From: Deltaproteobacteria bacterium
Lineage (GTDB): Bacteria; Desulfobacterota; DSM-4660; Desulfatiglandales; HGW-15
DNA: 39,666 bases
Assembly (NCBI GenBank): GCA_016930835.1
Contig: JAFGGA010000053.1
Location: 1-39,666 of the forward strand
Reading direction: 5' to 3'
The notes under the pieces were generated by a model, which was given only the letters and a program-made list of their open reading frames with translations, was not told the origin of the DNA and did not search any database. A program made the position numbers and the translations under genes. Positions 1 through 39,666 of this stretch are shown piece by piece; the stretch's first letter is position 1, and every line of letters starts with the position of its first letter.

Positions 1-21
1 TCCCTGTAACTATTTGAAAAG

Positions 22-88
22 ACTGGATTCCGGTCTTCACCGGAATGACAAAAATAAGTGTTTTTCGACTTTTTACGAGACCATCAAC
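22..88. repeat. Relic of a dispersed palindromic intergenic repeat
   Basis: The stretch reads as a 'ctggattccgg...ccggaatgac' palindromic core followed by 'cgactttttacgagaccatc'. The same core plus right end (cggctttttatgagatcat) recurs at 37.66-37.85 kb, where both ends are present. Here only the right part is seen, so this is a partial copy. The remaining bases up to the ATPase gene at 369 hold no gene that I can support; short open frames there have no recognisable protein content. Confidence 0.6.
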
Positions 89-368
89 TTTTGCTGAATG
101 GTTTTTTTTATTATTTTTGTGGTTTTTAGTATATTATGGATTGGTTGGTGGGTTAGGGTTCCCCGAATCATTGCGGATGGTTCATCAAGCTCGGAACCTA
201 TGCAGATATTTGTCAAAATTATACTAAGCGTTCCCTTTTGCTCAACATCGGCGTCAGGCTCAAATTATTATCCTCGAAATACCAAATGTATTTCTGTGAT
301 TCAAATTATCGCCTTTCAAGATCTTGACCAAAATTGAAAATATTAAAAGGTCTCTAGGAGTGAAAATC

Positions 369-1085
369 ATGCACCTACTGAAAGTTAATGTCCATCCGGA
401 AGCATTTCCCACGCAGGAATATTATCCGTTTAATCTTTCCATCTTTCATACACCCCAAGAAATAACCTTTGACTCCCCCGTGACCTTATTTGTAGGTGAA
501 AACGGGACAGGTAAATCAACCTTATTGGAGGCTTTGACCCATCGGTGCGGGATTTATATTTGGGAAGGAATGGAGCGGAGACGGTTCAAGTACAACCCAT
601 ATGAAAAGATGTTTCATCGATACATTTCCGTTGAGTGGGCGGCCGGGCCTGTGCCCGGATCGTTTTTCGGTTCTAATATATTCCGTCATTTCGGTCAACT
701 CCTCGATGAATGGGCCGCGGCAGATCCAGGGCTACTTGCCTATTTTGGAGGGGAATCATTGATGACAAAGTCGCATGGACAATCATTGATGGCATTTTTT
801 GAAAGCCGATACAGGATCAAGGGCTTGTACCTTTTAGACGAGCCGGAAACCGCCCTTTCTCCGCGCAGCCAATTGCAATTGCTGGAAATTTTAACCCGAA
901 CAAGCCGTGAAAACCACGCGCAATTTATTATCGCCACACACTCTCCACTTCTCCTGGCATGTCCGGGGGCGGAGATCTATAGCTTCGATGACACTGATAT
1001 CAGGAAGATTGATTATGAGGAGACCAGTCATTATCAGATCTATAAGGATTTCATGGTGGATCGGAAAAGGTTTTTAAAGACCTGA
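369..1085 (+). CDS. AAA/ABC-type ATPase (stand-alone, 238 aa)
   Basis: Cytosolic P-loop ATPase of the stand-alone ABC/SMC-like type (AAA_21/AAA_23-like). Seen: Walker A GENGTGKST (residues 43-51), a signature-like KSHGQS (134-139), Walker B LYLLDEPE (153-160), and an H-loop ATHSP with His191. The coiled-coil insertion of SMC/RecF relatives is absent, which gives the short length. The ATG at 369 is chosen because AGGAG lies 9 nt upstream; an in-frame codon at 324 has no such site. There are no membrane segments and no permease gene next door, so a classical importer role is not supported. Related proteins are annotated simply as AAA family ATPase; the substrate is unknown. It is convergent with the MFS gene downstream. 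Confidence 0.85.
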   Translation: MHLLKVNVHPEAFPTQEYYPFNLSIFHTPQEITFDSPVTLFVGENGTGKSTLLEALTHRCGIYIWEGMERRRFKYNPYEKMFHRYISVEWAAGPVPGSFFGSNIFRHFGQLLDEWAAADPGLLAYFGGESLMTKSHGQSLMAFFESRYRIKGLYLLDEPETALSPRSQLQLLEILTRTSRENHAQFIIATHSPLLLACPGAEIYSFDDTDIRKIDYEETSHYQIYKDFMVDRKRFLKT

Positions 1086-1151
1086 TGCAGTCCTTGAATT
1101 CTAGAATCTTTTGCCCATTTTTTATCTGATTTGCGATCCTTTTTCGACTTC

Positions 1152-2426
1152 TTACGCTGTTCGGGCGGCTTCAATACCTTTCTTGTGATCCACCGTGCAT
1201 AGGATCAGCCCACCGACAATAAAAAAGACAATGATGGCAAGGATGCCTAATCGACTGCTTCCCGTCATCTGCCCCACGATACCGAATAAAAACGGGCCGA
1301 ACATACTTGCGAATTTACTGCTCAGATTATAGAAACCAAAAAATTCCGCGCTTTTTGAAAGGGGAGACATGCTCGCAAACATGGATCGACTGAGGGCTTG
1401 GGTCCCACCCTGAACCATGGCTACCAGAACAGCCAAAAGCCAGAAATGGATGGGCCTGGTCATAAAATAGGCCAAGATAATCATGAGTGAATAGATACTT
1501 AAACCCAAGAGAATGGTTCGTTTGGTTCCGAGTCTCTTGGGCAAAATACCAAAGACCAGTGTGAAGGGGAGGCCAATAAATTGGACCAGCAGGATAGCCC
1601 CGATGAGATGTGATGAACCAATGCCGATCTCTTTGCCGAAGATAACGGCCATAATCATGACGGTGCCGACCCCATCATTATAAAGCCAGAAGGCAATCAA
1701 AAATTTGACCAGATCTTGAAAACGTCGAATCTCCTTAAACGTGTTAATCAGTCGTAAATAACCCATAACCAAGGGATTCATGTCAGGCCCTTTGGCGACA
1801 ACAACAGCGGGCTCGGGCACGTTCTTAAAGATCGGGATTGAAAAAACCGCCCACCAGACAGCTACCGTGAGGAAGGATAATCTAGCCGCCCATTCCGTAT
1901 TGGGTATGCCGAAAAGTCCGGGCTTCATGATCATCAAGAGATTGATAGCCAGAAGAATGCCTCCTCCCAGATATCCATAGGCATATCCTTTGGCCGAGAC
2001 ACTGTCCAGATCCTCCTGGCTGGCGATATGGGGAAGAAGGCTGTCGTAAAAGGTCAGGCTGCCGCCAAAGCCGATCCTGCCGAAGATGTAGATGATAGAA
2101 GCCGCCAGCCACATGCCTTGGCCAACGCCGGCCAAAACCCCTGAAGCGATAACACCCAGGATTACGAAAGCGCCTAAAAAACGTTTTTTATTCCCTGAAT
2201 AATCACTGATGGCACCCAATATGGGAGCAGTACAAGCTATAATAAGCATGGCAATGGTCTGGGTGAATCCCCAATAACTTGTGGCGGTGGTTTTATTTAG
2301 ATCGACGCAGGCCACGTCACTATAAAAAACAGGGAGGACGGCAACGGCGATGGATGTTATAAAGGCGGAATTGGCCCAATCATACATGATCCAGCTTCTG
2401 ATAATTTTTTTTTGCCCTCTTTTCAT
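1152..2426 (-). CDS. MFS transporter, UMF1 (Atg22-like) family
   Basis: Inner-membrane major facilitator of about 12 hydrophobic segments in 424 aa, the usual size for the family. The N-terminus (IIRSWIMYDWANSAF) is the hallmark of UMF1/Atg22-like permeases, in which a YDWANSAF motif opens the first helix. The yeast relative Atg22 exports amino acids from the vacuole; bacterial members have no firmly assigned substrate, so only 'efflux or transport' is inferred. The start is supported by GGAGAT 3 nt upstream of the ATG. The gene stands alone: a repeat-rich gap separates it from the histidine kinase upstream. Confidence 0.88.
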   Translation of the reverse strand: MKRGQKKIIRSWIMYDWANSAFITSIAVAVLPVFYSDVACVDLNKTTATSYWGFTQTIAMLIIACTAPILGAISDYSGNKKRFLGAFVILGVIASGVLAGVGQGMWLAASIIYIFGRIGFGGSLTFYDSLLPHIASQEDLDSVSAKGYAYGYLGGGILLAINLLMIMKPGLFGIPNTEWAARLSFLTVAVWWAVFSIPIFKNVPEPAVVVAKGPDMNPLVMGYLRLINTFKEIRRFQDLVKFLIAFWLYNDGVGTVMIMAVIFGKEIGIGSSHLIGAILLVQFIGLPFTLVFGILPKRLGTKRTILLGLSIYSLMIILAYFMTRPIHFWLLAVLVAMVQGGTQALSRSMFASMSPLSKSAEFFGFYNLSSKFASMFGPFLFGIVGQMTGSSRLGILAIIVFFIVGGLILCTVDHKKGIEAARTA

Positions 2427-2629
2427 GATATCTCCTCGAATACGTTCAAGATCAAGATTCTTCTGGGATTACCGATTCGACAGTTCGGCTCAACTTGATG
2501 CTTACGGGTGAGCTTCAGTCAAACCCCTTTTCGATATGTCTCGACTTGGACTCGGAATGACATTACGACGCCATTTCCTGGTGGGGATCCAATCTGGTTT
2601 TGATGCAAAGGTGAATCAAAAAATCAAGC
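2427..2629. other. Intergenic spacer with degraded repeat fragments
   Basis: There is no supported gene between the kinase stop and the MFS start. The sequence contains fragments of the 'cgacttggactcggaatgac' type that resemble the dispersed CGGAATGAC repeats elsewhere in the window. No promoter or terminator could be called with confidence. Confidence 0.4.
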
Positions 2630-4558
2630 TTAATCCAAGAAGTCAGACAGGGGAATCCCGCCTTCACTGACTGCTTCTTCCTGCACCGGTAAAACCATTG
2701 TGAATCGGCTTCCTTTGTCCTTGCCTTCGCTGTCCGCCCAAAGTCGTCCATTATGCAGTTCCACCAGCTTTCGGCTCACGGTAAGCCCAAGGCCTGTCCC
2801 GCCAAATAAGCGCTCCCGTGGTATGTCGGCTTGCTCAAATAGGTTAAAAATTTGATCCTTATCTTCTGGTTTCAGGCCGACTCCATTATCCGATACAGCG
2901 ATACGAATAAATTTTCGCTGTTGGATCAATTCCGGCGTCATCCCCCCAGGACCGATAACGCCGATGACATAATCCTTATCCACGGTATCCGCGGCAACTT
3001 GAATTCTTCCTTTTTGAGGAGAAAATTTGACGGCATTTTCAAGAAGGTGAAAAATGATTTCTTTAATCTTTTTTCGATCTGCCATAATGTTTGGCAGCTT
3101 TTCGGGTAGATCGAGGGAGAGGGTTATCTGTTTTTTATCCGCAATTGGTTGGATGGCCTGAATCGTACCTTTTATGGCTTCGTGGGCGTCAAATTCCGAT
3201 AATTCCAACTCCATGATATCGGCTTCGACCTTGGATATTTGGAGGATTCCATCAATCAATTTCATCAAGTGTTTCCCGCTTCCCAGGATATTTTTCAAAT
3301 ATTTGGCCTGTTTTTCATTAATGGTGCCATGATTTTTACTCAAGAGCACCTGGGAAAATCCAATGATGGTGTTTAAAGGGGTCAAAAGTTCGTGGCTCAT
3401 TTTGGCTAAAAAACGGCTCTTGGCTATATTGGCTGTTTCAGCAGCCTCTTTTGCCAGTTGTAAGGCCGCCTCAGCTTCAATTTTTTCCGAGATCTCATTT
3501 TGGAGTGCCTCATTGGCGTTCGCCAGTTCCCTTGTCCGTTCCTTCACCCGGCTTTCCAATTCCTCATTGGCCTTTTGGAGGGCCTCTTTTGCCTCATCAC
3601 GCGCTTCGATAGCGGCCTGCAATTCACTATTCGCCCTTGTCAATTCTTCGGTTCGGCGTTGGAGGCTTTGTGAATGTTTTTCAAGCTTTTTATGCAACAT
3701 GGCATTCCCCAAGGCAAAACCGATTTCGCTGATCATGATGGAAATGATTTGCTTGTCGTTTGAGTTGTGGTTTTCGCGATCCTCCCATGGAGAGAGGGCG
3801 AGAACGGCAGCCAATTGTTCCCTCACAAAGATGGGCATGCACAGCATATCGGTCTGAGGTATCTCTTCTTGTTCAGGATAGCCATTTTGTATCTTCGTGA
3901 AGCTGGCCATGGGAACGAGGATGGGTTTTTTCTCACTCAATACCCTAAACATGGGTGTTTTGTTCAGCTCAATACGGTTCTCTGTGGAAGAAGTGGTGGC
4001 TATGTTTCTTGATGCGGCCATGACAAAACAATTATTTTGTTTGTCCACCATATAAACGGCCCCGACCTGGGCCCGTGAAACAGCGATGGCCTTTTCAAGG
4101 AGCACGGAAAAGAGTTCATCCAGATTGAGGCTTTTACTGGCGACCTCAGTGAGTTCACGAATGGAAAAGAGCTCAAAGACCCTTCGTTGGAGCTCGCTAT
4201 TGGCCTCCTGAAAATTTTGCATCAGACCGTTGAATGCGACCGTTATTTCATGAAGTTCAGAGGTATCTTTGTGAACATCCAATAGGACCAGTCCGCCGTT
4301 TTGTGATTTTTGCATGACTTTGTGAATCATCATAATTCGGTCAAAAAATTGACGGATCATAATCATACCTGCAAATATAAGCAATAATACAGCAACTATA
4401 ATGCTCAATTGGATCGTGTCAAAAGTAATCTTTTTTTGATAAAAGATATAAATAAGAGTTAAACATGGGATAAGAAATATGGCCGCTTCAATGATAAGAA
4501 GCTTGCTCTTTAAGTTGACTTTTGCTCTGCGGATTTTTTCAATAATGGTACCGCTCAT
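2630..4558 (-). CDS. Membrane sensor histidine kinase with GAF domain
   Basis: Hybrid-less sensor kinase of 642 aa. Order seen: two N-terminal membrane segments (about residues 18-40 and 50-70) with almost no periplasmic loop, a HAMP-like linker, a GAF domain (about 140-285), a long Glu/Arg/Lys-rich coiled coil (about 290-370), a HisKA dimerisation box with the phospho-acceptor His in KMSHELLTPLN (near residue 390), and a HATPase_c domain with N box HLLENAVKF, G1 VSDNGVGL and G2 GGTGLGLTVSRKL. The near-absent periplasmic loop suggests a cytoplasmic signal sensed through GAF. The H box has Leu where most kinases have Arg (HELRTPLN). GGAGG lies just upstream of the ATG. The gene next to it is only a relic of a response regulator, so its cognate regulator may be lost or elsewhere. 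Confidence 0.9.
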   Translation of the reverse strand: MSGTIIEKIRRAKVNLKSKLLIIEAAIFLIPCLTLIYIFYQKKITFDTIQLSIIVAVLLLIFAGMIMIRQFFDRIMMIHKVMQKSQNGGLVLLDVHKDTSELHEITVAFNGLMQNFQEANSELQRRVFELFSIRELTEVASKSLNLDELFSVLLEKAIAVSRAQVGAVYMVDKQNNCFVMAASRNIATTSSTENRIELNKTPMFRVLSEKKPILVPMASFTKIQNGYPEQEEIPQTDMLCMPIFVREQLAAVLALSPWEDRENHNSNDKQIISIMISEIGFALGNAMLHKKLEKHSQSLQRRTEELTRANSELQAAIEARDEAKEALQKANEELESRVKERTRELANANEALQNEISEKIEAEAALQLAKEAAETANIAKSRFLAKMSHELLTPLNTIIGFSQVLLSKNHGTINEKQAKYLKNILGSGKHLMKLIDGILQISKVEADIMELELSEFDAHEAIKGTIQAIQPIADKKQITLSLDLPEKLPNIMADRKKIKEIIFHLLENAVKFSPQKGRIQVAADTVDKDYVIGVIGPGGMTPELIQQRKFIRIAVSDNGVGLKPEDKDQIFNLFEQADIPRERLFGGTGLGLTVSRKLVELHNGRLWADSEGKDKGSRFTMVLPVQEEAVSEGGIPLSDFLD

Positions 4559-4585
4559 AATGCCTCCTGGTTCACATTAATCCGT

Positions 4586-5012
4586 CTAAAGTAATTGATA
4601 TGTTTTAGTATGGGAATGAAATCCCTTAAGAATGTGTTTCCCTCTCTCCTCTATCCGGACTAGTGGTTGAGCCCTGCCGGACGTCATTTTTTCTACCTTT
4701 TTCAGGGTCGAAAGGGAAATATACCGTGAAAGTTTCGCCTTGACCCGGACCAATTCATCATAGACTGTTTCCAGATGGATAGTGGCGTTTATCCTGGATA
4801 AAGGCTCGCCCGCATCAAAGGGTCGTCGGAAATAATCCTTTCCACCCGTTTCAAGACCTTCTATCACCTCATTTTGGTCCACTTCACTAGCGGTTATAAA
4901 CAGGATCGGGACATAAGACAATTCTTTTTTCTTCAGCCCTGAGGCCCCAGCCAGGTTTTCACCCAAAATCCTCAGCGAAAAAAGCCAAACATAACTCAAA
5001 AGGTCCATCCAT
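4586..5012 (-). pseudogene. Decayed response regulator / adenylate-cyclase-like relic
   Basis: The readable frame keeps the C-terminal half of a receiver domain: VPILFITASE, then GLETGGKDYFRRPF, where the usual form is GxxxGAxDYxxKPF. A linker typical of receiver-cyclase proteins follows (KLSRYISLSTLKKVEKM), and then abruptly the tail typical of class III cyclases (HILKGFHSHTKTYQLL). The catalytic cyclase core is missing, as if deleted. At the 5' side, another frame (ATG at 5012) reads MDGPFELC, like the MDGxELC loop of a receiver, so a frameshift separates it from the rest; the phospho-acceptor Asp is lost. It lies just upstream of the histidine kinase on the same strand and may be the remnant of its partner. 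Confidence 0.6.
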
Positions 5013-5079
5013 TATTTTGAACTATAACATAGCACGAATAAAATGGAGATAGGGCTATAACTCTCAAGGAAGTTTTTAG

Positions 5080-5250
5080 GGTGGGGTTTTAATCATCCTG
5101 TTTATGGCCCAAAATACACCGGTGGTCGGATTCTTGAATATTACCATGATCTCCCATGTAATACTGAGGGCGTTGGCCGGAAGTATCGGAATGGTCATGA
5201 TCGCCCCGATAACAGCCATCGTTGCGGGCCTATTTTATCACCGCTCATAA
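5080..5250 (+). pseudogene. C-terminal fragment of a YibE/F-family membrane protein
   Basis: The frame, open after a TAG at 5077, encodes a hydrophobic stretch ending at TAA 5248-5250. It contains LRALAGSIGMVMIAPITAIVAG, matching the last membrane helix of YibE/F-like proteins, which typically end in GSIGLVLxxPITAxIA. Only about 56 residues remain of a protein normally over 350 aa, and no start or ribosome-binding site is visible. I read it as a relic left by deletion. It belongs to the 4.6-6.2 kb cluster of broken genes. Confidence 0.55.
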
Positions 5251-5480
5251 ACTTTTTCCAACAGTGTTAAAACCTGGCTTTCACTTAATGACGCCGGATT
5301 GGTTGTCATGTTAATGGCATCTGTACATTTATGGAGGTGGAAAAATATGAAAATTGGCTCCGTTCAATCCTGATCGATGGACCGCTAAAGACCTTTTTCC
5401 AGGTGCCCTAAAAAGTGTCGGCAGTACGGCTAGTGATTTAACAAAGTCCATTGCCACCCTCAAGATTGGGAAGTGGACTG

Positions 5481-5875
5481 ATGATTTTATTGGATACCCA
5501 TGTTTGATGATGGAGTCTAAGCGAGCAGAAAAGACTCTCCCAAAAGGCCCAAGGGCTATTGAACATGCCAAAGTTGATCAACGGGTCATCGCCTCCATTT
5601 CCGCATGGGAATTCGCCATGATGATCATGAGAAAAAAGATCAGGCTCACCATAACACCGAATCAATGGCTTGACTATGCGATGAAAAAAAACGGTCTGAA
5701 GGTTATGGAATTAAGTCCACGGATAGCTGTCGAGTTTTATGCTCTGCCAGGTAATGTCCAGGATGAGCCGGCGAACAGGATTATTGCGGCAACAGCCTGG
5801 GTGTATGAATTTTCGTTGTTACTAAAAGACAAAAGGATCCCCGTACCCCCAAATATCGTTTTTGGACAGGTGTGA
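5481..5875 (+). pseudogene. Broken VapC-like PIN-domain toxin
   Basis: The frame from the ATG at 5481 starts MILLDTHV, the canonical PIN start with its first catalytic Asp. Two consecutive TGA codons follow where relatives have Trp, then WSLSEQKRLSQKAQ. Near 5553 the reading must shift to a second frame that continues RAIEHAKVDQRVIASISAWEFAMMI and ends with LPGNVQDEPANRIIAATA, the PIN motif carrying the last acidic residues. Two nonsense codons plus a frameshift make this a pseudogene. The C-terminal tail (from about 5837) runs into a dispersed repeat that supplies the present stop. No intact antitoxin is recognisable upstream. Confidence 0.7.
5837..5873 (+). repeat. Dispersed repeat family A, copy 1
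   Basis: The sequence is atccccgtacccccaaat followed by a 'cgtttttggacagg' end. Close copies lie at 24606-24648 and 37619-37655. It overlaps the 3' end of the broken PIN gene and so alters its C-terminus. Confidence 0.6.
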
Positions 5876-5877
5876 TG

Positions 5878-6191
5878 GTAGATCATGGTTTTATGATTAC
5901 GAATGTCATGAACGAGGTAAATCCGGCCATAATCACCAAAGAGCATCTTCCGGAACCCTTCAACGCCATGCTTCGGGACTTTTTAGGGAAGATTTTGCAT
6001 TTTTCAATATCTATCCGGAAAAGAATGATGCTATAGTGATTTATCCGCTTAAAGAAATCGGGTTGTCGGATTGCGAGGCCATTTATCATTTTATCCATGA
6101 AAAGATGTGGTGGCTTATCAAAATTCAGCGACCCTATGATTTCTTTATCAGGTTTTCATTCCCATCGCCTATGATGGGGTTTTGCCGTTGA
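5878..6191 (+). pseudogene. Unidentified gene relic, probably frameshifted
   Basis: One frame reads VDHGFMITNVMNEVNPAIIT and HLPEPFNAMLRDFLG up to about 5987. Another then continues REDFAFFNIYPEKNDAIVIY and IGLSDCEAIYHFIHEK. Each half has protein-like composition while the alternative frames do not, which suggests one gene broken by a frameshift near 5985. I do not recognise the family, and no function is proposed. It lies between the broken PIN gene and the MaoC-like gene. Confidence 0.35.
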
Positions 6192-6229
6192 TTCCCTCTC
6201 CATGAGGAAGAAGGTAGGGCGAGGGGGGA

Positions 6230-6763
6230 TTGAACGATCAAGCCCGTTTTGAAACGGTAACTAAATATTCAAATGGCACGACAAGAACCATGACCACATC
6301 GCAAGAAATTACCAAGCCACTTTATTTTGAAGACTTTTATGTAGGTCAAAAATTTATCACCAAGGCCCGCACAGTGACTGAATCCGATGTGGTGAACTTT
6401 GCCGGACTCTCCTGGGATCATAATCCTTTGCATACTGATGAGGAGTATGCCTCGAAAACCGCTTATGGAAGGCGCATCGCCCATGGTCTTTTGGGAACAG
6501 CTATCCACACGGGGTTAGCCTATCAACTCACCGAGGGCACGCTTCTGGCCTTTCTTGATCTGACCTGGCAATTCAAGCTGCCTATTTTTATCGGCGACAC
6601 CATTCATGTGGAACAGGTCGTAAGCGAGCTGCGTGACAGCTCAAAGGAAGGACGAGGCATATTGACCTTTGAAAAAGAGCTTATCAACCAAAGAAATGAA
6701 GTCGTACAGACGGGCACCACGACAATCCTGTTGGCGAAAAGGGAGTATCGTATAAGGGTGTAA
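6230..6763 (+). CDS. MaoC-like dehydratase ((R)-specific enoyl-CoA hydratase type)
   Basis: Hot-dog-fold hydratase. The diagnostic hydratase-2 motif is present: SWDHNPLHTDEEYA with the catalytic Asp and His, followed by GRRIAHGLLG. The family hydrates trans-2-enoyl-CoA to (R)-3-hydroxyacyl-CoA, in fatty-acid or polyhydroxyalkanoate metabolism; the exact substrate cannot be read. The longest frame starts at a TTG (6230) just after GAGGGGGG. An ATG at 6290 (MTTSQEITK) would remove 20 residues unlike the family but has no evident ribosome-binding site, so the start is uncertain. Within the domain the length fits the family (about 150 aa). No polyhydroxyalkanoate or beta-oxidation genes adjoin. 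Confidence 0.85.
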   Translation: MNDQARFETVTKYSNGTTRTMTTSQEITKPLYFEDFYVGQKFITKARTVTESDVVNFAGLSWDHNPLHTDEEYASKTAYGRRIAHGLLGTAIHTGLAYQLTEGTLLAFLDLTWQFKLPIFIGDTIHVEQVVSELRDSSKEGRGILTFEKELINQRNEVVQTGTTTILLAKREYRIRV

Positions 6764-6929
6764 GGTATGCGGTAGGCGGATCTCATTTCTCCGGTTTTGT
6801 TTTTGGTTTTTACCATAAGCCGTACACCCTAAACCGTAAGCCCTATATTAAACTTTTCCGCCGTATATTTAAACCGGATTTTCAGGATCTGAACGCTTTA
6901 CTATTTTCATTTGGATATGGAGGTTAAAA

Positions 6930-7424
6930 ATGCCGATAAGTATATCTCTTGAAAAAACAAAAGAAAGCGCATTGGAATTGATGGGTAAGGGTTATCATTG
7001 AGGACCGGCTCTCCTGCAAGTTATGTGGGAAGTATATGAAATGGAAAATGAGGACCTGCTCTGGGCAGGTATTCCATTTATGGGAGGAATTGGTAGTCAG
7101 CAACAGGCGCCTTGTGGGGCGGTTACCGCGGCGGCCATAGTCCTTGGATTAAGATACCGGTGTTCTCTGTCGGACAGGGCGGGGGCGAAAAAGGCGAGAA
7201 ATACCGTTCGATACTATGCCGGAAAATTGGTCGATGCCTTCAGTCTAGAATTCGGTGATATTACTTGCATCGGGCTTTTGGGAATTGATTTCTCCAAACA
7301 GGGCGAATACAAAAAATTCATTCAATCATTGATGTGGAAAGACAAATGTGAGAGATACCTCCAATTCATTATTGAAAAGCTTTATGAATTTGAGGATGAG
7401 AGGGGCAATATTCTAACAATATAA
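6930..7424 (+). CDS. C-GCAxxG-C-C family selenoprotein (UGA = Sec24)
   Basis: Small redox protein of the C-GCAxxG-C-C (split-Soret-cytochrome-like) family, about 164 aa if TGA 6999-7001 is read as selenocysteine. GGAGG lies 5 nt upstream of ATG 6930. The N-terminus reads KESALELMGKGYH-Sec-GPALLQVMWE, with the TGA exactly where the family has its first motif Cys. Later Cys residues are C62 (QAPCGAVTAA), C78, C113 (GDITCIGLLG) and C140 (KDKCERY), fitting the family's spaced-Cys pattern. A hairpin just downstream (7012-7030) has its loop 17 nt after the UGA. A Sec-type selD lies 14 kb away. If not recoded, the 3' part would have to start at ATG 7023 and lose the motif. A redox role is inferred from the family; its partner is unknown. 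It is convergent with the nitronate monooxygenase gene. Confidence 0.82.
7012..7030 (+). promoter_or_regulatory. Candidate bacterial SECIS hairpin of the C-GCAxxG-C-C gene
   Basis: Seven consecutive pairs (TCCTGCA with TGTGGGA, including two G-T pairs) close a five-base loop AGTTA with G in second position. Exactly 17 nt separate UGA (ends 7001) from the loop. Bacterial SECIS elements bind SelB and are coding hairpins close behind the UGA with a G among the first loop bases, so position and form both fit. Confidence 0.65.
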
Positions 7425-7430
7425 AGTGTA

Positions 7431-8393
7431 TTAAGCGGTGATACTTTTTACCCCCTGAGTGGCTTCTTCCATCATTCGAGCAAACAATTCCTTTAAGGTG
7501 GGTATATCATGGGCCAGGCCCACGTTTTGCCCGCAGGCAATAATACCGGCATCAAGATCTCCTTGTGTGAACATGATGTTCGCCTTTTCACCGGCAGCGA
7601 GGTCTATGAGCTCTTTAAAATCGGCTCCTTCGCCTTCCAGTTCCAATAGTTTTTCCGCGACGGAATTGGCCCATACGCGATGCGTGGCCCCGATGGAGCG
7701 CATGACCAAGCGGGTATCCAGTTCGCTTGCCTCGATCAATGCCTTTTTAAGGTTATCATGGATGGGTGCCTCCCGGGTCATCAACAGGCGCGTGCCCATG
7801 ATGACGCCCACAGCCCCTAATGACAAAACAGCCAAAAGCCCTCGTCCATCCGCCACACCCCCACCGCCGATAACCGGTATATTGAGGGCCTCGACCACAC
7901 GGGGCACGAGGACCAGTGTTCCGAGATCAAGCTGTCCGGTGGCCCCGCCGTTTTCATACCCCACCACCGTGACAAGGTCCGCACCCAGGGTTTGGGCCTT
8001 AAGCGCATAACGTAAACCCACGCATTTGTGCATCCAGATCATTCCGGCCTCTTTAAAACGACGGCTCAAGTCCGTGGGCGCGGCATGACCGGATGTCTCG
8101 ACGATACGAACTCCCCTTTCTGTAAGCACGTCCATGAATTCGTTGTTGTCCACTTTGCGCATGGCCGGAAAGAGATTGATGTTCACGGCGAATGGTTGGT
8201 CCGTCAATGACTTAAGCTGATCAATAGCCTCTGAGAATTCTTCGGGACTATAATAATTGGCTGATGCCAGTATACCCACCGCACCCGCATTGCATATGGC
8301 CGCCACAAATTCGGCATTGCTGATCCTGGCCATGGTCCCACCGATAATGGGATATTTACATCCGAGCATTTCCGTCACTTTTGTTTTAAACAT
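7431..8393 (-). CDS. Nitronate monooxygenase / 2-nitropropane dioxygenase family FMN protein
   Basis: Cytosolic TIM-barrel flavoprotein of 320 aa, the usual length. Seen: N-terminal KYPIIGGTMARISN, a flavin-binding Gly-rich segment GYENGGATGQ, VIGGGGVADGRG for the phosphate of FMN, and VIMGTRLLMTREA. The family oxidises alkyl nitronates. Close relatives also include FabK-like enoyl-ACP reductases and many uncharacterised paralogs, so the exact substrate is not assured. AAAGGA lies 7 nt before the ATG. It is convergent with the selenoprotein gene, with only 6 nt between the stops. A MaoC-like hydratase nearby on the other strand hints at acyl metabolism, but they are not an operon. Confidence 0.88.
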   Translation of the reverse strand: MFKTKVTEMLGCKYPIIGGTMARISNAEFVAAICNAGAVGILASANYYSPEEFSEAIDQLKSLTDQPFAVNINLFPAMRKVDNNEFMDVLTERGVRIVETSGHAAPTDLSRRFKEAGMIWMHKCVGLRYALKAQTLGADLVTVVGYENGGATGQLDLGTLVLVPRVVEALNIPVIGGGGVADGRGLLAVLSLGAVGVIMGTRLLMTREAPIHDNLKKALIEASELDTRLVMRSIGATHRVWANSVAEKLLELEGEGADFKELIDLAAGEKANIMFTQGDLDAGIIACGQNVGLAHDIPTLKELFARMMEEATQGVKSITA

Positions 8394-8516
8394 AATAGGT
8401 TCCTTTAAGAATTAAGTCTTGTTTTTAATGAATCAGTTGGAAATTTTCACTAGATGAGGAATTCAATTCAGCCCTGGAAAAATAAAAGTCGATATTGAAA
8501 AGTCTCAGTTTGACAT

Positions 8517-8957
8517 CTACTCCGTGAACTTTTTTATTCTCAGTCCGGCAAGAGAGGCTAGCCTGGATTGCTTATCATCAAAAGTGAGAAAGGTGTCTGC
8601 CTTTAAGGACAATGCTGAGGCAACATGCATGATATCCAACGATCTTGAACCCATATTAGCGGTATGCTTTTTTGATAAGTCATGGGCAAATTTAAACATG
8701 CTAGCCCAATCCAGGGGGGGACGATAATAAATCCCTTTTGCCTCGTGTGTATCGAACTTTGAAATAATAATCTCGGCCTCATCAGAAGATATTTCTTTCC
8801 TGAATTCTTTCAGTTTGACGGCATTCATGAATTCAAGGTAGTGAAAGCTCGTCAATGGTAAAGCCTCATTGTTATTTCGGAGCCATTTGGAGATATCCAG
8901 GGAAAATGCTTCTTTAACATAGAGCTTTATTATGGCACTGGTATCCAGATAGATCAT
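8517..8957 (-). CDS. VapC-like PIN-domain toxin ribonuclease
   Basis: Type II toxin of 146 aa. PIN signature: MIYLDTSAIIKLYVKE at the N-terminus with the first catalytic Asp (D5), SLDIMHVASALSLKADTFLTFD near the end carrying the later acidic residues, and a final hydrophobic stretch. PIN toxins are Mg-dependent endoribonucleases that cut tRNA or rRNA; the target here is unknown. The start directly abuts the stop of the Phd-type antitoxin upstream (no gap), the usual coupled layout. All acidic motif positions appear intact. Confidence 0.88.
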   Translation of the reverse strand: MIYLDTSAIIKLYVKEAFSLDISKWLRNNNEALPLTSFHYLEFMNAVKLKEFRKEISSDEAEIIISKFDTHEAKGIYYRPPLDWASMFKFAHDLSKKHTANMGSRSLDIMHVASALSLKADTFLTFDDKQSRLASLAGLRIKKFTE

Positions 8958-9188
8958 CTAAAATCTATCCTCTCTCTCTTCAATAACGATTGCACTTAAT
9001 GGTTTTCCTCTAATTTCAATTGCTTCCTTATAGAAATCCGGCCAATCAATTTCTTTTCTGGGTCCAAGGGCGCTGATTTTTGCGATAGGTTTCCCTCTTT
9101 TTGTAATAGTGATTTCTTCCCCAGCGTTTATGGCCTTAAGAACCTTTGCAAAATTCTTTTGGATTTCGCCTACTGTGGCAGTCTCCAT
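8958..9188 (-). CDS. Phd/YefM-family antitoxin
   Basis: Antitoxin of 76 aa partnering the PIN toxin. The N-terminal Phd/YefM DNA-binding fold is clear: METATVGEIQKNFAKVLKAI, then GEEITITKRGKPIAKI. The C-terminal tail (DWPDFYKEAIEIRGKPLSAI) is the likely toxin-neutralising part. The ATG at 9188 is chosen over longer in-frame starts because GGAGG lies 8 nt upstream and the family's N-terminus begins there; longer versions would run into the promoter. A consensus promoter with an embedded palindrome lies just upstream, which suggests autoregulation. Confidence 0.88.
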   Translation of the reverse strand: METATVGEIQKNFAKVLKAINAGEEITITKRGKPIAKISALGPRKEIDWPDFYKEAIEIRGKPLSAIVIEEREDRF

Positions 9189-9207
9189 CACATTCACCTC
9201 CGAAGGG

Positions 9208-9245
9208 TTTACGCACATTATATGCGTAAAAATACAATATGTCAA
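9208..9245 (-). promoter_or_regulatory. Promoter with embedded operator for the Phd/VapC pair
   Basis: On the minus strand: TTGACA (9240-9245), a 17-nt spacer, and TATAAT (9217-9222), both perfect sigma-70 consensus. The -10 sits inside an inverted repeat, TTTACGCA (9208-9215) with TGCGTAAA (9223-9230), separated by 7 nt. A repressor bound there would block the promoter. Autorepression by the antitoxin is inferred from family knowledge. Confidence 0.8.
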
Positions 9246-9352
9246 GAGTCGGTTGGGGAAACAAATGAATAATACCATTTTCGTGATTTTTTCATTTTCT
9301 TGCATCACCTGACAATCCATCATACACCAACATCACATGAGATCCTTTTCGC

Positions 9353-9382
9353 TTGACACGCTATTCTTGATTTCCCTATACT
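9353..9382 (+). promoter_or_regulatory. Sigma-70 promoter for the TRAP operon
   Basis: TTGACA (9353-9358), an 18-nt spacer and TATACT (9377-9382) precede dctP by about 85 nt. No clear operator was seen between the promoter and the gene. Confidence 0.6.
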
Positions 9383-9467
9383 CCCTTCGAAAAACGATAA
9401 TCTCCTTTTATCCTTGCCAAAAGACCCATACGCTTCATTTAACCCTATCGACGATTAAGGAGCCGAC

Positions 9468-10454
9468 ATGAAACGCCATATTCGGGTTTATTCATTCATT
9501 CTTTTTTCCCTTATCTGTTTTATCACCATCCCGGTCCAAGCAGAAACAAAACTTAAGCTGGCCACTGTTACTCCCGCCCATCATGCCTATTCCTTGGGGG
9601 CACAAGAGTTCGCACGGCTTATTGAGAAGGGAAGCGGAGGGCAGGTCATCATCAAGGTTTATCCGGCAGGACAACTGGGCAAAGGAGAGCGGGAGCTCCT
9701 GGAAGGGCTTCAGATCGGGACCATTGAACTGGCCGTGACGGCTACCGGACCTGTCTCCAATTTCAGCCCTGCTATGGGTGTTGTGGATCTGCCTTTTTTT
9801 TTCACTGATCCCGAGCATGTGGATAGCGTCCTTGACGGCCCCATCGGACGTGAGCTTTTAGATGGGCTTCAGAATGCAGGGATGCAAGGGCTGGCCTTCT
9901 TTGAAAACGGTTTCCGGCATTTCACCAATTCCAGTCGGCCGCTACAAAGGCCCGAGGATTTTAAAGGTTTGAAATTTCGTACTATGGAAAACCCGGTGCA
10001 CCTGGCCTCGGTCCGCCGGCTTGGGGCCCAGGCCGTACCCATGAGCTGGGGAGAGGTTTACACGTCTCTTCAGACCAAGGTGATTGACGGGCAGGAGAAT
10101 CCAATTGCCATTATTCACGCCTACAAACTCGATGAGGTCCAGAAATATTTGTCCTTGACGGGGCATTTTTACTCTCCGGCACCTTTGAGCATAAGCCTGA
10201 AGGTCTTTAAGAGCTTAGGGCCCGAATGGCGGAAACTCTTCTTTGAAGCCGCCGTCAAGGCCGCCGCGTATGAACGCAAATTGATTCGCGACAATGAGGC
10301 CCAACAGCTTAAGGAAATTAAGAGCCGGGGCATGGTGGTCAACACTGTTGACAAGGCCGTTTTCATGGAGGCCATGAGGCCGGTGTATGATACTTTTTTC
10401 GAAAAATATCCGCAATGGAAACAGATTGTTGAAAAAATCAGGGCGACCCACTGA
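9468..10454 (+). CDS. dctP: TRAP transporter solute-binding protein, DctP family
   Basis: Periplasmic binding protein that hands its ligand, usually a C4-dicarboxylate or other organic acid, to the DctQM membrane unit. A Sec signal peptide covers about residues 1-25 (Arg/His start, hydrophobic core, cleavage near VQA-ET). The mature part starts KLKLATVTPAHHAYSLGAQEFA, with family motifs FKGLKFRTMENP and WGEVYTSLQTKVIDGQENP. The Arg in LKFRTM normally salt-bridges the ligand carboxylate. Its 328 aa are normal for the family. AAGGAG sits 5 nt before the ATG. First gene of dctPQM; the substrate cannot be read from sequence. Confidence 0.93.
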   Translation: MKRHIRVYSFILFSLICFITIPVQAETKLKLATVTPAHHAYSLGAQEFARLIEKGSGGQVIIKVYPAGQLGKGERELLEGLQIGTIELAVTATGPVSNFSPAMGVVDLPFFFTDPEHVDSVLDGPIGRELLDGLQNAGMQGLAFFENGFRHFTNSSRPLQRPEDFKGLKFRTMENPVHLASVRRLGAQAVPMSWGEVYTSLQTKVIDGQENPIAIIHAYKLDEVQKYLSLTGHFYSPAPLSISLKVFKSLGPEWRKLFFEAAVKAAAYERKLIRDNEAQQLKEIKSRGMVVNTVDKAVFMEAMRPVYDTFFEKYPQWKQIVEKIRATH

Positions 10455-10478
10455 AGGCTTCCACCCCCTGGAAAAGCC

Positions 10479-10976
10479 ATGTCCCTTCTCATTAAAATAA
10501 GCGACGGGTTGAATCGTTTCTGCGAAGGTCTGCTTATTATCAGCCTATCAGCCATGACCATCGCGGTCTTTCTGCAGGTCCTTTTCCGATACGTGGTTCA
10601 TCTCCCTCTCTTTTGGACCGAGGAATTTGCTCGATATTGCCTCATTTGGGCCTCACTCCTTGGGGCTTCCATAGCCCTAAAAAAAAAGCAACATATTGCC
10701 GTCACCTTTTTAATGGAGCGCTTACCCACCGGTCTCGCGTTTAAGCTAACCTTTATGGCAAAGGTTTCAGTGGCCATCATTTTGGCGGTTATGATTTGGG
10801 GCGGTATTAGATTGGTTATGATAACCAGCAGTCAGATCAGCCCGGCCCTTCGCATCCCTATGGCTATACCATACCTGGCACTGCCACTCGGCTCCGGAGT
10901 CATGCTTTTTCACATGATCTGTTTTCTCTTGTTCCCACCGGTCAAACCTAGGGGCAATGATACGCCGGGGTTTTGA
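10479..10976 (+). CDS. dctQ: TRAP transporter small permease subunit, DctQ family
   Basis: Four hydrophobic segments in 165 aa, the DctQ pattern. The characteristic FWTEEFARYCLIWASLLGAS motif lies around residues 46-65, followed by a polar KKKQHIAVTF loop. It stabilises the large subunit DctM in the inner membrane. It starts 24 nt after dctP with only a weak ribosome-binding site, and its stop overlaps the start of dctM, so translation is probably coupled. Confidence 0.92.
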   Translation: MSLLIKISDGLNRFCEGLLIISLSAMTIAVFLQVLFRYVVHLPLFWTEEFARYCLIWASLLGASIALKKKQHIAVTFLMERLPTGLAFKLTFMAKVSVAIILAVMIWGGIRLVMITSSQISPALRIPMAIPYLALPLGSGVMLFHMICFLLFPPVKPRGNDTPGF

Positions 10977-12283
10977 AAAGGTTTGAAATGGTCGTTTTTA
11001 TCCTTATTTTTTCCTTTCTATTTTTCCTGGTTCTGGGTGTTCCCATTGCCTTTGTGCTCGGTCTGACCCCCTTGGTCTCAATGATCCTTCAGGGTGAAAC
11101 ACCCCTGGTGCTTGTCGCTCAACGGATCTTCACCGGCATCGACTCTCCGGTTCTGATGGCGGTTCCATTTTTCATCCTGGCCGGAAATATCATGAGTGCA
11201 GGAGGGATGACCGAGCGGCTGGTTGGATTCTGTAATATTCTGGTGGGATCTTTCAGGGGTGGACTGGCCTATATCAATGTCGTGATCAGCATGATTTTCG
11301 CGGGTATCACCGGTGCGGCCGTTGCTGATACCAGTGCCGTCGGCGCCATATTGATCCCGGCCATGAAGAAGGAAGGTTATGATGATGATTTTGCAGCCGC
11401 TGTAACCGCCACCTCTTCGACCATCGGTCCCATCATTCCTCCCTCGATTCCCTTTATTCTCTATGGAGTTCTGGGGGAAGTATCCATCGCCTCGCTGTTT
11501 CTGGCCGGATTGATTCCAGGGGTGCTTTTGGGAATGGGTCAGATGGGAGTTGTCTGGTATTACTCTCGAAAAAGGCATTATCCCAAGCGGAATTTGCCCG
11601 ATATAAGGGAGGCCCTGCGGGTAAGCCTGGATGCCCTGCTCGTCATCCTCATGCCCATCATTATTTTAGGGGGTATTCTCACGGGGATATTTACACCAAC
11701 GGAGAGTGCCTGTATTGCTGTTTTTTACGCGCTTATCATCGGCCTCTTTGTCTACCGCGATATCCATTTAAGGGATCTTCCCGGCATTCTGGTTCGTACT
11801 GGGGTTACCAGTTCCCTGGTCATGCTGGTCATCGGAACGGCAAGCATCTTCTCCTGGGTCCTGGCCAGCGAGGAGATCCCGCAGGTCGTAACCAACTGTA
11901 TTCTGGGGCTTACTCAAAACAAAATCCTCATTTTGCTTTTGATGAACATCCTGCTGCTCATCATTGGGACGTTTATGGAGTTGACCGCTTCCCTGATCAT
12001 CCTGGCCCCCGTATTGCTTCCCCTGATGTCCCAGATCGGTGTGGACCCGCTTCATTTCGGGGTGATTCTTGTGCTGAACCTGGTCATCGGACTCACCACC
12101 CCGCCGGTGGGCGTGTGCCTGTTCATCGCCTGCTCTATCGGTGAGACCAAGATAGAGAGGATTTCCAGGGCCATTATCCCCTTTCTTCTCGCTTCCGTGG
12201 CGGTATTGCTTATCTGCACTTACTGGGAAGGACTGGTCATGGCCATTCCCGAAATGTTCGGCTATAATCCTTTATCACCCTAG
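10973..12283 (+). CDS. dctM: TRAP transporter large permease subunit, DctM family
   Basis: Twelve or so hydrophobic helices in 436 aa. Family landmarks: GVPIAFVLGL near the start, VPFFILAGNIMSAGGMTERL, the ITGAAVADTSAVG loop, and SSTIGPIIPPSIPFILYG. DctM is the ion-coupled (Na+ or H+) translocating subunit of the IT superfamily. The start is a TTG whose TG overlaps the TGA of dctQ; an ATG 15 nt further in (MVVFIL) is the alternative. Last gene of the operon. The 178 nt after it, up to the next gene, hold no obvious terminator. Confidence 0.92.
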   Translation: MKRFEMVVFILIFSFLFFLVLGVPIAFVLGLTPLVSMILQGETPLVLVAQRIFTGIDSPVLMAVPFFILAGNIMSAGGMTERLVGFCNILVGSFRGGLAYINVVISMIFAGITGAAVADTSAVGAILIPAMKKEGYDDDFAAAVTATSSTIGPIIPPSIPFILYGVLGEVSIASLFLAGLIPGVLLGMGQMGVVWYYSRKRHYPKRNLPDIREALRVSLDALLVILMPIIILGGILTGIFTPTESACIAVFYALIIGLFVYRDIHLRDLPGILVRTGVTSSLVMLVIGTASIFSWVLASEEIPQVVTNCILGLTQNKILILLLMNILLLIIGTFMELTASLIILAPVLLPLMSQIGVDPLHFGVILVLNLVIGLTTPPVGVCLFIACSIGETKIERISRAIIPFLLASVAVLLICTYWEGLVMAIPEMFGYNPLSP

Positions 12284-12461
12284 CTACGCTGGATATTTGA
12301 AAAATTAGAAATCAGGATTTGCTCCCCTCCATCTCCATGCTTTCAGCTTTTCGTGTTTTCGTGATCCATTTTTCCCATTTCCAAACAATATTGCTGAACA
12401 ATGAAAAGATTCTTTTGCGATTTGGATTTCTACAAACAAATTGAGTGGGGCTAGTCAAATC

Positions 12462-13685
12462 TTAAAGATAGGCAAAGGGGATTCCAATGATTTTTTCGTT
12501 GTACATGCGGGGGACTTCATCATTATTGATCACGATTCCGTAATTGCATTTTCTCTCCAGGATAAAGTCTTTCAGACTCCTCAATTGTTTTAAAGGAACA
12601 GTTTGGGCATGCTTGATCTCAATGGGTATCAGGCCGAAATCCCCCTCCAGTATCAGATCCACTTCCGCGGCCGCACCCGTCCTATAAAAATAATAATCAA
12701 ATCCCACACCAAGACTATTCAGGCCTCGAATCATTTCTTCAATAACCATCCCTTCCCAGGACCTTCCCATACCTGGATGAGTCAGCAAACCGTCGAGGTC
12801 CGGAATACGCAGAATATGGTGTAAAAGGCCGCTATCCCGTAAATAGCCTTTTGGATGTTTAATGAGTCGTTTCACACTGTCCCGCGTATAGGCGGGGATG
12901 TTTCGCCATAAAAAGGTTCCATCGGCTATCTCAAAGTAATCTCGCACCGTTGGCTGGGATACGCCAAGTGATCGGGCCATATCGGAATAATTGATGATAT
13001 TCCCTGAGATTCCGGCCAAAAGTTGAACAAACATTCGAAATCGCAGTTCATTAATTCCAGGGAATAACCGGGCCACATCCCGATAAAGATAAGTGTCGAT
13101 ATACTGATTCATCCAGGTGGAATGAAATCTTTCATCCTTTTTAACCCAGGGCTCAGGATACCCACCTTTGAACCAGAATGTATGGATATCTTTGAGTTTT
13201 CCATGGGGTTTCAACTGTTCAATAAAGTCCTGGAGAGTTCCCCTTTCGATGAGGAGCCGGAAAAAGAGGGGCGATAAATTTTCTGATACTTCGGCGAAAG
13301 AAAAAGGCGCCATTTCAATGATGCCGACTCGCCCAGCCAGGCTTTCCGACACAGATCGAATCAATTTGGGAGAGCTGGACCCTGTAATCACATATCTTCC
13401 GGTGGTTTGCCGATCCCGGTCGATGGCTACGCGCAAAGCGGAAAATAGTTCAGGACGTATTTGGGCCTCATCGATAGCAATATTTTTCTGGTTAAGGCGG
13501 AGAAAAAGGTCCGTATCTTCAGCGATGACTTGGAAATCACTTTGTTTTTCAAGGTCATAAATTTTCCAATGCCTAGGAAGGCATTCCAGCAGTGTGGTTT
13601 TTCCACACTGTCTAGGGCCGATAATCGCAACACATGGGAAAAACTGAAGATATTCATTAAGAAGTGTTTCATAGGCACGTTTCAT
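12462..13685 (-). CDS. DUF4143 / AAA_14 family ATPase
   Basis: A 407-aa P-loop ATPase of a widespread accessory family. Walker A GPRQCGKT (residues 23-30), a Walker B region in KNIAIDEAQIRPELF, a sensor VITGSSSPKL, an internal winged-helix-like part (YSDMARSLGVSQPTVRDYF), and a C-terminal DUF4143 nuclease-like fold with EVDLILEGDFGLIPIEIKH, whose acidic and Lys residues resemble the PD-(D/E)xK pattern. No function is firmly known; such genes travel with toxin and defence loci. The ATG at 13685 is chosen because the family begins about there; a start at 13721 adds 12 unlike residues. It stands alone beside broken toxin-antitoxin genes. Confidence 0.85.
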   Translation of the reverse strand: MKRAYETLLNEYLQFFPCVAIIGPRQCGKTTLLECLPRHWKIYDLEKQSDFQVIAEDTDLFLRLNQKNIAIDEAQIRPELFSALRVAIDRDRQTTGRYVITGSSSPKLIRSVSESLAGRVGIIEMAPFSFAEVSENLSPLFFRLLIERGTLQDFIEQLKPHGKLKDIHTFWFKGGYPEPWVKKDERFHSTWMNQYIDTYLYRDVARLFPGINELRFRMFVQLLAGISGNIINYSDMARSLGVSQPTVRDYFEIADGTFLWRNIPAYTRDSVKRLIKHPKGYLRDSGLLHHILRIPDLDGLLTHPGMGRSWEGMVIEEMIRGLNSLGVGFDYYFYRTGAAAEVDLILEGDFGLIPIEIKHAQTVPLKQLRSLKDFILERKCNYGIVINNDEVPRMYNEKIIGIPFAYL

Positions 13686-13822
13686 ACCTTGTAAAATAAA
13701 ACAATCAGTTTGAAAATGCAAGGTTTTTAATCGAGGAAAATATTTAGTTTAAATCTATACACTACGTGTTTCTCATGGGCTTTGCGAGAGATAAATATGG
13801 TATTGCATGAAATTGACAATAT

Positions 13823-13851
13823 TTGACAGCAATGCAAAAATTTTAATATAT
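13823..13851 (+). promoter_or_regulatory. Possible promoter of the DUF104/PIN relic pair
   Basis: TTGACA (13823-13828), then 17 nt, then ATATAT (13846-13851). It lies about 25 nt upstream of the DUF104-like frame. The -10 is poor, so this is tentative. Confidence 0.3.
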
Positions 13852-13874
13852 TCCATGAGGCCTTTTGTAAGAGG

Positions 13875-14087
13875 ATTAAAAGGCAAAGAGATATAGAAGC
13901 AATTTATGAGGATGGTGTATTAAAGCCATTATCTCCACTGAACTTAAAACAACACGAAAAGGTAAGGCTCACCCTTGTCGAAACAAAGAGTGCCGTACAA
14001 TCGACCAGTGGGATTTTCAGCGGCCTGGATGATAATACAATTGATGAGATTGCGCTGTCCCCTAAATTTCTTCCAGAAGAGTCTTGA
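13875..14087 (+). pseudogene. DUF104-family antitoxin, start lost
   Basis: The frame reads DIEAIYEDGVLKPLSPLNLK, the hallmark N-terminus of DUF104 (AF2212-like) antitoxins, and ends KFLPEES. Upstream in frame there is no ATG, GTG or TTG with a ribosome-binding site. A shifted frame (LKGKEI after an AAGAGGA site) looks like the original N-terminus, so a two-base insertion near 13893 probably broke it. The stop lies 2 nt before the ATG of a truncated PIN gene, the normal antitoxin-toxin order. Confidence 0.6.
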
Positions 14088-14089
14088 TC

Positions 14090-14218
14090 ATGTTTCTTTC
14101 CGAGCTTGAAAGTGGTTCTTCCGTATTTGTAGATGCCAATATTTTTATATACCATTTCACAAATAATTCTAAATTCAACCTATCCTGTTCACGGTTCCTT
14201 GAACGAGTTGAGCGCTGA
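14090..14218 (+). pseudogene. Truncated PIN-domain toxin (N-terminal fragment)
   Basis: Only 42 codons: SGSSVFVDANIFIYHFTNNS holds the first PIN Asp, and SCSRFLERVER matches the next helix of PIN toxins; then a TGA follows directly. The other acidic residues are gone. The nucleotidyltransferase gene starts 10 nt later, so the 3' part of this toxin was replaced or deleted when the MNT/HEPN module came to lie here. Confidence 0.6.
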
Positions 14219-14228
14219 GAGATTTGAC

Positions 14229-14546
14229 ATGATAGATAGCAAAACAAAAAAAACTGTCGAAGAATTACGTGACCGTATAGCCGCCCAATATCCGATTCAA
14301 CAAATCAAGCTGTTCGGCTCATCCGCACGCGGTAATACTCACAGAGAATCAGATATAGATGTATGGGTATGTCTTGCTGAGTTAAATAGGAAAATTGAGG
14401 AAGATCTTTTTAGCATCGCATATGATGTGGAATTGAAATATGATTGTCTAATAGATTTGGTGGCTGTTAGTGAGAAGGATTTGTTCGGTAAGATTGGAAT
14501 TGCGCCCATACAAAAGAATATTCTCTCAGAAGGCATAGCCATATGA
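14229..14546 (+). CDS. MNT-type nucleotidyltransferase (MntA-like antitoxin)
   Basis: Minimal nucleotidyltransferase of 105 aa. The Pol-beta motif GS-x10-D-x-D is intact in FGSSARGNTHRESDIDVWV. In MNT/HEPN toxin-antitoxin pairs this enzyme adds AMP to and silences the HEPN ribonuclease. Start ATG 14229 (MIDSKTKKTVEEL); the longer frame upstream overlaps the PIN relic and has no family match. Its stop overlaps the start of the HEPN gene (ATGA), the usual coupling. Because the HEPN partner is broken, this antitoxin may now be an orphan. Confidence 0.82.
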   Translation: MIDSKTKKTVEELRDRIAAQYPIQQIKLFGSSARGNTHRESDIDVWVCLAELNRKIEEDLFSIAYDVELKYDCLIDLVAVSEKDLFGKIGIAPIQKNILSEGIAI

Positions 14547-14762
14547 AATCTGAAGATATTTCAGCTCTGATATATTACCGCATTCAACGGGCCGAGGAAT
14601 CATTAAAGGCTGCGGAAATAATGCTCGAAAGGAATATGTTGAGCTTTGCCATGAATCGGATTTAATATTCTATGTTTTATGCAGTGCAGGCGGTTCTGAC
14701 TTTAAAAGATGTTTCTTTTTCAAGACACGGGCAGGTCAAGGCATGCCTGAATAAGGAATTCA
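14543..14762 (+). pseudogene. HEPN-domain toxin, nonsense mutated and 3'-truncated
   Basis: It starts MKSEDISALIYYRIQRAEES and AAEIMLERN, a HEPN first helix, then reads FAMNRI followed by TAA at 14663-14665, where relatives have Tyr in NRAYYSxFYA. The frame continues SMFYAVQAVL and SFSRHGQVKACLNKEFS, still HEPN-like, then loses similarity. A stop at codon 41 plus loss of the C-terminal half indicate a dead toxin. Confidence 0.7.
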
Positions 14763-14949
14763 GCGACACTTGGGACGGTGATAATCATTATGCTTCTAAC
14801 ATTAATGTTATTGGGAGTCATTCCAGTGGTTTTGTTTCGAAGGTATCGTTCAAATACAATTTGACAGGATGAACCAGCCTCCGCTAAGGCTTCGGCGAGA
14901 CAAGCAGGATTTTCAGGATATACAAGATTTTGATAAATTCGGATTTCTT

Positions 14950-15273
14950 TTATATATAAACGCGCTGGCGCATTGTTTCTCTGACATCACGGCGACCATC
15001 GATTATCCCGTAGATAATCACTTTTTTATCAATCACTTCATAGATAATTCGATGATTCCTGATAACGATTTGTCGACATGATAAATCACTCAGACCTTCA
15101 AGCTCTGATGGAATATGTCCACGGTTTGGGTATTGAGATAAGCTCATGCATGCTTTTGAAAGGTCGGTGTACAATTGCTTGGCCACATCCGGAGCACCTG
15201 CTGCCTTAATATAGCCATAAATATTTTTTATATCTTGTCTGGCCCCTGAGGTAAATTCAACCTTAAAGATCAT
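14950..15273 (-). CDS. ParE/RelE-superfamily toxin
   Basis: Toxin of 107 aa with the ParE-type layout: MIFKVEFTSGARQDIKNIYGYI, two helices, then SCRQIVIRNHRIIYEVIDKKVIIYGIIDGRRDV, the C-terminal strand block. ParE members poison DNA gyrase and RelE members cut mRNA on the ribosome; sequence alone favours the ParE side (DIKNIYGYI helix, RxxRxxxEV). The start overlaps the antitoxin stop by 4 nt (ATGA). Confidence 0.85.
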   Translation of the reverse strand: MIFKVEFTSGARQDIKNIYGYIKAAGAPDVAKQLYTDLSKACMSLSQYPNRGHIPSELEGLSDLSCRQIVIRNHRIIYEVIDKKVIIYGIIDGRRDVRETMRQRVYI

Positions 15274-15554
15274 TTTGGGAAGTCCTGGCTGATCAGGCCT
15301 TTGAGTTCATTCAGGACTTGGTCGGCAGGTATGGTTTTCCCCTCTTTGTAGTCTTGCCTCCCTTTTGCAATGATTTGAAGTAGCGCTAGGGTTTCTTGGA
15401 GCCGCTCGTATTCGGCAATATCTTGAACAACTACTTTCCCTTCACCATTTTGGGTAAGGATCATTGAGCCGTGTTGCTCATTGAGCTCACGAATAATATC
15501 AGCGGCATGAGCCTTGAAATAACTGATCGGTTTGATGGCTTGGCTGAGTTTCAT
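15270..15554 (-). CDS. Phd/YefM-family antitoxin of the ParE-like toxin
   Basis: Antitoxin of 94 aa. MKLSQAIKPISYFKAHAADI is a Phd/YefM N-terminal DNA-binding fold, followed by GSMILTQNGEGKVVVQDIAEYERL. The C-terminal helix (QVLNELKGLI) probably binds the toxin. It is first in the two-gene operon and lies directly downstream of a promoter with a perfect palindrome. Confidence 0.85.
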   Translation of the reverse strand: MKLSQAIKPISYFKAHAADIIRELNEQHGSMILTQNGEGKVVVQDIAEYERLQETLALLQIIAKGRQDYKEGKTIPADQVLNELKGLISQDFPK

Positions 15555-15571
15555 AATATTATCCTTTAAAG

Positions 15572-15616
15572 GTCTAAATTTAGACTAAATATAGACTTCC
15601 AATAAACCAATGTCAA
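15572..15616 (-). promoter_or_regulatory. Promoter and 14-bp operator of the ParE/Phd-type pair
   Basis: On the minus strand, TTGACA (15611-15616), a 17-nt spacer and TATATT (15588-15593). Just downstream of and touching the -10 lies GTCTAAATTTAGAC (15572-15585), a perfect 14-bp palindrome, and its half-site TAGAC recurs at about 15592-15596. The arrangement implies antitoxin-mediated autorepression with more than one bound dimer. Confidence 0.75.
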
Positions 15617-15686
15617 GCCCAAATGAGTAAATAAGTTTTGGAAGAAATTTTTGATGTTATAAAATTTTGATCGAAATGGGTATGCT

Positions 15687-15875
15687 CTACAATTTGTATT
15701 TCCAAATCTTTTCCCCGCCTTCTATTATACGCTTTCTTTTGTTGATGCATGCAATGCAGTTACATCCTCTTTCCAAGGGGTGAGGACCTTTTTTTTGCAC
15801 AATTTCCCATGACGCATCGATCATCTCAAAAATCATTTTTCGTTGTTCTTCTATGCAGGCTCTATTCCGGGTCAT
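15687..15875 (-). CDS. Small Cys-rich protein coupled to a nucleotidyltransferase
   Basis: A 62-aa protein I do not recognise. It is basic, with a central RGCNCIACINKRKR segment (CxCxxC) that could bind metal, an amphipathic N-terminal helix (EEQRKMIFEMIDASWEIV) and a Lys-rich tail. Its ATG overlaps the stop of the upstream nucleotidyltransferase gene (ATGA), so the two are translationally coupled. A partner role in a toxin-antitoxin-like pair is possible but only inferred from the layout. Confidence 0.55.
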   Translation of the reverse strand: MTRNRACIEEQRKMIFEMIDASWEIVQKKGPHPLERGCNCIACINKRKRIIEGGEKIWKYKL

Positions 15876-16477
15876 AATACATTTTTTTCTGTTTTAGTCG
15901 GCTCGATGTCTACATCATTCAAAAGCCTTTTCATCTTTTCTATCTGCCCAAATTTCTCTGCAAAAGAAAAGATCCTATCCATATCAAGCAAACCAAAGTC
16001 TTTGGGTATGAGATTGTTTTTTGACAGTTTCAATACCTCAGAGATATCGCTTTCATCTCTTAAAGAGCGGTCAGGATTATTGGCTATCGCCATTAGCTTT
16101 AAGACAATATAGTCTGTGGGTTGAATGATCGGGTGATTCCCCCATAACTCATCGTTGATGATGACACTTCGTTTTAGAATATCCTTGCCCTCGTCGGTAT
16201 TTACGAGCATGAAATCGATCTTGCCGTAAACTCCCAGTTCGGAGTCAAACTGGGCGAAAGAGTCTGTTTTTTGAAAGCATATATAGTCCAATTTTTCCAT
16301 CATGGAAGATATTTGATTCCAGTAACGCCCTTCCGTTAATAGGTCAATATCCGCAGTAAACCGTGGAAGTCCATATATGCCCAACGCGAGGGCCCCAATT
16401 AAGGAATAAGGGATATCCTTTTCAGCAAGATTCTCAGAAATGATGTTCAGAATGTGTAGTAGTTTTTGCGATGTCAT
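15872..16477 (-). CDS. AbiEii/DUF6036-like nucleotidyltransferase
   Basis: A 201-aa Pol-beta-superfamily nucleotidyltransferase. Motif: SLIGALALGIYGLPRFTADIDLL, a GxxAL...R.T.DID pattern with both catalytic Asp, and a later Asp-containing strand KIDFMLVN. The C-terminal half (SEVLKLSKNN and DMDRIFSFAEKFG) is helical. Relatives include AbiEii-type toxins that modify tRNA and many of unknown role. AGGA lies 5 nt before the ATG. It is followed by a small Cys-rich gene in an overlapping start-stop. Confidence 0.75.
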   Translation of the reverse strand: MTSQKLLHILNIISENLAEKDIPYSLIGALALGIYGLPRFTADIDLLTEGRYWNQISSMMEKLDYICFQKTDSFAQFDSELGVYGKIDFMLVNTDEGKDILKRSVIINDELWGNHPIIQPTDYIVLKLMAIANNPDRSLRDESDISEVLKLSKNNLIPKDFGLLDMDRIFSFAEKFGQIEKMKRLLNDVDIEPTKTEKNVL

Positions 16478-16973
16478 TGTTCCTGTCTCTAATAGATCAT
16501 TTTACTGGTACGTTTTCACTTTTACGGCGTTTTCACCCCCACCCTAACCCGAGGGGGAGGGAAGGGATGGATTCGCTAATGTAAAGAAAATATTGAAACG
16601 TTAGTGTAGCATTAGCCCAGCAATTCCATAACGTCTTTTTGCTATGCCGGACCCCCGATCCAATCAAGGGCATGCTCTAATGATTCGGTATCCAATGCCT
16701 TCCAACATTCCGCCCTTCGAGGCTGTGTCACAATTCGTCATCCCGGCCAAGCCTCGTAAAGCGAGGAGCGAGCCGGGATCCAGAAGTCTCTGGATTGTCA
16801 ATGCATTCCTGGATTCCGGATCTCGCTAGGCTATGCTCCGCTCGTCCGGAATAACGGGTTTTATGTGTTGCGACACTCTCTCCTTCGCCGGAATGACGTC
16901 TTAAGGATACTTAGTCGCCGATGTAATATTATCCTTTTTGAATACAAACGGAGGATATTCTAAAGTAATAATA
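16478..16973. repeat. Gene-free repeat-rich spacer
   Basis: There is no coding content I can support. Near 16535-16570 there is a 'ccctaacccgagggggaggg' G/C-rich fragment of a type also seen at 6190-6228, 17546-17577 and 39471-39500. From about 16735 to 16905 several 'gtcatcccgg...ccgggatccag' and 'ctggattccgg...ccggaat' palindromes occur in series, related to the repeats at both window ends. Confidence 0.6.
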
Positions 16974-17378
16974 TTATCCATTGGTTTGGTCCTTGGTCGA
17001 GGATTTCAGATTCTGACCGCCTTCTTCCCTAAATTCTTTGAAAGAAGATTCCGGGTTGATTCCGGGGCATGCCTGTTTGGCCATTTCCCAAGTATCTTTA
17101 TCGGTCAAGTTGGCAGGGTAATATGGCCATTGGGAACATATTGCGGGTTTTACAGGGTGTATTAGGCAAGCCTTTTCTTGGTCAAAGAAGATACAGAAGT
17201 AGTCGGGACCGGTCCTGATGGTGAGCCTGCCGTTCAGCTCCCGGCAATAGCCTGAAATAAAAGCTTCCGGGCTGATATCAAGGAATCGGGCAATCCTTTC
17301 GACCTCTTCTTCGTTGACATTGATGCCGCCCTCACCATAACAGCATTCGCCGCACATTTTACAATCAAAGGTTTTCAT
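16974..17378 (-). CDS. YkgJ-family cysteine-cluster protein
   Basis: A 134-aa cytosolic protein of the YkgJ (CxxCxxCC) family. The N-terminus is FDCKMCGECCYGEGG, with Cys 6, 9, 12 and 13, and further Cys occur at YFCIFF, KACLIHPVKPAICSQWPYYP and QACPG. The family is thought to chelate Zn or an Fe-S cluster and has no settled enzyme function. ATG 17378 (MKTFDCK) is chosen because the family starts there; a 12-residue longer version is possible from 17414. Neither has a strong ribosome-binding site. Confidence 0.82.
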   Translation of the reverse strand: MKTFDCKMCGECCYGEGGINVNEEEVERIARFLDISPEAFISGYCRELNGRLTIRTGPDYFCIFFDQEKACLIHPVKPAICSQWPYYPANLTDKDTWEMAKQACPGINPESSFKEFREEGGQNLKSSTKDQTNG

Positions 17379-17414
17379 AATAAAACCAGATGTTAAAGGT
17401 TTGGCTACAGACAT

Positions 17415-17734
17415 ACACGGACAGTCGCAGAATTATTCTTTCAAGAATCCTAACTCTGTTCCTGATCTGAACAGGCGATAATGGATTATTTTAAAGGTCT
17501 TACTCGTATGAAACTTCTCATCAAAAAGAACGATTACTCCCTCCCCTCAATCCCCTCCCGCCAAGGGAGGGGAGGCATTATTGGTTCCAGGTGCGCCACT
17601 GGATTCCCCTTCGGCTTTGCTCAGGTTGGCGAGCCTGTCGAACCACGGGTCTCCACTTCGCGACGGCCGAAATGACATACCATTTTATAGTTCATATCGA
17701 TCGCCTGTGTATGTGTTTCTGTGTGGGTCCGTGG
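17415..17734. repeat. Gene-free spacer with G/C-rich and palindromic repeats
   Basis: It contains 'cccctcccgccaagggagggg' (about 17550-17573), a hairpin-forming unit, and a degraded 'ctggattcc...gaaatgac' unit (17597-17676). There is no supported gene. The hairpin lacks a T tract, so it is not called a terminator. Confidence 0.5.
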
Positions 17735-20626
17735 CTAAGATTTATTTGTTAACTCATCCAGGTTCCAATCCACAGGCAGACGCACCCTCCGATCATCCTT
17801 TTTGGTCCGGTATATGAGATGGCCATTACTGATACCGAACAGGAATAAATCCCTGGTGGCAGCCACATCCTGTTGGCAGTACTCCGTGAGTTTTTCCATC
17901 TCACCCTGTCTGAACCATTCCACGGCCTGGAGACCGTCCGCCGATTTTCCCTGATTCATGGTCTCTTTGGACAGGTGGTCCAGCCCGAGCCTGAAGCCGA
18001 GTCTTTGATAGATATCCTCCAAGATATCAAAGGTCGGCAACTTCTGGAGATCCTTCGTCGCATATGCACTCAATACCTTGTAATCAAATCGTTTGACGTT
18101 GAAACCCACTATCAAGTCAGCCATCTCAAGGCGAGCGATAAGAGCATGGACGGCATCTTCCGTGAAGGTGAAAAATCGTTTCTCGAGGCTGTCGTAGACC
18201 ACGGCCACGGAAATCCGCATGAGGTGGGTGTTTTGCCAGCCTCCCACATCCTGGGCCAATTTCTGGGTCTCCAGGTCGAAATAGATTATCCTGGGTTCGA
18301 CCGGTTCCATGACTTGTTCTTCTCTCTCCATTATTTCAGGTTCGGGTTCTTCTTCGTCATGGGGTGGTTTGAGTGGTCTTTGTCCGGTGAGAAGCTCCAG
18401 GGTCATAACAGCAGCCTTTTTGTCCAAGGGTTTATTCCCGGAGCCGCACTTGGGAGAATGGATACAGGAAGGGCATCCTTCATCACATTCACAGGTCCGT
18501 ATATGGTCCAGGGTCTTTTCCAGAAGTTCCAGGATAATCTCAAAACCCCTTTGGGCCAAACCCACACCACCGGGGTGTCCGTCATAGATGAAAATGGCGG
18601 CCTTTTCCACTTGTGGGTGGTAGGTGTAACAGATCCCGCCGATATCGTTCCTGTCACAAAGGGCAAAAAGCGGAAAGATGCCGATGGCCCCATGTTCTAT
18701 AGCATGGATGCCTCCCATAAAATGCAACCCTTCCGCCTCAACATATTTTTGGATGGCGGGTTCGATCTCTATCCAAAATCCGATGGTCTCAAAGGTCTGG
18801 GAAGGCAATTCCAAGGGAAGAACACCTATGAGTTCCTGTCCGGGTAAGGCCCTTTTCTCATATCCGGTGATCTGCTCCGTGACCTTAACCATACCCTCCC
18901 GAACCAGGAACTGACCTGCCGGTTTACTCCGGTTGATCTGGATGATCTCGGTCTCTTTTTCAGCCCGGATCCGGGTAAAGTACTTTAGATCGGATTGATG
19001 AACAATAATATCCCTTTTTGCCATGTCCATACGATCCACCAGATATTGCACGGCCTTGTGTAAGTAGACCGCGCCGGGGTGGCATTCCTTAAAGGCTCGG
19101 ATACCATCAATGGTTCCAATAGCCTGGCCGGTTTCCTTTTCAAAGATGGTGTAACTTTCACCCGTGGATCGGATGTTCACCAGCCTGTGTGGTTGGGATC
19201 GGGCAGAGTACCACGTGGGATCTCCGTCCGCGGAACGAACGAGTTTTCCTTCCTTTTCGAGATCCTTGAGATGAACAGTCAGGTCTTTGGGCCAGAATCG
19301 TTCGTCTTGAAGGGTGATGGGCTCTTCATCCGCGGCGCATGGCAGGTGGGCCTTGACCACGTACGGGTTGTGGGGGTCCAGGATGGCGGCCTCGTACGAA
19401 CGATCAAAAAGGTCATCCGGGTGGCGCATGAAGTATTGATCCAAGGCATCGGGTTTTGCGATCAGGATGATCATGGATTCCCTACCCGACCGGCCCACCC
19501 GCCCGCTGCGTTGCCATGTGTTGATAATGGTCCCCGGATATCCAACGAGCAGGCAGATATCCAGATACCCGATGTCGATTCCCATTTCCAGGGCACTGGT
19601 GGAGACCACGCCCATAAGATCGCCGCTGGATAGCCTATTTTCGATCTCCCGTCGTTCCCCGGGCATGAAGCCGGCTCTGTAGGAACTGACCTTTTTCCCA
19701 AGGCACGAAGAGAGCTGAGAGACCCAGAGGTGGATGAGCTCGGTCTCTTTTCTGGATTGGGTAAAGGCGATGGTCCTGAAACCGGACTGTATGCAATGGG
19801 CAAATAGCCTGGCCGCGGAAAAATTCGGGCTTATGGTCGGATTCAGAAAGACGACATGTTGACCGGCCCTTGGGGAACCGCTGGTATCAATGATCCGGAG
19901 TGTTTCATCAATAAGGGTTTCACCGAACTCTTTCGGGTTTTGAACCGTTGCGGATAAGAGGACAAATCGGGGTTTTGAACCATGGAAAGCGCATATTCGC
20001 TTGAGTCGTTTGATGACCTGGTTCATGTGAGATCCGAAGATACCCCTGTAGGTATGGACCTCGTCAATAATCACAAAGCTTAGGGTTTCAAAGAACTTTT
20101 GCCATTTGTGGTGATAGGCCATGATCCCCCGGTGAAGCATGTCGGGGTTGGTGAAGAGGATCTGGGGAACGTGGTTTCGTATCTTTGTGCGCATATAGGG
20201 CGTGGTATCACCGTCATAGATATTGATTGAAATATCCTTTTGTTTCCCAAGCCCATTGATGAAAAAGGAAAGGGTTTTAAACTGGTCCTGTTCAAGGGCC
20301 TTTAAGGGAAACAGATAAAGGGCCTTGGATGATCTATTTTGTAAAAGCGCTTCCATAACCGTCAGGTTGTAGATCATGCTTTTACCGCTTGCCGTAGGAG
20401 TGGCGATGATTACATGTTCACCTTGTCGGATATATTGTATCGCTTCGGTCTGGTGCCTGTAGAATTGACGGATCTCCGACATTTCAAGTATCCGCCGGAT
20501 CTCGGTATTTAGTTTTATCTCGGGACCGTATTGAGGGGCATGGGGAGGCACATATCGGTGGTGGATAAAGGCCGGACCGAAATCCATGTGATTTTTTAAT
20601 GTATGGACATAGTCGGAAAGGTTCAC
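17735..20626 (-). CDS. MrfA-like DEAD/DEAH helicase fused to a MrfB-like DEDDy exonuclease
   Basis: A 963-aa cytosolic DNA repair candidate. Helicase core: Walker A ATPTASGKS (near residue 80), the DEVH box IIDEVHTYRG, LLSATVQNP and GRVGRSGR. A DUF1998-type domain follows with a four-Cys cluster CECDEGCPSCIHSPKC, as in Bacillus MrfA/YprA. After an acidic linker, an RNase H-like exonuclease begins at residue 779 with D784 and E786 (FDLET), D848 (FNVKRFDY), and Y916 with D920 (EYCQQDVAAT), a complete DEDDy set as in MrfB/YprB. In B. subtilis, separate MrfA and MrfB act together on mitomycin C damage; here both sit in one chain. The start is GTG with AAGGA 5 nt upstream. It is divergent from selD. 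Confidence 0.88.
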   Translation of the reverse strand: MNLSDYVHTLKNHMDFGPAFIHHRYVPPHAPQYGPEIKLNTEIRRILEMSEIRQFYRHQTEAIQYIRQGEHVIIATPTASGKSMIYNLTVMEALLQNRSSKALYLFPLKALEQDQFKTLSFFINGLGKQKDISINIYDGDTTPYMRTKIRNHVPQILFTNPDMLHRGIMAYHHKWQKFFETLSFVIIDEVHTYRGIFGSHMNQVIKRLKRICAFHGSKPRFVLLSATVQNPKEFGETLIDETLRIIDTSGSPRAGQHVVFLNPTISPNFSAARLFAHCIQSGFRTIAFTQSRKETELIHLWVSQLSSCLGKKVSSYRAGFMPGERREIENRLSSGDLMGVVSTSALEMGIDIGYLDICLLVGYPGTIINTWQRSGRVGRSGRESMIILIAKPDALDQYFMRHPDDLFDRSYEAAILDPHNPYVVKAHLPCAADEEPITLQDERFWPKDLTVHLKDLEKEGKLVRSADGDPTWYSARSQPHRLVNIRSTGESYTIFEKETGQAIGTIDGIRAFKECHPGAVYLHKAVQYLVDRMDMAKRDIIVHQSDLKYFTRIRAEKETEIIQINRSKPAGQFLVREGMVKVTEQITGYEKRALPGQELIGVLPLELPSQTFETIGFWIEIEPAIQKYVEAEGLHFMGGIHAIEHGAIGIFPLFALCDRNDIGGICYTYHPQVEKAAIFIYDGHPGGVGLAQRGFEIILELLEKTLDHIRTCECDEGCPSCIHSPKCGSGNKPLDKKAAVMTLELLTGQRPLKPPHDEEEPEPEIMEREEQVMEPVEPRIIYFDLETQKLAQDVGGWQNTHLMRISVAVVYDSLEKRFFTFTEDAVHALIARLEMADLIVGFNVKRFDYKVLSAYATKDLQKLPTFDILEDIYQRLGFRLGLDHLSKETMNQGKSADGLQAVEWFRQGEMEKLTEYCQQDVAATRDLFLFGISNGHLIYRTKKDDRRVRLPVDWNLDELTNKS

Positions 20627-21065
20627 GGCTTTCCTTGCGATCTTTTATTTTGACCCAAGCTGTGTCTTATTATTCACTTTTTTTGCCAGTTGGAAGAAAG
20701 GATACAAGGATTCGAGGGTTCGGGGGCTCCTCGCTAAAAACCGCGAAATCTTCGATAAGTGTTTTCTCTCAGCGAATCCGTGCGGCGGGGCCGAGCGGAA
20801 CAAGGTGTTAAACATTCCGCTCGAATCCTCGGACCCTGGACCCCTTGGATCCCTTTCATCAATCTGATACTGTGTACATCATACCTATTTAACAACACAT
20901 ATCATATTCGGCTTTCATATTTCCAGTAGGTTTTTATGATAGTCGGAATCCTTTACTATTTAAAGTGGATTTGATATTGATTCAAACCGATGAATGAAAT
21001 AATTCTCTTGTGCCTCGGGAATTTCATTTTTCCGTGATAAATAGGCTGCCAAGAAAGGTTAACTT
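20627..21065. other. Divergent spacer with stem-loop repeat
   Basis: 439 nt between the helicase-exonuclease and selD. Within 20708-20828 there is an outer inverted repeat GGATTCGAG / CTCGAATCC and an inner hairpin GAGCGGAA (20793-20800) with TTCCGCTC (20815-20822) around a 14-nt loop. 'ccctggaccccttggatccc' follows, typical of dispersed intergenic repeats. No tRNA fold was found. The selD ribosome-binding site (AAAGG) is at the right edge. Promoters could not be called. Confidence 0.45.
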
Positions 21066-22118
21066 ATGCCCGAAAATGATTCAAAACGTCTCACCCAAAC
21101 GGTTCGGGGATCGGGGTGAGCTTCCAAGCTGGGTCCGGGGGACCTGGATAAGGCGTTATGCGGCCTGGATGTCCCGAAACATCCTGACCTTTTAATAGGC
21201 CTGGACACATTTGATGATGCCGGGGTGTTTCGGTTGCGGGAGGACCTTGCCGTCATCCAAACGGTGGATTTTTTTACCCCGATCGTGGATGATCCTTATA
21301 CGTTCGGTCAGATCGCGGCCGCCAACGCGTTGAGTGATGTATATGCCATGGGAGGGAAACCTCTGACTGCCATGAATATCATCTGTTTCCCCATAAAAAA
21401 TTTGGATATATCCGTTCTCCAAGAGACCTTAAAGGGGGGCCTGGACAAGATCAAGGAAGCGGGGGCCTTGTTGGTGGGCGGCCACAGCGTGGAGGACGAT
21501 GAATTTAAATACGGTTTGTCCGTATTAGGGACGGTTCATCCAGATCGCATCCTGGCCAATCGAGGCGCCCGACCAGGTGACTATCTGGTACTGACCAAAC
21601 CCATCGGGACGGGGATTATCAATACGGCCATCAAAGGAAATTTGGCGGATAAAGGCTTGATAGATGAAGTGACCCGCATCATGGCCGCACTGAACAGGGC
21701 GGCGGCGGATGCATTTCTATCCTTTGATATTTCGGCATGTACCGATGTGACGGGCTTTGGGCTCTTGGGTCATGCCTGTGAGATGATCAATGATCAGGTT
21801 GTGGGTCTGGTGATCGATCCCGAAGAGATTCCATTGATCCGGGAGACATTAAGCTTCGCCCGGATGGGGATTGTACCGGCCGGTGCACGTAGGAACCTGG
21901 ATTTCCGGGGAAACCTGATTGTAGGTTTCGAAAAATTAGAGCCTGCCATGAGGGATATATTATTCGACCCCCAGACATCCGGTGGTCTCCTTGCGGCAGT
22001 CAGACCGGAACAAGCGGAGACCCTTGTGGAAACCCTAAAAAAAGCGGGTTTACAGGAGGCCTGTATTATCGGGGAGTTTGTCAAGGAACCAAAGGGTAAG
22101 ATTGTTATGAAGATCTAA
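21066..22118 (+). CDS. selD: Selenide, water dikinase SelD, itself a selenoprotein (UGA = Sec18)
   Basis: Makes selenophosphate from selenide and ATP, the Se donor for Sec-tRNA. 350 aa when TGA 21117-21119 is read as Sec. The N-terminus is LTQTVRGSG-Sec-ASKLGPGDL, so Sec18 and Lys21 occupy the catalytic Cys/Sec and Lys positions (GCGCK in E. coli, where the second Cys is dispensable; here it is Ser). Downstream are ETP-type motifs VQTVDFFTPIVDDPYTFGQIAAANALSDVYAMGG, CTDVTGFGLLGH and FDPQTSGGLL. AAAGG lies 7 nt before the ATG. Without recoding, an ATG-less truncated protein would lose the active site. The 3' end overlaps the ABC-F gene by 4 nt, tail to tail. Confidence 0.93.
21129..21147 (+). 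promoter_or_regulatory. Bacterial SECIS hairpin of selD
   Basis: CTGGGTCC (21129-21136) pairs with GGACCTGG (21140-21147) over eight positions (two G-T) around a GGG loop. The loop starts 17 nt after the UGA, the same spacing as in the C-GCAxxG-C-C gene. Stem strength and loop guanines fit SelB recognition. Confidence 0.75.
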
Positions 22119-24109
22119 CCGATATCTTGGTCCCGGAGTTCATCCTGGATCTTCTCCATTTCATGCTGTTTTTCTTCCCATTCCCGCATTGATTCTTCAA
22201 GTTCTTGTCTTATCTCACGATATTCAGATAAGAGGGGCACGCTTTTGGTGTTGTCCTTAAAGATATCCGGGTCTGAAAGGATTTCGGAGATCTTTTTTTC
22301 CCTATTTTCCAGGTAAGCGATTCTATCTTCCAGACGGGATAAACGATCTTTTACAGGTTTGAGTGAGGATTGGACAAGAGTCCGTTGCTGGGCCTTTTCT
22401 TTTCTAAGGGCCTTTTTATTGTCTTTGATCTTTTGAGTAGCGGCGTCTGTTGGAATCTTTACATCATTTGTTTGAGGAGGAGTATGCAAGGGGGGAGAAT
22501 CCAGTCTTGTCAGGTGATCATAATATTCATAAAGGGTGCCATGATATTCAACTATCCCCTTGTCCCGGATATCCCATATCTTTGTGGCCAGTCTATTGAT
22601 GAAAGATTGATTATGTGAGACAAACAGGAGGGTACCGTTATACTTTTCCAAAGCATTGATGAGTATCTCCGATGAGATGAGATCCAGGTGATTGGTGGGT
22701 TCATCCATGAGGATCAGGTTACCGGGCTTGATCAACATCTTTGCCAAGCATACCCGCGCTTTTTCCCCACCTGAGAGGACCTTTAAGGGTTTATCCACAT
22801 CATCACCGGAAAACAGGAAGGCTCCGCATATGGAGCGCACGAAACCGATGCTCTCATGGGGTACAACCTGGTAAACTTCCTCGATAATGCTGTTATTGGG
22901 ATTTAACATCTCTGAATGATGCTGGGCATAATAGGCCAAGGAGACATTATACCCTAGCGTGATTTTACCCTGGTCCGGGGGGATTTCATGGGCCACCATC
23001 CTCAGTAGAGTGGTCTTGCCGAAACCGTTTGGGCCGATCACAGCGACTTTTTCGCCCCTCATGACAGTCAGGTTGATGTTTTGATAAAGGGTATTGTTTG
23101 TGTATGCCTTCGAGAGCCCTTCCAAGGCAATGACAACCCGGCCGCTTCGTGGCACTTCAGGGAAAGAAAAACGGATAGACTTTTCCTTACGCTGGGTCTC
23201 AACTAGTTCAATCTTTTTCAACAATTTTATCTTGCTTTGGGCCTGCCTGGCTTTGGTAGCCTTGGCCCGGAATCTATCGATAAACTTCTTGGCCTCTTTT
23301 ATTTTTTGCTCTTGGTTTCGGGCCTTCCCCTCCTGGGTCTTCACATCCTCTTCCCGTGCCTTCAGGTATTGATTATAGTTCCCCTTATAATGTCTCATAC
23401 CTTCGGGTTCAAAGCTGATCAAGCGCTCGATATGCCGGTTAAGGAAGTCTCTATCATGACATACAAGAATGAGCGCCCCCCTTAATTCTCTGAGAAACGT
23501 CTCGAGCCAACGAACGGATGGAATGTCCAGGTAATTGGTCGGCTCATCCAGAAGAAGCAGATCCGGATTTTGGTATAAGATAGATCCTAAAGCGGCCCTC
23601 ATGCGCCAACCTCCACTTAAGGACTCCACTTGTCTTGTAAAGTCATCGGACCGAAATCCGAGCCCTTCTAGAATCTTTTCAGCCTTGTGCGCGGGGAACT
23701 GGATATCCATGGCATTCATATCATGGTGAAGCTCGGTCAAACGGGCGGCCATCGCTTCTTGCTTTTGTTGCGGGAGACTTTCTTTGAGGGCGCCTTCGAT
23801 GTGGTTGATCTCCTCCTTTAGCGATTGACGCCCCGGGATCGATTGGAGAACGGCGGGGAGAAGCGGTCCGGTGAGTCTTTCACTGATATCCTGCGGCAGA
23901 TATCCAATTCGCGCTCCTCGTTTTAGCCGGACCTCCCCACTATCGGGGGATATCTCTTGCGCGAGGAGTCGGAGTAGACTGGTTTTACCTGAACCGTTCG
24001 GCCCCACAAGTCCCATGTGGTCTCCTTCTTCCACCTGGAAACCGATACTGCTGAAGATCTCTTTTCTTCCAAAGGTAAGTGTTAGGTTGACAACGTTGAT
24101 GAGGCTCAT
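22115..24109 (-). CDS. ABC-F family ATPase (Uup/YdiF-like)
   Basis: Soluble duplicated ATP-binding cassette protein, 664 aa, with no membrane domain. First cassette: GPNGSGKTS (about residues 36-44), signature SLSGGWRMR, Walker B LLLLDEPTNYLD. A charged linker follows (KIKEAKKFIDRFRAKATKARQ), the interdomain segment that ABC-F proteins push into the ribosomal E site. Second cassette: GPNGFGKTT, LSGGEKARV, LILMDEPTNHLD. The C-terminus (about 560-664) is a Glu/Lys-rich coiled coil as in Uup. ABC-F proteins relieve stalled ribosomes or confer antibiotic protection; subtype is uncertain. No clear ribosome-binding site is seen upstream of the ATG. Confidence 0.92.
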   Translation of the reverse strand: MSLINVVNLTLTFGRKEIFSSIGFQVEEGDHMGLVGPNGSGKTSLLRLLAQEISPDSGEVRLKRGARIGYLPQDISERLTGPLLPAVLQSIPGRQSLKEEINHIEGALKESLPQQKQEAMAARLTELHHDMNAMDIQFPAHKAEKILEGLGFRSDDFTRQVESLSGGWRMRAALGSILYQNPDLLLLDEPTNYLDIPSVRWLETFLRELRGALILVCHDRDFLNRHIERLISFEPEGMRHYKGNYNQYLKAREEDVKTQEGKARNQEQKIKEAKKFIDRFRAKATKARQAQSKIKLLKKIELVETQRKEKSIRFSFPEVPRSGRVVIALEGLSKAYTNNTLYQNINLTVMRGEKVAVIGPNGFGKTTLLRMVAHEIPPDQGKITLGYNVSLAYYAQHHSEMLNPNNSIIEEVYQVVPHESIGFVRSICGAFLFSGDDVDKPLKVLSGGEKARVCLAKMLIKPGNLILMDEPTNHLDLISSEILINALEKYNGTLLFVSHNQSFINRLATKIWDIRDKGIVEYHGTLYEYYDHLTRLDSPPLHTPPQTNDVKIPTDAATQKIKDNKKALRKEKAQQRTLVQSSLKPVKDRLSRLEDRIAYLENREKKISEILSDPDIFKDNTKSVPLLSEYREIRQELEESMREWEEKQHEMEKIQDELRDQDIG

Positions 24110-24139
24110 GGGAAAAAACAGGTGATGGGAAACAAAAGG

Positions 24140-24367
24140 TTATTCTCTAAAAATAGCGTCCAGAACTTCCTGGATTTGAATGGCTGTAATATAGCCCCGA
24201 TCCAATAAAATTTCGCCGACCAACCGATGGGTATGGAGATCGATGTCTTCTTTTACTTGGATTTTCATGGCTTCAATTAGATTTTCAGGGGTGACGAAAC
24301 CCCTTTCAACGGCGATGATTCCAAATCGTTTTTCATAATGTTCAATCTTTCCGGGCTTGTCCAGCAT
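24140..24367 (-). CDS. Small GspE-N/MshEN-like protein
   Basis: A 75-aa protein with two helix-turn segments resembling the N-terminal domain of type II secretion/type IV pilus ATPases: FGIIAVERGFVTPENLIEAM and LVGEILLDRGYITAIQIQEVL. The pattern 'G-lL-G-it-qi-eal' occurs twice. No ATPase follows, so this is a free-standing domain. In large proteins such domains bind partner proteins or cyclic di-GMP; whether this one does is unknown. GGAAGG lies 8 nt before the ATG. It may be co-transcribed with the ABC-F gene 30 nt downstream. Confidence 0.65.
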   Translation of the reverse strand: MLDKPGKIEHYEKRFGIIAVERGFVTPENLIEAMKIQVKEDIDLHTHRLVGEILLDRGYITAIQIQEVLDAIFRE

Positions 24368-24605
24368 GATATTTTCCTTCCTCTCTTATATTCACGAGGA
24401 ATGCGCGATTTTTCCTTTTTCAAATACAAATCCAGTTTTGAACAGAAGCAATAAACGGACCGCGGGAACTCTTTTAGCGTGAAAACATGAAAAGAAATTT
24501 CGTCTTATTAACAAATACGTGATCGAATTTTGATTGAATCACGAGTCGGGCGCACTGGCATCCAAAATAAACGGAATCCGGCTCTTGAGCGGTGAACTTG
24601 AAAAC

Positions 24606-24648
24606 AGATCCCCGTACGCCCCCAAAAACCGTTTCCGGACAAGCCTGG
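24606..24648 (+). repeat. Dispersed repeat family A, copy 2
   Basis: Reads gatccccgtacgcccccaaa, then aaccgtttccggacaagc, matching the units at 5837-5873 and 37619-37655. The rest of the 24368-24658 gap holds no supported gene. Confidence 0.6.
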
Positions 24649-24658
24649 GTTGGTGTTT

Positions 24659-24850
24659 CTAATGGGCGTCATCTCCATAACTTGAAGATACTTTAAATAG
24701 GATGCCCCCATAAATCGCAGCCGTGACAGCAACCCAGAGTAAGACGGCCAACCAGCTACCAAAGATATTCCAGAGAAGACCACTGCCCACGAATCCGGGG
24801 ATAATCATCACAATCCCGATCCCGAGCATTCGGCTTATATCCATCATCAA
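24659..24850 (-). CDS. Small integral membrane protein
   Basis: 63 aa with two hydrophobic helices (about residues 8-28 and 33-52) separated by a short turn (LLWNIFGSW), and a polar tail ending SSYGDDAH. Gly-rich helix faces suggest packing. I do not recognise a named family. The start is supported by GGGGG a few nt upstream of three clustered ATG codons, so the exact first Met is uncertain. It is monocistronic, with 285 nt of non-coding DNA between it and the SPOR gene upstream. Confidence 0.5.
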   Translation of the reverse strand: MMMDISRMLGIGIVMIIPGFVGSGLLWNIFGSWLAVLLWVAVTAAIYGGILFKVSSSYGDDAH

Positions 24851-24990
24851 CCCCCTATAACGAATATTTATCCATGCATAAAGCTTTAAAATAATATCTC
24901 AACAAGCGATTTCAGAGCATCCTCCTTAACACAAAATATTGGGGTTGGCTATTATTTTTTGGTAACACTTCAGCTATTTTCACAAAATAT

Positions 24991-25060
24991 AAACGACTGG
25001 ATTCCGCGATCAAGCCTTTGAACATCTGACTTGAATCCTGGAGACCTCAACACCTGGAAT
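24991..25060. repeat. Degraded copy of the ctggattccgc palindromic repeat
   Basis: It contains 'actggattccgcgatcaagc' with a diverged right half. The 39633-39666 end of the window starts the same way (attggattccgcggtcaagccgcggaatgac). The remainder of 24851-25135 shows no gene. Confidence 0.45.
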
Positions 25061-25135
25061 CCTTATGATCGACCAACCCGTGCTCCGTAGCTGGCACCGC
25101 GGAGGATGGACAAGATTGGAGATGATCCAAAAATT

Positions 25136-26074
25136 TTACTTGATGCCAATGATTGTATAATACGATATGAGCCCTTTTTCTTGAAGCTCAGTGCCAAGTC
25201 GCCGAGCCGCGTTTTCACTTTCAAGACCGCCCGCATAGACGCGGAACCAAATCCCATCGGATAATTCTTCAATTATGAAGAAGGCTTTATGTCCTTGCCC
25301 CTGAATCGCTTCAACTATTTTTTCAGCATTGTTTAGGTCCTGGTAGGACCCGATATGTAAGAAAAAGTTATCCCTCATGGTTATGTCTACGGGGATTTGT
25401 GGGGACGGAAAAGATGGTTCATCCCCTGCTTTAATGACATAGCCTGAAATGATGCCGGATTTTTTCAAGGCTTGGGCGGCATTTTGAGCATCCTTATCGG
25501 ATGCATACCCTGAGATATAAACCCGATAATAATTTCCTTTTCCGTTTACCGCTTCATATTTCATGGAGGCCTTATATCCGGCTTTTTCCAGGCGATGGAT
25601 CAGGCTATCAGCATTGATTTTTATTCGAAATGACCCCACCTGAATGTAATATTTATCCGATGGATTTTTTGAAGGACTCACTGGCGGAGGCTTGGTCGCG
25701 GGCTTTTTTTCAGGGGGTTTGTCAATTATTACAAAAATGGCGAAATCCTCGATAAGGTCCAGTTTCTTTAAAAATGCCGCTTCTTCTTCCGCTTCTGTCC
25801 GGGTTTCGAATTGATCCACAAAGACCCGGCAAGTCATCTCACCGGATTCCGTCGTTTCGCATCGATAAAAGGCATCGTGTCCGAGTTGTTTGAGGCTGTT
25901 AACCCGGTCCTCAGCACCTTTTGGATCTTTATATTCATCAATCTGGATGCCGTACATCGCCGAATCGGCGCGGAGAGGATTCGGAAGGAAGATAAAAAAA
26001 ATAAATAATATGGTGATCAAAAAGGCTCGCGTGAATGGTTTAAAAAAAATGCCGGGGAGTTTGGAGGCACCCAT
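25136..26074 (-). CDS. Exported or membrane-anchored protein with three SPOR repeats
   Basis: A 312-aa cell-envelope protein. The N-terminus has a hydrophobic segment (AFLITILFIFFIFL), a signal peptide or anchor, followed by LRADSAMYGIQI. Three SPOR-like repeats follow: about residues 40-110 (YGIQIDEYKDPKGAEDRVNS), 145-215 (YYIQVGSFRIKINADSLIHR) and 235-312 (FFLHIGSYQDLNNAEKIVEA). Pro/Lys-rich linkers separate them. SPOR domains bind glycan strands stripped of stem peptides at division sites; three in one short protein is unusual. ATG 26074 is chosen because AAAGG lies 9 nt upstream; an in-frame TTG at 26083 is too close to it. Confidence 0.82.
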   Translation of the reverse strand: MGASKLPGIFFKPFTRAFLITILFIFFIFLPNPLRADSAMYGIQIDEYKDPKGAEDRVNSLKQLGHDAFYRCETTESGEMTCRVFVDQFETRTEAEEEAAFLKKLDLIEDFAIFVIIDKPPEKKPATKPPPVSPSKNPSDKYYIQVGSFRIKINADSLIHRLEKAGYKASMKYEAVNGKGNYYRVYISGYASDKDAQNAAQALKKSGIISGYVIKAGDEPSFPSPQIPVDITMRDNFFLHIGSYQDLNNAEKIVEAIQGQGHKAFFIIEELSDGIWFRVYAGGLESENAARRLGTELQEKGLISYYTIIGIK

Positions 26075-26126
26075 GTGATACAACCTTTGTGTATAAGGTT
26101 AAGATATATTTATTTTTATTAAAGCA

Positions 26127-26155
26127 AGTATATGTGAAATGGTATTTTATGTCAA
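26127..26155 (-). promoter_or_regulatory. Promoter of the SPOR-repeat gene
   Basis: TTGACA (26150-26155), a 17-nt spacer and TATACT (26127-26132) on the minus strand, about 50 nt upstream of the start codon. Confidence 0.65.
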
Positions 26156-26178
26156 ATCATGATCCCAAGGAATCCTTC

Positions 26179-26208
26179 TTGACGAGACAACCTTTTCGCC
26201 ATTATTCT
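26179..26208 (+). promoter_or_regulatory. Promoter of the RACo-like gene
   Basis: TTGACG (26179-26184), an 18-nt spacer and TATTCT (26203-26208), about 33 nt upstream of the ATG. It is back to back with the SPOR-gene promoter, the two -35 boxes being 23 nt apart. Confidence 0.5.
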
Positions 26209-26240
26209 TGTTTTAAAGACAGAATTGAAAAGGATATTTT

Positions 26241-27815
26241 ATGATGACCTCCTTGTTTGATCATGAGCCGTGGATTAAAAAGGTTGACCTGAAATTGACC
26301 CCTCCCAGCTTAAAGGATAACACAGCTGATACGGATCGTCTTATCAAGGGTGTCAAGAAGTCGTTAAAAACTGAAAAGGTCCATATCAATCTTTCCCTGA
26401 TCAAGCGGCTCCCGCATCTTTTAAGAGAATCCAACTATGACGTGCATTGTGTCCTATTTGAAGAAGATGATGTCTGGCAATTGACAAATATCTCATCGGC
26501 GCGGCCAGACGCCTTGATATGCGGGCTGGCCGTTGATCTGGGTACATCCACCATCGTCATACGGCTTTTGGATCTGCTCACTGGCAAGGCCTTGGGTGAG
26601 ACAACCTTTTTAAACCCGCAGGTGGAGATCGGAACGGATATCCTGACTCGTATACACTTTACTCGAGAGCCATCAGGTCTTGAACGCTTACAGGGTGTCT
26701 TAATAGAAAGACTCAATCAGAAGATCATCGGGCTTTGCAAGACGCACGATGTCGACGTCTCATCCATCGTGGGGGCGGCCGTTGCGGGAAATACCACCAT
26801 GACGCACCTTTTTCTGGGTTTGGATCCTTATTGGATATGCCGGGAGCCTTACATCCCGGTTTTGAACAATCCTGGCCTGTTAACGGCGAAAGAGTCGGGG
26901 TTGGGCGTGATGGAACGAGCGCCTGTTTTGATCATGCCCGGTGTTGGTAGTTATCTGGGTGGTGACCTCATCGCGGGTGTCTTGGCATCGGGGCTTTATC
27001 AACAAAAAGAGCCGTCTATTTTGGTTGATGTGGGAACCAATGCGGAAGTGGTCCTGGGGAATGACGAGTGGCTCATGGCCTGTGCCGGTGCGGCTGGTCC
27101 CGCGCTGGAAGGAGGGGTCGCAAGCATGGGGATGCAGGCCGCACCAGGGGTGATCGATAAGTTCATGATCGAGCCCCGATCAAAGGCGTTTCAGATCCGG
27201 ACCATTGATCATAAACCCCCCATCGGGATATGTGGCTCGGGGCTGATTGATTTGGTCGCTTTTCTTTTCCTCGCGAATATGATTGATATGCGCGGGAAGT
27301 ATGTCCCGGATCAATGCGGAAAACGACTGGTGGTTATGGATGGGATTGAACACCTGGTGGTTGTTACAGAGTCTGAATCAGGAACGGGCAAGGCCCTGAC
27401 CCTTAGTCAACCGGATATTGATTCATTGCTGCGCTCGAAGGCGGCTATGTATACAATCCTGACGACCATTGCCGATATGGTCTCCATATCGCTGAAGGAT
27501 TTAAGCCGGTTTTATATCGCCGGCACGTTCGGGGCTTATATTGATCCCAGGTCTGCCATCACCTTGGGGATGCTCCCGGATTTACCGATTCAAACCTATG
27601 TCCCTCTTGGAAATACATCGTTGGAAGGCGCATGCATGGCTCTATTATCCTCAAAGGCACGGCAAAAGGCGTACGAGATCAGGGATCGGATAACCTACAT
27701 CGAGCTGAATGTAAACCAGGAATTTATGAACCATTTTAGCGCGGCTAGATTTATCCCCCATACCAATAGATCGCTTTTTCCATCAGTCAAGGAATGGCGT
27801 ATTCTTGCAGGTTAA
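26241..27815 (+). CDS. RACo-like ASKHA ATPase (DUF4445), no ferredoxin domain
   Basis: Reductive activator of corrinoid proteins, or a relative. These enzymes use ATP to push an electron onto inactive cob(II)alamin methyltransferases. The ASKHA fold begins at about residue 92 (GLAVDLGTSTIVIRLLD), with AGNTTMTHLFLGLDP, the phosphate loop VDVGTNAEVVLG, CAGAAGPALEGGVASMGM, ICGSGLIDLV, and YIAGTFGAYIDP near the end. The usual N-terminal 2Fe-2S domain with its CxxxxCxxC cluster is absent; instead about 90 residues of another sequence precede the fold. 524 aa versus about 620-640 for full RACo. The ATG has AAAAGG upstream. No corrinoid protein or methyltransferase adjoins it. Confidence 0.82.
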   Translation: MMTSLFDHEPWIKKVDLKLTPPSLKDNTADTDRLIKGVKKSLKTEKVHINLSLIKRLPHLLRESNYDVHCVLFEEDDVWQLTNISSARPDALICGLAVDLGTSTIVIRLLDLLTGKALGETTFLNPQVEIGTDILTRIHFTREPSGLERLQGVLIERLNQKIIGLCKTHDVDVSSIVGAAVAGNTTMTHLFLGLDPYWICREPYIPVLNNPGLLTAKESGLGVMERAPVLIMPGVGSYLGGDLIAGVLASGLYQQKEPSILVDVGTNAEVVLGNDEWLMACAGAAGPALEGGVASMGMQAAPGVIDKFMIEPRSKAFQIRTIDHKPPIGICGSGLIDLVAFLFLANMIDMRGKYVPDQCGKRLVVMDGIEHLVVVTESESGTGKALTLSQPDIDSLLRSKAAMYTILTTIADMVSISLKDLSRFYIAGTFGAYIDPRSAITLGMLPDLPIQTYVPLGNTSLEGACMALLSSKARQKAYEIRDRITYIELNVNQEFMNHFSAARFIPHTNRSLFPSVKEWRILAG

Positions 27816-27821
27816 GGAATA

Positions 27822-29903
27822 TTATACCCTAAATTTGTCGACCAGGCTTTTCAATCGTTCAGCCAGATTATTGAGTTCCTTGGAACTTAGGTTTATCTGG
27901 GAGCTGTTGTTGGACATCTCTCCGGCCGCCTGGTTGACATCGCTGATGTCTTTGGCAATCTCCGTGGCGACTAAACTGCTCTGAGAAACATTTTCATTGA
28001 CTTCCTGAATTCCTCTGGAAGCCTGAGCCACATTATTGGCGATTTCTTTGGTGGTCACGGATTGTTCCTCCACGGCAGTGGCAATGGTGGATACGATTTC
28101 ATTGATCTCGTTGATGACCTTTGAGATCTGACCGATCTCCGATACGGTCCCGGATGTGGAGGTTTGAATCCCCTCAATGCGGGACTTAATCTCTTGTGTG
28201 GCCTCAGCCGTTTGCCGGGCCAGTTCCTTGATCTCATTGGCCACCACGGCGAATCCTTTTCCCGCTTCTCCTGCCCTAGCCGCCTCAATGGTGGCGTTCA
28301 AAGCCAAAAGATTGGTCTGTTCGGAGATCTCCGTGATGGTCTCCGTGACCTTGCCGATATCTTGGGCCGATGTCCCCAGTTCATCCACCTTTGAAGAAAC
28401 ACTCTGGGATCGTGTGACGGCCTCATTGGTAATGGTGCGGGCATTCTCCGAGTTTCGGGCGATTTCATTGATGGTTGAGGTCATTTCTTCGGCCGATGCC
28501 GCCACCAGGCTGACATTGGTCGCGGCCTCCTCCATGGCGGCCGCCACGGAGTCCATGTTGGTACTCATCTCTTCGCCGGCCGAGGCCACGGTATTGGATT
28601 TGTTAGACAGTTGGTCCGCCCCTTCCGACATCTGTTGAGAAAGATTGGACAAATCAATAGATGATCGATTCAGGGTCTGAGCATTTTCTGCAATGTACCG
28701 GAGCATGGCCTGGAGCTTATCAATGAATGTGTTAAACCACCGGGCCAACTCTCCGATCTCATCTCGGGTCTTGACATCCAGCCTGGCGGTGAGGTCCCCT
28801 TCGCCTTCGGCGATATCCTTGATTCGATCCACAACCACTTTAATAGGGGTGATAATGGAACGTGTAAAGAGGATGCCGATGCTCAGGATGACAATAAAAA
28901 CGATTACACCGATAATCGTCATAATCCATGTCAACCGATTCACCGCATGAAAGGCCTCTGTTTTGTCTATTTTGGAGACAATGACCCAATTCAGACCATC
29001 TATGTTTAAGAGATCATAGATGGTCAGCTGGCTGGTGCCGTCATGCTCAAAGATCCCCGATCCCGATTGACCGGAAAAGGCGTCATTTAAGAAAGAAAAT
29101 GAGGCCTCTTGACCTAATTGAAAGATGTTTTTATCTAAGGTTCGTGAGGGGAGGTCGGAACGAAACGAGGTCTTTGTTCCTGATTGCCCCACAAGGTAAG
29201 TCCCACCTGTTTCCCCCATACCTTCACTTCTTTGCACGATTGTGTTGACGGGGTTGACGTTAAGTTTGAGGGCGATAACCGCTTGGGCTTCATTGGTACC
29301 GGTCGTTGCGGTGGCAGATTCTTCCAAAACATTGTAATAGGGGGTCAGCAGGAATGAGATGTATTGGTTTTTGGAGGGAGCATATCGCTCAAAGTCTTGT
29401 ATGACGAGATCCTTTAATGCATCAGAGAAACTTTTCCCGAGGGCGCTATCCTTTAATGATCCGCTCAGGACGTTTTTCCCCAGGTCGGATTCACCCTTGT
29501 AACCGTATACGATCCGCCCTTCCCTGGAAATGAGCATAAGATCGTAATATCCGTACTCATCAATAAACTGCCCCAGAGACTTCCCGTACTTCTCCGCTGA
29601 AAAAGTATAGGCATCATTATTAAGGTTTCCTTCGCTATCAAACGAAAGGGAGAACCATTTAATAGCCTCCGCCAAACCGGGATTGAGTGATAATACCCTT
29701 AAATCACTCCGGCATTTTTTAAAAAAATCTTCGACCTGGGCCTTCTTAATTTCCTGGGAAGTTTTGAGTTTTTCAAATGCCTGTTTCGAGAGGACATCTC
29801 GAGCCGTGCTCAAAGAGGTGATCCCTATGATGGCGAAGGGAATGATACCAGCGGCTAAAAAAGATACCAAAAGTTTGGTCCTGATGGTAAAATTTTTAAT
29901 CAT
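27822..29903 (-). CDS. Methyl-accepting chemotaxis protein, Cache type (paralog 1)
   Basis: Chemoreceptor of 693 aa. First membrane helix about residues 10-32, a large periplasmic Cache-like sensor (about 35-325; [21 protein letters not shown] and [15 protein letters not shown] are Cache hallmarks), second helix about 335-358, HAMP ([21 protein letters not shown]), then the signalling domain with the highly conserved hairpin tip [20 protein letters not shown]. No C-terminal CheR-docking pentapeptide is present. GGAGAA precedes the ATG. Nearly identical in layout to the receptor at 35383-37443 on the opposite strand, with long stretches of identical DNA in the tip. Confidence 0.93.
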
Positions 29904-30220
29904 GGCTGTTCTCCGTATAGGTGAATTTACTGATGCTGTTCTTCAAATGAGCAACAAAAATTAAACCATAAAATAGGGATCGAGGGACTTTAATGGGTTC
30001 ATTGAAAATGAGTTGAATAAATCTCCTTTGAGGTGATCAGAAAAGAATTTTAGCTTAGTCTATAACATTTTTTAATAAAATATCAAGAATAATATCAATC
30101 CATGTAGAAGCAACCAGGTTCCATTGCCGGCTCATTGGCGCATTCGCACCTTGATTATCAATGCCTTTTTCTATATACTCAGTGCGCGATCATGAGGATC
30201 GGGAAAAGCCGGAGGTTAAA
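29904..30220. other. Divergent spacer between chemoreceptor 1 and tmk
   Basis: AT-rich gap of 317 nt. No supported gene and no palindromic repeat of the dispersed kinds. I searched for a -24/-12 box like that of the second chemoreceptor and did not find one. A ribosome-binding site for tmk (GGAGG, 30211-30215) is at the right edge. Confidence 0.45.
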
Positions 30221-30868
30221 TTGTTTATTACTTTTGAAGGGATAGAGGGTTGCGGTAAAACGACCCAGATAAAACGGCTGGAAAATGGACTGCGCCGAAA
30301 GAACATCCCCCTAATGCGGACATTGGAGCCAGGCGGGACAACCATAGGCCACACCATTCGTCGGATTCTCTTGGACTCGAATCATAAAAATCTGTCCCCC
30401 CTGGCGGAACTTATTTTATATGAGGCTGACCGCGCCCAACATGTTGAGGAGGTCATTAAGCCCGCATTGGATAAAGGACAATGGGTTTTGTGCGATCGAT
30501 TCTGTGATGCCACCGTTGCCTATCAAGGCTTTGCCAGGGGGATGGATATGGTATTGATTCGAACCCTGAATGATGCGGTTACCCGGGGGATTCGGCCGGA
30601 TCTGACCTTCCTGTTGGATTGCCCCGTGGAGATAGGGTTGGAGCGTGCCCGCACGCGAAACAGAGATCATGCCCAAAAGGGTCAGGATCGATTTGAGCAG
30701 GAAAGACTGGCTTTTCATAGGGTCGTCCGAAGAGGTTACCTTGAATTGGCCTCGAAAGAAGATAAACGGTTTGTGATCATCGATGCTGCCTTGACGGAGG
30801 ATAGGGTGGAGGAGGAAATATTTCGGGTTTTGACACCCTATTTGGTTAATAACCATTATGACATTTAA
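30221..30868 (+). CDS. tmk: Thymidylate kinase
   Basis: Phosphorylates dTMP to dTDP with ATP. 215 aa, the usual size. P-loop FEGIEGCGKTTQ (residues about 4-15), the dTMP-binding LEPGGTTIG region, DRF (CDRFCDATVAYQG) in place of DRY, and a lid region RTRNRDHAQKGQDRFE. The start is taken at TTG 30221 because GGAGG lies 5 nt upstream and MFITFEGIEG is the family N-terminus; the longer reading from 30161 adds 20 unlike residues. First gene of tmk-holB-ricT-metG; its 3' end overlaps holB by 11 nt. Confidence 0.94.
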   Translation: MFITFEGIEGCGKTTQIKRLENGLRRKNIPLMRTLEPGGTTIGHTIRRILLDSNHKNLSPLAELILYEADRAQHVEEVIKPALDKGQWVLCDRFCDATVAYQGFARGMDMVLIRTLNDAVTRGIRPDLTFLLDCPVEIGLERARTRNRDHAQKGQDRFEQERLAFHRVVRRGYLELASKEDKRFVIIDAALTEDRVEEEIFRVLTPYLVNNHYDI

Positions 30869-31877
30869 ATCATTTTCACAGATAAGAGGTCAGGAGAGAG
30901 CGATCCGGTTTCTCAAACAGGTCATTGCCGGTGGCAAGATACCCCATGCCTATCTTTTTACGGGTATTCCGGGAGTGGGTAAAACAACGACTGCCCTGGC
31001 CCTGGCCCAAGCTTTGAATTGTCGTGAGCCTATAAATGAAGAAGGTTGTGGTGGTTGTCGTGCGTGCAAGCAGGTTATGAATGGGAACTTCCCGGATCTC
31101 ATCTCCATAGAGCCGGATAATCAGAATATTAAGATCGATCAGATAAGGGAATTGAACCGTAATCTGTGTTTCAAACCGGTGACTGGACCTTATCGGGTAA
31201 GTATCATTCATCAGGCTGAAACGATGACGGCTGAAGCGGCAAACGCTTTTTTAAAGACACTGGAAGAACCTCCACCCGGAAATATCTTGATTCTAAAGGT
31301 CACAGAGCCTTTAGACCTTCTTGGGACCATCATATCCAGATGCCAAAAGATTCCTTTTCGACCACTGACAAGGGTTGTGATTAAGGAACTTCTTATGACT
31401 GAAACGGATATTGATGAGGAGAGCGCGTTATTATTGGCGAATATTTCGGAAGGTAGTCTCGGCCAGGCCATTGACTCGTGGGAAGGTGATTTTCTGCAAA
31501 AGCGGGAGGAGGCCATTGTCGGTCTTATTCAATTGCCCTCGATCCCGGCCGAAGATGCCTTGGATATGGCCTTGATGTTGACCCGTGAAGCCAAGAAGGC
31601 CAAAACAGATGAAAAGGGAAAGGATCTATTCAATCTGTTCGGCCTATGGAAGAGTTGGTTGAGGGATTTGATTGTCGTCAAGGTCGGTTGGACGGAGGCC
31701 TTGTTCAATCTTGATTTTTCCCGCAATATCAATAAAACCGCCCATCATTTGGGGCTTGAAAATCTGATAAATGGTTTTTTCCTGCTGGATCAGGCCCAAA
31801 AGGATTTAAGGGGGGCCCGTAATCTTGATCTCATGATGGAAAATTTGGTGCTAAACCTCAGGAAGTGTCTCATATAA
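30858..31877 (+). CDS. holB: DNA polymerase III delta-prime subunit
   Basis: AAA+ subunit of the clamp loader, 339 aa. Walker A GIPGVGKTTTALALAQ, a zinc module CREPINEEGCGGCRACKQV with four Cys, sensor 1/Walker B around KTLEEPPPGNILIL, and the SRC motif SRCQKIPFRP that supplies an arginine finger. The C-terminal half is helical and less conserved, as usual. There is no strong ribosome-binding site; the overlap with tmk implies coupled translation. Confidence 0.92.
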   Translation: MTFKSFSQIRGQERAIRFLKQVIAGGKIPHAYLFTGIPGVGKTTTALALAQALNCREPINEEGCGGCRACKQVMNGNFPDLISIEPDNQNIKIDQIRELNRNLCFKPVTGPYRVSIIHQAETMTAEAANAFLKTLEEPPPGNILILKVTEPLDLLGTIISRCQKIPFRPLTRVVIKELLMTETDIDEESALLLANISEGSLGQAIDSWEGDFLQKREEAIVGLIQLPSIPAEDALDMALMLTREAKKAKTDEKGKDLFNLFGLWKSWLRDLIVVKVGWTEALFNLDFSRNINKTAHHLGLENLINGFFLLDQAQKDLRGARNLDLMMENLVLNLRKCLI

Positions 31878-31879
31878 CT

Positions 31880-32674
31880 ATGCGAAAGATTGTTGGAATA
31901 CGATTGGAAGAACATGGCAAGGTCTATCATTTTGACTCCGGTCACTTTGTCCTCAAAAAAAATGATAAAGTTATTGTTAACACCGAGCAAGGTCAGGCCT
32001 TCGGTGTGGTTTGTATCGAGCCCAAGGTGCCTGATGATGATTCACCAGAAAGACCTCTTAAAAAAGTCCAACGGATCGCGACCAAGAAAGACACGGAGCG
32101 CTATGAAAAGAAATGCGATTCTGAAAAAGAGATCATTGTTTTTTGTGATGAAAAGATCAAAGAAAAATCCTTGGCCATGTGCATCGTATCCGCATCCCGT
32201 TTATTTGACGGGAGTAAGATCATTGTCTATTTTACCGCGGATGGAAGGGTCGACTTTCGGGAATTGGTCAAGGATCTGGTTCAGAAATTTCGTACACGGG
32301 TGGAGATGAGACAAATCGGTGTGCGTCATCAGGCCAAGATGGTGGGAGGCCTTGGGACATGTGGTCGTCAACTTTGTTGTACGTCTTTTTTAAATACATT
32401 CGAGCCGGTCTCCATTCGTATGGCCAAAAAGCAGAATATTTCTTTAAATCCATCCAAGATTTCCGGTATGTGCGGCAGGTTGATGTGTTGCCTGACGTTC
32501 GAACATGAGTATTATGAGCAACTCAGAAAAGATCTTCCCAAGATAGGCAAGACGATAAAGACCGAAAAGGGTGAGGGAAAGGTTGTCCGTCAGAACCTCT
32601 TGCGCGAGACCGTCACCGTAGTGTTTGAAGATAATGAGGAGATCGAGATCCCGTTTCGGGATATTCATGGTTGA
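31880..32674 (+). CDS. ricT: PSP1-domain protein RicT/YaaT family
   Basis: Cytosolic protein of about 264 aa. MRKIVGIRLEEHGKVYHFDS starts a PSP1 domain; CGRQLCC and later CGRLMCC are the conserved double-Cys motifs that in Bacillus RicT take part in Fe-S binding. RicT works there with RicA and RicF in mRNA maturation with RNase Y; that complex is not visible here. ATG 31880 lies 2 nt after the holB stop; a GTG at 31865 is possible but overlaps holB. The neighbourhood tmk-holB-yaaT-metG is widely conserved, which supports the assignment. Confidence 0.88.
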   Translation: MRKIVGIRLEEHGKVYHFDSGHFVLKKNDKVIVNTEQGQAFGVVCIEPKVPDDDSPERPLKKVQRIATKKDTERYEKKCDSEKEIIVFCDEKIKEKSLAMCIVSASRLFDGSKIIVYFTADGRVDFRELVKDLVQKFRTRVEMRQIGVRHQAKMVGGLGTCGRQLCCTSFLNTFEPVSIRMAKKQNISLNPSKISGMCGRLMCCLTFEHEYYEQLRKDLPKIGKTIKTEKGEGKVVRQNLLRETVTVVFEDNEEIEIPFRDIHG

Positions 32675-32756
32675 AGTGATATGACCATCCATTGGGGAGC
32701 ATTCCAAGAAAGATCATTACATGTTAGTGATACCTGAAAGGAGTCTTATATAAACA

Positions 32757-34661
32757 GTGAATAAACGGTTCTATGTCACCACCCCTATCTATTATGTCAA
32801 TGCAGAGCCCCATATCGGGCACGCTTATACGACCATTGTCGCGGACGTCCTGAATCGGTTTTACGGACTTGGCGGTTCGGAGACCTTTTTTCTTACAGGT
32901 ACGGATGAGCACGGCGATAAGATCGTTGCCGCCGCCGAAAAGGAAGGACAATCTCCATCCGAATATGTTGATCGCATCAGCGCCATGTTCAGGGCACTCT
33001 GGCCCAAACTCAATATCACCAATGATTATTTCATTCGGACCACGGATCAGGCCCATCGGGAAACAGTCGCGCAAATCCTTACCATGGTAAAGGATAAAGG
33101 TGACATCTATTTTAGTGAATATGAGGGCCGCTATTGCTTCGGCTGCGAGCGGTTCTACACGGAGAGGGAGTTGGTCGGCGGGAAATGCCCCGACCATTTG
33201 ACCGAACCTCAAATGATCCGTGAATCCAATTATTTTTTTCGTATGAGCCGATACCAGCAATGGTTGATTGATCACATCCATAAGCATCCGGATTTTATCA
33301 GGCCCAAGCGATACAAAAACGAGGTCTTATCCTTTTTAAGTGAGCCTCTGGAAGACCTCTGCATTTCCCGTCCCAAGTCAAGACTTCGATGGGGCATCAC
33401 CTTACCCTTTGATGAAAATTATGTGACCTATGTTTGGTTTGACGCCTTGATCAATTATATCTCCGCCCTTCAGTTTCCCGATGGCAAATTATTTCAAACA
33501 TTCTGGCCCGTGGCCCAGCATGTCATTGCCAAAGATATCCTTAAACCGCACGGCATCTATTGGCCTTGTATGCTCAAATCGGCCGGTATCGAGCCCTATC
33601 AACATCTCAATGTCCATGGGTACTGGAATATCAACGAGGGGAAGATGTCCAAAAGCCTCGGGAATGTGGTCAAACCTCTGGACTTGGCCGGGATATACGG
33701 ACTCGATGCATTCCGTTACTTTTTGTTGCGCGACATGGTTTTCGGGTTGGACTCGGAATTCAGCGAGGAGGCCCTGGTGGCCAGAATCAACGCGGATCTG
33801 GCCAATGACCTGGGGAACCTGGTGAGTAGAAGTCTGACGATGGTCCAGAAATACTTCCAGGGGACGGTTCCCGACCCGGGCCCTCCCGAGGAGCCGGATA
33901 ACAGATTGAAGGAGGCCTCGTTAAATATGATCGATCTCTATGCAGGCTTTATGGTGGATCTCGGTTTTCATAAGGCCCTTATGGCCGTTTGGGACGTGAT
34001 CGGTCAGGTGAATAAATATATTGATTCTATGGCGCCGTGGGAACTAGCCAAGGCCGATAGGGACCGATTGGCCACGGTCATGGTCCATATTGTTGAATCC
34101 TTACGCATCATTTCTGTGCTTATTTGGCCTTTTATGCCGTCATCCGCCGAGAAGATCCAAGGCGCTTTGGGTTTTTCAAGGATAGGAGGCGCCCTTCGTT
34201 TGGATGATATCCGGGAGTGGGGGAGAATAGGCGCATCGAAAGAGGTTTCAAAGTCTTTTCAGTTGTTCCCCCGAATTGAGATGAAAGGAAAGAAAGAATC
34301 CATGAAGACCCAAGAAACAGAGACCGTTACGGAAGATAAAGGAATGATTTCATTCGAAGAATTTCAGAAACTGGATCTCAGGATCGGGATCATTCAGGAA
34401 GCCGAAACGATTCCCAAATCCAAGAAGCTGATCCGGCTTAAAGTGAATATAGGAGAAGACCGTACGGTCGTGGCCGGCATAGCTGGCTATTATTCAGCGG
34501 AAGATCTTGTCGGGAAACAGGTCGTGGTGGTTGCGAACCTGGTGCCAGCCAAACTCATGGGAGTAGAATCCAAAGGAATGGTGTTAGCGGCCGAGGACGA
34601 AACCGGCGTTCACCTTTTGATCCCCGACGCGGAGACGAGGCCCGGGAGTCGGATCAAATAA
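32757..34661 (+). CDS. metG: Methionyl-tRNA synthetase with C-terminal tRNA-binding domain
   Basis: Charges tRNA-Met; class I, 634 aa. HIGH signature at residues 19-22, KMSKS at 296-300 (EGKMSKSLGN), and a single zinc knuckle CFGCERFYTERELVGGKCPDH with three Cys and one His. A helical anticodon-binding domain follows, and after a charged linker the OB-fold tRNA-binding domain (about 530-634; ISFEEFQKLDLRIGII) that dimerises the enzyme. The start is GTG with AAGGAG upstream at a rather long 13-nt spacing. Last gene of the tmk cluster. Confidence 0.95.
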   Translation: MNKRFYVTTPIYYVNAEPHIGHAYTTIVADVLNRFYGLGGSETFFLTGTDEHGDKIVAAAEKEGQSPSEYVDRISAMFRALWPKLNITNDYFIRTTDQAHRETVAQILTMVKDKGDIYFSEYEGRYCFGCERFYTERELVGGKCPDHLTEPQMIRESNYFFRMSRYQQWLIDHIHKHPDFIRPKRYKNEVLSFLSEPLEDLCISRPKSRLRWGITLPFDENYVTYVWFDALINYISALQFPDGKLFQTFWPVAQHVIAKDILKPHGIYWPCMLKSAGIEPYQHLNVHGYWNINEGKMSKSLGNVVKPLDLAGIYGLDAFRYFLLRDMVFGLDSEFSEEALVARINADLANDLGNLVSRSLTMVQKYFQGTVPDPGPPEEPDNRLKEASLNMIDLYAGFMVDLGFHKALMAVWDVIGQVNKYIDSMAPWELAKADRDRLATVMVHIVESLRIISVLIWPFMPSSAEKIQGALGFSRIGGALRLDDIREWGRIGASKEVSKSFQLFPRIEMKGKKESMKTQETETVTEDKGMISFEEFQKLDLRIGIIQEAETIPKSKKLIRLKVNIGEDRTVVAGIAGYYSAEDLVGKQVVVVANLVPAKLMGVESKGMVLAAEDETGVHLLIPDAETRPGSRIK

Positions 34662-34713
34662 ATGGGTCTATTTTGAACTGTGCATATCATTGCTGTTACA
34701 ACCTTCTTTTTAC

Positions 34714-34743
34714 TTGACTGTGGGCATATTTATACCTTAATAT
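34714..34743 (+). promoter_or_regulatory. Promoter of the cold-shock gene
   Basis: TTGACT (34714-34719), an 18-nt spacer and TAATAT (34738-34743). It implies a leader of about 120 nt before the start codon, long for a small gene and usual for cold-inducible csp genes. Confidence 0.5.
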
Positions 34744-34749
34744 AGCAGA

Positions 34750-34870
34750 CCAGTTTGTGGCCCGGCTCTATTCGCGGGTTGATTTCGCTCTGGGGGATAG
34801 TTTCCTATGCCGGGGTGTCGACCTGGGATTGGAACCATGAAAGCAACTTTTTTTCAAGGAGGTCATTGTT
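34750..34870 (+). promoter_or_regulatory. Structured 5' leader of the cold-shock gene
   Basis: A GC-rich transcribed leader. CCCGGC (34761-34766) can pair with GCCGGG (34809-34814) and enclose smaller hairpins, such as ATAG / CTAT around TTTC near 34797-34808. Many cspA-type mRNAs carry a thermosensing leader that frees translation in the cold. The fold here is hand-drawn and no family match is claimed. AAGGAGG lies at 34856-34862. Confidence 0.4.
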
Positions 34871-35071
34871 TTGGCAGAGGGAACAGTAAAGTGGTTTAGT
34901 GACAAGAAAGGGTATGGCTTCATTGCGCAGGAGAGCGGACAGGATATATTCGTTCATTATTCTTCCATTGATATGCCTGGTTTCAAGACCCTTTCAGAGG
35001 GGGAGACCGTAAACTTTGAGGTGGAGGATAGCGACAGGGGCCCAGTGGCAAAAAATGTAAAAAAACCATAA
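34871..35071 (+). CDS. Cold-shock protein (CspA family)
   Basis: Single-strand nucleic-acid chaperone of 66 aa, one OB fold. Both RNA-binding motifs are intact: KGYGFIAQ (RNP1) and DIFVHYS (RNP2), after the family start [11 protein letters not shown]. The start codon is TTG, preceded by AAGGAGG. It melts mRNA structure in the cytoplasm, often under cold or growth-phase control. It is monocistronic between a promoter with a long leader and a strong terminator. Confidence 0.95.
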
Positions 35072-35092
35072 TTACGTCTTGATAAAATCTTC

Positions 35093-35130
35093 AAAGGCAT
35101 CTTTTTGATCGGGGAAAAGATGCCTTTTTT
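35093..35130 (+). terminator. Rho-independent terminator of the cold-shock gene
   Basis: AAAGGCATCTTTT pairs with AAAAGATGCCTTT (13 bp) around a 9-nt loop, followed by a T run. It starts 21 nt after the stop codon. Confidence 0.88.
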
Positions 35131-35300
35131 ATTTGCGGATACGATGCAGAACAGTTTCATCATTTCATGAGTCAAAATAATGACGATACGGCTGTACAGC
35201 GGATCGATTCTTGTTTTGATCATTTTTCTCGCTTTCAATCCAAACATGCCTTGCAGTACAAGATAACAACATAATGTATAAATACAGGATATGATTTTGC

Positions 35301-35317
35301 CTGGCATTATTTTTGCT
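35301..35317 (+). promoter_or_regulatory. Sigma-54 (-24/-12) promoter of chemoreceptor 2
   Basis: CTGGCATTATTTTTGCT matches the YTGGCA-N6-TTGCW consensus, with GG and GC separated by exactly 10 nt. It lies 66 nt before the receptor ATG and implies RpoN plus an enhancer-binding activator. The rest of the gap 35131-35382 has no gene. Confidence 0.65.
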
Positions 35318-35382
35318 GGAGATATATGATTCATGGGAGATTGCGAAAACCATGAAAACACCAATCTGCAAGGAGAAAACAG

Positions 35383-37443
35383 ATGATTCAAAACATCCGA
35401 ATTCGTAATATCCTTATATCCTCATTTTTGGCCGTCGGTATTATCCCTTTCGCTCTCATCGGGATTTCTGCTTTGATTCAATCCAGCGATATTATTTCCG
35501 AACAGGCATTTGATAAGCTCAAAGTGGTTCAGGAAATCAAGAGGGCCCAGGTGGAAGAGTATTTTCAAAAATGCCGGACCGATATTGCCGTATTATCCAA
35601 GAATCCTACGGTGACACTGGCCTTGGAAAAGTTTTCAACGACCCACAACATGGATGGTACGCTTAGGGAAAAGCCATATCAGTATTTTGATGAGGAATTC
35701 GGGTTCGGCGAGTATATAAGGGATTATCATTACTATGATTTAATCCTGATCAAAAAAGACGGCAAGATCGTCTATTCAGCAAAGATGGAATCTGATCTGG
35801 GGCAGAACGTCGTGGATGGTCCCTTGAGTGACACCGCACTGGGCAAGGGTTTCAATGACGGGATGAAGGGAGTCATTATCCAGGATTTTCAGCCATACCA
35901 TCCCTCGGGCGATAAGCATATGTTCTTTTTTTTAGGACCCATCTACCAATCATTGGATACAGGTGAAGGGAAAGAAGTGGTTGGTGTGGTCGCCCTCAAA
36001 CTGGATAACGACTCCTTAAACCAGATCGCCAACAGACGTCAAGGAATGGGTAAGACAGGAGAGACCTTTCTGGCCAGACAATTAAACGGAAAGACGGCCT
36101 TTCTTACTGATCTGGTCTCTGGGGAAAACGAAACAATCGATAGGATCGGCCAGGAAATTTCATTATCTTACTTGGAAAAGGCATTTTCAGGTCAATCAGA
36201 CTCTGAAGTCTATGATCACCAGGGAGAAAAACAGCTTGTCTCGTATAATCCTTTGACCATTGAAGGACTGGATTGGGTCCTTGCATCAAAGATTGATCAA
36301 GCAGAGGCCTATAAAGGGGTAAAGGTCTTGGAGCGAATTATGTCCATCATCGCGATTGTATGTATCACGATTATCTTGTTGGTCGGTCTGTTTCTCACGC
36401 GTTTAATTATCCAACCCATCAAGGTCGTGGTCGATAGGGTTACCGATATTTCGGAGGGTGAAGGCGATCTGACGGTCCGCCTTGATGATAAAGGTAAAAA
36501 CGAGATGGGTGAGTTGGCAAAAGGATTTAATAAATTTATTGATAAACTTCAGACCATGATCCGGAATATTGCTGGGACGGCCGATTCTCTTAATAAGTCA
36601 TCTTCTGATTTGTCGGAACTTTCTCAGCAGACATCGGACGGCACCGGACAGGTATCCAGCAAGGTCAATATGGTTGCCGCCGCCGTGGAGGAGATGAGTT
36701 CCAACATGGATTCTGTGGCCGCGGCCATGGAAGAGGCATCGACCAATGTGAACATTGTGGCTTCATCGGTGGAGGAGATGACCTCTACCATAAACGAGAT
36801 CGCCCAGAATTCGGAGAAGGCACGTTCCATCACCGGTGAAGCGGTCAGCCGCGCTCAGAAAGCATCTGGTAAAGTGGATGAGCTTGGAAACGCGGCTCAG
36901 GATATCGGCAAGGTCACGGAGACCATCACGGAGATATCCGAGCAGACCAATCTGCTGGCGTTGAACGCCACAATCGAGGCGGCTAGGGCCGGAGAAGCGG
37001 GAAAAGGATTCGCCGTGGTGGCCAACGAGATTAAAGAGCTGGCCAGACAAACGGCGGATGCCACACAAGAGATCAAACAAAAAATCGAGGGCATACAGAA
37101 TTCTACGGCCGGGACCGTTTCTGAAATCGAGCAGATCTCAAAGGTCATTGATGAAGTGAATGAGATCGTTACCACCATCGCCACCGCCATTGAAGAACAG
37201 TCCGTGACCACTAAAGAAATCGCCAATAACGTGGCCTATACTTCGAGTGGTATTCAAGAGGTCAACGAAAATGTTTCTCAAAGCAGCGCGGTATCCACAG
37301 AGATCGCAAAGGATCTCTCTGATATCAACCAGGCCACGGGAGAGATGTCCAACAGCAGTGCCCAGATAAATCTCAGCTCGAAGGATCTGAGCCAACTGGC
37401 TGAAGAACTCAAGCAAATGGTGAATAAGTTTAAAATCGATTGA
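35383..37443 (+). CDS. Methyl-accepting chemotaxis protein, Cache type (paralog 2)
   Basis: Chemoreceptor of 686 aa with the same plan as its paralog at 27.8-29.9 kb: first helix about residues 10-32, a periplasmic Cache-like sensor ([35 protein letters not shown]), second helix about 325-345, HAMP ([20 protein letters not shown]), then a methyl-accepting domain with [20 protein letters not shown] at the tip. The sensor domain is clearly diverged while the signalling half is almost the same, so the two probably sense different ligands for one Che system. AAGGAG precedes the ATG; a -24/-12 promoter lies upstream. Confidence 0.93.
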
Positions 37444-37549
37444 TCATTTCCTTTTCAAAAGGGTGTGTATTTCTACTGGCCATTCTGCTAGGAGATATTC
37501 AGGATCATTGGTGTCCAAAATAGATTCAGTTGGACATTTTTCATTATGT

Positions 37550-37572
37550 ACGTTATTGTTTTTCAATAACGT
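37550..37572 (+). terminator. Possible terminator hairpin after chemoreceptor 2
   Basis: ACGTTATTG (37550-37558) pairs perfectly with CAATAACGT (37564-37572) around TTTTT. It lacks a downstream T tract, so function as an intrinsic terminator is doubtful. Confidence 0.35.
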
Positions 37573-37618
37573 TCATGGCAGGTTTCATTTCAGGTTTCTC
37601 TCTTTCGATTGAAAAAGA

Positions 37619-37655
37619 GATCCCCATACCCCCAAAAACCCTTTTTAAACAAGCA
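37619..37655 (+). repeat. Dispersed repeat family A, copy 3
   Basis: Reads gatccccatacccccaaaaa, then ccctttttaaacaagc, matching the 5837 and 24606 units. It abuts the palindromic element that follows. Confidence 0.6.
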
Positions 37656-37660
37656 TGATC

Positions 37661-37850
37661 GACGGACTCGTAAAAAGCCGTCACCCCAGTCCCGTATCAA
37701 GTTCGGGATAGCCTGCGGCCGGGATCCAGAGCCCATGTAATGATCTAATAAGACTGGATTCTGGCCTTCACCTGTCTGCGTGCGGACACGCACAGGCAGG
37801 CCGGAATGACGAAAACGCGTGATCTCCGGCTTTTTATGAGATCATCATGA
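37661..37850. repeat. Palindromic MITE-like element with inverted ends
   Basis: The ends are CTCGTAAAAAGCCG (37667-37680) and CGGCTTTTTATGAG (37827-37840), inverted repeats with one mismatch. Inside are a 'ccgggatcca' unit and a 'ctggattctgg...ccggaatgac' unit, the latter interrupted by a palindromic 'ctgtctgcgtgcggacacgc' stretch. There is no coding frame for a transposase. A right-end relic lies at 22-88. It immediately precedes the exonuclease III gene. Confidence 0.55.
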
Positions 37851-37866
37851 TTTGGGATATAAAAAA

Positions 37867-38634
37867 TTGAAAGTAGCCACATTCAACACCAATTCCATTC
37901 GGACCAGAATGAAAATCATTCAGGATTGGTTGATCAGGGAAGGCCCTGATCTCCTCTGCATCCAGGAAACCAAGGTCCAGGATCAGGATTTTCCGGTAGA
38001 TCAGATGGAGGAAGTGGGATATCACATCGTTTCCAGGGGGCAGAAGGCATATAACGGTGTGGCTATCGCAAGCAATTCTCCTCTGGAAGAAGTCAGAAGG
38101 AATCTATACAAAGAAGATGAGCAGGCGCGTTTTATCAGTGCGAAGTTCCAGGGCATTCCTCTCATCAATGTCTATGTACCCCAAGGATTTGGCGTAGGGA
38201 CCGAGAAGTTCAAATATAAGCTCCAATGGCTCAAAGACCTATTGGCTCATATCAAGGGGCATTATGACTCCGGCCAACCCCTTCTATTAACAGGTGATTT
38301 TAATGTGGCCCTCGAACCCGTGGATGTCTATGACCCGGAGGAACTTCGAGGACAGGTGGGTTTTCATGAGGATGAGCAGGCTATTTTAAAGGAATATTTT
38401 AAATGGGGCCTGGTGGATATTTTCCGAAAACATCATTCAGATGGAAGCCATTTTACCTTTTGGGACTATAGAATTCCCAACGGTTTCAAGCGAAACATGG
38501 GCTGGCGTATTGATTATATCCTTGCCACGCCACCGCTCGCTCAAAAATCCATTAGGGCCTGGGTGGATAAAGAGCCCCGGACATACGAAAAACCTTCGGA
38601 TCATACGTTTCTAGTAGCAGAGTTTGAGGCTTGA
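37867..38634 (+). CDS. xth: Exodeoxyribonuclease III (AP endonuclease)
   Basis: Base-excision repair enzyme that cuts abasic sites and trims 3' ends. 255 aa. Family motifs in order: MKVATFNTNSIRTR, LLCIQETKVQ (metal-binding Glu), NVYVPQGF (catalytic Tyr), LLTGDFNVAL (Asp, Asn), WRIDYILATPPL and KPSDHTFLVAEFE (Asp-His at the end). The start is taken at TTG 37867 because the family begins with MK(V/I)ATFN; an in-frame TTG 15 nt upstream lies next to the repeat. The ribosome-binding site is weak. It is convergent with nth. Confidence 0.93.
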   Translation: MKVATFNTNSIRTRMKIIQDWLIREGPDLLCIQETKVQDQDFPVDQMEEVGYHIVSRGQKAYNGVAIASNSPLEEVRRNLYKEDEQARFISAKFQGIPLINVYVPQGFGVGTEKFKYKLQWLKDLLAHIKGHYDSGQPLLLTGDFNVALEPVDVYDPEELRGQVGFHEDEQAILKEYFKWGLVDIFRKHHSDGSHFTFWDYRIPNGFKRNMGWRIDYILATPPLAQKSIRAWVDKEPRTYEKPSDHTFLVAEFEA

Positions 38635-38732
38635 TACTGGATTCGGGATACAGGCTGCAATTGGGTTTACGAAACCTGCTTCCATAAAAAGATTTGTTTT
38701 TTACCAGTATCAAGAATCCTGCATCCAGTATC
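38633..38732. repeat. Inverted repeat GATACTGGAT / ATCCAGTATC
   Basis: A perfect 10-bp inverted repeat at 38633-38642 and 38723-38732, with a further CCAGTATC at about 38704-38711. It lies between the convergent xth and nth genes and could form a long imperfect hairpin; it overlaps the xth stop. Confidence 0.5.
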
Positions 38733-38794
38733 TCGTTGAAATAAGCATGATCGGATAATTTTTATGACATTTGTTGTAATTGGAAATTTATCGA

Positions 38795-39442
38795 CTAGAT
38801 CCCCTTGGATGGACACAATTCCCTTACCGCACATTGATCATGATCAGGTTTCCTGGCTTTACAAACCTCCCTGCCGTGATAGATCAGGATATCAGAAAAG
38901 CGGCGCCATCTTTCTGTAGGAAGTAACTCCCCGATATCTTTTTCAATCTTATCAGGATCCTGGTTTTCCGTAAGGCCTAAACGAAGGGCCAACCGCTTCA
39001 CATGGGTATCCACCACCACACCGGGCACATCAAAAGCGGCACCCAGTACGCAATTGGCCGTCTTTCGACCCACACCAGGAAGTTTCAGCATCTCCTCCAT
39101 GGATTGAGGAACCTCTCCCCCATAAAAATCCAATAATCCCTGGCTGCACCCTCTGACGGATTTGGCCTTGTTTCGAAAAAAGCCCGTAGGACGGATATCT
39201 TCCTCCAGTTCGGCTGCTGGGACCTTCAGATAATCTTCGGGTTTCTTGTATTTTTCAAACAGGGTTTTGGTCACCTGATTCACCTGTTTGTCCGTGCATT
39301 GGGCGGAGAGGATGGTGGCTATCAGGAGTTGAAAAGGGGTTCTGTATTCAAGGGCCGTTTTTTCACGGGTGTAAAGGGGATCTAATATCTCGTAGATGCG
39401 TCTGACCCTCTCTTTTTTATTTTTAAGGCTTTCCCTCGTCAT
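38795..39442 (-). CDS. nth: Endonuclease III with an altered Fe-S ligand
   Basis: DNA glycosylase/AP lyase for oxidised pyrimidines, 215 aa. HhH motif LPGVGRKTANCVLG with the catalytic Lys, then VVDTHVKRLALRLGL with the catalytic Asp. The C-terminal [4Fe-4S] motif normally is C-x6-C-x2-C-x5-C; here it reads CKARKPDHDQCAVRELC, so Cys194, His201, Cys204 and Cys210 occupy the ligand positions, His replacing the second Cys. ATG 39442 is chosen because AAAGGA lies 7 nt upstream. Confidence 0.93.
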   Translation of the reverse strand: MTRESLKNKKERVRRIYEILDPLYTREKTALEYRTPFQLLIATILSAQCTDKQVNQVTKTLFEKYKKPEDYLKVPAAELEEDIRPTGFFRNKAKSVRGCSQGLLDFYGGEVPQSMEEMLKLPGVGRKTANCVLGAAFDVPGVVVDTHVKRLALRLGLTENQDPDKIEKDIGELLPTERWRRFSDILIYHGREVCKARKPDHDQCAVRELCPSKGI

Positions 39443-39632
39443 GTTTAGTCCTTTATAATGGTCGTCCACTTATCTCCCCTTCCCCCGCGAGAGGAGTAGG
39501 GAATTTGGAAAGACTTTGGCTGAAAGCTGTGAACCTTTATTGCTGATGGCTTGCATTCATAGACGTCAGTTTATGGATGCACAATCATTAATAAATATCT
39601 ATGTAACAATTTAAATTTTTTCAAAACCCAAA

Positions 39633-39666
39633 CATTGGATTCCGCGGTCAAGCCGCGGAATGACGA
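39633..39666. repeat. Palindromic ctggattccgcgg repeat at the window end
   Basis: attggattccgcggtcaagc followed by cgcggaatgacga forms a near-perfect hairpin and belongs to the same class as the unit at the window's left edge. It is cut by the window end. The G/C-rich 'ctccccttcccccgcgagag' fragment lies at about 39474-39495. Confidence 0.5.

Follow-up and report, generated by a model that had tools for sequence, protein, structure and literature searches.

The window analysed here, a stretch of 39,666 nucleotides from an anaerobic Deltaproteobacteria bacterium, contains a gene that very probably encodes a selenoprotein, with UGA 6999 decoded as selenocysteine (Sec) through the hairpin at 7012-7030. 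Judged by its sequence, the gene (6930-7424) is the stand-alone HUGP domain of an already known kind of selenoprotein. The features are listed in Table 1.

Table 1. Coordinates of the selenoprotein gene, its recoding signals and selD in the window.
Feature	Position	Strand	Basis or content
Shine-Dalgarno-like GGAGG, 5′ of ATG 6930	6919..6923	+	sequence; similar purine-rich sites precede nearly all orthologue starts
Predicted stand-alone HUGP-type C-GCAxxG-C-C selenoprotein gene	6930..7424	+	164 aa; Sec24, Cys62, Cys113, Cys140
In-frame TGA, predicted Sec24 codon	6999..7001	+	TGA in 23 orthologues, TGC in 4; C or U at this column in wider PF09719 relatives
Bacterial SECIS-type hairpin	7012..7030	+	pairing of 7012-7018 with 7024-7030 around the loop 7019-7023 (AGUUA); A-U/G-C covariation of loop pair 7019-7022
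selD (selenophosphate synthetase), Se donor supply	21066..22118	+	TIGR00476, E 1.3e-99, on downstream part; AIRS domains on read-through protein

As stated in the preliminary description, a single reading frame extends from the GGAGG-preceded ATG to the TAA ending at 7424 and is broken exclusively by TGA 6999-7001. With the TGA taken as Sec, the read-through product comprises 164 residues and begins with MPISISLEKTKESALELMGKGYHUGPALLQVMWE, placing H-U-G-P at residues 23-26. The mechanical ORF listing started the gene at ATG 7023, exactly as had been foreseen for ORF callers, resulting in a protein of 133 aa (7023-7424) that misses the first 31 residues. This standard listing, and the fact that the shortened protein still matches PF09719 in Pfam minus the first 12 profile positions, would be in line with the TGA being a true stop, due to a sequencing error, a nonsense mutation or decay into a pseudogene, and with the real protein starting at ATG 7023. 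The comparison with orthologues renders this explanation exceedingly improbable. Searching 395 genomes of the phylum together with the GTDB species genomes yielded 26 further orthologues (27 including the window gene) in Desulfobacterota-type genomes and Chloroflexota. The codon in exact register is TGA in 23 of the 27 and TGC (Cys) in the remaining four. The homologue check proposed earlier thus found Sec or Cys encoded at this position throughout. Orthologues sharing the TGA reach down to 44-49% identity and across two phyla, and given the same TGA in 23 orthologues a sequencing error is untenable. Furthermore, the 23 codons 5′ of the TGA are conserved as protein (GYH, A10, the start and the ribosome site), which argues against a true stop, as does the conservation of the downstream hairpin at the base level. 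Sec24, C62 and C113 are invariant among the orthologues, and C140 is kept in over 90% of them.

Folding of the sequence downstream of the TGA resulted in a hairpin (UCCUGCA-AGUUA-UGUGGGA; −9.7 kcal/mol) of seven pairs, including two G-U pairs, with a spacing of 17 nt between UGA and loop and a G at loop position 2 (7020). This agrees with the seven-pair hairpin and its distance noted in the preliminary description. For bacterial SECIS elements a loop of 3-9 nt, a stem of 4-16 bp, a G at either of the two leading positions of the loop, a spacing of 16-37 and an MFE of at most −7.5 have been given (PMC13188914), and the window hairpin lies within every one of these limits. The folding energy of the single window sequence showed no excess over chance in comparison to shuffled sequences (z = −0.84 for 42 nt and +0.71 for 62 nt), so that the SECIS signal is a comparative one. 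The stem pairs are kept to 100% in 23/23 TGA genes and are invariant at the base level; as the seven pairs never vary, this represents conservation and not covariation. Covariation was found within the loop, which reads AGUU or GGUC in the TGA genes: the first and fourth positions form A-U in 18 and G-C in five genes, switching jointly in all five cases and with no mixed combination, and the pair type switches at no fewer than three places on the unrooted tree. This pattern in the window branch fits the N1-G-[G/U]-...-N2 loop pairing described by the model in PMC13188914. The constraint is also evident from codon usage. The hairpin codons (+4 to +10) showed a same-codon frequency of 0.777 compared to 0.372 ± 0.021 under synonymous shuffling (shuffle maximum 0.446, n = 300), which is twice the conservation that synonymous shuffling permits, and they represent the most constrained window of the scanned region, coinciding exactly with the hairpin. 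The codons on both flanks are free to vary: the residues Gly+1 and Pro+2 never change, yet all four codons are used for each. None of the four TGC orthologues retains an intact loop pair, and stem pairs are lost in them as well. On this comparison of sequences, the joint occurrence of TGA and hairpin provides the strongest evidence for recoding, and it is independent of folding energies; the doubt raised beforehand that a conserved hairpin might be missing is thereby settled.

The machinery for Sec incorporation is represented in the genome from which the window derives, where SelA, SelB, tRNA-Sec and SelD were all detected. We propose that SelB carrying Sec-tRNA would bind the hairpin and thereby allow UGA 6999 to be decoded as selenocysteine. 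Translation of the TGA into a different amino acid such as Trp, or an unspecific UGA read-through site, would likewise account for a frame that is open when TGA is sense, but is scarcely credible, as Trp is encoded by TGG within the same protein, TGA exchanges with TGC and not with TGG, other reading frames use TGA normally, and both a SECIS and the Sec machinery are present. The Sec/Cys exchange, the restriction of the hairpin to TGA genes and the Sec machinery of the genome support the original proposal of a Sec-encoding UGA with its SECIS, and TGA 6999-7001 is almost certainly a selenocysteine codon.

An in-frame TGA was also noticed in two further genes of this genome. The selD gene carries its own at 21117-21119 (GSG-U-ASKLGPGD); here ORF callers begin at GTG 21225 and miss the N-terminus. 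The second is a paralogue (L002, positions 1450-1911 on contig C42), a classical C-GCAxxG-C-C gene of the PF09719-type fold family with the TGA at the aligned position (GYN-U-AQS). It differs from the window gene in sharing only 26% identity at the protein level, in scoring 84 bits and thus above the TIGR01909 cut-off as the classical form does, and in having a downstream hairpin unrelated in sequence to that of the window gene.

The assignment to the C-GCAxxG-C-C family made in the preliminary description was borne out by the match to PF09719 (C_GCAxxG_C_C; E 1.9e-14, 54.2 bits versus a gathering score of 27), whereas the motif behind the family name holds in part: the central motif is C62-G-A-x-x-A/S in the window branch, and the last G (CGAxxG) is not kept. 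With TIGR01909 the protein scored 29.4 bits, below the cut-off of 47.4, which places it outside that subfamily. As in the PF09719 and TIGR01909 proteins, the first of the conserved positions is occupied by Sec or Cys, and there are four conserved Cys/Sec residues, but the window branch is distinguished by HUGP, QQQAPCGA, a longer N-terminus and CGAxxA/S instead of CGAxxG. The review PMC13188914 lists two forms (1 and 2) of C-GCAxxG-C-C selenoproteins (its refs 60, 61) as well as the HUGP/GUXX-star fusion, attributed there to Haft and Tolstoy 2025, mSystems. The latter corresponds to the best NCBIfam match, NF045501 (HUGP/GUXX-star fusion selenoprotein; E 1.1e-68, model positions 1-158 of 236), with a score of 231 bits that remains below the cut-off of 325. 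The window gene shares with NF045501 the whole N-terminal 158 residues, the HUGP motif, the position of the Sec codon and the SECIS hairpin. It differs in that the protein ends after the HUGP domain at residue 164, without the glutaredoxin-like GUxx-stop tail or a second Sec. Among the orthologues, HUGP is fused to the glutaredoxin-like Uxx-star domain in seven of the 27 (L019, L020 and L054-L058), and 20 are stand-alone or cut short. The fusion proteins end in GFGGGUxx with a TGA of their own, located three codons before the stop in the complete ones, and match NF041212 (Uxx-star glutaredoxin-like).

The distribution of Sec and Cys within the branch does not support the suggestion that the nucleophile had been upgraded from Cys to Sec. 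The Cys genes sit among the Sec genes on the unrooted tree, and the Cys label requires two changes. Two losses of Sec to Cys appear likelier than a change from Cys to Sec within the branch, and on these sequence data the Cys forms look derived. Three of the Cys genes (L050, L051 and L052) were found in genomes with full SelB, and tRNA-Sec was seen in two of these; here the HUGP gene has given up Sec although the genome keeps the Sec trait. The genome of the fourth (L062) shows only a partial SelB match below the cut-off and weak tRNA-Sec matches.

The AlphaFold2 model of the protein is all-helical (pLDDT 90, pTM 0.88), with Sec24 at a helix start and Cys62 and Cys113 at or beside helix N-termini. 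The search for solved relatives by sequence yielded as best hit a chance match (E 0.053), and comparison of the model by fold with the families listed gave neither a Foldseek match of E < 0.9 nor a VIA-align Z ≥ 5, so that none of the solved structures compared was convincingly similar. Sec24 together with the conserved Cys62, Cys113 and Cys140 probably constitutes a redox or soft-metal-binding site of this PF09719 protein, which would make it a thiol/selenol redox or metal-handling protein. Sec in the first position would provide a stronger and more readily re-reduced nucleophile than Cys. Of the Sec-dependent redox protein originally proposed, the Sec part is upheld by the comparative evidence and the PF09719 match, and the role as redox enzyme is suggested. 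A non-redox function, in which the recoding is correct but the protein acts as a carrier of metal or selenium, its Sec and three Cys residues serving as ligands of a soft metal or a cluster, is less likely but has to be taken seriously: the four conserved Cys/Sec residues lack a CxxC redox motif, no conserved neighbouring enzyme is present, and metal handling is known for several selenoproteins (review table, PMC13188914). Fusion of relatives to the glutaredoxin-like Uxx-star domain rather favours thiol/selenol exchange, and the replacement of Sec by Cys among orthologues is as found in redox sites. Clustering of 25 loci revealed no conserved neighbourhood pointing to a substrate; neighbours common to at least four loci were limited to an ABC transporter ATPase-like family (five scattered loci, non-adjacent) and to within-lineage synteny. 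No match was obtained in the plasmid collection searched.

For a redox protein, the C-terminal Uxx-star domain carried by relatives on the same chain suggests that the HUGP domain might exchange electrons with a glutaredoxin-type partner, which in the case of the window protein would be a separate glutaredoxin of the Cys type; the glutaredoxin-like proteins found in the window genome are exclusively Cys-type. No Uxx-star protein above the cut-off was found in the window genome or in several other genomes with the stand-alone form. The idea that the stand-alone form must always be paired with a Uxx-star protein on a separate chain was thus rejected.

These findings correct the start of a gene, which ordinary callers place 31 codons too late, and extend the HUGP selenoproteins by a stand-alone form. 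It is conceivable, though we lean slightly against it, that stand-alone HUGP represents a distinct selenoprotein family of Desulfobacterota-type genomes and Chloroflexota, truncated at the UGA in current annotation because the sole HUGP model requires the fused tail. Such a family would work with separate partners and keep one near-invariant SECIS hairpin across two phyla. Selection at the SECIS level is unusually clear in this branch, with a stem that never changes among the 23 Sec genes of two phyla and is degraded in the four Cys reverts, at least two of which reside in genomes retaining SelB and tRNA-Sec. For this reason the Sec/Cys pair offers a test, provided by nature, of the benefit of Sec in an uncharacterised family.
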